Source of the DNA: an uncultured Verrucomicrobia subdivision 3 bacterium | GTDB lineage: Bacteria; Verrucomicrobiota; Verrucomicrobiia; Limisphaerales; UBA11358 | Length of the DNA stretch: 47,002 bases | NCBI GenBank assembly: GCA_903889895.1 | Contig: CAISYZ010000228.1 | Span: 1-47,002 of the forward strand | Direction of reading: 5' to 3' | In this document: positions 1 to 47,002 of the stretch, piece after piece | Layout: each line of letters begins with the position of its first letter | Numbering within the stretch: position 1 is the first letter of the stretch | Position numbers and translations under genes: made by a program | The notes under the pieces: generated by a model | What the model saw: the letters and a program-made list of their open reading frames with translations, nothing else | Told to the model about the DNA's origin: nothing | Databases searched by the model: none

Positions 1-161
1 CATCCGCAGACCCGGTTTTTTACCTGCACCCGTTGGATTCGCCGTTTTTTGTTGGTTGGACATAGATGAAAGCCTTTGTTTATGCGGCTTCAGTGTAAGT
101 CAATAACATCAGCTTGTGAAGCTTATTTGGGAAATATGGGTCGAGTCCTTACGACGTTGCC

Positions 162-1892
162 GTGGATGCCTATGGCAATCTGTTCATTGCTGATTATGGA
201 AACAATCGCGTTCGCAAGGTGGATACAAACGGCATTATCACCACCGTGGCGGGTTCCGGCAGCCTTACTTCTTCCGGGGATGGTGGCCCGGCTACCAATG
301 CTGGATTTAACTATATCTCCGCAGTTGCCTTGGACGTATCCAACAACCTGCTAATTGCTGAAATGGATGCCGGAAAAGTCCGCAAGGTGGATGCTAATGG
401 TAATATCAGCACGGTAGCGGGTAGTGGCGCTTCTGGTAATTCCGGTGACGGTGGAGCCGCCACCAATGCCCGAATGTATTTAGTGACTGGCATAGCTGAG
501 GATGCTTTTGGCAATCTATTTATCGCCGACACGGGTAGCCATAATATCCGGAAGGTGAATGTCAACGGAATCATCTCCACGCTCGCCAGTGTTAATTCCC
601 AAGGCGTGGCGACTGATTCTTCAGGGAATGTTTATATTGCTGATGGGGGTGGCAACGTTTACAGGGTGGATACCCAAAGCAACCTGACCACACTGGCTAC
701 AGGTTTCAATTCGGCAGATGGTGTGGCAATTAGTTGGAATAACTCTATTTTTATTGCAGACCATGGCAATGAACAAGTTAAGCAGGTTGACACCAACGGC
801 AATGTTTCGCTTTTGGTTGGCAAAAGAACCATCACTTACTACGGTGACGGTGGATTAGCCACTAATGCCGGCATTGGGCCCTATAGTATTGCCACAGATG
901 CGGCGGGAAATTTGTTCATTGCCGACCTCGATAATTGTCGTATCCGCAAGGTCAATCTTGCCGGTTCACCAAACCTGACCCTTACCAGTGTGACACCCAG
1001 CCAGGCAACCCTGGCCTACAGTCCGCCCACGAATTCCGCTTACTTGTCATTAAATGGAACTAACCCTGCCAGCGCGGGGAATTTCTCCGTGGTCGTTACC
1101 AGCCCCTACGGCAGCGTAACCAGCAGCATCGCATCGTTGATCGTGTTGGTGCCGCCGAGCATCACGAACCAGCCCGCCAATATCGCGGTAACGAACGGCG
1201 GTTTTGCTGGTTTTAATGTCGGCGCCTATGGCACAGCACCATTGAGCTATCAATGGTTTACCAGTTCTGGCCGCACGGCGACCGCCGAGCCAGTGATGGG
1301 TGTTTTTAGTGTGTCATCGGTTAAACTTCTTGAAGGTGGTGCGGGTTATGTTTCAGTGCCGAATGTTCAGTTTATCAGCAATTTTGGCTCCGGAGCCAGC
1401 GCCACGGCGGTGGTCACCAATGGCAGCGTAACTGGTTTCTCTCGTAATCCTGGCGGATATTACACTTATCCCAATGCACCCACGATATTAATCGATAATC
1501 CTACCGGCACAAGCAACCAGGCTTTGATTGGTCAAACCAACGGCGCCTTAAATTTATCGGCCGTCACGAGCGTCAACACGACAAATTATTTTGTGGTAAT
1601 CACCAACAATTACGGGAGCGTGACCAGTTCCATGGCTGGTTTGTGGGTGTTTGTCCCGCCGCAGAACTTTAGTGCCAGTGGTAATGCTAGCACCAATGGC
1701 AACCAGTTGTCGCTGCAACTTGCCGGCACACCGGGTTATCCCTACATCCTACAATCCGCCACCAACCTGATGCCGCCGGTGAACTGGCAGTCCGTCCTCA
1801 CCAATCTTGCCGACACCTACGGCAACTGGAGTTTCACCGTCACCAACTTGTCCGCCGCGCCCAATTTGTATTACCGCGCAGTTGTGCAGTGA
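162..1892 (+). CDS. NHL-repeat / Ig-like secreted-type protein, N-terminus missing
   Basis: The first ~270 residues hold about five NHL-type beta-propeller repeats, recognised by recurring 'GNLFIAD..N..IRKVD..G.I.T.AG' units. An Ig-like segment follows ('PPSITNQPANIAVTNGG', then 'LSYQWF'). The C-terminal ~70 residues form the module common on secreted verrucomicrobial proteins ('YILQSATNL' ... 'YYRAVVQ'). The only usable start in the open frame is a GTG at 162, and it falls inside an NHL repeat: the frame still reads 'YGSSPYDVAVDAYGN' upstream, back to a TGA at 117-119. There is no signal peptide. I therefore think the 5' part is lost or frameshifted, and the gene may be a remnant. A terminator follows at 2110-2138. 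The function is unknown; NHL propellers usually bind proteins or ligands. Bases 1-161 hold no other gene I can support. Confidence 0.7.
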   Translation: MDAYGNLFIADYGNNRVRKVDTNGIITTVAGSGSLTSSGDGGPATNAGFNYISAVALDVSNNLLIAEMDAGKVRKVDANGNISTVAGSGASGNSGDGGAATNARMYLVTGIAEDAFGNLFIADTGSHNIRKVNVNGIISTLASVNSQGVATDSSGNVYIADGGGNVYRVDTQSNLTTLATGFNSADGVAISWNNSIFIADHGNEQVKQVDTNGNVSLLVGKRTITYYGDGGLATNAGIGPYSIATDAAGNLFIADLDNCRIRKVNLAGSPNLTLTSVTPSQATLAYSPPTNSAYLSLNGTNPASAGNFSVVVTSPYGSVTSSIASLIVLVPPSITNQPANIAVTNGGFAGFNVGAYGTAPLSYQWFTSSGRTATAEPVMGVFSVSSVKLLEGGAGYVSVPNVQFISNFGSGASATAVVTNGSVTGFSRNPGGYYTYPNAPTILIDNPTGTSNQALIGQTNGALNLSAVTSVNTTNYFVVITNNYGSVTSSMAGLWVFVPPQNFSASGNASTNGNQLSLQLAGTPGYPYILQSATNLMPPVNWQSVLTNLADTYGNWSFTVTNLSAAPNLYYRAVVQ

Positions 1893-1930
1893 TTGCGTCG
1901 TTTCTACCGCATTCGGCTCTGGCCTTGAAA

Positions 1931-2032
1931 TTACTTCAACTCCGCCACGCTTTCCGCCAGCGCGGTCACCATTTGCCGCAACTGCGTGGCCGTGGTGCAA
2001 TACGGCGGCAGCAGCACCATCACATTGCCCAC
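1931..2032 (-). pseudogene. Duplicated 3' fragment of bioA
   Basis: Bases 1965-2032 are identical over 68 nt to 4035-4102, which encode the end of bioA. The neighbouring 13 nt (1952-1964) differ at two positions. In the bioA frame the fragment encodes 'VGNVMVLLPPYCTTATQLRQ', then a slightly different tail ending 'AESVAELK' and a stop at 1931. The intact gene ends 'AEGVKEL'. Similarity stops abruptly at 2033, in the middle of bioA. This is a scrap left by duplication or replacement, not a functional gene. Confidence 0.85.
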
Positions 2033-2109
2033 ATTGGAAAATGTCGTGAGATTTGAACCCGTCTGAAAAGCTGCGGGTGACAGTTTGAATGTCCGCCTCG
2101 CCCACCGAA

Positions 2110-2138
2110 CGGCCGCCAGCCATGGCGGTCGTTTTTTT
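2110..2138 (+). terminator. Rho-independent terminator
   Basis: A 9-bp stem (2110-2118 with 2123-2131, one G-U pair) encloses a GCCA tetraloop and is followed at once by seven T (2132-2138). It lies downstream of the NHL gene and the bioA scrap and upstream of the beta-helix gene, so it should stop transcription entering 2199-3992. The rest of 1893-2198 holds only the bioA scrap and the leader of the next gene. Confidence 0.8.
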
Positions 2139-2198
2139 GCCAGGCAAAACAGGGTTGACGGGGAAATGAAAATTGAAATCATGCAGCCCAATCCAATC

Positions 2199-3992
2199 AT
2201 GAAAACACTGTGGGTCAAACTTCTCGGCGCGAGCTTGGGACTAATGGTTTTCATGAAGGCCGGGGCGGCGACCTACTATGTGGATACGGCGAACCGGCAT
2301 CCGGTTTCGCCTTTCACCAGTTGGGCGACGGCGGCGACGAATATTCAGGATGCCATCAATGCCGCCGGTTTTACCAGCAACACCATTTGGGTGAACGATG
2401 GCGTGTATAAGTTCGGCGGGATTTACAGTCCGGCGTATGCGCGGGTAGCGACGTTGGGCAAACCCCTGACCATTCAAAGCGTCAACGGCCCAGAGGTGAC
2501 AATTATTCAGGGGCAGTCGGGATGGGCGTGCGCCCGTCTCACCGACGGGACGGTCTTGTCGGGCTTTACTCTGAAAAACAGCACAAACTACTTCGTTGGC
2601 TTTAGCGGCGGCGTTTTTTGCAGTTCCATCAATTGCCTTGTGACCAACTGTTTCATCACCGGCAATTTCTGCGGTGGTGGCGCCGGTTCCTCGGGGGGAA
2701 TCAGCGGTGGCACGGTGATTGATTGTGTGGTGAGCAACAATCAAAGTTTCTGCGGCGGCGCGGCCTCAAACATCCTGATTAACTGCACGCTGGTAGCCAA
2801 TTATGGCGGCACCTGCGGCGGCGTCTATCGCAGCTCGTTGACGAATTGCCTGCTGTTGACCAACGTGTCGGGTTCGCAAAACCTGATCAGCGGTGGGGGC
2901 GCGGGACTTTCGTTTTTAGAAAATTGCACGGTCAGCAATAATGCCACCGCGAACGGATTCTATAACGGTGATGGCGGGGGGCTTTGGTATTGCACGGCCA
3001 ATGACTCGTTGATTTCCAGCAATCGGACGGGCTACTCCGGTTCCGGCGGGGGCGCTTATAATTGCAGCTTGAGCAACTGCGTGGTGCAAAACAATTATTC
3101 GCCCTCCAGCGGCGGGGGTGTTTGTGCAGGGGCATTGACCAATTGCGTGGTCGCCAGCAATGTCGGGGGAAACGGCGGCGGTGCGGCCAACGCAACCTTG
3201 AACAATTGTCTGGTGACCGGCAACCGCGCGGGCTACGGCGGTGGCGTGGGCAACAGTTTCGCGATCAACTGCACCATCGTTGGCAACACCAACGTGGGCA
3301 CCGGCCCGGCCGCAGGCGCTTACAATTCAACGCTGAACAACTGCATCATTTACAACAATCAGGCTGGCACGAATGCTGATATTTATGGCTGCGCTTTGAC
3401 CAATTGCTGCACTTCGTCGCTCGCGTATCCAAATATCGCCAACTCGTTCACCAATGACCCCGCCTTGGTTGATCCCAGCGGTGATTTTCATCTGCAATGG
3501 AACTCGCCGTGCATTAATGCGGGCAATAGTTCGCTGGTGACATTCACCAACGACCTTGACGGAAATCCACGCATCGTCGGCAGCGCGGTAGATGTCGGCG
3601 CTTATGAATATCAATGGCCGATGTCGGTCATCGCTTACGCCTGGCTTGAGCAATACGGTCTGCCGGTGGACGGTTCGGCGGATTACACGGATGACGATGG
3701 CGATGGGATGGATAACTGGCATGAGTGGCAGGCGGGGACGGATCCAACGGATCCCAAGTCATTGCTGCAGCTGACTTCGCTGGGGACGACGACCAATGTG
3801 CCGGGCGTCGTGGTGACTTGGCAGAGTGTGGCCAATCGCAATTATTATCTCCAACGCAGTTCCGACCTTACCCTCCAGACACCATTTATATCCCTGCAAA
3901 GTAACCTCGTTGGCCAAGTCGGCCTGACGAGTTATACTGACACCACGGCTACCAACGCCGGCCCGTATTTCTACCGCGTTGGCGTGCAGTGA
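2199..3992 (+). CDS. Secreted right-handed beta-helix protein, choice-of-anchor-Q type
   Basis: A signal peptide (MKTLWVKLLGASLGLMVFMKAGAA) precedes 'TYYVDTANRHP', the usual opening of this class. A long run of short repeats of the form 'NC.V..N....GGG' (2580-3420) fits a parallel beta-helix. The segment 'CINAGNSS...DLDGNPRIVG..VDVGAYEY' matches what is called the choice-of-anchor Q domain. It is followed by an acidic calcium-binding-like 'DYTDDDGDGMDNWHEW' and the C-terminal 'YYLQRSSDL...YFYRVGVQ' module. I chose ATG 2199 because it starts the signal peptide; ATG 2166 would add 11 residues. The frame stays open back to TTG 2085, but that start would lie upstream of the terminator. Probably an exported surface or carbohydrate-binding protein; substrate unknown. 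Confidence 0.8.
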   Translation: MKTLWVKLLGASLGLMVFMKAGAATYYVDTANRHPVSPFTSWATAATNIQDAINAAGFTSNTIWVNDGVYKFGGIYSPAYARVATLGKPLTIQSVNGPEVTIIQGQSGWACARLTDGTVLSGFTLKNSTNYFVGFSGGVFCSSINCLVTNCFITGNFCGGGAGSSGGISGGTVIDCVVSNNQSFCGGAASNILINCTLVANYGGTCGGVYRSSLTNCLLLTNVSGSQNLISGGGAGLSFLENCTVSNNATANGFYNGDGGGLWYCTANDSLISSNRTGYSGSGGGAYNCSLSNCVVQNNYSPSSGGGVCAGALTNCVVASNVGGNGGGAANATLNNCLVTGNRAGYGGGVGNSFAINCTIVGNTNVGTGPAAGAYNSTLNNCIIYNNQAGTNADIYGCALTNCCTSSLAYPNIANSFTNDPALVDPSGDFHLQWNSPCINAGNSSLVTFTNDLDGNPRIVGSAVDVGAYEYQWPMSVIAYAWLEQYGLPVDGSADYTDDDGDGMDNWHEWQAGTDPTDPKSLLQLTSLGTTTNVPGVVVTWQSVANRNYYLQRSSDLTLQTPFISLQSNLVGQVGLTSYTDTTATNAGPYFYRVGVQ

Positions 3993-4003
3993 TAGATAAA
4001 TCC

Positions 4004-5488
4004 TTATAGTTCCTTCACCCCTTCCGCCAACGCCGTCACCATTTGCCGCAACTGCGTGGCCGTGGTGCAATACGGCGGCAGCAGCACCATCACATTGCCC
4101 ACCGGCCGCGTCAGCACGCCGCGTCGCGCCATCGCCTCGCAGACGCGGATGCCCGCGCGTTCGCGCAGCGCAAACGGCGCACGCGTCCGCCAGTCCTTGA
4201 CCAGTTCCACGCCCGCCACAAGGCCCACCTGCCGGATGTCGCCCACCTGCGGCAGCGCCCAGAGCGTCTGCAATTCGTCGTGCAGTAGCTTTTGCAATTT
4301 CGCCCGCTGCAAAACGGATTGTTTGGTCTGCAAAATATCCAAACTCGCGAGCGCCGCCGCCGCGCCGAGCTGGTTGCCGGTAAAGCTGTGGCCGTGGAAG
4401 AAGGTCTTGAACTCTTCGTATTCGCCCAGGAACGCGTCGAACACGCGCTGCGTGGTCAGCGTGGCCGCCATTGGCAGATAGCCGCCGGTCAACCCTTTCG
4501 CCACGCAGAGAAAGTCCGGCGTCACGCCTTCGTGATGCGAGGCGAACAGCGGTAATTTCGAGTTTCGAATTTCGAATTCCGAATTTGCCACGCCCGTCCG
4601 GCCAAACCCGGTCATTACTTCGTCCGCGATGAGCAGCGCGCCGTGTGCGCGGGCAATTTGCGTGACCTGCGCCAGCCAGCCCGCCGGCTGCGGAATCATC
4701 CCCGCCGCGCCTTGCATCAACGGCTCGAACACGAAGCCGGCGTAGGGATTGCCTTTCTTCTTTTGCGCGGCAAATTTCTTTTCCACGAGGCCGACACATT
4801 CCCATTGGCACTTGCGATAGTTGCGCGCGTCACGGCGTTCCGGCTTGGCCTGATTGAACGGGCAGCGGTAGCAATAGGGCGCCATCACCTTGTCGGTGGC
4901 AAACAACATCCCGCCGTAGGCCTTGTGAAAGAGATCAATGTGGCCCAGCGAGACCGCGCCAATGGTGTCGCCATGATACGCGCCGGAGAGCGAGAGAAAG
5001 CGAGGCTTGGTCTTGGGGCCACGCGTGCGCCGGGTGTATTCGTAGGCGAGCTTGAGCGCGACTTCGAGCGCCGTGGAGCCGTCGTCGGAAAAAAAAACCT
5101 TTTGCAATTTGCAATTTCCAATCGCCAATTTCCAATTTTTCGGACGAGCGTGTGCCTTGCTTAAATTGGCAATTGGCAATTGGCAATTGGCAATCCCCGC
5201 TAATCTTTCCGCGAGCAGGCTGGCGGGTTCATTCGCATAGCCGAGCGCGGAGCTGTGGGCAATCTTCTTCAACTGGCGCGTGATGGCGGCGTTGATCTTC
5301 GGATGTTGATGGCCGTGGAGATTCGTCCAGATGGAAGCATTGGCGTCGAGGTATGCCTTGCCGTGCACATCGCGCAGCACCGCACCTTTGCCCGACGCGA
5401 TGACAATGGGCTCGCGCCGCAGCCAATCGCGCATCTGCGTGAACGGATGCCAAACGAAGCGTTGGTCGAGTTTAGCGAACTTGTTCAT
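4004..5488 (-). CDS. bioA: Adenosylmethionine-8-amino-7-oxononanoate transaminase
   Basis: BioA converts KAPA to DAPA in biotin synthesis, using SAM as amino donor and PLP as cofactor. Family motifs are present: 'WHPFTQM' near the N-terminus, 'SDDGSTALEVALK', 'GAYHGDTIGA', 'IADEVMTGFGRTG', and the PLP lysine in 'CVAKGLTGGYLPMAAT' (about K331). The protein is 494 residues, against roughly 430 for the family. The excess is two in-frame inserts of repeat-derived peptide, at about residues 100-129 ('NCQLPIAN...LAIGNCKLQ') and 301-315 ('NSEFEIRNSKL'). Neither hits a catalytic motif; the first lies just before the SDDGSTA segment. ATG 5488 is preferred over TTG 5494. The gene starts 9 nt after the bioF stop and is co-directional with it. 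Confidence 0.93.
   Translation of the reverse strand: MNKFAKLDQRFVWHPFTQMRDWLRREPIVIASGKGAVLRDVHGKAYLDANASIWTNLHGHQHPKINAAITRQLKKIAHSSALGYANEPASLLAERLAGIANCQLPIANLSKAHARPKNWKLAIGNCKLQKVFFSDDGSTALEVALKLAYEYTRRTRGPKTKPRFLSLSGAYHGDTIGAVSLGHIDLFHKAYGGMLFATDKVMAPYCYRCPFNQAKPERRDARNYRKCQWECVGLVEKKFAAQKKKGNPYAGFVFEPLMQGAAGMIPQPAGWLAQVTQIARAHGALLIADEVMTGFGRTGVANSEFEIRNSKLPLFASHHEGVTPDFLCVAKGLTGGYLPMAATLTTQRVFDAFLGEYEEFKTFFHGHSFTGNQLGAAAALASLDILQTKQSVLQRAKLQKLLHDELQTLWALPQVGDIRQVGLVAGVELVKDWRTRAPFALRERAGIRVCEAMARRGVLTRPVGNVMVLLPPYCTTATQLRQMVTALAEGVKEL
4553..4588. repeat. Degenerate micro-repeat (TTTCGAATTCCGAAT type) inside bioA
   Basis: Tandem, partly palindromic copies of a TTTCGAATT/TTCGAATTCCGAATT unit lie inside bioA and translate in frame as 'NSEFEIRNSKL', a peptide absent from ordinary BioA. 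The length is a multiple of three, so the gene stays open. Confidence 0.75.
5101..5195. repeat. Inverted pair of CCAATTGCCAATT-type micro-repeats inside bioA
   Basis: The left arm (5101-5140) carries TTGCAATTTGCAATTTCC and CCAATTTCCAATTTT units. The right arm (5164-5195) carries four tandem AATTGGC units in the opposite sense. About 24 nt lie between the arms. The unit would fold into a hairpin in RNA. It is translated in frame as about 30 extra residues of BioA. Confidence 0.8.
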
Positions 5489-5520
5489 TTCCAATTTTCA
5501 ATTGCCGATTGCCAATTTAT
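5486..5520. repeat. Micro-repeat forming the bioF/bioA junction
   Basis: Another copy of the CCAATTTTCAATTGCC family. It supplies the last codons of bioF ('KLAIGN', stop at 5498) and the leader and start region of bioA, so stop and start codons appear to have been built from the repeat. Confidence 0.7.
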
Positions 5521-6682
5521 TTAGCGCGGTCACGAGTTCGGCCACATCCGTCGCTGTGTGCGTGGCGCTGAACGTCACGCGCAGCCGCGCTGCGCCGCGC
5601 GCGACGGTGGGATAACGGATGGCAGGAACAAAAATATTTTGTTCGCGCAATTTGGTGGCGGCGACGAGGGTCTTTTCTTCACCGCCAAGAATCAGGGGGA
5701 CGATGGCAGAGAGGATTTCTAATTTGCCATGGCCAATTGCCAATTTGAATTCCGCCACGCGTTGCTGCAGTTGCGAGCGTAGCGATTCGCCGGCAGCGGA
5801 TTGAACCAGTTTGATGCCGGCGGTCGCGGCAGCGGCGGCGGCGGGAACGGGCGCGGTGGAGAAAATAAAACTGCGGGCGCGGTTGACGAGATAATCAATC
5901 AACGCCTGACTGCCGGCGATATAGCCGCCGCTCGCCCCGAGCGCCTTGCCGAGCGTGCCCATCTGGATTTCAATTTGTCCGCTGACGCCGAACGCGTCGG
6001 CGAGGCCGCGTCCATGTTTGCCGAGAATGCCGGTGGCGTGCGCCTCATCCACCATCAGCCACGCGCCGTATTTTTCCTTGAGCGCCACGATCTCCCGCAG
6101 CGGCGCAGCGTCGCCGTCCATGGAGAAAATAGATTCGGTGATGACGAGGACTTCCGCTTTCCGCCTTCCGCCTTCCGCTTTGGCTGCCCATTTCAACTTA
6201 TCTTCCAAATCAGCGAGATCGTTGTGGACAAAGACGCGCAGCTTGGCGCCGGATAATTTGGCGGCGTCCACGATGCAGGCGTGGACGAGTTTGTCCAAAA
6301 TAATGATGTCATCCTTGCCGCATACCGCTGTGATGGTGCCGACGGCGGCGGCGTAGCCGGTGGCAAAAGTCAGCGCGGCCTCGGTTTGCTTGAACGCGGC
6401 AAGCGTTTCTTCAAGTTCATGAAATGGTGCCAACGAACCGCAGATGAGCCGCGACGCACCGGCACCGGCACCGAATTTCTCCACGGCTCTGACGGCGGCT
6501 TCCTTAAGCTCGGGATGATGGGCGAGACCGAGATAATCGTTGGCCGAAAAATTGAGAAAAGTTTTGTTGCCGATGGCGATGCGCGTGCCCTGGGCGGAAT
6601 CCACGCGGCGCAGTTCGCGGAACAGATTCTGTTCGCGCAAGGTGGCGAGGCGGCGGCTCAATTCGTCAGCAAACGAATTCAT
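5498..6682 (-). CDS. bioF: 8-amino-7-oxononanoate synthase
   Basis: BioF is a PLP enzyme that condenses pimeloyl-thioester with L-alanine to give KAPA, the step before BioA. Seen in the sequence: 'FSANDYLGLAHHPELKEAA', 'GSGASRL'-like 'GAGAGASRLICGS', 'DEAHATGILGKHGRG', and the PLP lysine in 'GTLGKALGASGGY' (about K246). ATG 6682 ('MNSFADELSRRL') is chosen. An upstream in-frame extension (to 6700) only translates a CACAGATG-type micro-repeat. In-frame repeat-derived peptides occur at about residues 169-177 ('AEGGRRKAE'), 310-324 ('LAIGHGKLEIL') and the last six residues. bioA follows on the same strand; bioB, bioD and bioC are not in the window. Confidence 0.93.
   Translation of the reverse strand: MNSFADELSRRLATLREQNLFRELRRVDSAQGTRIAIGNKTFLNFSANDYLGLAHHPELKEAAVRAVEKFGAGAGASRLICGSLAPFHELEETLAAFKQTEAALTFATGYAAAVGTITAVCGKDDIIILDKLVHACIVDAAKLSGAKLRVFVHNDLADLEDKLKWAAKAEGGRRKAEVLVITESIFSMDGDAAPLREIVALKEKYGAWLMVDEAHATGILGKHGRGLADAFGVSGQIEIQMGTLGKALGASGGYIAGSQALIDYLVNRARSFIFSTAPVPAAAAAATAGIKLVQSAAGESLRSQLQQRVAEFKLAIGHGKLEILSAIVPLILGGEEKTLVAATKLREQNIFVPAIRYPTVARGAARLRVTFSATHTATDVAELVTALNKLAIGN
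5716..5752. repeat. CCAATTGCCAATT-type micro-repeat inside bioF
   Basis: A short degenerate copy of the family seen in bioA, read in frame by bioF as 'FKLAIGHGKLEIL'. BioF proteins vary in this region, so whether it is an insertion or a replacement is unclear. Confidence 0.6.
6152..6180. repeat. TTCCGCCTTCCGC-type micro-repeat inside bioF
   Basis: Four tandem TTCCGC(C/T)T units read in frame by bioF as 'AEGGRRKAE', just before 'VLVITESIFSMDGD'. The unit differs from the AATTGGC and TTCGAATT families. Confidence 0.65.
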
Positions 6683-6684
6683 TG

Positions 6685-6717
6685 AGCCACAGGTAAACAC
6701 AGATGCACACGGATGGA
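6685..6717. repeat. CACAGATG-type micro-repeat upstream of bioF
   Basis: GCCACAGG..AACACAGATGCACACGG, a degenerate tandem of ACACAGATG units, lies between the amidohydrolase stop and the bioF start. It is a fourth unit type among the repeats here. Confidence 0.55.
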
Positions 6718-6727
6718 AAGCTGCGCT

Positions 6728-7975
6728 TCAATTTTGCGGCGGCACGGCCCAGCGGCCTTCGATCAGGCTGGCGGCGACGTGGCCGGAATGGGCGAGGACG
6801 GTTTCGTTCACGCGGGAAACTTTTCCGGGGCAGGGCAGGGCGATGAGGTCGGCGAAGCTGCCTTTCGCAAGCTCGCCGATTTTGCCGGCAAGGCCGAGCG
6901 CGCGCGCGCCGTTGACGGTGGCCATGCGCAAAATCTCCTCGGGCGAAAGGCGTTGGTCGGCTTCAGCCAGCGCGCGCATTTCGGCGAACATATCGAGTTC
7001 GGGATTTTGCCGGCCGATTTTGCGCGTGGTGGCGAGGCTGTCGGTGCCGAGGGCAATGTTCACGCCGACGCCAGCGAGCCGGGCGCGCTCAAAGGGCGGG
7101 TGCTTGAAATAATCGTGGCTGCGTGGGCAGTGGACCACGTGGGTTTTGTTTTTGGCGAGCAACGTGGCGTCGCCGCGCGCGAGGCAGTTGACATGGATGG
7201 CGAGCGCATTTTCACCAAGCAATTTGTTTCGCGCCAAGTGCGCGACAGGCGAGCCAAGGCCGCAGTCGGAATTATCGCGACCGTTACGCTGGAGCCATTC
7301 ATACATCGGGCCACGCGCGTTTTGAAACATCTCAAACTCCTGCACGGATTCAGCCACATGGATGCTGAGCGGCCATTTGCGTTTTTGCGAAATTCGGGCG
7401 GTGAGGCGGAGCAGTTCCGGCAAGGTGGAGTAGGGTGCGTGTGGCGAAAGCAGGGCGCGGTTGCGCGGGTGCCGGAGCGAATCCATTTTTTCAACGGCCT
7501 CATGCAAAATATCCTTCGGGGTGCGACGGGATTTAATGCCGGTCATTTCCAGAAAGGAAAAAATTCGCAGCGGCGTGGCGTCCCAGACTTCCGGCAGCAA
7601 ATCCGGCATGACTTCGATGTCGGCCACCGTGGTGGTGCCGGTCTTCAAAAGCTGGTGCGCGCCGCGCAACCAGGAGCGCGCGTAGTCGGAATAGCTCCAG
7701 CCGCTTTTGTGCGCGATGATGGCGGCAATCCAGTCGGTAAAACCCTTGGGCGGCGAAATTTCCCCGGCCATGTCGGTGTAATCAAGGTGGCAATGGGCGT
7801 TGACGAGGCCGGGCAGCAGGATGACTTCGCCGAGGTCGCGGGCTTTTTCGCGCTGGTGCGGGCGCAAATCTTTCCACGGCAGAACGGCCTGGATTTTATT
7901 GCCCACAACTAAAACCGCGCCGTCCTCGATGGGCGGCGCGGTGATGGGGAGAATAATTTTCGCCCGCAGGATCAT
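6728..7975 (-). CDS. Amidohydrolase, ATZ/TRZ (MtaD-like) family
   Basis: A metal-dependent hydrolase/deaminase of the amidohydrolase superfamily. Metal-site signatures are in order: 'LPGLVNAHCHLDYTDM' (HxH at about 61/63), 'SPHAPYS' (177-183), 'HVAES' (H206, E209), H261 in 'AIHVNC', and 'GTDSLAT' (D312). The 415-residue length suits the MtaD/SAH-deaminase/aminodeoxyfutalosine-deaminase group, and the substrate cannot be decided by eye. The ATG directly follows the hpf stop (TGAATG), so translation is probably coupled to hpf. No signal peptide, so cytoplasmic. Confidence 0.85.
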   Translation of the reverse strand: MILRAKIILPITAPPIEDGAVLVVGNKIQAVLPWKDLRPHQREKARDLGEVILLPGLVNAHCHLDYTDMAGEISPPKGFTDWIAAIIAHKSGWSYSDYARSWLRGAHQLLKTGTTTVADIEVMPDLLPEVWDATPLRIFSFLEMTGIKSRRTPKDILHEAVEKMDSLRHPRNRALLSPHAPYSTLPELLRLTARISQKRKWPLSIHVAESVQEFEMFQNARGPMYEWLQRNGRDNSDCGLGSPVAHLARNKLLGENALAIHVNCLARGDATLLAKNKTHVVHCPRSHDYFKHPPFERARLAGVGVNIALGTDSLATTRKIGRQNPELDMFAEMRALAEADQRLSPEEILRMATVNGARALGLAGKIGELAKGSFADLIALPCPGKVSRVNETVLAHSGHVAASLIEGRWAVPPQN

Positions 7976-8326
7976 TCAGTCGGCTTCCTGGCGTTTGAGC
8001 TTGGTGCGGGCACCAACCTTGTGCTTCGTCGCCTTGACCTTGCTGTGGCGCTTGCGGATCTGCTGCTCGATTTTTTTCACCACGGCGTCAATCGCGGCGT
8101 AGAGGTCGCTTTCGATGTCCTTGGCAAACAGGTCGGGGCCACGGACGCCGAGGCGGATGGAGCAGGCAAATTGTTTTTCCGGCACGCGGGTGTGGTCGTG
8201 TTCCAGTGTGACGCGGGCGTCCACGATGCGTTGATCCATGGCGTCCAGTTTGTCGAGCTTGGCGATGATGTGGTCCTCAATTGCCTTGGTGAGCGTGACA
8301 TTGTGGGTGGAGAGAATCAGTTTCAT
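7976..8326 (-). CDS. hpf: Ribosome hibernation-promoting factor, short form
   Basis: This 116-residue protein starts 'MKLILSTHNVTLTKAIEDHI' and carries the beta-alpha-beta-alpha pattern of HPF/YfiA ('KLDKLDAMDQRIVDARVTLE', 'DLFAKDIESDLYAAIDAVVKK') with a basic C-terminal tail. It binds the 30S subunit in stationary phase and blocks translation. The long-form C-terminal dimerisation domain is absent. ATG 8326 is chosen because it begins the conserved domain; a frame extension to 8404 adds non-conserved residues. It is divergent from rpoN; in proteobacteria hpf usually lies downstream of rpoN on the same strand. Confidence 0.9.
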   Translation of the reverse strand: MKLILSTHNVTLTKAIEDHIIAKLDKLDAMDQRIVDARVTLEHDHTRVPEKQFACSIRLGVRGPDLFAKDIESDLYAAIDAVVKKIEQQIRKRHSKVKATKHKVGARTKLKRQEAD

Positions 8327-8362
8327 AAAAAAAGAATGCGCCCTCGGCGCGGGAAAATCCAG

Positions 8363-8381
8363 TTTTTCCTTTGGGGAAAAA
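8363..8381. promoter_or_regulatory. Small inverted repeat between hpf and rpoN
   Basis: A perfect 7-bp inverted repeat (TTTTTCC / GGAAAAA, 5-nt spacer) sits in the only space between the divergent hpf and rpoN genes. It could be an operator or chance; nothing identifies a binding protein. Confidence 0.25.
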
Positions 8382-8447
8382 TGGCGAAGCGAGATTCGTG
8401 CCAAAATCGCTTGAGATTCCGGCTGATTGAGTTATGTTGCCGCGCAG

Positions 8448-9950
8448 ATGGGACCTGGACTACAACTTTCGCAACGACTCACGCAGTCACTGGTGCTGGC
8501 ACCGCAGCTTCAGCAGTCGCTGGCTTTGTTGCAGGCGCCCACGCTGGAACTCAAGGCGCTGGTTGAACAGGAGTTGCAGCAGAATCCGGTTTTGGAAGAA
8601 GTGCCGGAACAGGATATGGACGTGCGGGAAAAATCCTCGGATAACGATGGCGACGAAGCGCCCGTGGTGACGGATTTTGCTGAGCCACCCGAGGACGTGA
8701 AGTTTGACGCGGCGACGGACAAAGCCACCGGCGAGCCGGTGGACGATTTTCAGGCGGAATTTGAAAAGCTCGTGCAGATGGATCAGGAATGGCGCGAGCA
8801 TTTTTCCCAGACGAACACGGTAAACCGCTCCACGGCCGAGGACGATGAGCGGCGCGAGTTCATGTTCAACTCCATCACCGTGGAAGCTTCGCTGTCACAA
8901 CATCTGATGGAGCAGGTGCGAGACACCCGCTTGAGCGACGAGGATCGCGCCATCGCCGAACTGATCATCGGGAACATTGACGACTACGGCTATCTCATGG
9001 CCACGGTTGAGGAACTGGCTACGTCCACCAATCTACCGGCGGAAAAAATTCTTTCGGCGCTGAAAGTCATTCAAGGCTTCGAGCCGGCCGGTGTCGGCGC
9101 GCGCGATTTGCGCGAATGCCTGATGCTCCAGCTAGAGCGCGCCGGCAAGGATGACACGCTGGAATATCGCATTATCCGCGACCACATGGAGGCGCTCGGC
9201 AAACGCCGGATTCCGGACATTGCGCGCGGCACCGGTCAGACGGTGGACGACGTGCAGGAGGCGCTGGCCCGCATCGGCCGGCTGGAGCCGCGCCCGGGCC
9301 GCTCGTTTCTGCCGGTGGTTGAACAATACGTCGCGCCGGAAGTGTTCGTGGTCAGAAACGGCGAAGATTACATCGTGACCACCAATGATGAACAGATTCC
9401 GCACCTGCGCATCAGCAATGTTTACAAGGATTTGATGTCTGCCGGCGGCAATGATGCGGAGGTGAAAAATTATATTCGCGAAAAAATCCGCGCTGGAAAA
9501 TTTCTCATCAAGAGCCTGCATCAGCGCCAGACGACCATCTGCAACATTGGCAAGGAGATTGTCAAACGCCAGCGTGACTTCATGGAAAAGGGCGTCGCGC
9601 ATCTTAAGCCGATGACCATGGCGCAGGTTGCCGAGGTGGTCGGCGTGCATGAGACCACGGTGAGCCGCGCCGTTTCCGGAAAATATATCGAAACGCCGCA
9701 GGGCGTGTTCGAAATGAAATTTTTCTTCACCGCCGGCCTGCAGACATCCAGCGGCAGCGACGTTTCCAACACCAGCGTGAAGGACATGATCGCCGAGATT
9801 TTCAAGAACGAAAATCCTTCCAAGCCGCTCTCCGACCAGGAAGTGGTGAAAATGCTCACGGACAAGGGCATCAATATCGCCCGCCGCACCGTGGCTAAAT
9901 ACCGCGACGAGCTCAACATTCTCCCGTCGAACCTGCGCCGGGTTTATTGA
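8448..9950 (+). CDS. rpoN: RNA polymerase sigma-54 factor
   Basis: The N-terminal glutamine/leucine-rich region I is present ('QLSQRLTQSLVLAPQLQQSL', then 'LEQELQQNP'-like), with an acidic linker (about 50-110). The core-binding and HTH domain follows ('TMAQVAEVVGVHETTVSRA', 'TPQGVFEMKFFF'). The C-terminal RpoN box is 'ARRTVAKYRDELNILPS', with 'NLRR' beyond it. That box recognises the -24 promoter element; sigma-54 needs an AAA+ enhancer-binding protein, none of which is in the window. ATG 8448 starts region I; a TTG at 8427 is also possible. The stop overlaps the 3' end of the convergent GH78 gene by 7 nt. Confidence 0.95.
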   Translation: MGPGLQLSQRLTQSLVLAPQLQQSLALLQAPTLELKALVEQELQQNPVLEEVPEQDMDVREKSSDNDGDEAPVVTDFAEPPEDVKFDAATDKATGEPVDDFQAEFEKLVQMDQEWREHFSQTNTVNRSTAEDDERREFMFNSITVEASLSQHLMEQVRDTRLSDEDRAIAELIIGNIDDYGYLMATVEELATSTNLPAEKILSALKVIQGFEPAGVGARDLRECLMLQLERAGKDDTLEYRIIRDHMEALGKRRIPDIARGTGQTVDDVQEALARIGRLEPRPGRSFLPVVEQYVAPEVFVVRNGEDYIVTTNDEQIPHLRISNVYKDLMSAGGNDAEVKNYIREKIRAGKFLIKSLHQRQTTICNIGKEIVKRQRDFMEKGVAHLKPMTMAQVAEVVGVHETTVSRAVSGKYIETPQGVFEMKFFFTAGLQTSSGSDVSNTSVKDMIAEIFKNENPSKPLSDQEVVKMLTDKGINIARRTVAKYRDELNILPSNLRRVY

Positions 9951-12664
9951 GCGGCCGTCAGACCGGAGCTTTCAAAGGTGTGCTCGCCGGCACCCGTTTC
10001 AAAAACCGCGCAATGGTTTTCCATCCGCAAAAACTTGGCGCCGGAATTTTTCGCCACACTGGCTGCTGACTTGGCTGGCACGAAAACCGTGGCGGTTGTA
10101 TTCGGCGGGATGGCGACGGTGACTGAAAATTTATTTCCCGCGCGCTGCCAGTTGCTGGTGATTTTCCCCCGAATGGAATTATAACTGGCCTTCACCCAGG
10201 TTACGTCGCCGACGGGTTGCGGCGCGATGATGATAGTTTTGAAGCCGTCACCGCCGGACTGGATGCCGGCAAGGTCGTGATAAAACCATTCCTGAATCTG
10301 GCCGAGCATGAAATGGTTCTGCGACGAGCCGCCATCCCACGCTTCAGTCAGGCTGGTTTTGCCCTTCGCGAGTTGCATGCCATAGCCCGGTTTGTTGGTC
10401 TGGTTGTTGATGTCAAAGATCACATCGCTGCGGCCGCCGTCGGCGAGCGCGCGCAGCAGGTAGCGATAGCCGACATCGCCCGCTGTCAGCGCGTTGCCGC
10501 GCGAACGCACGTCGCGGACAATCGAGTCCAGCACGGCGGCGCGGTTGGAATTCTCGCAAAGGCCGAACACCAGCGGAATGGCATTGGCGCATTGCGAGCC
10601 GGTCGCGTAGGTATGGTTGGTCGCATTGTAAAATTTTTCATTGAAAGCGCTCCGGATTTTTTCAGCCAGCGCGGAGTAATTTGCCGCGTCGGAATCATTG
10701 CCAGTAAGGCTGGCCACCTGCGCCATGATTTTTATGTCCTCAAAATAAAATGCGGTGGCGGTGAGCGCGATGGGCGTGAGCTGCGAGACGCCGGGATGGT
10801 TCGGGCCGAGGTCATACCAATCGCCCAAGCCGTAGCTGACGATGAATTGATCCGCGCGGCTGCCCAGATACGCGACGTAATTTTTCATTGCGTCGTAGTG
10901 CTTGCGAAAAAGATCCAAATCGCCGCTGAACTCGTATTGCTGCCATGGCACGAGGATTAAGGAACTACTCCACTCCGGCGAATCGCCGAAAACACCCCGC
11001 AAATGCGTCGCGTCATGGCCGAATACGGTGTATTCCGGCGCGGTTGTCGGCACAAGGCCGTTGGTGAGCTGCGAGTCGGCGATGTCATTCAGCGTTTTGG
11101 TGAAAAGCTGGTCGAGCGCGAATTCATAGCGCAGTGCGGGGCCGTTCAAATGATCCTCTTCCAGCCAGCCGAGCCGTTCGCGGTGCGGGCAATCGGTCAT
11201 GAGACTAACCATGTTGCTCCGCTGGGCCCAGCGCACGAGCTTGCGGATGCGGCTGAACAAGTTGTTGGAACATTCAAATTCACCAACCGGTTCGGACGCG
11301 GATTGCACGACGATGCCGGCAAGTGATTTTACTTTTGGCAAAATACCGTTGGTCGTGGCGGGCATTAAATGGGCCTGCCAGTAGCGGCAGCCGGCGTAGT
11401 AAAACTTTGGCGACCAGGATTCTTCATGGTCGGTGCCCTTGATGTATTCGCACCAGATTTCTCCGCGATGACCCGCACCCATTGAGCTTTGGTTGACCGA
11501 GCCGTCGGCACTCAATAACTCCGCCGGCAGGAGCCGAACCTTACTGCCCGCCGGACCGGTCATGGAAAGGTTCGGCACGTGCGCCGCATTCTGACCGAGG
11601 TCAAAAACGGTGTCACCATTGGAAAGGTTACGGGTCGCAACTGGCAAATGCTTCTCAAAAAATTTCACCGGCGGCGCGGCGCACGATTGCCCGCGTAATT
11701 CTCCACCCGGCCCGCTGACCACCTTGGCTGCCGCCCAGTTGGTATCGGCGAAGCCTGGGCGATTGCAGCCGGTCTGGACGCGACGCGCATCAAAATCTTC
11801 GCCGCCATAAATCGAGGAGAAGGTGACCGGCCCCGCTGCCGCGCGCCAGTTTTCGTCCGTGCCGATGAATTCCACCGACCCGTCGGCGTATTCCAGTCGG
11901 ATTTGGGCGATGGCTTTTTGCGGGCCGAACGAGTGTTTGAATTTGGTATATCGTCCGCCGCCGATGACATTATACATGCCGTTGCCCAGCTCGATGCCGA
12001 CGGCGTTTGAGCCGCGCTTCAATTCCGCCGTGATGTCGCGGGTGTCGTAAAGGCAGGTTTGGTCATACTTCGTCCAGCCGGGCGAAAGAAAGTCATCACC
12101 GATTTTTCTGCCATTGAGCGTGAGTTCGTATTCACCCAGGCCGCAAATGTTGATGAGCGCGCGGTTGAGGCCGGGCTTGATGGTGAATTCATGGCGCAGT
12201 TGCAGTGACGGAATGTTGGTGTCTGCCGCACCAATCCATTGCGCGTGCCAGTCCGCTTTTTCCAGAATCCCCATCGTCCACGTCGCGGGCTTGCTCCATT
12301 CGGAGACTTTTCCAGTTTCATCCCAAACGCGGACTTTCCAAAATACCTGTTCGGCTGTTGCCAGTTTATTTCCAGCGTAGGGAACTTGGATGCTGTCACT
12401 GGAACCAATCCGGCCGCTGCTCCATAAATCGCCGGAATCGCGGTCAAGATTTTTCTCCGAGGTCGCCGCCAGTATTTCATAAGCGATTTGCCGCTGGCTG
12501 TTGCCGGTAAGTTTCCAAAACAATCGCGGTGTGGGTGAATCCACGCCCGACGGGTTTACGGCGTAATCGCAGCGCAAGTCCACCGGGGTTAAACCGGCAA
12601 CAGCTGCGGTGGTGAAAATTGCCAGCAGCGCCGCGAATGCAGTGAAAAGTTTTGTGATGATCAT
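9944..12664 (-). CDS. GH78 alpha-L-rhamnosidase (first copy)
   Basis: A secreted enzyme (signal peptide to about residue 23) releasing terminal alpha-L-rhamnose. Domains in order: an N-terminal fibronectin-like domain ('RCDYAVNPSGVDSPTPRLFW', 'VFWKVRVWDETGKVSEWS'), beta-sandwiches ('LTLNGRKIGDDFLSPGWTKYD'), the (alpha/alpha)6 barrel from about 460, and a C-terminal beta domain. Candidate catalytic residues are E496 in 'DCPHRERLGW' and E774 in 'LTEAWDGGSSQNHFMLG'. The first motif is shorter than the 'DCPQRDERQGW' of the second GH78 here, so this copy belongs to a different subgroup. It is last in the 15620-9944 operon, and its start overlaps the preceding stop by 4 nt (ATGA). Confidence 0.9.
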   Translation of the reverse strand: MIITKLFTAFAALLAIFTTAAVAGLTPVDLRCDYAVNPSGVDSPTPRLFWKLTGNSQRQIAYEILAATSEKNLDRDSGDLWSSGRIGSSDSIQVPYAGNKLATAEQVFWKVRVWDETGKVSEWSKPATWTMGILEKADWHAQWIGAADTNIPSLQLRHEFTIKPGLNRALINICGLGEYELTLNGRKIGDDFLSPGWTKYDQTCLYDTRDITAELKRGSNAVGIELGNGMYNVIGGGRYTKFKHSFGPQKAIAQIRLEYADGSVEFIGTDENWRAAAGPVTFSSIYGGEDFDARRVQTGCNRPGFADTNWAAAKVVSGPGGELRGQSCAAPPVKFFEKHLPVATRNLSNGDTVFDLGQNAAHVPNLSMTGPAGSKVRLLPAELLSADGSVNQSSMGAGHRGEIWCEYIKGTDHEESWSPKFYYAGCRYWQAHLMPATTNGILPKVKSLAGIVVQSASEPVGEFECSNNLFSRIRKLVRWAQRSNMVSLMTDCPHRERLGWLEEDHLNGPALRYEFALDQLFTKTLNDIADSQLTNGLVPTTAPEYTVFGHDATHLRGVFGDSPEWSSSLILVPWQQYEFSGDLDLFRKHYDAMKNYVAYLGSRADQFIVSYGLGDWYDLGPNHPGVSQLTPIALTATAFYFEDIKIMAQVASLTGNDSDAANYSALAEKIRSAFNEKFYNATNHTYATGSQCANAIPLVFGLCENSNRAAVLDSIVRDVRSRGNALTAGDVGYRYLLRALADGGRSDVIFDINNQTNKPGYGMQLAKGKTSLTEAWDGGSSQNHFMLGQIQEWFYHDLAGIQSGGDGFKTIIIAPQPVGDVTWVKASYNSIRGKITSNWQRAGNKFSVTVAIPPNTTATVFVPAKSAASVAKNSGAKFLRMENHCAVFETGAGEHTFESSGLTAAQ

Positions 12665-13761
12665 GGAGTTTTTTCTGTTTTCAAATCTTTGGAAGTGGCA
12701 AGAGCGATGACGCGGCCTGCGCTACCGACGGCGCAGTAAAAGTGATAGACAACGCCATTCCATTTAAGCACCCACGGCTTGTGCGCGTAGGTTTGGTCAA
12801 AAGCTTCGGATGGTTCCACCAGGTTTTGCCCATCCCACTTTGTCCAATGCGCCAGGTCATAAGAGCATGCAAACGTATCAAAGGCTCTTGGTTTCCAGCC
12901 GGCCCCAAAATAAAACATCACCCATACATCGCCGATTTTCACGATTTGCGGGTCGCCGCTAATGCCGTTCTTTCTGGCCTCGCCATTGGCGATGACCGGG
13001 CTGTCGCCGTAGCGGCTCCAGTGCAGCATGTCTTTGGAGACCGCCATGCCGATGCGCTCGTAGCCGTTCTTGTGTTTGCCGTTGTAAAACATCACGAACG
13101 GCCAGCCGAGGGTTTCCTTTTCGTCGTGGATAATTTGGCTTTTGTATAAAGTCTTGGCTTCAAACTCGCGCGCATCCGGCTGCTTCGGGCCGAGGACGGG
13201 ATTTTCGTCAGCGCGGTGCCATTCCTTGATTTTCACCGGTGATTTTGTCCAGGCCAAGCCAATGGCAAGCGGGTCGGTTTCATAGCCCTGCTTGCCGCCG
13301 CCGATGTAAGAAAGCCAGAATTTGCCGTTAAATTCTTCCAGTTCGTGCGCGCCTTCCCAGCGGTAATCGCTCAAGGCGATGCCGCCATCGGCTTGCCAAG
13401 CATCCCAGTGATTTGTCGGGGTGAAGGATAGGATTTTACCCAGCCGTTGCCAATGCAGCAGATCTTCGCTGCGTGCCAGAAAGGTCTGGTATCCGACCCT
13501 GTTTGTGATGGCAACGAACATCATATACCAATGGCCGCCGCTGCGGAAAATGCTGGGGCAGTCTATCAGTTCGTTTGTGCCTTCACCCTTGAGCACCACG
13601 CCATATTTGAACGGCGTCTTAACCTCATCATAAATCTGCTGCAATGTGTTGGTGTCCACCAGGCGGCCTTCGGGCAGCGCGGGAACGGTAGCGTGCACCG
13701 GCGAAACGACGAAATTAAAACCGGCGGCGATGGCGAATAAAAATAGTAGGGATGCTTTCAT
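12661..13761 (-). CDS. Secreted GH43/GH130-type five-bladed beta-propeller protein
   Basis: A signal peptide (to about residue 24) precedes a propeller with repeated 'SxDLLHWxRxG' blade signatures ('LARSEDLLHWQRLG', 'VSKDMLHWSRYGDSP', 'CSYDLAHWTKWDG'). Such blades are typical of GH43, GH32, GH62, GH117 and GH130. 'LIDCPSIFRSGGHWYMMF' and 'GDPQIVKIGDVWVMFY' place acidic residues where propeller glycosidases keep their catalytic Asp, but I cannot assign the family or substrate. Start and upstream stop overlap by one base (TAATG), so it is coupled to the GH141-like gene. Confidence 0.7.
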   Translation of the reverse strand: MKASLLFLFAIAAGFNFVVSPVHATVPALPEGRLVDTNTLQQIYDEVKTPFKYGVVLKGEGTNELIDCPSIFRSGGHWYMMFVAITNRVGYQTFLARSEDLLHWQRLGKILSFTPTNHWDAWQADGGIALSDYRWEGAHELEEFNGKFWLSYIGGGKQGYETDPLAIGLAWTKSPVKIKEWHRADENPVLGPKQPDAREFEAKTLYKSQIIHDEKETLGWPFVMFYNGKHKNGYERIGMAVSKDMLHWSRYGDSPVIANGEARKNGISGDPQIVKIGDVWVMFYFGAGWKPRAFDTFACSYDLAHWTKWDGQNLVEPSEAFDQTYAHKPWVLKWNGVVYHFYCAVGSAGRVIALATSKDLKTEKTP

Positions 13762-15620
13762 TATCGAATGGGTTCAAGCCCGGCGGCGGCTTTGATTTGG
13801 TCAGAAACCTGTGGGCCATTGTTGGTCCAGACATTTCCCGGACCATTGGCGTTTTTCAAAAATTTCTCCGCCAGACACCAGTTGTCGCGCACGGTTATGT
13901 AAGAAGAGCCTTCGTCGAGATACAAATAAAACCAGTGCTGCGGATCGGGCACATAAGGACTTGGCACGATGTCCGCAATCGAATTTTCAGCAATAACCGT
14001 GCCCGGTTGCGCTGACAAAGTATAAATCCCGCCGAGATCGCCTAGTTTCTCGCCGACATGGTGGATGCGATTCGCCAAAATAATATTGTCCCGAGCGGCA
14101 TTGTTGGTTTTGGTCCAGCCCCAACCGACGCTGATGCCAGTATAGGGCAGGTCAAAAATCTCGTTATGCGCAATGGTGGCACGGCGCACATAGCCAGCGG
14201 CAATGCCGGCGCAGCCCCAGTCTTCATTCGCGCAGTCCGAAAAACGGCTGTTCAAAATTTTTTCATCGGAGCAAATCACCCGCTCGTCGGACGGATTAAA
14301 TGGCGTGTGGGTTTCGACATTCGTTGCGGAAAACTCACCGAGTTGGATGCCATTGCCGCCGATATCGCGAAAGGTGCAGCGCTGAATTAAGTCGTTATGG
14401 GTGCCGCTTTCCAAATCCAGTCCCGCTGAGCCGAGGTGTTCAAACGTGCAGCCTTCGAACGAAATATGATTTGCGTATTTCACCATGACTGCTGCCGGCG
14501 GGCGACCAACCCATTCGACATTGTCGAGCTTCGGCGCATAGCTGGTGCCGCGCGGCGAAAGTTTGTGCGCGTCCAGCATGAACATTCCGGTTTGCAACGG
14601 CACATGGCCTTGCACCGATGGCCGCAGCCAGGTTGTGTGCGCAAAAGTGATGTCCTTGAATTTGATGTTAGTAGTTGGCGCATCCGGCATGCCTTCGATC
14701 TGCACAAGCGTTTCCAAAACCGGCGCGATGGCTTCGGCGTGCGGCATATTTTCCCCTTCGAGCGGCCAATAATATATTTTATTGGCCGCCAAATCCTCAA
14801 ACCACTCGCCCGGTGAATCCAGAAATTCAATGGCGTTCGCCAGAAAGAACGGCGCCTGATAATTCGTCGTCACGGTGACTGGCGGCCACGGATGCTGAAA
14901 CTCAATTTTACTTTCAGGTTGCCTGAATGTGAGCAAAGCATTGGTTCCTTCCAGACGTATTTCTTTCACGCGCAGCACGGCAATTTCCCAGACCTGATCC
15001 ACAACCATTTCCAGCCGGGCTGGATTTGTAATGCCCGCCAGCGCTGACGCCGGGATGGTGGCGACCTCGTTGGTTTTGTCCCACGCGACCAGGCGGGCGA
15101 GGTTTTCCCCGCCAGGGTTTCGGGCACGGATGGCTTTGCGGTCATTGACCCACAGTTGCCGAATTTCCACCGTGGCCCCATGGCATTGCGGTGCGTTAGC
15201 CTGCCAGATTTTTCCGCGAGCGGAATCAGGAAGGTGGGGAATGGTAGTCGTTGTCTTTTTCCAGCCGGCGATTTTTACGCCGCCGCTCAGGACGGGATTT
15301 TCACCAGGACAAGCTTCGATGGAAATCTCTACAGTCGGGTTTTTGTTTTGGAAATGAAGGACGTCTGTTAGCGAAAAAAATCCGCCGCGCAAAAAAACAT
15401 GCAACGGATCGAGGCTGTTTGCACCGGGCCGCAATTGTGCGTAATGCCATTTTTCCAACGCCGTCGTAATGTTTGCCAACGGGGCGCTCGCGGTGCCGGT
15501 GTTGCTGTCTGCACCGGTGGGGCTGACCCAGAAATCTGCCGCCGGCAACACTGCTGGCGTGATGAGGATTGCCAAGAACAACAGGGGCAGGAAGTGGATT
15601 GTCGCCGTGTTTTGTTTCAT
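13761..15620 (-). CDS. Secreted right-handed beta-helix enzyme, GH141-like
   Basis: A signal peptide (to about 28) precedes 'DFWVSPTGADSNTGT', the opening of secreted parallel beta-helix enzymes. The order 'NPVLSGGVKIAGW', 'LWVNDRKAIRARNPGG', 'EFLDSPGEWFEDL..NKIYYWP', 'FKDITFAHTTW', then helix turns ('FEGCTFEHLGSAGLDLESG', 'TFRDIGGNGIQLG'), matches what I know of GH141 (alpha-L-fucosidase and xylanase activities are established there). The family call is from memory. It is first in the minus-strand operon with the propeller and GH78 genes. The 162-nt gap to the divergent pseudopilin gene must hold its promoter; no convincing -35/-10 was found. Confidence 0.65.
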   Translation of the reverse strand: MKQNTATIHFLPLLFLAILITPAVLPAADFWVSPTGADSNTGTASAPLANITTALEKWHYAQLRPGANSLDPLHVFLRGGFFSLTDVLHFQNKNPTVEISIEACPGENPVLSGGVKIAGWKKTTTTIPHLPDSARGKIWQANAPQCHGATVEIRQLWVNDRKAIRARNPGGENLARLVAWDKTNEVATIPASALAGITNPARLEMVVDQVWEIAVLRVKEIRLEGTNALLTFRQPESKIEFQHPWPPVTVTTNYQAPFFLANAIEFLDSPGEWFEDLAANKIYYWPLEGENMPHAEAIAPVLETLVQIEGMPDAPTTNIKFKDITFAHTTWLRPSVQGHVPLQTGMFMLDAHKLSPRGTSYAPKLDNVEWVGRPPAAVMVKYANHISFEGCTFEHLGSAGLDLESGTHNDLIQRCTFRDIGGNGIQLGEFSATNVETHTPFNPSDERVICSDEKILNSRFSDCANEDWGCAGIAAGYVRRATIAHNEIFDLPYTGISVGWGWTKTNNAARDNIILANRIHHVGEKLGDLGGIYTLSAQPGTVIAENSIADIVPSPYVPDPQHWFYLYLDEGSSYITVRDNWCLAEKFLKNANGPGNVWTNNGPQVSDQIKAAAGLEPIR

Positions 15621-15782
15621 GGAATTTGGGGCGACGGCATTCTCGCCGATGAACGTGCGGATGTAAATGCCGGCGCTGGTGGTGAAACCCTGCTTGTCAA
15701 TTTTCGCAAATGTTTTGGTTGATTTCGTATTACGCTAGGAAGTGACATGTGCTAGATTAAAGCATCACCAAATTTTAACCGT

Positions 15783-16658
15783 ATGCATGTGAGCGCTAAT
15801 CTTTCCCCGCGAGTGGGCTGTTCATCCAGCCAGTCTCGGAATAAACAAAACCCATCAAATGGATTCACCCTGATTGAATTGCTGGTGGTCATTGCCATCA
15901 TCGCCATTCTGGCGGCGATGTTGCTGCCGGCGCTCTCAGCGGCCAAGCGGAAGGCGCAAGGTGCCTATTGCCTGAACAATGGCAAGCAATTGAATTTGGG
16001 CTTTATCATGTATTACGGCGACTACGCTGACAAACTGGTGGCGAATAATGGGTGGGTGGATGTTGATAATGACATGTCTTGGTCAAGCGTGGATGCCAAT
16101 ACCAATCTGGCGGTGTTGACCGGCACCAATTCGCTTTTTGCGCCATATATACCGTCTGCAGGCGCATATCATTGCCCAGGGGATACGGTGGCATCAGCCA
16201 ATGGTCAGAGGGTGCGAACCTATTCTTTAAGCTCTTCGCTTAACAATGGTCCCGGGACTCCGGTGGTGGTTGGGGCTGGAAGTGATCCTGCTTCGGGTAG
16301 AACTTATTTCAGGGCGCTCAAGTCAACTGACTTAAACACACCTGGACCCGCAAACGTATTTTCCTTTATGTGTGAATCAGCGAGCACGCTGTTAAATAGC
16401 GGTGGCTCGGTTTTTTCCTTTGATCCGGGCCGGACAATCGGCAGCCAGGATTTTCGGGATTTGCCTTCTTTGTATCATGGCAGCGCCGGCAATGTGGCTT
16501 TTGCGGATGGTCATGTCGAAGGTCATAGATGGGTGGATGGAAATCTGACAAAATATGAGAAGGTTATTTATGGTTATACCACGGGTGCGACGACTGCCAT
16601 TGCGATTGGCTACAGTCCGGACTACGTCTGGCTGGATGATCGCTGCCCGTATCATTGA
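15783..16658 (+). CDS. Pseudopilin-like protein with H-X9-DG C-terminal motif
   Basis: A short basic leader ends at the prepilin peptidase site [21 protein letters not shown], so the mature protein would begin with methylated Phe and an N-terminal transmembrane helix. The C-terminal part contains '[17 protein letters not shown]', the H-X9-DG motif of the large planctomycete/verrucomicrobial family formerly described with DUF1559. These proteins are thought to work with type II-like secretion or pilus systems, but roles are largely unknown. No prepilin peptidase or secretion ATPase is nearby. It precedes the 1147-residue surface-type protein by 60 nt, probably in the same transcript. Confidence 0.88.
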
Positions 16659-16718
16659 TTTAGCTCTTAATTTGAAGCTCCTCTAATCATTTCCCAGTCC
16701 AACCCTAAACCAACAACC

Positions 16719-19700
16719 ATGAAAAATCCTAACTCAAACTATTATGTCGCCTGGAAAGGCATGCTTGGCGCGGTGCTGCTCGCTTGCGGGCTGTCCACGC
16801 AGCTGGCTTTTGCCCAGACGGCTGTCATCACCCCCTACACCCTGAGTTATTGGGCGGGCGTCAACACGTCCAATGTTCTTGGCGTGGGGAGCAACCTCGT
16901 TGTTACTACCGGTAGCCCTACGGTCACTCTGGCGGTGTCTGGCCCTTCGGGCGTCACGCCAACGCTGACGCCGGTCAGCAGCACAACTGGCAGCACTAAT
17001 TTGGGCATCGTGCTGGCTTGCACCAACGCGACGGCGGGCGCGAATACTCTGACCATTTCCGCTGCCGGTGGAGCCAGCTATTCTACCAACGTAAATTTGT
17101 ATGTGGTGCCGCAATGGGGAAATACAAATGCTGGTTCAACAGGTAACTGGTCTGATCCTACCCGCTGGAGCGGTGGTGCGGTGCCAGGAACTTTGGACAG
17201 CGTCTATTTTGAAAAGCTAATTCCCGCGCCGTTCACCAATGTGGTGGATAGCTCACGGACAATTCAAAACTTAATTTTCCTCGGTGATGCGGATGACGGG
17301 AACTCTGGAACCTATCAAGCCTATACAGCCGCCTTAGACACGGTTTTCAGCAGTGGTGCAACACTTTCAGTTCTTGGCAACAATGGCTTCTTCATCGGTC
17401 GCAAATCTTATACTGGTAACCGTCCGTTTTATAAATTTGAAGGTGGCGGCACCTTGCTCGTCAGCAACACGGCGGCCAACTTTGGCGTGATTGATGGTGA
17501 TGCGAATGCCTCTCGGTATTTGACCGTTAACATGACCAATCTAAATAACCTCAAAGTCGTTGTGAACCGGTTTGGCGTGGGAGACAGTTCCATGGCTAAC
17601 CAAGGCGTTTATAACGGTTACCAAATGGTGGCTCTGTTTCTGGCTAAAACCAATCTGATTACTGCTTATTCCACAGATAATTACTACAGCCCAAACTGGA
17701 ATGCAGCTATTCAATATGAACGTAGCGATGCTGGATTGAATGGAACTCAACCATGTAGTTTTAATTTGGGTATCTCCAACGGTATTTACGCTGACAGTGT
17801 TGCGATTGGTCATGGATATAATGTCGGCAGCGGAAGTCCAAATTTTTCAGTGACCGCCTATCCGTTGCGGTTTAATCCACAAATGACAAATGAAACCGCA
17901 CCCTATGCCAGCGCCGTCTTCCGTAACACGAACGGCGGACGCATGAGTTTGCTCGCATTGGGCGTGGATATTGGGACAACTGGTGTAGGTGGTAACAATC
18001 GCGGGTTTGCGGATTTTCGAGGCGGCAATGTGGATATGTTGGTTGATCAAATTTGGCTGGGAGCGAACCGGACCAATAGCTCGCAGGTAAAAGACGATCA
18101 AGGCGGGTTGTATTTTGACTGGGGTAAAATCAATGCCAACACCATTATTGCCGGCGACCAGATATACACCAACGCGTGCCAGCCGATTGTCGGCTGGGTG
18201 CTGGTGGGCACGAACGGAACTTTAAACGTCAACAATAACTTGATTTTGGGTTTAACGCCGACAAATGTGACCGGCTTTGCAAGCCAGGCAGCGGCGGTTT
18301 CGGGTGAGGTCCAGATTAATAACGGCGGAACTCTGCTGGCCAACAAGATAACCGTCGGTCAGTTCAGCACCAACAATGTCATCAATATCGAATTGGGTGG
18401 TTCGCTGGTTGTTAGCAACACGATTGCTTCCACGAATGCTGGCCTCACGACATTGTTCATGGATGGAGCCAATCTGACGTTTTCAGTTCTCGCCGGCATC
18501 ACTAATGCATATGTGACAAACCTGAATACGACTACAACGGCCTCAAAAATCAACATCGCTTCGGCTCCGTCTGGCCAGTCCACAAACGTGTTGATTGTCT
18601 ATCAGGCGGCAAATCAGACGCCTAACCTTGCCATCGGTTCCGTGCCGCCTGGTTTCAACAATATGCAGATCGTTGTGGATACGGTCGGCAAAACGGTCAG
18701 CTTGATTATCAGCACCAATCAGCCGAAGAGTCTAGCCTGGCGCGGCGGAGCCAGCTCGCAGTGGGATCATGCCAGTTTGAATTGGCTGGATAAGAATACG
18801 CTGGCCATCACCAAATTTACGGACGGCGACAGCGTTACTTTTGATGATACCACTGGCGTGCCGACGAACATCACCATTGCGGAAAACGTCAATCCCAATC
18901 AGTCAATCACAGGCATTCTCGTGACCAATAAGGTGAACCAATTCACCTTTAATAATGCGGGCGGCGGCGGCATTGGCTCCTGTGCGCTGGTGAAAACGGG
19001 CACCAACAGCCTTGAAATTGATTGTGCAACCTCCGTTGGGGTGCAGTTGAACAACGGCATTTTGAATGTTTACTCCGGAGGTTCAATCGCAAATGCGACG
19101 ACTGTTTCCGGCACGACTTTGAATGTTGATGGCACCAGTTCGGTTTCTGGTGGTGTGACGTGTGCCGGAACCCTATCAAACGCCGGCACCATTTCCGGCA
19201 GTTTGACGATTCAGGCCAGTTCCAGCGTGTCAAACTACGGAAACGTGGTCGGTCCGGTTTCTATGGATGTCAGCACGACGTTGAACAATACTGGAACTTT
19301 GGAAGGTATTGGCACGCTGTCATTGAACACCAATGCCACGCTGATTAACTCGGGCACAATCTATGGTTCGACGCTTACGGTGAATGTAGGCGGCACCTTG
19401 GTGGACACGGTGGCCGGTTCTTATGGAGCAAGTTCGGGCAGCATCAATGTTGGGACTTTGAATATCTTTGGCAAGTTCTATCCCGGCGGATTGGGAAGCA
19501 GCATCGCGACAACCAAGGTTACTGACTATAACTATGCTGGGACTCCACAGGGAAGTCCGAACGGCCGAGTGCAGTTGAATGCCGGTTCAATTACCGTCTT
19601 GAAAGTAAACAGCACAAATGCCCAGCCATACACACAGGTCCTTTCTCAGAGTCAGGTGTTTGGCCCTAGCGGATCTGCCAAGGCAATCAATGGTTGCACT

Positions 19701-20162
19701 CTTTTGATTAGCAATGTTGGCCCAGCAAGCTTTACCGCTGGCCAAAGTTTCCAAATGTTCGGCGGTTATTATGTTTCGGGCGAGAATGTTGGCAATGCCG
19801 GCTTGAATACAACCAACTCGTATCCAATTATTGTTCCGCCGACACCGGGACCGGGTTTGATTTGGGATTTAAGCCAGTTGTATCCCAATGGAAATATCGG
19901 GGTCATTGCTGCCGGATCGATTCAAATCACTGTGACCAACAATGTGACCTTCATCCCTGGCACCAATCAGGTGGTGATGGAATTATCCTGGCCAGCGGAT
20001 TTTATTGGTTCAGGCTGGCTGCAGCAACAAATCGTGACTTTGACTAACGGACTCGGCACAAATTGGAGCAATTTGGGTTCATCGGATTATGTTAATGACA
20101 TTTTCCTGACGAACACCATCACCCCCGATTCGGCAACTTTTTACCGGTTCGTCCGTCCGTGA
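16719..20162 (+). CDS. Large secreted beta-solenoid protein, autotransporter-repeat-like
   Basis: A signal peptide (MKNPNSNYYVAWKGMLGAV..., cleavage after about 'AFA') starts 1147 residues rich in G, N, T, S and A. After an Ig-like start, 'WSDPTRWSGGAVPGTLDSVYF' (about 150-170) and 'WRGGASSQWDHASLNWLDKN' (about 670-690) are the entry segments typical of autotransporter-associated beta-strand repeats. Residues ~780-920 carry short repeats of the form 'GTLSNAGTISGSLTIQ'. The end '...DSATFYRFVRP' is the usual C-terminal module. There is no beta-barrel translocator. Probably a surface or extracellular structural protein; a link to the polysaccharide genes is only positional. A terminator follows at 20178-20214. 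Confidence 0.75.
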   Translation: MKNPNSNYYVAWKGMLGAVLLACGLSTQLAFAQTAVITPYTLSYWAGVNTSNVLGVGSNLVVTTGSPTVTLAVSGPSGVTPTLTPVSSTTGSTNLGIVLACTNATAGANTLTISAAGGASYSTNVNLYVVPQWGNTNAGSTGNWSDPTRWSGGAVPGTLDSVYFEKLIPAPFTNVVDSSRTIQNLIFLGDADDGNSGTYQAYTAALDTVFSSGATLSVLGNNGFFIGRKSYTGNRPFYKFEGGGTLLVSNTAANFGVIDGDANASRYLTVNMTNLNNLKVVVNRFGVGDSSMANQGVYNGYQMVALFLAKTNLITAYSTDNYYSPNWNAAIQYERSDAGLNGTQPCSFNLGISNGIYADSVAIGHGYNVGSGSPNFSVTAYPLRFNPQMTNETAPYASAVFRNTNGGRMSLLALGVDIGTTGVGGNNRGFADFRGGNVDMLVDQIWLGANRTNSSQVKDDQGGLYFDWGKINANTIIAGDQIYTNACQPIVGWVLVGTNGTLNVNNNLILGLTPTNVTGFASQAAAVSGEVQINNGGTLLANKITVGQFSTNNVINIELGGSLVVSNTIASTNAGLTTLFMDGANLTFSVLAGITNAYVTNLNTTTTASKINIASAPSGQSTNVLIVYQAANQTPNLAIGSVPPGFNNMQIVVDTVGKTVSLIISTNQPKSLAWRGGASSQWDHASLNWLDKNTLAITKFTDGDSVTFDDTTGVPTNITIAENVNPNQSITGILVTNKVNQFTFNNAGGGGIGSCALVKTGTNSLEIDCATSVGVQLNNGILNVYSGGSIANATTVSGTTLNVDGTSSVSGGVTCAGTLSNAGTISGSLTIQASSSVSNYGNVVGPVSMDVSTTLNNTGTLEGIGTLSLNTNATLINSGTIYGSTLTVNVGGTLVDTVAGSYGASSGSINVGTLNIFGKFYPGGLGSSIATTKVTDYNYAGTPQGSPNGRVQLNAGSITVLKVNSTNAQPYTQVLSQSQVFGPSGSAKAINGCTLLISNVGPASFTAGQSFQMFGGYYVSGENVGNAGLNTTNSYPIIVPPTPGPGLIWDLSQLYPNGNIGVIAAGSIQITVTNNVTFIPGTNQVVMELSWPADFIGSGWLQQQIVTLTNGLGTNWSNLGSSDYVNDIFLTNTITPDSATFYRFVRP

Positions 20163-20177
20163 TTTAAAGTTTGAACC

Positions 20178-20214
20178 AGCCGGGGTTGAGTTTAATGCTT
20201 GGCCCCGGCTTTTT
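20178..20214 (+). terminator. Rho-independent terminator
   Basis: A perfect 8-bp stem (AGCCGGGG 20178-20185 with CCCCGGCT 20203-20210), 17-nt loop, followed by TTTT. It lies 16 nt after the stop of the 1147-residue gene. It separates that gene from the 13-gene operon beginning at 20264. Confidence 0.75.
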
Positions 20215-20263
20215 GCTGTCCTAAATAATTTTGAAAAATGCCATTTTGTGTGAAACTTAAACC

Positions 20264-21967
20264 ATGAAAAATAGAATTTTTTTTGCCGCCATCCTTTCGG
20301 TATCGTCACAATTGGGATTCGCCCGTGAGAACTGGCCGGTTGCTGACGAAGCCATTAAGGCCCGCGACGTTGCGTGGAATCAATACGAACAGCAGGTCAT
20401 TTCCAACTGTGCACCGGTCATCGCCGAGTGGGCGAAAAAAGGCAAGCCTTACATCCCGTGGGCGGCGCAGCCGTCGGATTTGCCGCAGGCGAAAGTGCCG
20501 GCGTTTCCCGGCGCGGAGGGCGGCGGGAAATTTTCCTTCGGCGGACGCGGCGGAAAAGTTTTTGTCGTGACAAACTTGAACGACAGCGGCCCCGGCTCTT
20601 TGCGCGAGGCGTGTGAGTCCGCCGGGCCGCGCATCGTCGTCTTCAACGTGGCAGGCATCATTCATCTCGAAAAGCCCATTTATATCGAAGCACCTTACAT
20701 CACGATTGACGGCCACACCGCACCCGGCGACGGCATTTGCATCGCCGACAACGGCATTGATGACAATGCCCACGACGTGGTTATCCGCTACCTTCGCCTG
20801 CGTCGCGGCAATCTGGACATCTTCAACCGCCACGGCGTGCATTACGGCAGTCCGATCGGCAACATCATCCTCGATCATATTTCTGCGAGCTGGGGCGAGG
20901 ATCAAAATATTGACACCTACCGCCACATGTATCAGCCCACGAACGGTGGCCCGACGCTCAAGCTGCCCGCCGTCAATGTCACCATCCAATGGACCATCAG
21001 CAGCGAAGCGCTGAACACTTACAATCACGCGTTCGGTGGTGATTGGGGCGGGCTCAATTCCGGCTTTCACCACAATCTGTTCGCGTGCAATACCGGCCGC
21101 AATCCAAGCATCGCGATGACTTACGATTTCAATTTCGTCAACAATGTGCTGTTCAACTGGCGGCATCGCACCGTGGATGGCGGCGGCAAGGAGAGCCTCT
21201 ACAACATCATCAACAATTACTACAAACCCGGGGCGGCGACGCCGGACACCGCCGTGCGCTATCGCGTGCTTCAGCCGTCCCAAACCTATAATAAGGCGGA
21301 TCACACCAGTCTTTGGGGTAAGGCGTATGTCGCGGGCAATATTGTGGAAGGCTATGACGCGGTGACGAAAGATAATTGGAATGGCGGCGTGCAGTTCACC
21401 AAGTCGCCGGATCCGGACGCTGCCGGCGGGATAGCCAAAGGCGCGATGGACGACGATGAGGCCATTCAAAAAATCGCCGCGCAGGTGCGCGTGGACAAAC
21501 CTTTTCCGATGCCGCCAATGACGATTACTTCGGCAAAACAGGCGTTTGATGATGTGTTAAAAAATGCCGGCGTGAATCTGCCGCGCCGCGACGCCGTGGA
21601 CGAGCGCGTCATCACCGAAGTCCGCACCGGCAAAGTCTGGAGCGAAGGCAAGGAAATCACGCCGAAACCGATGAAAGGGCTGGCGAAGAATAATATCGGC
21701 AAAGCCGGCAACGGCATCATCACTGACGTCTCGCAAGTCGGCGGCTATCCTGATTACAAAGGCGAGCCGGTCAAAGATCTGGGCGCGGATGGCATTCCGC
21801 TTTCTTGGAAAAAGAAGTTTGGCCTCGACACAAACGACGATTCGCTCGCGCAAAAAGATTTGCAAGGCGACGGCTACACGGTCATGGACAAATACCTCGC
21901 CGGGCTTGACCCGACCAAAAAAATTGACTGGAATAATCCGCGCAGCAATGTGAACACTTTGCAGTGA
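20264..21967 (+). CDS. Secreted pectate lyase, PL1 family
   Basis: A signal peptide (to about 'GFA', residue 20) precedes a pectate-lyase parallel beta-helix. Motifs: 'FPGAEGGGKFSFGGRGG', 'NLNDSGPGSLREA', 'ITIDGHTAPGDGICIADNG', 'VVIRYLRLRRG', 'ILDHISASWGEDQNIDTY', and 'NNVLFNWRHRTVDGG'. The C-terminus has an acidic 'DGYTVMDKYLAGLDPTKK' EF-hand-like tail common in this secreted group. Beta-elimination would give unsaturated oligogalacturonides. First gene of the 20264-39968 operon. The next gene starts at a GTG overlapping its stop (GTGA). Confidence 0.88.
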   Translation: MKNRIFFAAILSVSSQLGFARENWPVADEAIKARDVAWNQYEQQVISNCAPVIAEWAKKGKPYIPWAAQPSDLPQAKVPAFPGAEGGGKFSFGGRGGKVFVVTNLNDSGPGSLREACESAGPRIVVFNVAGIIHLEKPIYIEAPYITIDGHTAPGDGICIADNGIDDNAHDVVIRYLRLRRGNLDIFNRHGVHYGSPIGNIILDHISASWGEDQNIDTYRHMYQPTNGGPTLKLPAVNVTIQWTISSEALNTYNHAFGGDWGGLNSGFHHNLFACNTGRNPSIAMTYDFNFVNNVLFNWRHRTVDGGGKESLYNIINNYYKPGAATPDTAVRYRVLQPSQTYNKADHTSLWGKAYVAGNIVEGYDAVTKDNWNGGVQFTKSPDPDAAGGIAKGAMDDDEAIQKIAAQVRVDKPFPMPPMTITSAKQAFDDVLKNAGVNLPRRDAVDERVITEVRTGKVWSEGKEITPKPMKGLAKNNIGKAGNGIITDVSQVGGYPDYKGEPVKDLGADGIPLSWKKKFGLDTNDDSLAQKDLQGDGYTVMDKYLAGLDPTKKIDWNNPRSNVNTLQ

Positions 21968-23205
21968 GCAACGGCGCGAATAAACTTTCGTTCTATGCTT
22001 GGGCGGTGGTGGCATTGCTCTGGCCGGTGGTGCTGCTGAATTATCTGGATCGCCAGATGGTCTCGACCATCCGCGCCTCGATCCGCGCCGACATTCCGAG
22101 CATCGCCAGCGACCAGGATTTCGGCACGCTCATGGCCGTCTTCATGTGGGTCTATGCGTTTTTGAGCCCGGTCGGCGGCTACATCGCGGACCGCTTCAAC
22201 CGCCGCTGGACGGTCATCGGCAGCCTCTTCGTCTGGTCGGCGGTCACGTGGGCAACCGGCCACGCGCAAACCTATTCGCAGATGCTCACGCTGCGTGCGC
22301 TCATGGGTATCAGCGAGGCGTTTTATTATCCGGCCGCGCTCGCGCTCATCGCGGATTTTCACACCGGCGGCACGCGCGCCAAGGCGGTCGGCTTCCACCA
22401 GACGGGACTTTACACCGGCCTAGCGCTCGGCGGCATCGGCGGCTACATCGCCGACCACAGTTCGTGGCGGAACTGTTTCACCTGGTTCGGCGCGGCGGGC
22501 GTGGGCTACGCGATTGTTTTGATGTTCTTGTTGCGGGATGCGCCCGCGCAAAATTCCACCGGCAAAAAAACCTCTATTTCCGTGCGGGAAACTTTTTTAG
22601 CCCTCTGGTCGCAGCCGCAGTTCTGGATTCTCGTGGCCTATTTCACGTTGCCGGCCATTGCCGGCTGGGCGATCAAGAACTGGCTGCCGACTTTTCTCGC
22701 CGATAACTTCAAAATGAAGCAAGGCCCGGCTGGTTTATCCGCGACGGTGTATGTGCAATTCGCCTCGCTCATCGGCGTCGTTCTGGGCGGCATCATCGCG
22801 GACCGATGGATGCGCCGGACGAATCGCGGCCGCATTTTCACCAGTGCCACCGGCGTGATGTTGATCGTGCCCGCGCTGCTCGCACTGGGCTACGCGCCGG
22901 ACATCGGTTTTGCCATCGGCGCGATGATTTTATTCGGCCTCGGCTGGGGGTTTTTCGACTGCAACAGCATGCCGATTCTGTGCCAGATCGCGCGCCCCGA
23001 ACACCGCGCCACCGGTTACGGTTTCATGAACCTCGCCGCCAGCGGCATCGGCGGTATCACGACCGTCGTGCTCGGCGGTATGCGCGACCGCCACGTCAAT
23101 TTTTCCGTCGCCTTCACGGTGCTTGCCGGCGTGGCGTTGTGCGCCGCGATGTTGATTTTGACCGTGCGGCCGCGCGCCGCGAATGCTGAAGATTTTTCAA
23201 AATGA
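21964..23205 (+). CDS. MFS transporter, anion:cation symporter (hexuronate) type
   Basis: About 12 transmembrane helices. 'VVLLNYLDRQMVSTIRASI' near the N-terminus matches the 'NYLDRxxLS' signature of the ACS family (ExuT, GudP and relatives). The loop 2-3 motif is 'GYIADRFNRRWT', and 'RALMGISEAFYYPAALALIADF' is typical. It would bring uronate products of pectin cleavage across the inner membrane by proton symport. Start is GTG 21964 inside the pectate lyase stop; the end overlaps the aldolase ATG by 4 nt. Family firm, substrate inferred. Confidence 0.85.
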   Translation: MSNGANKLSFYAWAVVALLWPVVLLNYLDRQMVSTIRASIRADIPSIASDQDFGTLMAVFMWVYAFLSPVGGYIADRFNRRWTVIGSLFVWSAVTWATGHAQTYSQMLTLRALMGISEAFYYPAALALIADFHTGGTRAKAVGFHQTGLYTGLALGGIGGYIADHSSWRNCFTWFGAAGVGYAIVLMFLLRDAPAQNSTGKKTSISVRETFLALWSQPQFWILVAYFTLPAIAGWAIKNWLPTFLADNFKMKQGPAGLSATVYVQFASLIGVVLGGIIADRWMRRTNRGRIFTSATGVMLIVPALLALGYAPDIGFAIGAMILFGLGWGFFDCNSMPILCQIARPEHRATGYGFMNLAASGIGGITTVVLGGMRDRHVNFSVAFTVLAGVALCAAMLILTVRPRAANAEDFSK

Positions 23206-24128
23206 AATTACCGCTGACAGGAATCGTCCCGCCGATGATCACGCCGCTCAATGGCCGTGATCAACTTGATATAACCGGCCTGGAAAAACTGATTGAACAC
23301 ATTTTAGCCGGCGGCGTGAACGGATTATTCATCCTCGGCACGACCGGCGAAGGGCCGAGCTTGAGTTATCGCCTTCGACGCGAATTGGTCGAACGCGTTT
23401 GCAACCAGGTGAATAAACGCGTGCCGGTGTTGGTCGGCATCACCGACACGGCGTTTGTCGAGTCCGTGAGCCTCGCGCGCCATTCCGCCGAAGTGGGCGC
23501 AAGCGCGCTCGTCGTCGCGCCACCGTATTATCTGCCCGAAGCGCAGCCCGAGCTTCAGGAATACCTTGATCACCTGGTCGCCGAACTGCCGTTGCCGCTG
23601 TTTATCTACAACATGCCCGCGCTGACCAAAGTTCACTTTGAACTTGAAACGGTCCGCCGCGCGATGGATGAGCCGCGCATCATCGGTCTGAAGGACAGCT
23701 CCGGCGATTTGAATTATTTCAAAGCGGCGGCGGACTTGATTAAGCAATATCGTCCCGACTGGCCCTTGCTGATTGGCCCGGAAGAAAAACTTTTCGACGC
23801 GTTGCAACTCGGTGGTCACGGCGGCGTGAGCGGCGGCGCGAATTTGTTTCCAAAACTTTACGTCAAAGTTTGCGAAGCGCATCGTGCCGGCAATCTCGCC
23901 CGCGCCCAAGAACTGCAAAAACAAATCCAGCGCGTCAGTGATTCCTTCTATCGCATCGGCAAATACTCATCTTCAATCATCAAGGGCATCAAATGCGCGC
24001 TCGCCTGCCAAGGCATTTGCGATGATTTTATGGCCGAGCCGTTTCACCGGTTTCGCGCCGAGGAAAGAAACTTGGTGCAAGCGCGTCTAAAAGAAATCAC
24101 CGAGGAATTATCTAAACTGAATCTGTAA
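23202..24128 (+). CDS. DHDPS/NanA-family class I aldolase
   Basis: A 308-residue (beta/alpha)8 barrel of the dihydrodipicolinate synthase / N-acetylneuraminate lyase family. The entry motif 'GTTGEGPSL' (46-54) binds the pyruvate carboxylate, Y136 in 'LFIYNMPA' is the proton shuttle, and K164 in 'IIGLKDSSGDL' forms the Schiff base. No signal peptide, so cytoplasmic. Between a hexuronate-type transporter and secreted glycosidases it is more likely a catabolic 2-keto-3-deoxy-sugar acid aldolase (KDG, KDO or similar) or a dehydratase than lysine-biosynthetic DapA. Exact substrate unknown. TAATG overlap with the next gene. Confidence 0.85.
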   Translation: MKLPLTGIVPPMITPLNGRDQLDITGLEKLIEHILAGGVNGLFILGTTGEGPSLSYRLRRELVERVCNQVNKRVPVLVGITDTAFVESVSLARHSAEVGASALVVAPPYYLPEAQPELQEYLDHLVAELPLPLFIYNMPALTKVHFELETVRRAMDEPRIIGLKDSSGDLNYFKAAADLIKQYRPDWPLLIGPEEKLFDALQLGGHGGVSGGANLFPKLYVKVCEAHRAGNLARAQELQKQIQRVSDSFYRIGKYSSSIIKGIKCALACQGICDDFMAEPFHRFRAEERNLVQARLKEITEELSKLNL

Positions 24129-25645
24129 TGAAATTCCTGCTGCCCATCCAGCTAGCGCTTGTCCTGGTCTTTTTCGACGCGAAAGCGGCGGGAACTTTTC
24201 AAGTGCTGGACACGGCAGTGCTGGCTAGTGACACCGCGCATTTCAATGCGATGGAAGATGAGAACGTCACCAATCTGATTTCCAATGCGCAGTCTTTCGA
24301 CTGGTTGCAAAAAGAAATTCCTTTGTTCGAGTGCCCCGACCGCGAAGTCGAGGAGATGTATTATTTCCGCTGGTGGTCGTTTCGCAAACATTTGGAACAG
24401 ACGCCCGGCGGCTTTGTCTTCTCCGAATTTTTGACACGGCCGTTGCCAGTCAGCAGCGCCCTTGGCCATCAGCTCGCCGAAGGTCGTTGGCTGCATGACC
24501 AAAATTATCTCGACGACTATGTGCGTTACTGGCTACACGATCCGACGAGCCGGCAGCAGTTACACAAATACAGCAGTTGGCTCGATTATGCGCTCTACCA
24601 GCGCTATCTCGTCACCGGTGATAAAAAACCTTTAGTCTTGCAGCTCGATAATTTGGTTGCCGACTATCGCCAGTGGGAAAATGAGAAGCAACTGACCAAC
24701 GGCCTGTTCTGGCAATACGATGTCCGCGACGCCATGGAAGAATCCATCAGCGGCTCGCGCACGAATAATAACCTGCGTCCGACCATCAACAGCTACATGT
24801 TCGGCAACGCGCAAGCCATCGCCAAAATCGCCCGGCTGGCCGGAAACAAAAAGTTCGCGGAGGAGTTCGACGGCAAGGCCGCGTCGTTGAAAAAACTGGT
24901 GCTGGAAAATCTGTGGAATGACGACGCAAACTTTTTTGAAGTGCGCCACGCCGACGGCAGTTTTTCCAACGCGCGCGAAGAACTGGGTTTCATTCCGTGG
25001 ATGTTTGAGTTGCCCGATAACAGCAAAGGTTTCGACGCGGCCTGGTCACAGCTTGCCGATCCACAAGGTTTTCGAGCAGCCTTCGGCATCACGACCGCCG
25101 AACGCCGACATCCGCAATTCCGCACGCACGGCTACGGTCATTGCGAATGGGACGGCGCGGTTTGGCCTTTTGCCACATCCCAGACGCTTGATGCGCTCGC
25201 CAATGTTTTGCGCGATTACCAAACCACGGTCGTCACCAAGTCAGATTATTTCGACGCCTTCCTGACTTACGTTCACAGCCAGCACGCCGGCGGCCGACCT
25301 TACATCGGCGAATATCTCGACGAGACCACTGGCCAATGGTTTGACGGCAAAGCCGATCGTAGCCGCTTTTACAATCACTCGACCTTTGCCGATTTGGTCA
25401 TCACCGGCGTCGTCGGGCTGGTGCCGCGCACGGACAACTGTGTTGAAATTTCCCCGCTGCTTCCGGCCGGCGTGTGGGATTATTTCTGTCTCGATGGTGT
25501 GCAGTATCACGGACACATGCTGACAATCGTTTGGGACAAAGACGGCTCGCGCTACCGTCGTGGTAAAGGGCTTGCCTTGCTGGCCGATGGCAAGGAGATT
25601 GGTCGCGTTGCTCATTTGTCAAAACTAACTGCCTGGCTACCATGA
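24128..25645 (+). CDS. Secreted (alpha/alpha)6-barrel glycoside hydrolase, MGH1/GH63-like
   Basis: The signal peptide 'MKFLLPIQLALVLVFFDAKA' precedes an (alpha/alpha)6 barrel related to trehalase, GH63 and mannosylglycerate hydrolase-like enzymes. Seen: 'YYFRWWSFRKHL', 'YLDDYVRYWL', 'WQYDVRDAMEESISGSR', 'RPTINSYMFGNAQAIAKIA', 'HCEWDGAVWPFATSQTL', 'YIGEYLDETTGQW'. The acidic residues in 'DVRDAMEES' and 'EYLDE' are plausible catalytic positions but are not assigned. The substrate in this cluster is unknown. It is coupled to both neighbours by 1-nt and 4-nt overlaps. Confidence 0.75.
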   Translation: MKFLLPIQLALVLVFFDAKAAGTFQVLDTAVLASDTAHFNAMEDENVTNLISNAQSFDWLQKEIPLFECPDREVEEMYYFRWWSFRKHLEQTPGGFVFSEFLTRPLPVSSALGHQLAEGRWLHDQNYLDDYVRYWLHDPTSRQQLHKYSSWLDYALYQRYLVTGDKKPLVLQLDNLVADYRQWENEKQLTNGLFWQYDVRDAMEESISGSRTNNNLRPTINSYMFGNAQAIAKIARLAGNKKFAEEFDGKAASLKKLVLENLWNDDANFFEVRHADGSFSNAREELGFIPWMFELPDNSKGFDAAWSQLADPQGFRAAFGITTAERRHPQFRTHGYGHCEWDGAVWPFATSQTLDALANVLRDYQTTVVTKSDYFDAFLTYVHSQHAGGRPYIGEYLDETTGQWFDGKADRSRFYNHSTFADLVITGVVGLVPRTDNCVEISPLLPAGVWDYFCLDGVQYHGHMLTIVWDKDGSRYRRGKGLALLADGKEIGRVAHLSKLTAWLP

Positions 25646-28600
25646 AAAAAATTGTCGTCCTAATATTATTTGCGGTTTGGTCGGCGGATGCCGCGCCGAA
25701 GGTTTTGCCCGTCATCTCCGTTGGTGGAGGAGGTCGAATAAAATACGAACTGGATGAACTAGGCAACCGGGTCCCGGATTTTTCAACGTGTGGTTATGCT
25801 GGCGGCGACCGGGAAATTCCCTCCGCGCAGGTTCGAGTTGTGGTGACGCCGGTTGAGGGCGACGAAACTGCACGCATCCAGCAGGCAATCGATTATGTCG
25901 CCAGTTTGCCGCCGGATACCAACGGCGTGCGCGGTGCAGTTTTGCTGTTGGCCGGGCGTCATGAAATTTCTGGCTGCTTGAGTATTTCCAATTCAGGTGT
26001 GGTTCTCCGCGGGCAGGGCATGGGCGAGGGCGGAACAACTTTGTTTGCGGCTGGCTTGGATCGCCGCACCGCCATTCGTTTTGTTGGAGCTAAAAATTTC
26101 CCCTCAACTAACCCTTTCGTTCAAATTATTGACGGCTATGTTCCGGTTGGTGCGAAAAGTTTTCACCTTGTTACCATGAATGGTCTCAAAATCGGCAACA
26201 CTATTCGCATCGTCCGTCCCAGCACGAAAGAGTGGATTGAAAAGCTTGGCGCGAAGGACTTCGGTGGCGGCGAGGGCGGCGGGTGGCGGCCCGGCGGTCA
26301 GGACATAGTTTGGGATCGGAAAATCGTCACGCTTGAAAGTAATTTGGTTACTGTGGATGCGCCAATTACCTCGGCCCTTGAAACTGAGTTTGGCGGCGGG
26401 CACGTGGTGATTTTTTCGTGTTCTGACCGAATCAATAATGTAGGAGTTGAAAATCTCTCGCTCGAATCAGCTTCCGACTCCGCTAATCCCAAGGATGAGA
26501 ATCATGCTTGGTGTGCCATTACCATGGAAAGAACCGCCGACGCTTGGGTGCGACAGGTTTCGTTCAGGCACTTTGCCGGTTCGGCGGTCGCCCTCTATGA
26601 AACCTGCCAGCGCGTGACGGTGGAAGATTGCTTATCACTCGCTCCGGTTTCCGAGGACGGTGGCTATCGGCGAAATACGTTTTTCACGATGGGACAGCAA
26701 ACATTGTTCCTCCGTTGTTTCTCAGAAAATGGAAGACACGATTTTTCCACCGGCCATTGTGCTGCCGGGCCGAATGCTTTTGTCCAATGTGAAACCAGCG
26801 GCTCGCTGGCCGACAGCGGCGCGATAGAAAGCTGGTCCTCCGGCACGCTCTTCGACAATGTGCGGATTGATGGCAATGCGATTTCGCTCGGCTATCGTGC
26901 GGGCAACAATGCCGGCATCGGCTGGGCGGCGGCAAACTCGGTGCTGTGGAATTGCTGCGCGTCGATCATCCGCTGCTGGAATCCTCCCGGCGCGCATAAT
27001 TGGAGCTTCGGTTCGTGGGCTGGCTTCGAGGGCGACGGTATCTGGCGCGACTCAAACAGCTATAAAAAGCCCGAGTCGCTCTATGCCGCGCAACTAACCG
27101 AGCGCACGGGACGCCGCGTGGAAATCATGTCGCGCGTCACCAAGGAGGCCAGCAACCCGACCGTTGAAGAAGCGGCGGGACTTATCGCCGCCTCCCGCAA
27201 ACCAGCACCGCAGTTGCGTGATTTTATTGGAAACGCTTCAAAACGGAATCCGATTCCAATTGAATCCGGCAGCGCCAAACGAATTGAAGACATTGCTGGC
27301 ATGGCTCAAGCCTCACCCATCACCCATCACGAAATCTCCATCACCAACGGCTGGCTTGTTTGCGATGGCCGGCTTCTTCTCGGCGGCGTTCAGGAACTGA
27401 CTTGGTGGCGTGGCAGTCTTCACCCGGACGAGGCGGCGTCGTTTGGTCCAGCGCTTACACGATATGTGCCCGGTCGCGCCGGAGCGGGTTTTACGGATGA
27501 TCCCAGCGAACTGGCTGACACGATGGCGCAGCGAGGCGCCGTGGCGCTCGATCATCATTATGGACTTTGGTATGACATCCGCCGCGACGATCACGAGCGT
27601 GTTCGCCGCATGGACGGCGATGTGCTTCCGCCGTTCTTCGAGCAGCCGTTCGCGCGGAGCGGGCAGGGGACGGCTTGGGACGGCTTGAGCAAATACGACC
27701 TGACGAAATTTAATCCGTGGTATTGGTCACGTCTGAAAAGTTTCGCGGATTTGGCGGATGAACGCGGTTTGGTTTTGTTCAATGAAAATTATTTTCAGCA
27801 CAACATTATCGAGGCTGGCGCGCATTGGGTAGATTGCCCGTGGCGTCCGGCGAACAATGTCAATGGCAGCGGATTTCCTGAGCCGCCGCCGTTTGCCGGC
27901 GACAAGCGTATTTTCATGGCGGAGCAGTTTTATGACGAGACAAATCCCGTCCGTCGCGCGCTGCACGTAAAATACATCCGCCAGAACCTCGACAACTTCA
28001 CGAACAACGCGAACGTTGTTCAGTTCACTAGCGCGGAATTCAGCGGGCCAGCGCATTTCGTCGGCTTCTGGCTGGATACAGTTGGCGACTGGAAGCGGGA
28101 GCACAAAGGCAACCGCGCCGTCATCGCACTGGCTGCGCCAAAAAATGTGCAAGATGAAATACTTGCCGACGCAAAGCGCGCTGCAATCGTGGATGTGATT
28201 GCATTCCGCTATTGGTTTGAGACGGACGGGGAAATATATGCGCCAGACGGCGGGTTGAATTTGGCGCCGCGCCAGTGGCAGCGATTATTGGGCAATGTTA
28301 CACCCAATGATTTGAATCTTGCCGCAATGGCTGCCGAGTATCGTGGAAAATTCCCGGCTAAACCGGTAATTGCAGCGAGCGAGCAGGGTCTAAACCTCGG
28401 CCGCAGTGGCTGGGCCTATGTATGCGCAGGCGGCTCAATGCCAAACCTGCCGAAAACCACGGACGCTAATTTGCTCGCCGCGATTCCGCAAATGCATCCG
28501 TGGCGCGCGGACAATACAAAGAAAATCTGGGCGCTACGCGACGCGGGAAGACAAATGCTGATTTTTAATGCTGGCGATTTTGATTTGTCTGGTGAATCAG

Positions 28601-28722
28601 GCTCGTATCGCGTTAATCAAGTAAATCCGAAAACAGGTGAGGTGACTACCGGTGAAATCGTCCAAGGCGGGGCAAAAGTGAAATTGCCGTCTGCAGCCGT
28701 GGTTTGGCTTGTGAAGGAATGA
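25642..28722 (+). CDS. Secreted two-domain protein: beta-helix plus DUF6298-like domain
   Basis: A signal peptide (MKKIVVLILFAVWSADAA) leads a 1026-residue protein. Residues ~20-480 resemble the pectate-lyase superfamily helix ('YAGGDREIPSAQV', 'ARIQQAIDYVASLPPD', 'LLAGRHEISGCLSISNSGVV', 'AVALYETCQRVTVEDCLSLAPV'). Residues ~570-1026 look like a separate catalytic-type domain ('NGWLVCDGRLLLGGVQELTW', 'ALDHHYGLWYDIRRDDHERV', 'GLVLFNENYFQHNIIEAGAHW', 'FRYWFETDGEIYAPDGGLNLAP'), which I recall as DUF6298. A repeat-derived linker (residues ~557-565) joins the halves. Histidine, Asp and Glu-rich motifs suggest an enzyme, but no activity is assigned. ATGA overlap with the gene before. Confidence 0.7.
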   Translation: MKKIVVLILFAVWSADAAPKVLPVISVGGGGRIKYELDELGNRVPDFSTCGYAGGDREIPSAQVRVVVTPVEGDETARIQQAIDYVASLPPDTNGVRGAVLLLAGRHEISGCLSISNSGVVLRGQGMGEGGTTLFAAGLDRRTAIRFVGAKNFPSTNPFVQIIDGYVPVGAKSFHLVTMNGLKIGNTIRIVRPSTKEWIEKLGAKDFGGGEGGGWRPGGQDIVWDRKIVTLESNLVTVDAPITSALETEFGGGHVVIFSCSDRINNVGVENLSLESASDSANPKDENHAWCAITMERTADAWVRQVSFRHFAGSAVALYETCQRVTVEDCLSLAPVSEDGGYRRNTFFTMGQQTLFLRCFSENGRHDFSTGHCAAGPNAFVQCETSGSLADSGAIESWSSGTLFDNVRIDGNAISLGYRAGNNAGIGWAAANSVLWNCCASIIRCWNPPGAHNWSFGSWAGFEGDGIWRDSNSYKKPESLYAAQLTERTGRRVEIMSRVTKEASNPTVEEAAGLIAASRKPAPQLRDFIGNASKRNPIPIESGSAKRIEDIAGMAQASPITHHEISITNGWLVCDGRLLLGGVQELTWWRGSLHPDEAASFGPALTRYVPGRAGAGFTDDPSELADTMAQRGAVALDHHYGLWYDIRRDDHERVRRMDGDVLPPFFEQPFARSGQGTAWDGLSKYDLTKFNPWYWSRLKSFADLADERGLVLFNENYFQHNIIEAGAHWVDCPWRPANNVNGSGFPEPPPFAGDKRIFMAEQFYDETNPVRRALHVKYIRQNLDNFTNNANVVQFTSAEFSGPAHFVGFWLDTVGDWKREHKGNRAVIALAAPKNVQDEILADAKRAAIVDVIAFRYWFETDGEIYAPDGGLNLAPRQWQRLLGNVTPNDLNLAAMAAEYRGKFPAKPVIAASEQGLNLGRSGWAYVCAGGSMPNLPKTTDANLLAAIPQMHPWRADNTKKIWALRDAGRQMLIFNAGDFDLSGESGSYRVNQVNPKTGEVTTGEIVQGGAKVKLPSAAVVWLVKE
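27313..27333. repeat. CACCCAT-type micro-repeat at the domain linker
   Basis: Two tandem CACCCAT units followed by CACGAAAT. They are read in frame as 'SPITHHEIS' exactly where the beta-helix half of the preceding protein ends and the DUF6298-like half begins. Only two full units, so chance is possible. Confidence 0.35.
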
Positions 28723-28725
28723 GTA

Positions 28726-29622
28726 ATGAAAAGCCTTGGATCATTAATTTTGATGGCGATTCTATTTTTGCCTATTCATGTTCGTGCGACAGATAGCCCA
28801 ATTCTGCCAAATCAGAAAATAAATCAGCGCTACAAAATTGCCGTATGCGATTGGATGATCCTGAAACGGCAGAAGCTCGGCGAGTTTCAACTCGCGAAAG
28901 ACATCGGCGCGGATGGTGTGGAGGTGGACATGGGACCGCTCGGCCAGCGCGCAATGTTTGCCAACGGGTTAACGAACGCCGCCACGCGTCAACAATTTCT
29001 CGATCAGGCGCACGAGTTGAATCTGGGAATTGCCTCGATCGCTATGTCCGGTTTTTACGCGCAGTCTTTTGTGCAGCGAACAAATGTTTTGCAGTTGGTC
29101 CAGGACTGTATTGACACGATGCTAGCGATGAATGTGAAAGTTGCATTCCTGCCGTTGGGAGTGAACAGCGATTTGCTGAAGCATCCAAATTTGCGCCCGC
29201 AAGTGGTGGGTCGTTTAAGAGCTGTCGGCAAGCAGGCGGAACTGGCGGGCGTAGTGATTGGCGTGGAAACGGAATTGGACGCGGATCAGCAAATCAAGCT
29301 TCTGGATGAGATCGGCTCGCCAGCCATCAAGATTTATTACAACCTAGCGAATGCAATCCAGCACCAGCGCGACTGTGTTGCGGAGTTGCAGAAACTCGGC
29401 AAGGATCGTGTGTGCCAGATTCATTTATCCAATCAAGACGCGCATTGGCTGCAAAACGACACGCTGGTCAACGCGCCGGAAATCAAATCGGCGCTAGACA
29501 AAATGGGATGGCAAGGTTGGTTGGTCATTGAACGTTCCCGCGACACGAACGACGTTCACAACGTAAAGAAAAATTACAGTGCAAACGCCGCGTATCTAAA
29601 ATCCATTTTCCAACTGCCATGA
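28726..29622 (+). CDS. Secreted sugar-isomerase-like TIM-barrel protein
   Basis: A signal peptide ('MKSLGSLILMAILFLPIHVRA') precedes a xylose-isomerase-like / AP-endonuclease-2 TIM barrel. The fold shows in 'QLAKDIGADGVEVDM', 'AHELNLGIASIAMSGFY', 'VGKQAELAGVVIGVETEL', 'IKIYYNLANA', 'VCQIHLSNQDAHWLQND' and 'GWQGWLVIERSRD'. Metal-ligand-like E, N, H and E residues are kept in the last four motifs. Export is unusual for sugar isomerases/epimerases, though such secreted versions are common in Planctomycetes/Verrucomicrobia. Function unknown. It starts 3 nt after the preceding stop. Confidence 0.8.
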   Translation: MKSLGSLILMAILFLPIHVRATDSPILPNQKINQRYKIAVCDWMILKRQKLGEFQLAKDIGADGVEVDMGPLGQRAMFANGLTNAATRQQFLDQAHELNLGIASIAMSGFYAQSFVQRTNVLQLVQDCIDTMLAMNVKVAFLPLGVNSDLLKHPNLRPQVVGRLRAVGKQAELAGVVIGVETELDADQQIKLLDEIGSPAIKIYYNLANAIQHQRDCVAELQKLGKDRVCQIHLSNQDAHWLQNDTLVNAPEIKSALDKMGWQGWLVIERSRDTNDVHNVKKNYSANAAYLKSIFQLP

Positions 29623-29626
29623 TTTT

Positions 29627-31243
29627 ATGAAACACGCCTCAAGCGATATGATAAATAAGCAATTGGTCGTGCGAGCGGCGCTGACGACGGCAATTTTTAT
29701 ATTAGCGATTCCTTTGCGCGCTGGGGAAACAGTTGAGCAGTGGGGCATTTTTGAAATTGGCCTGCATGGTCCGACAAATGGAAATCCATTTCTTGATGTG
29801 AAATTTTCTGCGCGGTTTACTCAGGGAACCAATGCTGTCGAAGCAAGCGGCTTTTACGACGGCGATGGCATTTATCGTGTTCGGTTCATGCCGGAAAAAC
29901 AGGGCGAATGGCATTACATCACGGCAAGTTCCAACGCGGAATTAAATGACAAGAAGGGCGATTTAACTGTGACGAAGCCAGCACCGAAAAATTACGGCCC
30001 GGTTCACGTTGCCCACACATGTCATTTCGCTTACGCGGACGGCACGCCTTACAGGGAGCTGGGCACGACGTGCTACGTTTGGCAGTTGCAACCCGAGGCG
30101 TTGCAGGAACAGACACTCAAAACGCTCGCGGCCTCGCCGTTCAACAAAATTCGTTTTTGTGTATTTCCGAAGCACTACACGTGGAACACCAACGAGCCGA
30201 TCCTGTATCCGTTCGTGGGAACTCCAGCGGCGACTAATTGGGACTTTACGCAATTCAACGTGAAATATTTTCAGCACCTTGAGCAGCGCGTCGCCGATTT
30301 GCAAAAACTCGGCATCGAGGCGGACATCATTTTGTTTCATCCATATGACGAAGGGCACTGGGGCTTTGACCGGATGCCGGCGGACGTGGACGACCGTTAT
30401 CTGCATTACGTCATCGCGCGGCTGGCGGCGTATCGCAACGTTTGGTGGTCGCTGGCGAACGAGTGGGATTTCATGAAGGAGAAAAAAGAGTCGGACTTCG
30501 TGCGCTTTGGCGAAATCGTGGCGCACGATGATCCGTATCATCATCTGCTCTCGATTCACAACGGTTCGAAAATTTTCAATCACACGCTGCCGTGGATCAC
30601 GCACGCGAGCATCCAAAACGGCGCGGCCGTCGAGGAGCCGGGCCGCGCGGAAATGTATCGCGACGTCTATCGCAAGCCGGTGGTTTATGACGAGGTGAAA
30701 TACGAGGGCAATATTAAAAACCGTTGGGGCCAGCTCTCCGCCGAAGAACTGGTTTTACGTTTTTGGAACGCCACCGTCGCTGGCACTTACTGTGGCCACG
30801 GCGAAACTTACAAGAGCGATGACCAGATTCTTTGGTGGTCAAAGGGCGGCGTGCTCAAAGGTCAAAGCCCCGCGCGGCTCGCGTTTTTGAAGAAAGTTTT
30901 GGATGATTCACCCGCAGAAGGCATTGAACCGATTGACCGCTGGCAGCGCCCGGAAATCGGCGGCCAGCCGGGGAAATATTATTTGATTTATCTGGGCAAG
31001 CAGACGGAGACGAACTGGGACTTTCAAATTCCCAAGCCGCCGCTGGGGAAACTCCAGTCTGCCGATGGCATGAAGTTCACGGTCGAAGTTCTCGATACCT
31101 GGAACATGACCGTGACGCCCCTGCCCGGAGAGTTCACGCTCAAGAAAAAGGACAATTACACTTACGCCGACAAAGATGGTCGCTCAGTTGCATTGCCCGG
31201 CAAGCCTTATCTCGCGATTCGTATCAAGCGCGTGGTAAATTAA
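29627..31243 (+). CDS. Secreted GH-A-type hydrolase with DUF5060 / DUF4038 / DUF5605-like domains
   Basis: A signal-peptide-like N-terminus (cleavage near 'LRA', residue ~32) precedes a beta-sandwich ('GTNAVEASGFYDGDGIYRVR', as in DUF5060). A TIM barrel follows ('YRELGTTCYVW', 'FNKIRFCVFPKHY', 'GIEADIILFHPYDEGHWGFD'), then a C-terminal beta domain. Clan GH-A catalytic residues are visible: the acid/base in 'WWSLANEWDF' (N278-E279) and a nucleophile in 'KPVVYDEVKYEGN' (E356 or E360). The DUF4038 group includes GH140 apiosidases, so a pectic side-chain glycosidase is plausible; that is inference. It starts 4 nt after the preceding stop. Confidence 0.75.
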   Translation: MKHASSDMINKQLVVRAALTTAIFILAIPLRAGETVEQWGIFEIGLHGPTNGNPFLDVKFSARFTQGTNAVEASGFYDGDGIYRVRFMPEKQGEWHYITASSNAELNDKKGDLTVTKPAPKNYGPVHVAHTCHFAYADGTPYRELGTTCYVWQLQPEALQEQTLKTLAASPFNKIRFCVFPKHYTWNTNEPILYPFVGTPAATNWDFTQFNVKYFQHLEQRVADLQKLGIEADIILFHPYDEGHWGFDRMPADVDDRYLHYVIARLAAYRNVWWSLANEWDFMKEKKESDFVRFGEIVAHDDPYHHLLSIHNGSKIFNHTLPWITHASIQNGAAVEEPGRAEMYRDVYRKPVVYDEVKYEGNIKNRWGQLSAEELVLRFWNATVAGTYCGHGETYKSDDQILWWSKGGVLKGQSPARLAFLKKVLDDSPAEGIEPIDRWQRPEIGGQPGKYYLIYLGKQTETNWDFQIPKPPLGKLQSADGMKFTVEVLDTWNMTVTPLPGEFTLKKKDNYTYADKDGRSVALPGKPYLAIRIKRVVN

Positions 31244-31244
31244 A

Positions 31245-33917
31245 ATGAAATTTCTCCGCTTAAAATTCCTGCTGACAATTTTGCTGTTCACCGGCGGCGG
31301 CTGGCTGAAGGCGGAAACAATTTCCATTGTCATGAGCACGAACGCCGCGCCGCGCGTGGAGTTTGGCACGGAGAAATTGGCCGAGGCGCTCAAGGCGGTC
31401 AAATTGGACGCCGCGATTATCCGGTCGGAAAACGGAGTTGGAAAAATTATTTTGAACCAGCCGCATGCTCCGGCGGGCAAGCCCGAAGGTTTCACGATTT
31501 CTGTGACGGCAAGAAATGATCTGGTCATCGTTTCCAGGGACGATTCCGGCATGCTCTACGGTTGTTTGGAACTGGCCAAGCGCATTCGCGATGAAGGAAA
31601 ATTGCCGCTCGTTTCGGCGGCCGATTTTCACGATGCGCCGAAGATGAAACTGCGCGGCACTTGCATCGGCATGCAGAAGACCTTCATTTTGCCGGGCCGG
31701 CACGTTTACGAATATCCCTACACGCCGGAATTGTTTCCCTGGTTTTACGACCAAAAGCTGTGGACGGAGTATCTGGATTTCCTCGCGGCGAACCGCATGA
31801 ACACGCTGTATCTGTGGAGCGGCCATCCGTTCGCGTCACTTGTGCGGCTGAAGGATTATCCTTACGCCGTGGAGGTGCCGGACGATGTGTTCGCGAAAAA
31901 TCAGGAGCAATTTCGCTGGCTCGCGCAGGAGTGCGACAAGCGCGGCATCTGGCTGGTGCAAATGTTTTACAATATCATTGTCTCGAAACCGTTTGCCGAG
32001 ACAAACGGCATAGCCACGCAGCTCTCCGCGCCGACTCCGCTCACCGAAGATTACACGCGCAAATCCATCGCGGAATTTGTGAAGCAGTATCCGAACGTCG
32101 GTCTGATGGTTTGTCTTGGCGAGGCTTTGCGCGACACGCCGAATCAGTTGAAATGGTGCACCAATGTAATTTTGCCAGGCGTGCTCGACGGAATGCGCGC
32201 GGCCAATTTGAAAGCCGAGCCGCCGGTGGTGATTCGCACGCATGCCATGGACGCGGACGCCATTATGCCGGCGGCGTATCAGGTTTATTCCAACCTGTTC
32301 ACCGAATCGAAATACAACGGCGAATCGCTGACGACGTGGGAGCCGCGCGGCAAGGATCAGGCGATCCAACTCAACATGGCCAAGCTTGGGCCGCATTTGG
32401 TGAACATCCACATCCTGTCGAACCTTGAACCGTTCCGCTACGGCGACACGGAATTCATCAAAAAATGCATGCAAGCCTCGCGCGACCGGCTCGGCGCGAC
32501 CGGCGTGCATTTGTATCCGCTGTCGTATTGGAACTGGCCTTACTCGCCGGACATTGCCGATCCACCACTATTACAATGGCAGCGCGATTGGATTTGGTTT
32601 GAAGCTTGGGCGCGCTATGCTTGGAATCCGGACGTGCCGGAGAAAGAAGATCGCGCTTTCTGGATTTCGCAACTCGCAGATTTTTACGGCAACACGAATG
32701 CGGCGGAGAAAATTCTCGAGGCTTACAACGCCGCCGGCGAAGTTGCGCCGCGCTTGATCCGGCGCTTTGGCATCACGGAAGGCAATCGCCAAACCTTGTC
32801 GCTCGGCATGACGCTGGATCAATTGGTGAAGCCGGAGAAATATGGTGCGATCGAAGATTTGTGGCTGTCGCAGGCACCGCCGGGCGAACGACTGGATGAG
32901 TTTGTGAAAAAGGAATGGAATCACCAACCGCACGTCGGCGAGACGCCAGATTCAATTATCGCCGCGGTTTTGGATTATTCATCCAACGCCGTTTCCGCGG
33001 CTGACACGGCCGAATGGCTGGTGACCAAGAACCGCGACGAGTTTGAGCGCCTGCGCAATGATGCCTATTGTATTCAGGCCATGGCTGAAAATTATTCGGC
33101 CAAAGTGCAGGCGGCGGAATTGGTCTTGCGTTACAATTACAGCCACGATGTTGCTGACATGAAGCGGGCAGCAAAATATTTGGCAGAGAGTTTTACGGAT
33201 TATCAGATGCTGGCCGCGATGACGGAGAAGACTTATCACTACGCCAACTCGATGCAAACCTCGCAGCGGAAAATTCCGGTTTCCGGCGGCGTCAAAGGTC
33301 ATGGCACCAATTATCTCTGGTCGCAGCTCGTGCCGCTCTACCAAAAAGAGCTGGCCGATTTTCAGGTTAAGGTCGCGCAGTTGAAACAAAACACCAACGC
33401 CGTCGCGGCGGTTGACGAATCCGGTATCCAGCCATGGCCGGCGGAGCATTTCAAATTGATTTCGACGAATGCGGAAATTTATAAAATCGAAATCGGTGCA
33501 AAAGTTTTCACCGACCGGGATTTTGTGATTCAAGGTCTGGCGACGGAATTGCGCGGGCTGACCGGAATCCGCTTTTCGCATAACGCGGCGAAGCAGGGGA
33601 TCGCACCGATTGAATTTGAAACGACTGAGCCGGTGTCGCTGCTCGTCGGCTATTTTCAGAGCAACCAAAAGGCTTGGCTGCAAGTGCCGAAACTGGAATT
33701 TGCCGCGCAAGCCGATGAGCGCGGCGGCGTGGACACGTTGATTGAAAACGCGGCGGCGATTTCGAGCTGTCCGAATGTGGATATTCACGCGTTTCGGTTT
33801 GATGCGGGCCGGCAAAGACTCGAACTGATCGGCAAAGGCAGTTTCGTGATTCTTGGCGTCGTGCCGCAGACGATTCAACTTCAAAAGCGCGACGCGCACG
33901 GTGGAGCTAATCAGTAA
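31245..33917 (+). CDS. Secreted GH67/GH20-fold glycoside hydrolase, uronidase-like
   Basis: A signal peptide (to about 'LKA', residue 24) is followed by an N-terminal alpha/beta domain like that before GH67/GH20/GH115 barrels ('GFTISVTARNDLVIVSRDD', 'LYGCLELAKRIRDEGKL'). A TIM barrel comes next ('LWTEYLDFLAANRMNTLYLW', 'WLAQECDKRGIWLVQMFYN', 'LMVCLGEALRD', 'VVIRTHAMDADAIMPAAY', 'YNGESLTTWEPRGKDQ'), then a helical region and a C-terminal beta domain. Acidic residues in 'CLGEAL' and 'NGESLTTWEP' are catalytic candidates. Architecture resembles alpha-glucuronidases and the proteins often called alpha-galacturonidase-like. A pectin-derived uronic-acid substrate fits the neighbours but is unproven. 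890 residues. Confidence 0.65.
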   Translation: MKFLRLKFLLTILLFTGGGWLKAETISIVMSTNAAPRVEFGTEKLAEALKAVKLDAAIIRSENGVGKIILNQPHAPAGKPEGFTISVTARNDLVIVSRDDSGMLYGCLELAKRIRDEGKLPLVSAADFHDAPKMKLRGTCIGMQKTFILPGRHVYEYPYTPELFPWFYDQKLWTEYLDFLAANRMNTLYLWSGHPFASLVRLKDYPYAVEVPDDVFAKNQEQFRWLAQECDKRGIWLVQMFYNIIVSKPFAETNGIATQLSAPTPLTEDYTRKSIAEFVKQYPNVGLMVCLGEALRDTPNQLKWCTNVILPGVLDGMRAANLKAEPPVVIRTHAMDADAIMPAAYQVYSNLFTESKYNGESLTTWEPRGKDQAIQLNMAKLGPHLVNIHILSNLEPFRYGDTEFIKKCMQASRDRLGATGVHLYPLSYWNWPYSPDIADPPLLQWQRDWIWFEAWARYAWNPDVPEKEDRAFWISQLADFYGNTNAAEKILEAYNAAGEVAPRLIRRFGITEGNRQTLSLGMTLDQLVKPEKYGAIEDLWLSQAPPGERLDEFVKKEWNHQPHVGETPDSIIAAVLDYSSNAVSAADTAEWLVTKNRDEFERLRNDAYCIQAMAENYSAKVQAAELVLRYNYSHDVADMKRAAKYLAESFTDYQMLAAMTEKTYHYANSMQTSQRKIPVSGGVKGHGTNYLWSQLVPLYQKELADFQVKVAQLKQNTNAVAAVDESGIQPWPAEHFKLISTNAEIYKIEIGAKVFTDRDFVIQGLATELRGLTGIRFSHNAAKQGIAPIEFETTEPVSLLVGYFQSNQKAWLQVPKLEFAAQADERGGVDTLIENAAAISSCPNVDIHAFRFDAGRQRLELIGKGSFVILGVVPQTIQLQKRDAHGGANQ

Positions 33918-33919
33918 AC

Positions 33920-35938
33920 ATGAAATTGCTCGCGTTCATTTTTGCGACAGTGTGTTTGCCCGCTTCGCTGCTGGCGGAACGCGGAGTGGTGGACACGACG
34001 GCCAGTCCGTTCGCCAAAGTTCAGACGGTCGGTTTGGACGAAGTTCATTGGACGGATGGTTTTTGGGCCGACCGCTTCGAACTGTGTCGCACGCAGATGG
34101 TGCCGAGCATGGCCCGGCTGATGCAGGGCACAAATTACAGCCAGTTTTATTTTAATTTTGAAATTCTCGCCGGGCTCGCCGAGGGCAAATCGCGGGGCGC
34201 ATCGTTCAACGACGGCGATTTTTACAAATTTCTCGAAGGCGCGAGCGCGACTCTCGCCGTGACGAATGACGCGGCGCTGCAAAAAAGTTTGGACGACATC
34301 ATCGCCGTCATCGCGCAGGCGCAGGAAACCAATAGCTATCTTGATACCTGGGTGCAGCTTCATCAGCGGAGCGGCGACACCAATGCCGCGCCTTTTTCCA
34401 ATCCCGAAAATTTTGAGATGTATAATTTCGGGCAGTTGATGACGGCGGCGTGCGTGCATTATCGCGCCACCGGGAAAACCAATTTCCTCGCGGTCGCGCG
34501 CAAGGCGGCGGATTTTCTTTTTGATGAATTAAAAAATCCGACGCCGGCGCTGGCGAATAATTTAATCTGCCCGTCACATTACATGGGCATCGTCGAACTG
34601 TATCGGGCAACGGGTGAGCCGCGCTATTTGGAGCTGGCGAAAAAATTCATGGCTATGCGTGACTTGGTGAAAGACGGCGTGGATGACAACCAAGACCGGC
34701 TTTCGCTCGCGCGACAAACCGAAGCCGAAGGCCACGCGGTGCGGGCAAATTATCTTTACGCCGGCGCGGCGGATTTGTTTTTGGAAACGGGCGACACGAA
34801 TTTGTGGCGGCCGCTGGCACAAATATGGACGAATGTGGTCACCACCAAAATGTATCTCACCGGCGGCTGCGGCGCGCTTTACGACGGCGCGTCGCCGGAC
34901 GGCTCAAAGGATCAGAAACACATTACGCGCGTGCATCAAGCTTACGGGCGCAATTTTCAACTGCCGAACACGACGGCTTACAACGAGACGTGCGCGAACA
35001 TCGGCAATGTCTTTTGGAACTGGCGGATGTTTCTGGCGACGGGCGACGCGAAGTTCATGGATGTGGTGGAACTGGCGCTTTACAACAGCGTCTTGTCCGG
35101 CGGCGCGCTCGACGGCACGAATTTTTTCTACACGAATCCGCTGCGCGTGACCGACCCGATGCCGCTGGAACTGCGCTGGTCGCGGACGCGGGTGCCATTC
35201 GTCAGTTCGTTTTGTTGTCCGCCGAATCTGGTGCGGACGATTGCGGAGTCGGCCGACTATGCTTACGGCAAATCGGCGGACACAATTTGGGTGAATCTTT
35301 ACGGCGGCAGTTCGCTCGACACTCAGCTTACGAACGGTGAAAACATAAAACTACTGCAGGAAACGGATTATCCGTGGAACGGTCGCGTGCGAATCAAAAT
35401 TGTTGCGTGCGGCCAAACAGAATTTTCTTTGAAACTGCGGATTCCCGGTTGGGCGAGCGGTGCCAGCGTGCGCGTGGATGATGCGCCCGCTGATTTTTCG
35501 CCGAAGCCGCAAAGTTTTTTTGAAATCAAACGAGCATGGCTTCCAGGTGAATTCGTGGATTTGGATTTGCCGATGCCGCCACGATTGATGGAAGCGAATC
35601 CGTTGGTTGAAGAAGATTTGAACCAAGTCGCTGTGCAGCGCGGGCCAGTGGTTTATTGTCTCGAATCACCGGATTTGCCGGCAGGCGTGAAAATCTCCGA
35701 CGTGGTGATTCCGGCGGACCTCAAGTTGACGACGCGTTTAGACCGGAGCTTGCTTGATGGTATTGTGGTGCTAGAAGGCAAAGCGTGCGCGCGGCCGGAA
35801 GAAGACTGGAGTGGTAAACTATATCGTGAGTTTCAGCCGGAGGAACTGAAACCGATTAAAATAAAATTCATCCCTTATTCTGTCTGGCAAAATCGTGGCC
35901 CTTCGGAAATGTCGGTCTGGCTTCCGCGCAATCCTTAG
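33920..35938 (+). CDS. Secreted GH127-type beta-L-arabinofuranosidase (DUF1680)
   Basis: A signal peptide (to about 'LLA', residue 19) precedes the (alpha/alpha)6 barrel of GH127/GH146: 'WTDGFWADRFELCRTQMVPS', 'YLDTWVQLH', 'HAVRANYLYAGAADLFLETGD', 'MYLTGGCGALYDGASPDGS'. The zinc-thiolate catalytic set is intact: E356 and C358 in 'YNETCANIGN' and C432-C433 in 'SSFCCPPNLVRT'. Beta-sandwich domains follow. Such enzymes remove beta-L-arabinofuranose, which occurs in RG-II side chains and plant glycoproteins. GH127 and GH146 cannot be separated by eye. Gaps are 2 nt before and 11 nt after. Confidence 0.9.
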   Translation: MKLLAFIFATVCLPASLLAERGVVDTTASPFAKVQTVGLDEVHWTDGFWADRFELCRTQMVPSMARLMQGTNYSQFYFNFEILAGLAEGKSRGASFNDGDFYKFLEGASATLAVTNDAALQKSLDDIIAVIAQAQETNSYLDTWVQLHQRSGDTNAAPFSNPENFEMYNFGQLMTAACVHYRATGKTNFLAVARKAADFLFDELKNPTPALANNLICPSHYMGIVELYRATGEPRYLELAKKFMAMRDLVKDGVDDNQDRLSLARQTEAEGHAVRANYLYAGAADLFLETGDTNLWRPLAQIWTNVVTTKMYLTGGCGALYDGASPDGSKDQKHITRVHQAYGRNFQLPNTTAYNETCANIGNVFWNWRMFLATGDAKFMDVVELALYNSVLSGGALDGTNFFYTNPLRVTDPMPLELRWSRTRVPFVSSFCCPPNLVRTIAESADYAYGKSADTIWVNLYGGSSLDTQLTNGENIKLLQETDYPWNGRVRIKIVACGQTEFSLKLRIPGWASGASVRVDDAPADFSPKPQSFFEIKRAWLPGEFVDLDLPMPPRLMEANPLVEEDLNQVAVQRGPVVYCLESPDLPAGVKISDVVIPADLKLTTRLDRSLLDGIVVLEGKACARPEEDWSGKLYREFQPEELKPIKIKFIPYSVWQNRGPSEMSVWLPRNP

Positions 35939-35949
35939 ACTAAACGGCG

Positions 35950-36909
35950 ATGATAAAACCGATTCACATTTTATTTGCCGCTGCCGCGATGATCTTGTGT
36001 CAAAACTCGGCCTTTGCCGGCACGGCAATTAACGATTCGGTTTATCTATTCACCTCGTTTCGGGATGCTGATCAAAAATTTCTGCGGTTTCTTTACAGCT
36101 TTGATGGCTATCATTGGACGAATGTGCCGGGAATTTTTTTGGAAGCCAATGTGGGCGCGAGCAAAAAATTTCGAGATCCGAGTATTTTGCGAGGTCCGGA
36201 CGGGACATTTCACCTCGTATGGACGGCAGGCTGGCATGGCGAGCAGGGTTTTGGCTATGCCGAATCTAAAGATTTGATTCACTGGTCGCCACAGCAACTT
36301 GTTCCCGTGATGACCAACGAACCGACCACGGTGAATGTCTGGGCGCCGGAACTGTTTTATGATGCCCGCGAAAATGATTTTATAATCGTCTGGGCGTCAA
36401 CCATTCCGGGCCGATTTCCGGACCAGCAGGAAAAACACGACAACAATCACCGGCTCTATTTCACAACGACACGCGATTTTAAAAACTTCAAGCTGTCAAA
36501 ATTATTTTTTGATTCGGGCTTCAGCGTGATTGATCCGTTTATTCTGACAACCGGCGAAGGTTATGCGCTGGTTTGCAAAGATAATTCGCGTCCCAACCTG
36601 GACCTGCGCGTCGCATTCGCACAATCTCCGGTTGGCCCTTGGAAAAAGGTATCCGAACCGTTCACACAAAAATACACCGAAGGCCCGTGTGCTTTAAAGA
36701 TTGGTGAGAGCTGGCTGATTTATTTTGATGCATATCGTGAGAAGATTTATGGTGCGGTCAAGACGCGCGATTTCAAAAACTTCAGCGACGTAACGAAAGA
36801 GGTTAATTTTCCCGAAGGGCACAAGCACGGCACGGCCATTCGCGTGCCGCGTGATCTTTTGGATGGGCTGTTGAAAAATTCCGAATCAAATACAAAAACA
36901 AATTTATGA
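35950..36909 (+). CDS. Secreted GH43-family glycosidase
   Basis: A signal peptide ending near 'AFA' (residue ~23) leads a 319-residue five-bladed propeller. Typical GH43 signatures are present: 'KFRDPSILRGPDGTFHLVWT' (D76), 'VNVWAPELFYD' (E134), 'SVIDPFI' (D195) and 'KYTEGPCALK' (E244). The last two are good candidates for pKa modulator and general acid. Likely alpha-L-arabinofuranosidase, beta-xylosidase or galactosidase on arabinan/galactan side chains; specificity not readable. The stop overlaps the DUF3826 start (ATGA). Confidence 0.85.
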   Translation: MIKPIHILFAAAAMILCQNSAFAGTAINDSVYLFTSFRDADQKFLRFLYSFDGYHWTNVPGIFLEANVGASKKFRDPSILRGPDGTFHLVWTAGWHGEQGFGYAESKDLIHWSPQQLVPVMTNEPTTVNVWAPELFYDARENDFIIVWASTIPGRFPDQQEKHDNNHRLYFTTTRDFKNFKLSKLFFDSGFSVIDPFILTTGEGYALVCKDNSRPNLDLRVAFAQSPVGPWKKVSEPFTQKYTEGPCALKIGESWLIYFDAYREKIYGAVKTRDFKNFSDVTKEVNFPEGHKHGTAIRVPRDLLDGLLKNSESNTKTNL

Positions 36910-37532
36910 GAACACTCATCCTAGTTCTGGCTGCGGCCATGGTCTACACCGCGACTTTTGCTGCAGACACAAATTCAACGACAACGCCGATTGAGGCAAA
37001 ATACACTGCGGCAATCGAGGGGCGCACGGCAGACATTTTGAAGGCTTTGGAGCTGAATGAACCAAGCAAGACTGCGCATGTTCACGATATCATTATTGCT
37101 CAATACCGGGCACTGAACGCGTGGCATAGTGAGAACGACGCTAAATTGAAGGCCGCGAAAGTGGACACGAATGCTGTGGCGCAAATCCACGCCTCGTTGC
37201 GAAAGCTGCATGACGATTTTCTTGCGAGACTCGCGGAAAACTTGTCACTCGGTCAAATCGAAAAAATCAAAGACAAGATGACCTACGGCAAGGTGCAGTT
37301 CACCTTTGCTGGGTATGCAGCGCAGTATCCCGGCTTGTCTGAGGCAAACAAACAAAAAATTCAGGAACTGCTCAAGCAAGCGCGCGAGGAGGCGATGGAT
37401 GGCGGTAGCGCGGCGGAGAAAACAGCAATTTTCACAAAATGCAAAGGTAAGATTAACAATTTTCTTTCCAAGCAGGGTATTCATCCGGCAAAGCAAAAAG
37501 CTTCGCTGGCAACAAACTCGGCGGCACAATAA
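36906..37532 (+). CDS. DUF3826 protein, first copy (secreted, all-helical)
   Basis: A signal peptide (to about 'FAA', residue 20) precedes ~188 residues predicted to be almost all helix. The block 'NLSLGQIEKIKDKMTYGKVQ', 'YAAQYPGLSEANKQKIQELL', 'QAREEAMDGGSAAEKTAIF', 'KGKINNFLSKQG' is the conserved core of DUF3826, a family found beside carbohydrate-degradation genes in Bacteroidota and Verrucomicrobiota. No catalytic motif is visible. A paralogue lies at 45830-46519. The LTxxQ-like helix start and charged helices resemble the Spy/CpxP periplasmic chaperone pattern; that resemblance is my inference. Coupled to GH43 by ATGA. Confidence 0.82.
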   Translation: MRTLILVLAAAMVYTATFAADTNSTTTPIEAKYTAAIEGRTADILKALELNEPSKTAHVHDIIIAQYRALNAWHSENDAKLKAAKVDTNAVAQIHASLRKLHDDFLARLAENLSLGQIEKIKDKMTYGKVQFTFAGYAAQYPGLSEANKQKIQELLKQAREEAMDGGSAAEKTAIFTKCKGKINNFLSKQGIHPAKQKASLATNSAAQ

Positions 37533-37542
37533 ACAACTTATT

Positions 37543-38625
37543 ATGAAGAAACTTGGCCTGGGCGTGCTCGGTCTCGGTGAAGGTCGCAGCGTCATTTCTG
37601 GTGCGCTGAACAGCGAGCTTTGGGAAGTGATTCAGCTTTGTGATTTAAACGAACAACTTGGTCGCGAGCGCTGCCATGAATTTAGTTTGAACAACTTCAC
37701 AACTTCGATGGACGCGTTGCTTGCGAATGAAGCGGTGGACGTGGTCGGCATTTACACGCCGGATCATCTGCACGCGGAGCATGTCATAAAAGTGTTAGGC
37801 GCGGGCAAGCATGTCATTTGCACAAAACCGTTTCTCAATGATTTGTCGCAGGCGAAGCAGGTTTTGGCCGCGCAAAAAAAATCCAGCAAAGCCGTGATGG
37901 TCGGGCAAAGCTCGCGGTTCTTCGCGCCGTTTGCGCAGCAGCGGAAACATTTTGAGAGCGGTGCGTTCGGCGACCTCATCACTGTCGAGGCCTATTACAA
38001 CGCGGATCACCGTTGGTTTTTGAAAAAGGGTTGGGCTAAGACGGATGCCTTTAAGTGGCTTTATGGCGGGTTGAGTCATCCGGTGGATTTGCTGCGCTGG
38101 TATCTGCCGGACATCGCGGAGGTCATGGGCTATTCATCGTTGAGCAAAAACGGCCGCGAACTCGGTTTGAAGAATGACGACACATTTCAATTTATTTTCA
38201 AGTCAGAAAGTGGAGTTCCCGCGCGAATCAGTGGCACTTTCAACAGCCCGGTGATTCCGCTGGCGCGCGACAGTAACATGAGCTGCATCTTGCGCTGTGC
38301 GAACGGCGCGAGCCAGGGCGACTACTACGATTTACGTTACTCTTGGAAAATTGGCGAGCAATCGGTCATCGAGACATTTGAGGACAAGGACGATTATTTT
38401 TTCCGCTTTGGTGGCCATTCGCATCACGCGGGTGAATACCAAAATTACATAGAATACTTTGCGCGCTGTCTCGCCTCCGGCGCATCGCCTAAGCCCGATG
38501 TGCGCGAAGGCATCGTCACCGTCGCGCTGATGCAGGCGATGGAAGAATCCTGCGCCAAAGGTTCGCCGGTGAAAATAAAGGATGTGCTGGCGCGCCATAA
38601 ACTAGCGGACTTGATCGCAGCATGA
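37543..38625 (+). CDS. Gfo/Idh/MocA-family NAD(P)-dependent oxidoreductase
   Basis: A cytoplasmic, 360-residue protein with a Rossmann start 'LGLGVLGLGEGRS'. The family motif appears as 'HVICTKPFLNDL' in place of the usual E-K-P, and the substrate domain contains 'YGGLSHPVDLLRWYLPD' with the likely catalytic His. It would oxidise or reduce a sugar or inositol derivative from the imported products. ATG 37543 is chosen because it starts the Rossmann fold; the frame is open back to 37306 but that would overlap most of the DUF3826 gene. It overlaps the symporter start by 4 nt (ATGA). Confidence 0.88.
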   Translation: MKKLGLGVLGLGEGRSVISGALNSELWEVIQLCDLNEQLGRERCHEFSLNNFTTSMDALLANEAVDVVGIYTPDHLHAEHVIKVLGAGKHVICTKPFLNDLSQAKQVLAAQKKSSKAVMVGQSSRFFAPFAQQRKHFESGAFGDLITVEAYYNADHRWFLKKGWAKTDAFKWLYGGLSHPVDLLRWYLPDIAEVMGYSSLSKNGRELGLKNDDTFQFIFKSESGVPARISGTFNSPVIPLARDSNMSCILRCANGASQGDYYDLRYSWKIGEQSVIETFEDKDDYFFRFGGHSHHAGEYQNYIEYFARCLASGASPKPDVREGIVTVALMQAMEESCAKGSPVKIKDVLARHKLADLIAA

Positions 38626-39968
38626 CTTACACCAAACGATTCAGCTATGCGGCAAGCGACACAGCGGGGCAGTTGGTATTTTGCGTCATTTCGTTTTACC
38701 TGCTGAAATTCTATACGGATGTTTACGGCCTTTCCGCTGCGTCAGCGGGAACTATTTTATTGGTCGCGCGCTGCGTGGATGCCGTGGATGCGCCCGTGTG
38801 GGGGATTATTTTTGATAAGATGCACAGTCGCTGGGGCAAAAGCCGCCCGTGGTTTCTCTGGCTCTGCGTGCCCTTCGCCGTCTTTGGGGTGTTGACATTT
38901 TCAACACCCAACTTCAGTCACACCGGGAAAATATGTTACGCGGCGGCAACTTATATTATTTGCAGCGTGCTTTACACGGGTATCAACACGCCAGTCACTT
39001 CGATTCTTTCCGCCCTCACGCCCGAACCGCGCGAACGCGTGACGCTGACGTGCTTTCGCATGTTCGGCTCCAAGTTTGGTGTGCTGTTCGTGAACCTGAC
39101 TGCTTTTAAGCTCGTGCAATTTTTTGGCCACGGCGACGACCGTAAAGGGTTTATGATAGTTATGACAATCTACGCGACCGGGTCCATATTGTTGTTTTTA
39201 TTGGCATTTAAAAACCTGGAGGAAGTCGTCAAAGTGGAACATAAACCACAGTCACTCTTGCACGGTTTTGGTGCGCTGAAAAGCAACTGGCCGTGGCTAA
39301 TTATTTTCACCAGTAGCTTGTTTTTTTGGATTGCCTTCATCGCGCGCGTTAGCATCGCTCCGTATTTCTTTGAATACAATCTGCATCGCAAAGACCTCAT
39401 CGGCCTAGGCAACAGCTTGGATTTCATTTCGCTAGCCACGGCTTTCGGCCTGCCTTTTTTTTGCAAATGGACTTCCAAGCGCAATGTCTGGTTGATTGGT
39501 CTGCTAGGCCTCGTTATCGGGCAGCTAATAATTTTTTTCGGAGTGCAAAACCATCTCTCGCTCGCGTGGATCATGACCGGCTGGGCGTTTGGTTTTCTGG
39601 CGAGTGGCATGGCGATGGCGATGCCATTTTCGGTGTTGGCCGACAGCGTGGACTACGGTGAGTGGAAAACCGGTGTTCGCGCCGCCGGCATTTTGACCGC
39701 CATCGGCGCGGCATTTTGCCTAAAAGCTGGCAGCGGCCTTGGCGGCGCGTTGCCCGCTTGGTTTATTGACGCCTACGGTTACGTTCCAAATGTGGAGCAA
39801 ACACCACGATCGCTAAAGGGCATTGAGCTTTGTTTTATTTGGCTGCCGGCACTGTTTTTCGCGTTGAGCCTAATTCCTGTTTGGTTCTATAAAAAATTCG
39901 AACGGCTGGAGCCACAGATTCAAGCAGAATTGGAGATGCGCCGAAATAATCTTGCCAGGTTGCCTTGA
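38622..39968 (+). CDS. GPH-family sugar:cation symporter (MelB-like)
   Basis: A 448-residue, ~12-TM protein of the glycoside-pentoside-hexuronide:cation family. Signatures: 'FSYAASDTAGQLVFCVISF', 'LLVARCVDAVDAPVWGIIFD' (family R..DA..DP..G), 'GKSRPWFLW', 'MAMPFSVLADSVDYGEWKTG'. It should import mono- or oligosaccharides using Na+ or H+. It is the last gene of the 13-gene run and the second permease in it. Only 2 nt separate its stop from the convergent sialidase-type gene, and no terminator hairpin was found there. Confidence 0.88.
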   Translation: MTYTKRFSYAASDTAGQLVFCVISFYLLKFYTDVYGLSAASAGTILLVARCVDAVDAPVWGIIFDKMHSRWGKSRPWFLWLCVPFAVFGVLTFSTPNFSHTGKICYAAATYIICSVLYTGINTPVTSILSALTPEPRERVTLTCFRMFGSKFGVLFVNLTAFKLVQFFGHGDDRKGFMIVMTIYATGSILLFLLAFKNLEEVVKVEHKPQSLLHGFGALKSNWPWLIIFTSSLFFWIAFIARVSIAPYFFEYNLHRKDLIGLGNSLDFISLATAFGLPFFCKWTSKRNVWLIGLLGLVIGQLIIFFGVQNHLSLAWIMTGWAFGFLASGMAMAMPFSVLADSVDYGEWKTGVRAAGILTAIGAAFCLKAGSGLGGALPAWFIDAYGYVPNVEQTPRSLKGIELCFIWLPALFFALSLIPVWFYKKFERLEPQIQAELEMRRNNLARLP

Positions 39969-39970
39969 GG

Positions 39971-41062
39971 TCACTTTGGCCAAATTCCACCAGTTATCGG
40001 ACGCAATGACAGCTTCTTTGGATCAATCACGACATGCTTGATGCGTTTGCGTTCCCATGTGTAAGTGATGTGCACCATGCCGTCGCTGGTTTGAATCACC
40101 GCTGGATAAGCAAACCCGCTGGGCGCATCGGGATCGTCTTCCAAAGTTAGCGCTGCGAACCAGCTTTTCCCGTCTGCCGAAATCGCCACGTTCAGCGGGC
40201 TGCGGCCTTTGTTGTTAGAGCCAGTGTGGACATTGTGGTTGTAAACCAGAAGCTGGAGACCGTCGTGCAACGTCACCGCATCCGTTCCGGAATCGGGATT
40301 AGGTAAATCCAGCAAGGACATTTTACCCCAAGTCACACCGTTGTCAGCGGACCAGATTTGAAAAACATTTTCATTGCGCGTGCGGCCAACGGCTTCCAGT
40401 TGGCCATCATTGTGAAATAAAATGCTCGGCTGAATCGCGCCGATTGCTTTGCCGTCATTTACCGGCGGCGTGCTGATCCAAGTTTTTCCAAAATTGCTGG
40501 TGCGTTCAAAATGCACGCGCCAGCCGCCGTTGCCTTCGGTGCTGCTGCCGCAGAGAATGTCGCCATTCGCGAGCTGCACGGGTTTGTTTTTTATCGGCCC
40601 GAGAATTCCCGCTGGCAAACGTTGCGGTTTGGACCACGTTTTTCCTTCATTTGTGGAAGTGGTCATCATGCCCCACCATTCGGCGGGTTTCGGTCCGACC
40701 TTGAAAAACAGTAGCAGCGGTCCGTTCGTCGGCTGGAATAAAACCGGATTCCACGTCGGCAGCCGGTTGATAGCGAAGCCGACTCCGTTCGCAACTTCCA
40801 TCGGCGATGTCCAGCGTCCATTTTCATTTCTGGCTACGTAAATACACACGTCCGGGTTGCGCTCCGCCGTGCCGCCGAACCACGCGGCAACGAGGCCAGA
40901 CCCGGTTTCCGCAATAGTCGAGGCGTGGCATGACGTAAATGGCGCGGACTCGAAAATGAATTCGGATTTCACGATCGCGCTGTCATTGGCTGACTTTGCG
41001 CTGCCGGAAAAGCAGGGGGCAAGCAAACCTGCCGCCAGCAGAAATGTGCCAGACAAATTCAT
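39971..41062 (-). CDS. Secreted sialidase-fold (BNR/Asp-box) protein
   Basis: A signal peptide (to about residue 24) precedes a six-bladed propeller with Asp-box repeats: 'STNEGKTW', 'TSNFGKTW', 'SADNGVTW', 'SADGKSW'. 'TSCHASTIAETGSGLVAAWFGG' is the usual opening of this BNR-repeat group, and 'SGFAYPAVIQTSDGMVHITY' the usual end. The canonical 'RIP' arginine motif of GH33 sialidases is not evident. In a pectin context a role on a non-sialic substrate is more likely, for example another keto-sugar acid or rhamnosyl linkage. It is the last gene of the 45631-39971 operon, 1 nt after the GH78 stop. Confidence 0.75.
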   Translation of the reverse strand: MNLSGTFLLAAGLLAPCFSGSAKSANDSAIVKSEFIFESAPFTSCHASTIAETGSGLVAAWFGGTAERNPDVCIYVARNENGRWTSPMEVANGVGFAINRLPTWNPVLFQPTNGPLLLFFKVGPKPAEWWGMMTTSTNEGKTWSKPQRLPAGILGPIKNKPVQLANGDILCGSSTEGNGGWRVHFERTSNFGKTWISTPPVNDGKAIGAIQPSILFHNDGQLEAVGRTRNENVFQIWSADNGVTWGKMSLLDLPNPDSGTDAVTLHDGLQLLVYNHNVHTGSNNKGRSPLNVAISADGKSWFAALTLEDDPDAPSGFAYPAVIQTSDGMVHITYTWERKRIKHVVIDPKKLSLRPITGGIWPK

Positions 41063-41063
41063 T

Positions 41064-44000
41064 TTATTTGCTTACAAAATGGTATCGGCCACTGCCGAGC
41101 TCATAAATGGCGCGGCCATTTTCGAATCGCCCCGCTGGCGCGTCTTTTACTTTCACGGTTTCAAGCCTTGTTGCGGGAACATAAACCGTCGCCGTTGTGT
41201 TCGCGGGGATTTCAACATGCCAGTCAAATTTATTTCCGCTACGATGCCATTCGCTGGCAATTAAACCGTAGGGCGAGTTGTGCGACGCTTTGACAAACGT
41301 CAAATCGCCGACCGGTGTCGGGCGCATGATGATGTGCTTGAAACCGGGCTGGGCGTCATCCGGCGCGATGCCGGCGAGATATTCGTAAAACCAAACGACG
41401 AGATCGCCGATGAGCATGACATGGTTGCCGGAGTTCATGGTCGGGTCGGCGGTGTTGCCGTTCCACAATTCCCAAATTGTCGTTGCGCCGTGTTCTGCCA
41501 TGTAGCCCCAGCTCGGATAATCCTTCTGCGACGCGATGGTGTAGCTCAAATCTGGTCGGCCGTTGTCCGAAAGCACGCGGTTCAAATACTGCCCGCCAAT
41601 CAAACCGGTGCCGATGTGGCCGTGCGTGTCATTTTCAATTTTGTCAACGAGGTGCGCAAAAATCTTCGCGTGCATATCATCCGGCACGAGACCGAACGCG
41701 AGCGGTAATACGCACGAAGTCTGAGTGCCGTTTGAATATTGACCCTTCTCGCGGTCGAGGAATTTTTGATTAAACGCAGATTTGAAATCCTCCGCCAGTT
41801 TTGCCCAGCGCGCGGCGTCCGCAGTTTTGCCCAGCGATTTTGCATATTTTTCCATCAAACGCAGGTCGTAATAAAAATACGACGTCGCAAGTAACGCCTT
41901 TTCGGTTTGCCGCGCCGGATCCTTCGAGTGAATCAACGTCGCTTCCTCCGGCGGCACGCACCAGTCGCCATAGCTGTCTTTGGAAATGATGTTGTCCGTC
42001 GCGAGCGTAATCACGTGTTCAATCCACAGTTTCGCGCTGTCATAATTTTCCCCGACGCTGGCCGTGTCGCCGAATTGCCGTTCCAGCGCGTCCGGTATAA
42101 TTATCGCGCTGCTGGGCCAGGTCACGTTGTCGGAATAAATCGGCCAGTAGGCGGGCGCTATGTCCGGGATGACGCCGTTGGTTCGCTGGGCGTCAGCCAT
42201 GTCCTGCCGCCACTTGGCGTAAAGCGGCGCGATGTTGAAAAGATATGATTCGCCTTTGCATTCTTCCGAGCGGTCACCGAGCCAGCCCTGGCGTTCATCA
42301 CGTTGCGGGCAGTCAGTCGGGATGCTGCGGTAATTGCCGCGTGTGCCCCACACGATGTTCGTGTAGATGCGGTTAATCAATTCGTTCGAGCACAGAAAAC
42401 TTCCGGCGCTGGGCAGATCGTCATTTACGACGCGACCTTCAATCGAATTCAAATCTGGCCGGCCAGGGAAGCCCGTGACTTCAACAAATCGAAATCCGTG
42501 CGTGACGAAGCGTGGTTCCCAAGTTTCTGCTCCGCCGCCGCGCAACGTGTAAATGTCAGTGACTTCCGCGCCGCGCAAATTCGCCATGTAAAGTGAGCCG
42601 TCGGGCTTCAAAGTTTCGGCGTGCCGGAGCGTAATCTGTGTTCCGGCTGGTCCGGAAACGTGCAGCCGAGACCAGCCGACCATGTTTTGGCCGAGGTCAT
42701 AAATGAACACGCCCGGCTTGCTTTCTTTCAAGGAAATCGGCTTGCGTGTTTCCGTGACGCGAATCGGCTCCTGCATTTGCGCAGACAAAATTCCTCCCGG
42801 CGCGGAGACGATTCGCACCGACTGCCAGCCGATCCATTTGGACACATCAAACCCTGGCCGGCTCCAGTGGGACATTTCGCAACGGGCGTCGTATTCCTCG
42901 CCGTCGTAATCGTTGTTTGCGCGGATTGGTCCACTGCTCGTCAGTTGCCATGACTCATCGCTCACAATTTCAGAGGTGGTTCCATCGGTGTATTCAATGT
43001 TCAAATTCAACAGTAATTTGGGCCAGCCAAAGCTCGCGGTGCTCGCATAAACTTTGCTGCGGTCGGCATAAAAACGGCCGTTGCCAAGAATCACGCCGAG
43101 CGTATTTGCGCCGGGCTGCACATTTTTTGAAACGTCATAAGTGACGTAGAATTCACGCTTGTCGTATTGTGCGAATGCCGGCGACAAAACAGTGTCGCCT
43201 ATTTTTGTTCCGTTCAGATACAACTCAGATAAACCAAGACCACAAAATGAAACCGTCGCGCGCGCTACCGTTTTTCCAACGGAAAAATCTTTGCGCAAAT
43301 AGCGTGCGGGCTGACGGCGGCTTTCAGGCACACGGGTTTCGCCCCACGGTTTCATGCCGGCAGGCCCGAGTTTTTTCGCGGCGACCCAATTCGAATCGTC
43401 AAAACCGACCGTGTTCCAGCCTTCCATCAGATACTTTGATACTTTCCAATGTTCATCAGTCTGAATAATCAGAGGTTCGCCCTCCGTGAACTCAATCGTC
43501 AGCTTGCCGATGACGCCGGCAGGATTTGGTTCAGACCCTTCATTGCGACCAACCAAGCCGAAAAAATATGTTTTGCCTGCTTCCAGCCGCGTAGTGATGT
43601 CGTTCCACTTGACCGTCTTGAAATTGTTGCGCGCACCGAGATCGAATTGGTCAAGCCAGCCACGGCATTCTTTGTCGCCGGTGTATTCAAAAATCGCCTG
43701 CTTGATTTTTCGGTTGGCGGGAATGCTGACGATGCGGCGGAAATAATTCGTTTCAATTGGCGCGACAATCTGCGGTTCATTTTCTGGAAACCAAATCCAA
43801 GACGTGTCATTGAATAGGTTGGTCGTGTTCACGCCGTCCAGCCCGATCCATTTCGCATGCCATTGGTTGACGTCGAGAATGCCCATTGTCCAAAATGCCG
43901 GCTTACTCCATTTAGAAACACTGCCGTGGGCATCCCATACCCGGACCGACCAAAAACATTCCATCCGCGAAATGAGCGGTTTTCCGGCGTAGGGAACCAA

Positions 44001-44285
44001 AATGGATTCGCTGGAGGAAGTCTTGCCGCTGTCCCATAAATCCGCCGCGCCGGATTTTAATTTGCTTTCGCTCGTCGCGACAAGGATTTCATACGCGGAC
44101 TGTTTCTCGTCGTAATCTCTCGAATGAAGCATCCAGCTTAGTCTCGGTTGCGTGGTATCAATGCCCATCGGGTTAACTAAGTGCTCACACCGCAGTTCGC
44201 TGACGCTGGTGGCGGCATTGAGGCGAAGGCAAGTGGCTAGTATCAAACACGTCAGCCCGCTTGAAAATGATATTGAACAGTGCAT
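41064..44285 (-). CDS. GH78 alpha-L-rhamnosidase (second copy)
   Basis: A 1073-residue secreted enzyme (signal peptide to about 'LNA', residue 24). Order: fibronectin-like domain ('RCEHLVNPMGIDTTQPRLSW', 'CFWSVRVWDAHGSVSKWS'), an extra beta-sandwich module at ~160-300 not seen in the first copy, 'LYLNGTKIGDTVLSPAFAQYD', the (alpha/alpha)6 barrel from ~620, and a C-terminal beta domain. Catalytic candidates are E664 within 'DCPQRDERQGWLGD' (acid) and E939 within 'TTIWELWNGNT' (base). This is the canonical subgroup, so the two rhamnosidases probably cut different rhamnosyl linkages. It lies 68 nt downstream of the CE15-like gene. Confidence 0.92.
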   Translation of the reverse strand: MHCSISFSSGLTCLILATCLRLNAATSVSELRCEHLVNPMGIDTTQPRLSWMLHSRDYDEKQSAYEILVATSESKLKSGAADLWDSGKTSSSESILVPYAGKPLISRMECFWSVRVWDAHGSVSKWSKPAFWTMGILDVNQWHAKWIGLDGVNTTNLFNDTSWIWFPENEPQIVAPIETNYFRRIVSIPANRKIKQAIFEYTGDKECRGWLDQFDLGARNNFKTVKWNDITTRLEAGKTYFFGLVGRNEGSEPNPAGVIGKLTIEFTEGEPLIIQTDEHWKVSKYLMEGWNTVGFDDSNWVAAKKLGPAGMKPWGETRVPESRRQPARYLRKDFSVGKTVARATVSFCGLGLSELYLNGTKIGDTVLSPAFAQYDKREFYVTYDVSKNVQPGANTLGVILGNGRFYADRSKVYASTASFGWPKLLLNLNIEYTDGTTSEIVSDESWQLTSSGPIRANNDYDGEEYDARCEMSHWSRPGFDVSKWIGWQSVRIVSAPGGILSAQMQEPIRVTETRKPISLKESKPGVFIYDLGQNMVGWSRLHVSGPAGTQITLRHAETLKPDGSLYMANLRGAEVTDIYTLRGGGAETWEPRFVTHGFRFVEVTGFPGRPDLNSIEGRVVNDDLPSAGSFLCSNELINRIYTNIVWGTRGNYRSIPTDCPQRDERQGWLGDRSEECKGESYLFNIAPLYAKWRQDMADAQRTNGVIPDIAPAYWPIYSDNVTWPSSAIIIPDALERQFGDTASVGENYDSAKLWIEHVITLATDNIISKDSYGDWCVPPEEATLIHSKDPARQTEKALLATSYFYYDLRLMEKYAKSLGKTADAARWAKLAEDFKSAFNQKFLDREKGQYSNGTQTSCVLPLAFGLVPDDMHAKIFAHLVDKIENDTHGHIGTGLIGGQYLNRVLSDNGRPDLSYTIASQKDYPSWGYMAEHGATTIWELWNGNTADPTMNSGNHVMLIGDLVVWFYEYLAGIAPDDAQPGFKHIIMRPTPVGDLTFVKASHNSPYGLIASEWHRSGNKFDWHVEIPANTTATVYVPATRLETVKVKDAPAGRFENGRAIYELGSGRYHFVSK

Positions 44286-44353
44286 TTTTTGGTTGGTCTG
44301 TAAAATCTACGTCCGGCAGCTTGAATTGACGAGGTATGAATTCTCGAAAACTG

Positions 44354-45631
44354 CTAATATTTATGCGGAAAATGCGCGTCGGCAAAATCTAGAAATTTAT
44401 CCCAGTCGGATGGCAGGACGTCGTGCTTGCCAGTGTGGCAGTTAAATCCGATGTCGTGCAACAGCGCGTGGTCAAGCGGCGGGAAATTGGTTTCGGTGAT
44501 TCCAATTTTGCCGAACAGTTCATAAACCGGCGTGGCGGCGCGGGCGGCGAGAAATTCGCCGTTCGGATCGCCCCAGCGGTCTTCGCTACCGGTATTCAAA
44601 AAAAGCGGGCGTGGTGCAATGAGCGAAATTAAAAAGTGCGCGTCCACCGGAAGTTCGTTCCAGTGATGTGCATATTTTTGAAAATTTACGGCCATCCAAT
44701 ATGGAAAATGTTTCGTCACGTCGTCCACCGTCTCGCCGTAATCGCGGCGGGAAATCGCCGCGCCCATTTCGCCTGAACAATTGGCAATGACGGCGGCAAA
44801 GCGCGGGTCTTGTGCGCCTGCCCACAGAGCGGTTTTCCCTAGCCGCGAATGGCCAAATAAAATTACACGTTGCGAGTCCACCTGCTTGTCAGTTGCCAGA
44901 TAATCCAGCACCCCGCTCGCGCCCCAAGCCCACGCGCCTATCGCGCCCCAACCGGCTTCGTTGGGTCTTGAAAAGTTTTTACGCACACCAAAATCGAACC
45001 CTGCGCCGTGCGGCAAATCCGGTTCAAAGTCGTTATAATCAATGAAGGCAATCCCGTAGCCGCGTGCAATTGTGTCTGCTATTTTCCAGTTGTGCGCGAA
45101 CTGACCTCGCACCGGATTTTTGGGCATCGATAGCGTGCTGGTTTTTGAATTCCAGCCAGGAAATATAGCTATGGCTGGGTCGTCACTCGCTGTGTAATTG
45201 CCATTAAACTGTAGGCAAAGGAAGACAGGCGCAGGATTTCCCCCGACCGGCGTATAAAGCAGCAGATGTGCCAAAGGTCCGTCAGGCGTGCCTGAAAAAT
45301 TAATTTCAATCTGCTTGCGCACCGCAGTGCCGTTGAGCGCGTTGGTAGACATTTCCCAGACATTGAACGTCATGTTGGTTCCTGTGTCCGGGCTGCGGCC
45401 AAAAATATTTTCACGATAGAGTTCAAGAATTTCCGGGCGCCGTTTGGTTAGCCATGTCGCTGCGTTTGTCACCCGTGAACCGTCGGCACAAATTAGAGGA
45501 TTAGGCAGCAGATAGTCGCCAACTTTGGCCTCGTCAAAATTCGTGGCGCGTGCGGATATGCCGGCGAACACAGCAAGGACGATTGGCAGATGGAGTATTC
45601 TGTCGGTGGCTTGTTCGATTTTGGATCTCAT
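44354..45631 (-). CDS. Secreted alpha/beta-hydrolase esterase, CE15-like
   Basis: A signal peptide ('...LPIVLAVFAGISARA') precedes an alpha/beta hydrolase. The nucleophile elbow is 'GHSRLGKTALWAGAQDPRFA' (S262), the extended elbow typical of CE15 glucuronoyl esterases. Nearby are 'NCSGEMGAAISRRDYGET', 'FPYWMAVNFQKYAHHWNELP' and 'DGRHALLHDIGF'-like 'PPLDHALLHDIGFNCH' with the candidate His. CE15 enzymes cleave esters of (methyl)glucuronic acid; here a uronate ester in pectin is possible. ATG 45631 is chosen because it gives the signal peptide. It is first in the minus-strand operon with GH78 and the sialidase-fold gene, divergent from the second DUF3826 gene. Confidence 0.82.
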   Translation of the reverse strand: MRSKIEQATDRILHLPIVLAVFAGISARATNFDEAKVGDYLLPNPLICADGSRVTNAATWLTKRRPEILELYRENIFGRSPDTGTNMTFNVWEMSTNALNGTAVRKQIEINFSGTPDGPLAHLLLYTPVGGNPAPVFLCLQFNGNYTASDDPAIAIFPGWNSKTSTLSMPKNPVRGQFAHNWKIADTIARGYGIAFIDYNDFEPDLPHGAGFDFGVRKNFSRPNEAGWGAIGAWAWGASGVLDYLATDKQVDSQRVILFGHSRLGKTALWAGAQDPRFAAVIANCSGEMGAAISRRDYGETVDDVTKHFPYWMAVNFQKYAHHWNELPVDAHFLISLIAPRPLFLNTGSEDRWGDPNGEFLAARAATPVYELFGKIGITETNFPPLDHALLHDIGFNCHTGKHDVLPSDWDKFLDFADAHFPHKY

Positions 45632-45829
45632 GCAATCAGGGCTGATTATTGGCAGTGTAGCAGGAAGGTTTTGAATTTCACGAAAATCCTGACCGCTCAT
45701 CGCTGGTAGAATTGAATTTAATTAACCCAGACAGATAACAACGTCTCTCGGGCAAAAAAGTTAAGCCATGTGGCAGTTTTAAAGTGGTGGGAAATTGACA
45801 ATGCTTGTTTGGTTGGATTTCATCTAATA

Positions 45830-46519
45830 ATGAAATTCTTCGTGAAGGTTTGCTGGCTATTCTGCAGTTTGTCTTTGCTCATTCAGTTGTCGGCTTTCGC
45901 TGCAACCAATTCCGTTCCCGAAAATCCCAATCAGTTGGGTATCGCTTCAGTGGTGTCTCAAAAGCACATCGAAGCTGTTCTGACGGCTTTGCAACTGGAT
46001 GATGCGCAAAAAAAGACCGAAGTGCGCGACATCCTGACAGCGTATTTTTTGGTGCTCAAAGATTGGCACGCCAGCCATGATCCACAAATTAAACCGTTGT
46101 GGAATCAGTTCAACAAGGCACGCTCCAAGCAGAACCAAGCCGAGGCGAACGTGGCACTGGCAAAAATTCAAACAGAATATGCTAGTTTTAGTCAGCAACA
46201 TAAAAAATTTATTGGTGATTTGTCCGCGTTGCTTACGCCGGAACAGGTCGAGTTGGTCAAAGATACGCTAACGGTCAACAAGGTCAGTGTGACTTACAAA
46301 GTTTATCTACAGATTTTTCCAAAATTGACGGATGAGCAAATGGCGGTAGTGCTGAAAAACCTAAAAGCAGCAAGGGAAGAGGCGATTGATTGTGAGTCGA
46401 TGACGGAAAAATCAGAATTTTTTAAAAAATATAAAATCATCATTGAGGACGATTATCTCACGGCTCAAGGCTATGATCCCAAACAGGCTCGGAAAGACTT
46501 CGCTGCAAAGCAAAAGTAG
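45830..46519 (+). CDS. DUF3826 protein, second copy (secreted, all-helical)
   Basis: A signal peptide (MKFFVKVCWLFCSLSLLIQLSAFA) precedes ~205 mainly helical residues. It aligns with the copy at 36906: 'LQLDDAQKKTEVRDILTAYF', 'DLSALLTPEQVELVKDTLT', 'YLQIFPKLTDEQMAVVLKNL', 'KAAREEAIDCESMTEKSEFF', 'DYLTAQGYDPKQ'. Identity is clearly below one half by eye, so this is an old duplication or separate acquisition. ATG 45830 gives the signal peptide; a frame extension to 45770 is unlikely. The ~200 nt shared with the divergent CE15-like gene must hold both promoters; a TTGACA at 45795-45800 lacks a good -10. The stop lies 1 nt before the tRNA fragment. Confidence 0.8.
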   Translation: MKFFVKVCWLFCSLSLLIQLSAFAATNSVPENPNQLGIASVVSQKHIEAVLTALQLDDAQKKTEVRDILTAYFLVLKDWHASHDPQIKPLWNQFNKARSKQNQAEANVALAKIQTEYASFSQQHKKFIGDLSALLTPEQVELVKDTLTVNKVSVTYKVYLQIFPKLTDEQMAVVLKNLKAAREEAIDCESMTEKSEFFKKYKIIIEDDYLTAQGYDPKQARKDFAAKQK

Positions 46520-46520
46520 T

Positions 46521-46544
46521 TGGTGCCGGTGGCGGGACTCGAAC
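46521..46544 (-). other. tRNA 3'-end fragment, probable attachment site
   Basis: On the minus strand these 24 nt read as a tRNA 3' end: T-loop GTTCGAGT, 3' T-stem strand CCCGC, acceptor strand CACCGGC, discriminator A and encoded CCA. The expected 5' T-stem strand is missing (the neighbour reads AATCCT), so no tRNA is present. Such 3' fragments are the usual footprint of tyrosine-recombinase integration. From the orientation, an intact tRNA (acceptor GCCGGTG, perhaps tRNA-Leu) and the element should lie to the right, beyond the window. Confidence 0.65.
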
Positions 46545-46903
46545 AGGATTAGCGATTTTCACTACTCCCGAACTACCCCTCCGCCACCAGAGGCGCGCTA
46601 CGCATAACTATCGAACACCAATAGAATCAGGCATTTTAGCGTGTTTGTCAAGCATTCAGCTTAACTCGGAAAAAACCAGCAACTACCCATCAACAATCCG
46701 CCAGAACTCTTTTCACTGGCACTTTCACTGGCACTGGAAAACCACAGTGGGCGGTTCACAGAATGGGTTTTCCGTGTGATTGGCACTAAAATAACACTTC
46801 ACTCCGAATTGTCCTTATTCTAAAATGTGGGCGCAAAATAGAATTAGACCGGAATTCTACCGGCCTTATTCTAGTGGCGAAAAACTGACTTTTTGGAGCA
46901 GGC
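46545..46903. other. Non-coding stretch inside the presumed element
   Basis: I see no supported gene in these ~360 nt, and base composition looks more A+T rich than the cluster to the left. A 12-bp direct repeat (TTTCACTGGCAC twice) occupies 46711-46734. CGCCACC at 46582-46588 is complementary to GGTGGCG in the tRNA fragment (46528-46534). The 3' part must carry the promoter of the Fic gene; a good Shine-Dalgarno GGAG is at 46895-46898. Confidence 0.5.
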
Positions 46904-47002
46904 ATGAATACACGTTCAGGAAAATATGTAAAGCAACTGGAAGGATACCGGGCTTTTATCCCGGCTCCGTTGCCGCCGGTGCCATCCTTGGAAATGGATC
47001 GG
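46904..47002 (+). CDS. Fic-family protein, N-terminal fragment (runs off the window)
   Basis: ATG 46904 follows GGAG by 5 nt and opens a frame to the last base (33 codons). It reads 'MNTRSGKYVKQLEGY', then 'RAFIPAPLPPVPSLEMD'. The 'F.P.PLPP.P' stretch is the hallmark of the Fic N-terminal domain found in front of many Fic/DOC AMP-transferases. The catalytic HPFx(D/E)GN motif would lie outside the window. Such genes are often in mobile DNA, in keeping with the adjacent att-like fragment. Confidence 0.65.
   Translation, partial: MNTRSGKYVKQLEGYRAFIPAPLPPVPSLEMDR

Follow-up and report, generated by a model that had tools for sequence, protein, structure and literature searches.

The 23S rRNA intervening sequences (IVS) of Leptospira and Coxiella carry an S23p open reading frame (ORF), and the Coxiella IVS combines this ORF with a terminal stem and with GACAGAT heptamers adjoining the ORF (PMC4990558). 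Heptameric tandem units are also the hallmark of the simple-sequence repeats (SSRs) known as STRR in cyanobacteria, GGGAATC in Xanthomonas and TAACTGA in Beggiatoaceae, and the Xanthomonas heptamers often form convergent pairs, with 70 cases in Xcc and 75 in Xac (PMC4692102). The S23 family PF05635 (2GSC) has been reported to be homologous to Avd (4DWL) (PMC10053308). In the Xanthomonas, Beggiatoaceae and Thiomargarita heptamer papers searched, the terms S23 and intervening sequence do not occur. Among the literature matches listed (titles and abstract openings, in a coverage outside which most subscription papers fall), only the Coxiella report, on one IVS, joins S23 or IVS proteins to heptamer repeats.

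The elements described here share with the 23S rRNA IVS, which RNase III excises from the rRNA, an S23/PF05635 ORF between complementary termini, but they lie in operons and protein genes, occur in several copies per genome and have ORF-less derivatives that are translated in frame. With the heptamer SSRs they share the 7-nt tandem unit, and the S23 genes of cyanobacterial plasmids studied here carry heptamer arms, as in STRR-class repeats. Their likeness to diversity-generating retroelements, in which Avd stands beside a reverse transcriptase with template and variable repeats, lies in the reported homology of S23 and Avd. Rickettsia palindromic elements, to which the initial annotation had compared the repeats, are palindromic repeats lying in frame within conserved genes, a likeness that holds for behaviour only and that, among the window sites, A1 shows as a palindrome; to our knowledge they form fixed sequence families and have neither tandem 7-mers nor an S23 partner. 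REP/REPIN sequences with their RAYTs are likewise short hairpins that are not autonomous and belong to a cognate parent encoding a protein, but the partner is a Y1 transposase and not a four-helix-bundle protein, and we know of no 7-nt tandem arms in them.

Heptamer arrays in bioA and bioF

The window, the whole stretch of 47,002 nucleotides analysed, comes from the metagenome-assembled genome (MAG) of an uncultured bacterium close to Limisphaerales (Verrucomicrobia subdivision 3) and contains the biotin genes bioF and bioA (Table 1). The initial annotation had described four kinds of short repeat inside or at the edges of these genes, several of them translated in frame into peptides such as NSEFEIRNSKL. 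Both the repeats and their peptides are real, and three of the kinds are heptamer families (AATTGGC, AATTCGA and AAAGCGG/AAGGCGG); the fourth, CACAGATG, is not, being a 10-nt unit in only about two copies (1.9 copies at 6697-6715, TRF score 31). The 7-nt period as a common feature, the inverted pairing and the link to S23 and IVS had no place in that annotation.

Table 1. Biotin genes of the window and the repeat sites within and beside them.
Feature	Position	Strand	Remark
bioA (7,8-diaminopelargonate aminotransferase)	4004..5488	-	494 aa, frame intact
bioF (8-amino-7-oxononanoate synthase)	5498..6682	-	394 aa, frame intact
Site A2, AATTCGA heptamer array within bioA, peptide VANSEFEIRNSKL	4553..4588		13-residue insertion vs 3DOD
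Site A1, first hairpin arm (AATTGGC/GCCAATT), within bioA	5097..5138		array and S23-arm match
Site A1, inverted second arm (AATTGGC), within bioA	5160..5199		both arms make a 24-residue insertion vs 3DOD
Junction array (AATTGGC), bioF stop / bioA start	5486..5522		array and S23 right-arm likeness
Site F2, AATTGGC array within bioF, no length gain	5712..5755		array and S23-arm match
Site F1, AAAGCGG/AAGGCGG array within bioF, peptide KAEGGRRKAE	6148..6184		array; ~7 residues vs 5VNX
Weak CACAGATG stretch, directly upstream of bioF start codon	6685..6717		1.9 copies, period 10

Strict lag-7 runs occur four times in the window (4554-4586, 5101-5129, 5161-5198 and 6149-6182) and strict runs at lags 4-6, 8 and 9 not at all, while 50 first-order shuffles of the window gave 0.0 runs at lags 6-9; a looser lag-7 test added 5487-5517 and one weak run at 27303-27331. 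The A1 copies at 5101-5138 and 5164-5194 are inverted and can pair as a hairpin (-35.8 kcal/mol, z -3.1, 60 shuffles). Site A1 is palindromic and in frame. The arrays at A2, F1, F2 and the junction stand alone, and the junction tract forms the C-terminus of BioF and abuts the bioA start. The earlier view of the repeats as peptide insertions holds for both BioA tracts, aligned to the solved BioA 3DOD, and for the first BioF tract (F1); the second (F2) is 3 residues shorter than 5VNX and no insertion. Loop placement was taken from these alignments to solved structures, the AlphaFold prediction of BioA (44 sequences) having a mean pLDDT of only 39.6.

A proliferating repeat system tolerated in frame, as had been proposed, is borne out by array copies throughout the genome and by other peptides at the same BioA and BioF sites in relatives. 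A search for AATTGGC-type arrays that allowed at most 2 mismatches in 18 nt gave 49 matches on 15 contigs of the genome itself, each overlapping 7-nt step and each strand being counted separately, and the backward control gave 0. Among 74 unique bioF/bioA loci (90 minus 16 duplicates, window included), the four in-gene sites hold period-7 arrays, and each site has 10 to 15 different units. The BioA, BioF and methyltransferase searches kept the score-ranked best 120 of several thousand proteins, a choice that biases them toward similar inserts. There were also 14 runs at lag 6, every one of them in bioF, and 13 at lag 12, but these avoid the four array sites, except for one lag-12 run at A2. 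Tandem 7-nt units are over-represented relative to other periods in the window, in the bioF/bioA loci and in genome G021, as in heptamer SSRs; in G021 they lie in RibD, AddA- and AddB-type enzymes, UbiD and a TrpD-type transferase.

A1 RNA folded with z < -3 in 14 of 33 species, so a stable hairpin there is not universal. One idea, drawn from comparison with a single S23 copy (L330), is that A1 loops may retain S23 C-terminal sequence in the form of a KTAR motif. The F2 arrays share a common register and are exactly 25 aa long in 20 of 21 array species, so that some in-place turnover is possible at this site; a plain insertion model does not account for the constant length. The idea that a single ancestral array drifted gradually in place was considered and rejected, since sister species differ by entire inserts: L074 and L076, with 98% identical BioA cores, carry unrelated A2 palindromes. 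By eye, GTAG-type palindromes occupy the same loops in some relatives.

S23 genes and their inverted arms

Inverted periodic arms surround most of the S23 genes examined, in four phyla. At a score of at least 14, such arms were found around S23 (PF05635) at 40 of 53 loci of the genus, at 19 of 29 from other families and at 3 of 458 control placements, and at a score of at least 16 the counts were 32/53, 14/29 and 0/458 (L299 and L263 left out). In an extended set, from which L263 was left out, the S23 gene lies between inverted arms at 54 of 71 same-genus loci, at 19 of the 30 loci from other Verrucomicrobia and at all 12 plasmid loci; the control placements are verrucomicrobial throughout. 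The plasmid loci come from cyanobacteria, Gemmatimonadota and Alphaproteobacteria and are 12 of 36 S23 records, chosen chiefly for the range of organisms covered and the length of the match, with Riemerella records left out. The best lag of the scored arms was 7 in 72 of 85 and 8 in 9 of 85, and a scored arm was absent at 17/71 genus and 11/30 other verrucomicrobial S23 loci. S23 is often inherited at fixed loci, as in L347-L351, which share a downstream gene (hisC-like, by eye).

The genome itself has three S23 genes. Two of them (C48 and C131) lie between inverted termini, as in the 23S rRNA IVS, and the arms of the third (C236) fail the period-7 filter. Between the arrays of the window there is no S23 ORF, and we read these arrays as arm-only derivatives. 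Compared with 102 S23 elements, the six window arrays reached top scores of 22.5-31 against medians of 7-8, and 300 random 43-mers of the window scored at most 13 against the three elements of the same genome. All six match S23 arms, five in the clades of two own-genome elements and one in a sister-genome clade. A2 matches the arm of C131 (27/30, score 22.5; next best of the 102 elements 12.5), and the first A1 arm has C48 as its best match (35/40). For the second A1 arm the best is L333, a clade-mate of C48 in G048 (25.5, with C48 at 24.5). The junction array is similar to the right arms seen in the AATTGGC clade of S23 elements (L333 31.0, C48 24.5) and shares with them the outer GGAAAT and, on the S23 stop boundary, TAAATAAATTGGC; F2 has ATTGGCCATGGCAAATT in common with the right arm of C48 (30/32). 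F1 is best matched by S23 arms in sister genomes G013, G047 and G048, and had no match among the three S23 elements of its own genome, whose assembly is 75.7% complete.

S23 clade and arm unit vary together (Mantel r 0.355, reached by 0 of 2000 permutations) across 75 of 105 S23 loci, 30 without clear period-7 arms or ORF being left out. Of the 23 pairs at 80% S23 identity or more, 83% have units that differ by at most one base; the share is 53% for the 78 pairs at 60-80% identity and 1-3% below 45%. As a counterpoint, this pattern could mean no more than that arm and ORF are inherited together. At one ABC ATPase / FtsX-type gene junction, C48 and a 48%-identical S23 of G021 have different units, so that at this locus the arms do not stay constant as S23 changes. 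Within genomes, exact units are shared by 7 of 105 arrays against a permuted mean of 0.67 (0/300 permutations), and near matches (at most one base) by only 17 of 105 against 8.2 expected (reached by 14/300 permutations), so that for the majority of arrays the S23 loci compared include no matching parent.

A DNA-methyltransferase loop holds both a full element and in-frame internal-deletion remnants. In one protein (L323/P0242) it contains a whole S23 gene flanked by GGGAATC-type arms; in relatives P0243, P0245 and P0246 it contains, in frame, the left arm, the S23 3' end in another frame and the right arm. In 49 of the 82 readable homologues (those with both anchors among the best 120 of several thousand), the loop has 12-13 residues and no insert.

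Origin of the arrays

We consider it highly probable that the window arrays derive from S23 (23S-rRNA-IVS-type) hairpin elements, either as their arms or as remnants that lack the ORF. When complete, an element of roughly 450-550 bp would consist of a tandem arm of 7-nt (sometimes 8-nt) units, an S23/PF05635 four-helix-bundle gene and an inverted arm. Internal deletion would reduce it to a mini-hairpin, as at A1, or to a solo arm, as at A2, F1, F2 and the junction. Within genes, copies would survive only if the frame stays open and the insert falls in a loop or linker that can accommodate it, and this restriction would account for BioA, BioF and RibD sites being reoccupied by elements of different clades.

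It is unlikely that the heptamer hairpins are a separate repeat class into which S23 genes inserted as passengers. The many contexts of S23 and the excess of arrays in G021 (37 in 400 kb, against 14 S23 matches in the whole 3.4 Mb) would fit such a history, but the covariation of arm unit with S23 clade argues against it; the S23 3'-end sequence in the methyltransferase remnants implies that the S23 form came first there, and the window junction array retains TAAATAAATTGGC from the S23 stop boundary. Ordinary SSRs arising in place by polymerase slippage, proposed for heptamers with 7-nt steps (Mrazek 2007, according to the introduction of PMC4679880), are a very unlikely source: slippage makes no inverted pairs, puts no S23 genes between them and gives no copies with one S23 arm's off-unit letters in common. 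The dominance of period 7, the length-neutral F2 with its common register and a 14-nt alternation in the L056 and L057 arrays that resembles two-unit slippage speak for it, and slippage may homogenise units after arrival. 

Mobilisation of REP or MITE elements by RAYT (Y1) transposases, the origin suggested initially, is most improbable: 44 of the 49 genomes have Y1 transposases (this one has 5 matches), their number correlates with that of S23 (rho 0.56) and, by eye, GTAG-type palindromes fill the same loops in some relatives, but AATCCGC abundance tracks S23 number (rho 0.48, p 0.0006) and not Y1 number (rho 0.16, p 0.27; 49 genomes, this single heptamer, kinship and completeness uncorrected), and the window arrays are 7-nt tandems of constant period and freely varying unit, with no shared tag and no fixed 20-40 nt palindrome tagged GTAG or CGTC.

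On the S23-element reading, the elements would be mobile; no insertion event within a species was seen among the loci compared. The Avd-like S23 protein would help in copying them, perhaps via reverse transcription of hairpin RNA, and the 7-nt period would mirror the binding or copying register of the S23 machinery. Plausible, and put forward tentatively, is a wider proposal in which S23 and its cognate 7- or 8-nt arms would constitute a pan-bacterial class of hairpin retroelements: the Avd-like protein would recognise its own unit and promote RNA-templated copying into hairpins and loops, the cyanobacterial, Xanthomonas and Beggiatoaceae heptamers and the 23S IVS would all be footprints of the class, and remnants would routinely be translated as loops of core enzymes.

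The results bear on two old puzzles: why 7-nt units turn up so often in the long simple repeats of bacteria, and where the S23-coding 23S IVS originated. If arms and S23 belong to a single element, both questions can be put to the test, since the S23 clade would then predict the repeat unit. For annotation, peptides such as NSEFEIRNSKL should be treated with caution as element remnants. The inserts also point to a natural origin of loop variants, kept in frame, in enzymes of metabolism and DNA repair (RibD, AddA-/AddB-type, UbiD and TrpD-type).

Heptamer arrays in bioA and bioF

The window (contig C228 of a 4.14-Mb genome in 260 contigs, 75.7% complete) has as its nearest named relatives by bioF, among the matches listed, MAGs of Limisphaerales or Verrucomicrobia subdivision 3. 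Between positions 4553 and 6184 it carries six heptamer arrays, i.e., tandem runs of period 7 (lag-7 arrays). The repeats reported there in the initial annotation are real; three of the four kinds that it distinguished are 7-nt unit families, and the fourth, at the bioF start (6685-6717), is 1.9 copies of a 10-nt unit. A strict test found four lag-7 runs in the whole window, every one within the biotin-gene stretch, and none in shuffled sequence; a looser test added a weak run at 27303-27331. A 222-kb sample from elsewhere in this genome yielded only one lag-7 array, which makes the biotin genes exceptionally array-rich. A search of the full genome, as the annotation had suggested, did recover the unit elsewhere: AATTGGC-type arrays lie on 15 contigs, on both strands, against none for a backward-pattern control.

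Features of the window and, for the four in-gene sites, lag-7 arrays in 74 unique bioF/bioA loci, window included (counts over readable cases)
Feature	Position	Strand	Description	Arrays/readable	Distinct units
bioA	4004-5488	minus	intact		
bioF	5498-6682	minus	intact		
A1	5097-5138/5160-5199		inverted array pair in bioA	18/56	14
A2	4553-4588		in bioA	11/54	10
F1	6148-6184		in bioF	19/64	13
F2	5712-5755		in bioF	21/51	15
Junction array	5486-5522		bioF stop/bioA start		
AATTGGC family	between 4553 and 6184		4 arrays, 2 of these the inverted pair		
AATTCGA family	between 4553 and 6184		1 array		
AAAGCGG/AAGGCGG family	between 4553 and 6184		1 array		
Copy of bioA 3' end	1937-2038	minus	~2 kb from gene; 88% identical to BioA residues 461-494		

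Insertion sites in relatives

At the four in-gene sites, lags other than 7 gave 0 to 2 arrays per site in the 74 loci. Sixty named bioF-bearing loci held 68 lag-7 arrays, 64 of them in or within 40 nt of bioA or bioF (132.6 kb) versus four in other sequence (257.7 kb). Between lags 4 and 13, no lag except 7 exceeded a total of 14 (range 0 to 14; lag 6, 14; lag 12, 13). The ribD gene resembles the biotin genes, with 24 arrays in 30 copies and at least one array in 16 of the 30, whereas hemL, a fold-matched control for BioA, had three in 30 copies, compared with 21 in 30 for bioA in the same test. In 400 kb of the relative G021 the test found 37 lag-7 arrays, and 0 to 9 for each of the remaining lags between 4 and 13; by Pfam, many of the array-bearing frames are conserved genes (MqnC/CofH, AddA-type, AddB-type, DinG-type helicase, RibD, TrpD-type transferase, UbiD). 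Other relatives have 0 to 8 per 84-100 kb.

GTAG-type palindromes occupy the A1, A2 and F2 loops in some relatives (by eye), and two near-identical species (L074 and L076, 98% BioA identity) carry unrelated palindromes at exactly the same A2 position, so insert exchange at A2 is fast. Because varied units and other repeats fill the same loops, these loops are permissive sites, and a fixed position does not imply a single ancestral insert per site. Of the possibility that orthologues carry the same peptides at the same positions, only the positions are common to relatives; the units differ (10-15 per site). In the locus L086, the end of the bioF reading frame, about 4.2 kb onwards, continues into what by its motif may be a transposase of the Y1/RAYT type.

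The expectation of clean peptide insertions held for A1 and A2, which are insertions of 24 and 13 residues relative to the solved BioA 3DOD; relative to BioF 5VNX, F1 is about 7 residues longer, and F2, where the expectation failed, is 3 residues shorter. F2 is exactly 25 residues long in 20 of 21 array species (32 of 51 species overall), and its arrays keep a common register (by eye) with 15 different units in 21 species. Simple insertion does not account for units being exchanged in place at constant length.

S23 elements and their remnants

In G021, two arrays flank in inverted orientation a gene of the 23S rRNA intervening-sequence protein family (S23, PF05635), an arrangement that we call an S23 element. 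At E <= 0.001, PF05635 matched 45 of 49 genus genomes (up to 14 matches; assemblies mostly incomplete and fragmented), 100 of 145 in a phylum sample and none of 14 control genomes, two of which gave sub-threshold matches at E <= 1. When 250 nt on each side of the S23 domain were aligned, inverted arms scoring at least 14 were observed at 40 of the 53 loci in the genus and at 19 of the 29 in other families, against 3 of 458 control placements (bioA, ribD and hemL loci, verrucomicrobial only); with the cut-off raised to 16, 32 genus loci, 14 from other families and no control placement remained. At lag 7, the arms in this stricter set matched themselves at a mean of 0.74 for the 32 of the genus and 0.66 for the 14 others, versus 0.21-0.37 at other lags. 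An enlarged set had inverted arms at 54 of 71 genus loci, 19 of 30 other verrucomicrobial loci and all 12 plasmid loci (ten cyanobacteria, one Gemmatimonadota, one Azospirillum; 12 of the 36 plasmid records with an S23 match), and the best arm lag over 85 loci was 7 in 72, 8 in nine and other or unscored in four. Units of 8 nt were measured at lag 8 in the plasmid loci L354, L359 and L361, and lag 8 was also best at L314, L315, L320 and L322 (verrucomicrobial, other families; named by eye from their arms). Four cyanobacterial plasmid S23 genes (L355, L358, L361, L353) lie within operons: two in the order cas6/S23/cas4, one as cas10/S23/cmr3 and one with a ribonucleotide reductase gene on either side. 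In the 75 of 105 loci used for this test, arm unit covaries with S23 clade (Mantel r 0.355; 0 of 2000 permutations), part of which may be co-inheritance, since some loci look orthologous (L347-L351 have the same downstream gene).

The genome of the window has three PF05635 matches: on C48, with AATTGGC arms, an ABC ATPase gene on one side and an FtsX-type gene on the other (both named by eye); on C131, with AATTCGA arms; and on C236, without a clear heptamer arm. At the junction corresponding to C48, G021 has a 48% identical S23 with AAGGATG arms, next to a 49% identical ABC gene and FtsX by Pfam. The window arrays were scored against 102 S23 elements. A2 matched C131 best (22.5; next 12.5), and C48 was best for A1 left (27.5) and F2 (27); for A1 right (25.5) and the junction array (31) the best was L333, a clade-mate of C48 from G048, with C48 second at 24.5 each. 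The AATTGGC arrays scored 10.5-12.5 against the next unrelated elements, C131 scored 12.5-15 against the A1 arms, and 300 random window 43-mers reached at most 13 against the genome's own S23 elements. F1 scored 26.5-27 with three AAAGCGG-armed elements of sister genomes, 17.5 with the fourth of that clade and 15 with the next. A 24-mer that differs from the C48 right arm at a single base and includes its off-unit CCATGG occurs at up to three mismatches in five genome places only (both C48 arms, F2, C199 and C213), and TAAATAAATTGGC, which includes the S23 stop codon, is common to the junction array, C48 and L333. By these sequence matches, the window arrays appear to be S23-element arms. Across 20 genomes, seven of 105 arrays shared an exact arm unit with a same-genome S23 (0.67 expected; 0 of 300 permutations), and 17 of 105 did so with one base tolerated (8.2 expected; 14 of 300 permutations), so the majority have no matching parent among the S23 loci compared.

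Parent and remnants were observed together in a DNA-methyltransferase loop. In L323, the stretch between NIRLMDAVL and EPEWPTVDFIIGNPPF contains an S23 gene in full, its arms being of the GGGAATC type; 82 of 120 listed homologues have both anchors, and 49 of these 82 have a loop of 12-13 residues. In P0243 and P0245 the loop reads left arm, HDAQQVDTGAQGQGL, right arm; in P0246 the right arm is retained only at its beginning. The middle peptide is the S23-gene 3' end translated in a different frame: in L323, nt 1800-1844 encode RHDAQQVDTGAQGQG in frame 2, and the S23 terminus IQALKAKV is at 1822-1845 in frame 0. S23 elements therefore do give rise to ORF-less, in-frame inserts via internal deletion. 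Other recurrent peptides in the same loop, SAGVPPA... and TGVPPV...HGQDAHAT (P0253, P0266, P0267, P0313 and others), are apparently additional repeat families translated in frame.

Abundance and possible mechanism

The initial annotation had proposed a check for a REP-associated transposase (RAYT, family Y1). Over 49 genomes, uncorrected for kinship and completeness, the abundance of AATCCGC, the only heptamer counted, tracks S23 number (rho 0.48) and does not follow Y1 number (rho 0.16), so a REP/RAYT origin is not supported; S23 and Y1 numbers are themselves correlated (rho 0.56).

STRR heptamers occur within the RNase P RNA of cyanobacteria, and the palindromic elements of Rickettsia are an already known repeat class. 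In most genomes, long simple repeats are more often heptamers than any other class, for which a polymerase-footprint idea exists (both as cited in PMC4679880). Xanthomonas GGGAATC repeats form 70 and 75 convergent pairs, and the authors report that the repeats were generally not associated with insertion sequences or other transposable elements (PMC4692102); the Coxiella intervening sequence (IVS) is described as an S23 ORF with a stem and GACAGAT heptamers (PMC4990558). Among titles and abstract openings of the matches listed, with subscription literature mostly outside, no paper united heptamer repeats, Xanthomonas pairs, S23 IVS, STRR and Rickettsia palindromic elements.

The data show how the elements are built, that arm unit and S23 clade vary together, and how parent and remnant are related; we infer that S23 elements are mobile and that S23 plays a part in this. 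Since PF05635 is reported to be homologous to Avd, the reverse-transcriptase partner in diversity-generating retroelements (PMC10053308), it is plausible that S23 would bind its own hairpin RNA and would promote cDNA-mediated insertion.
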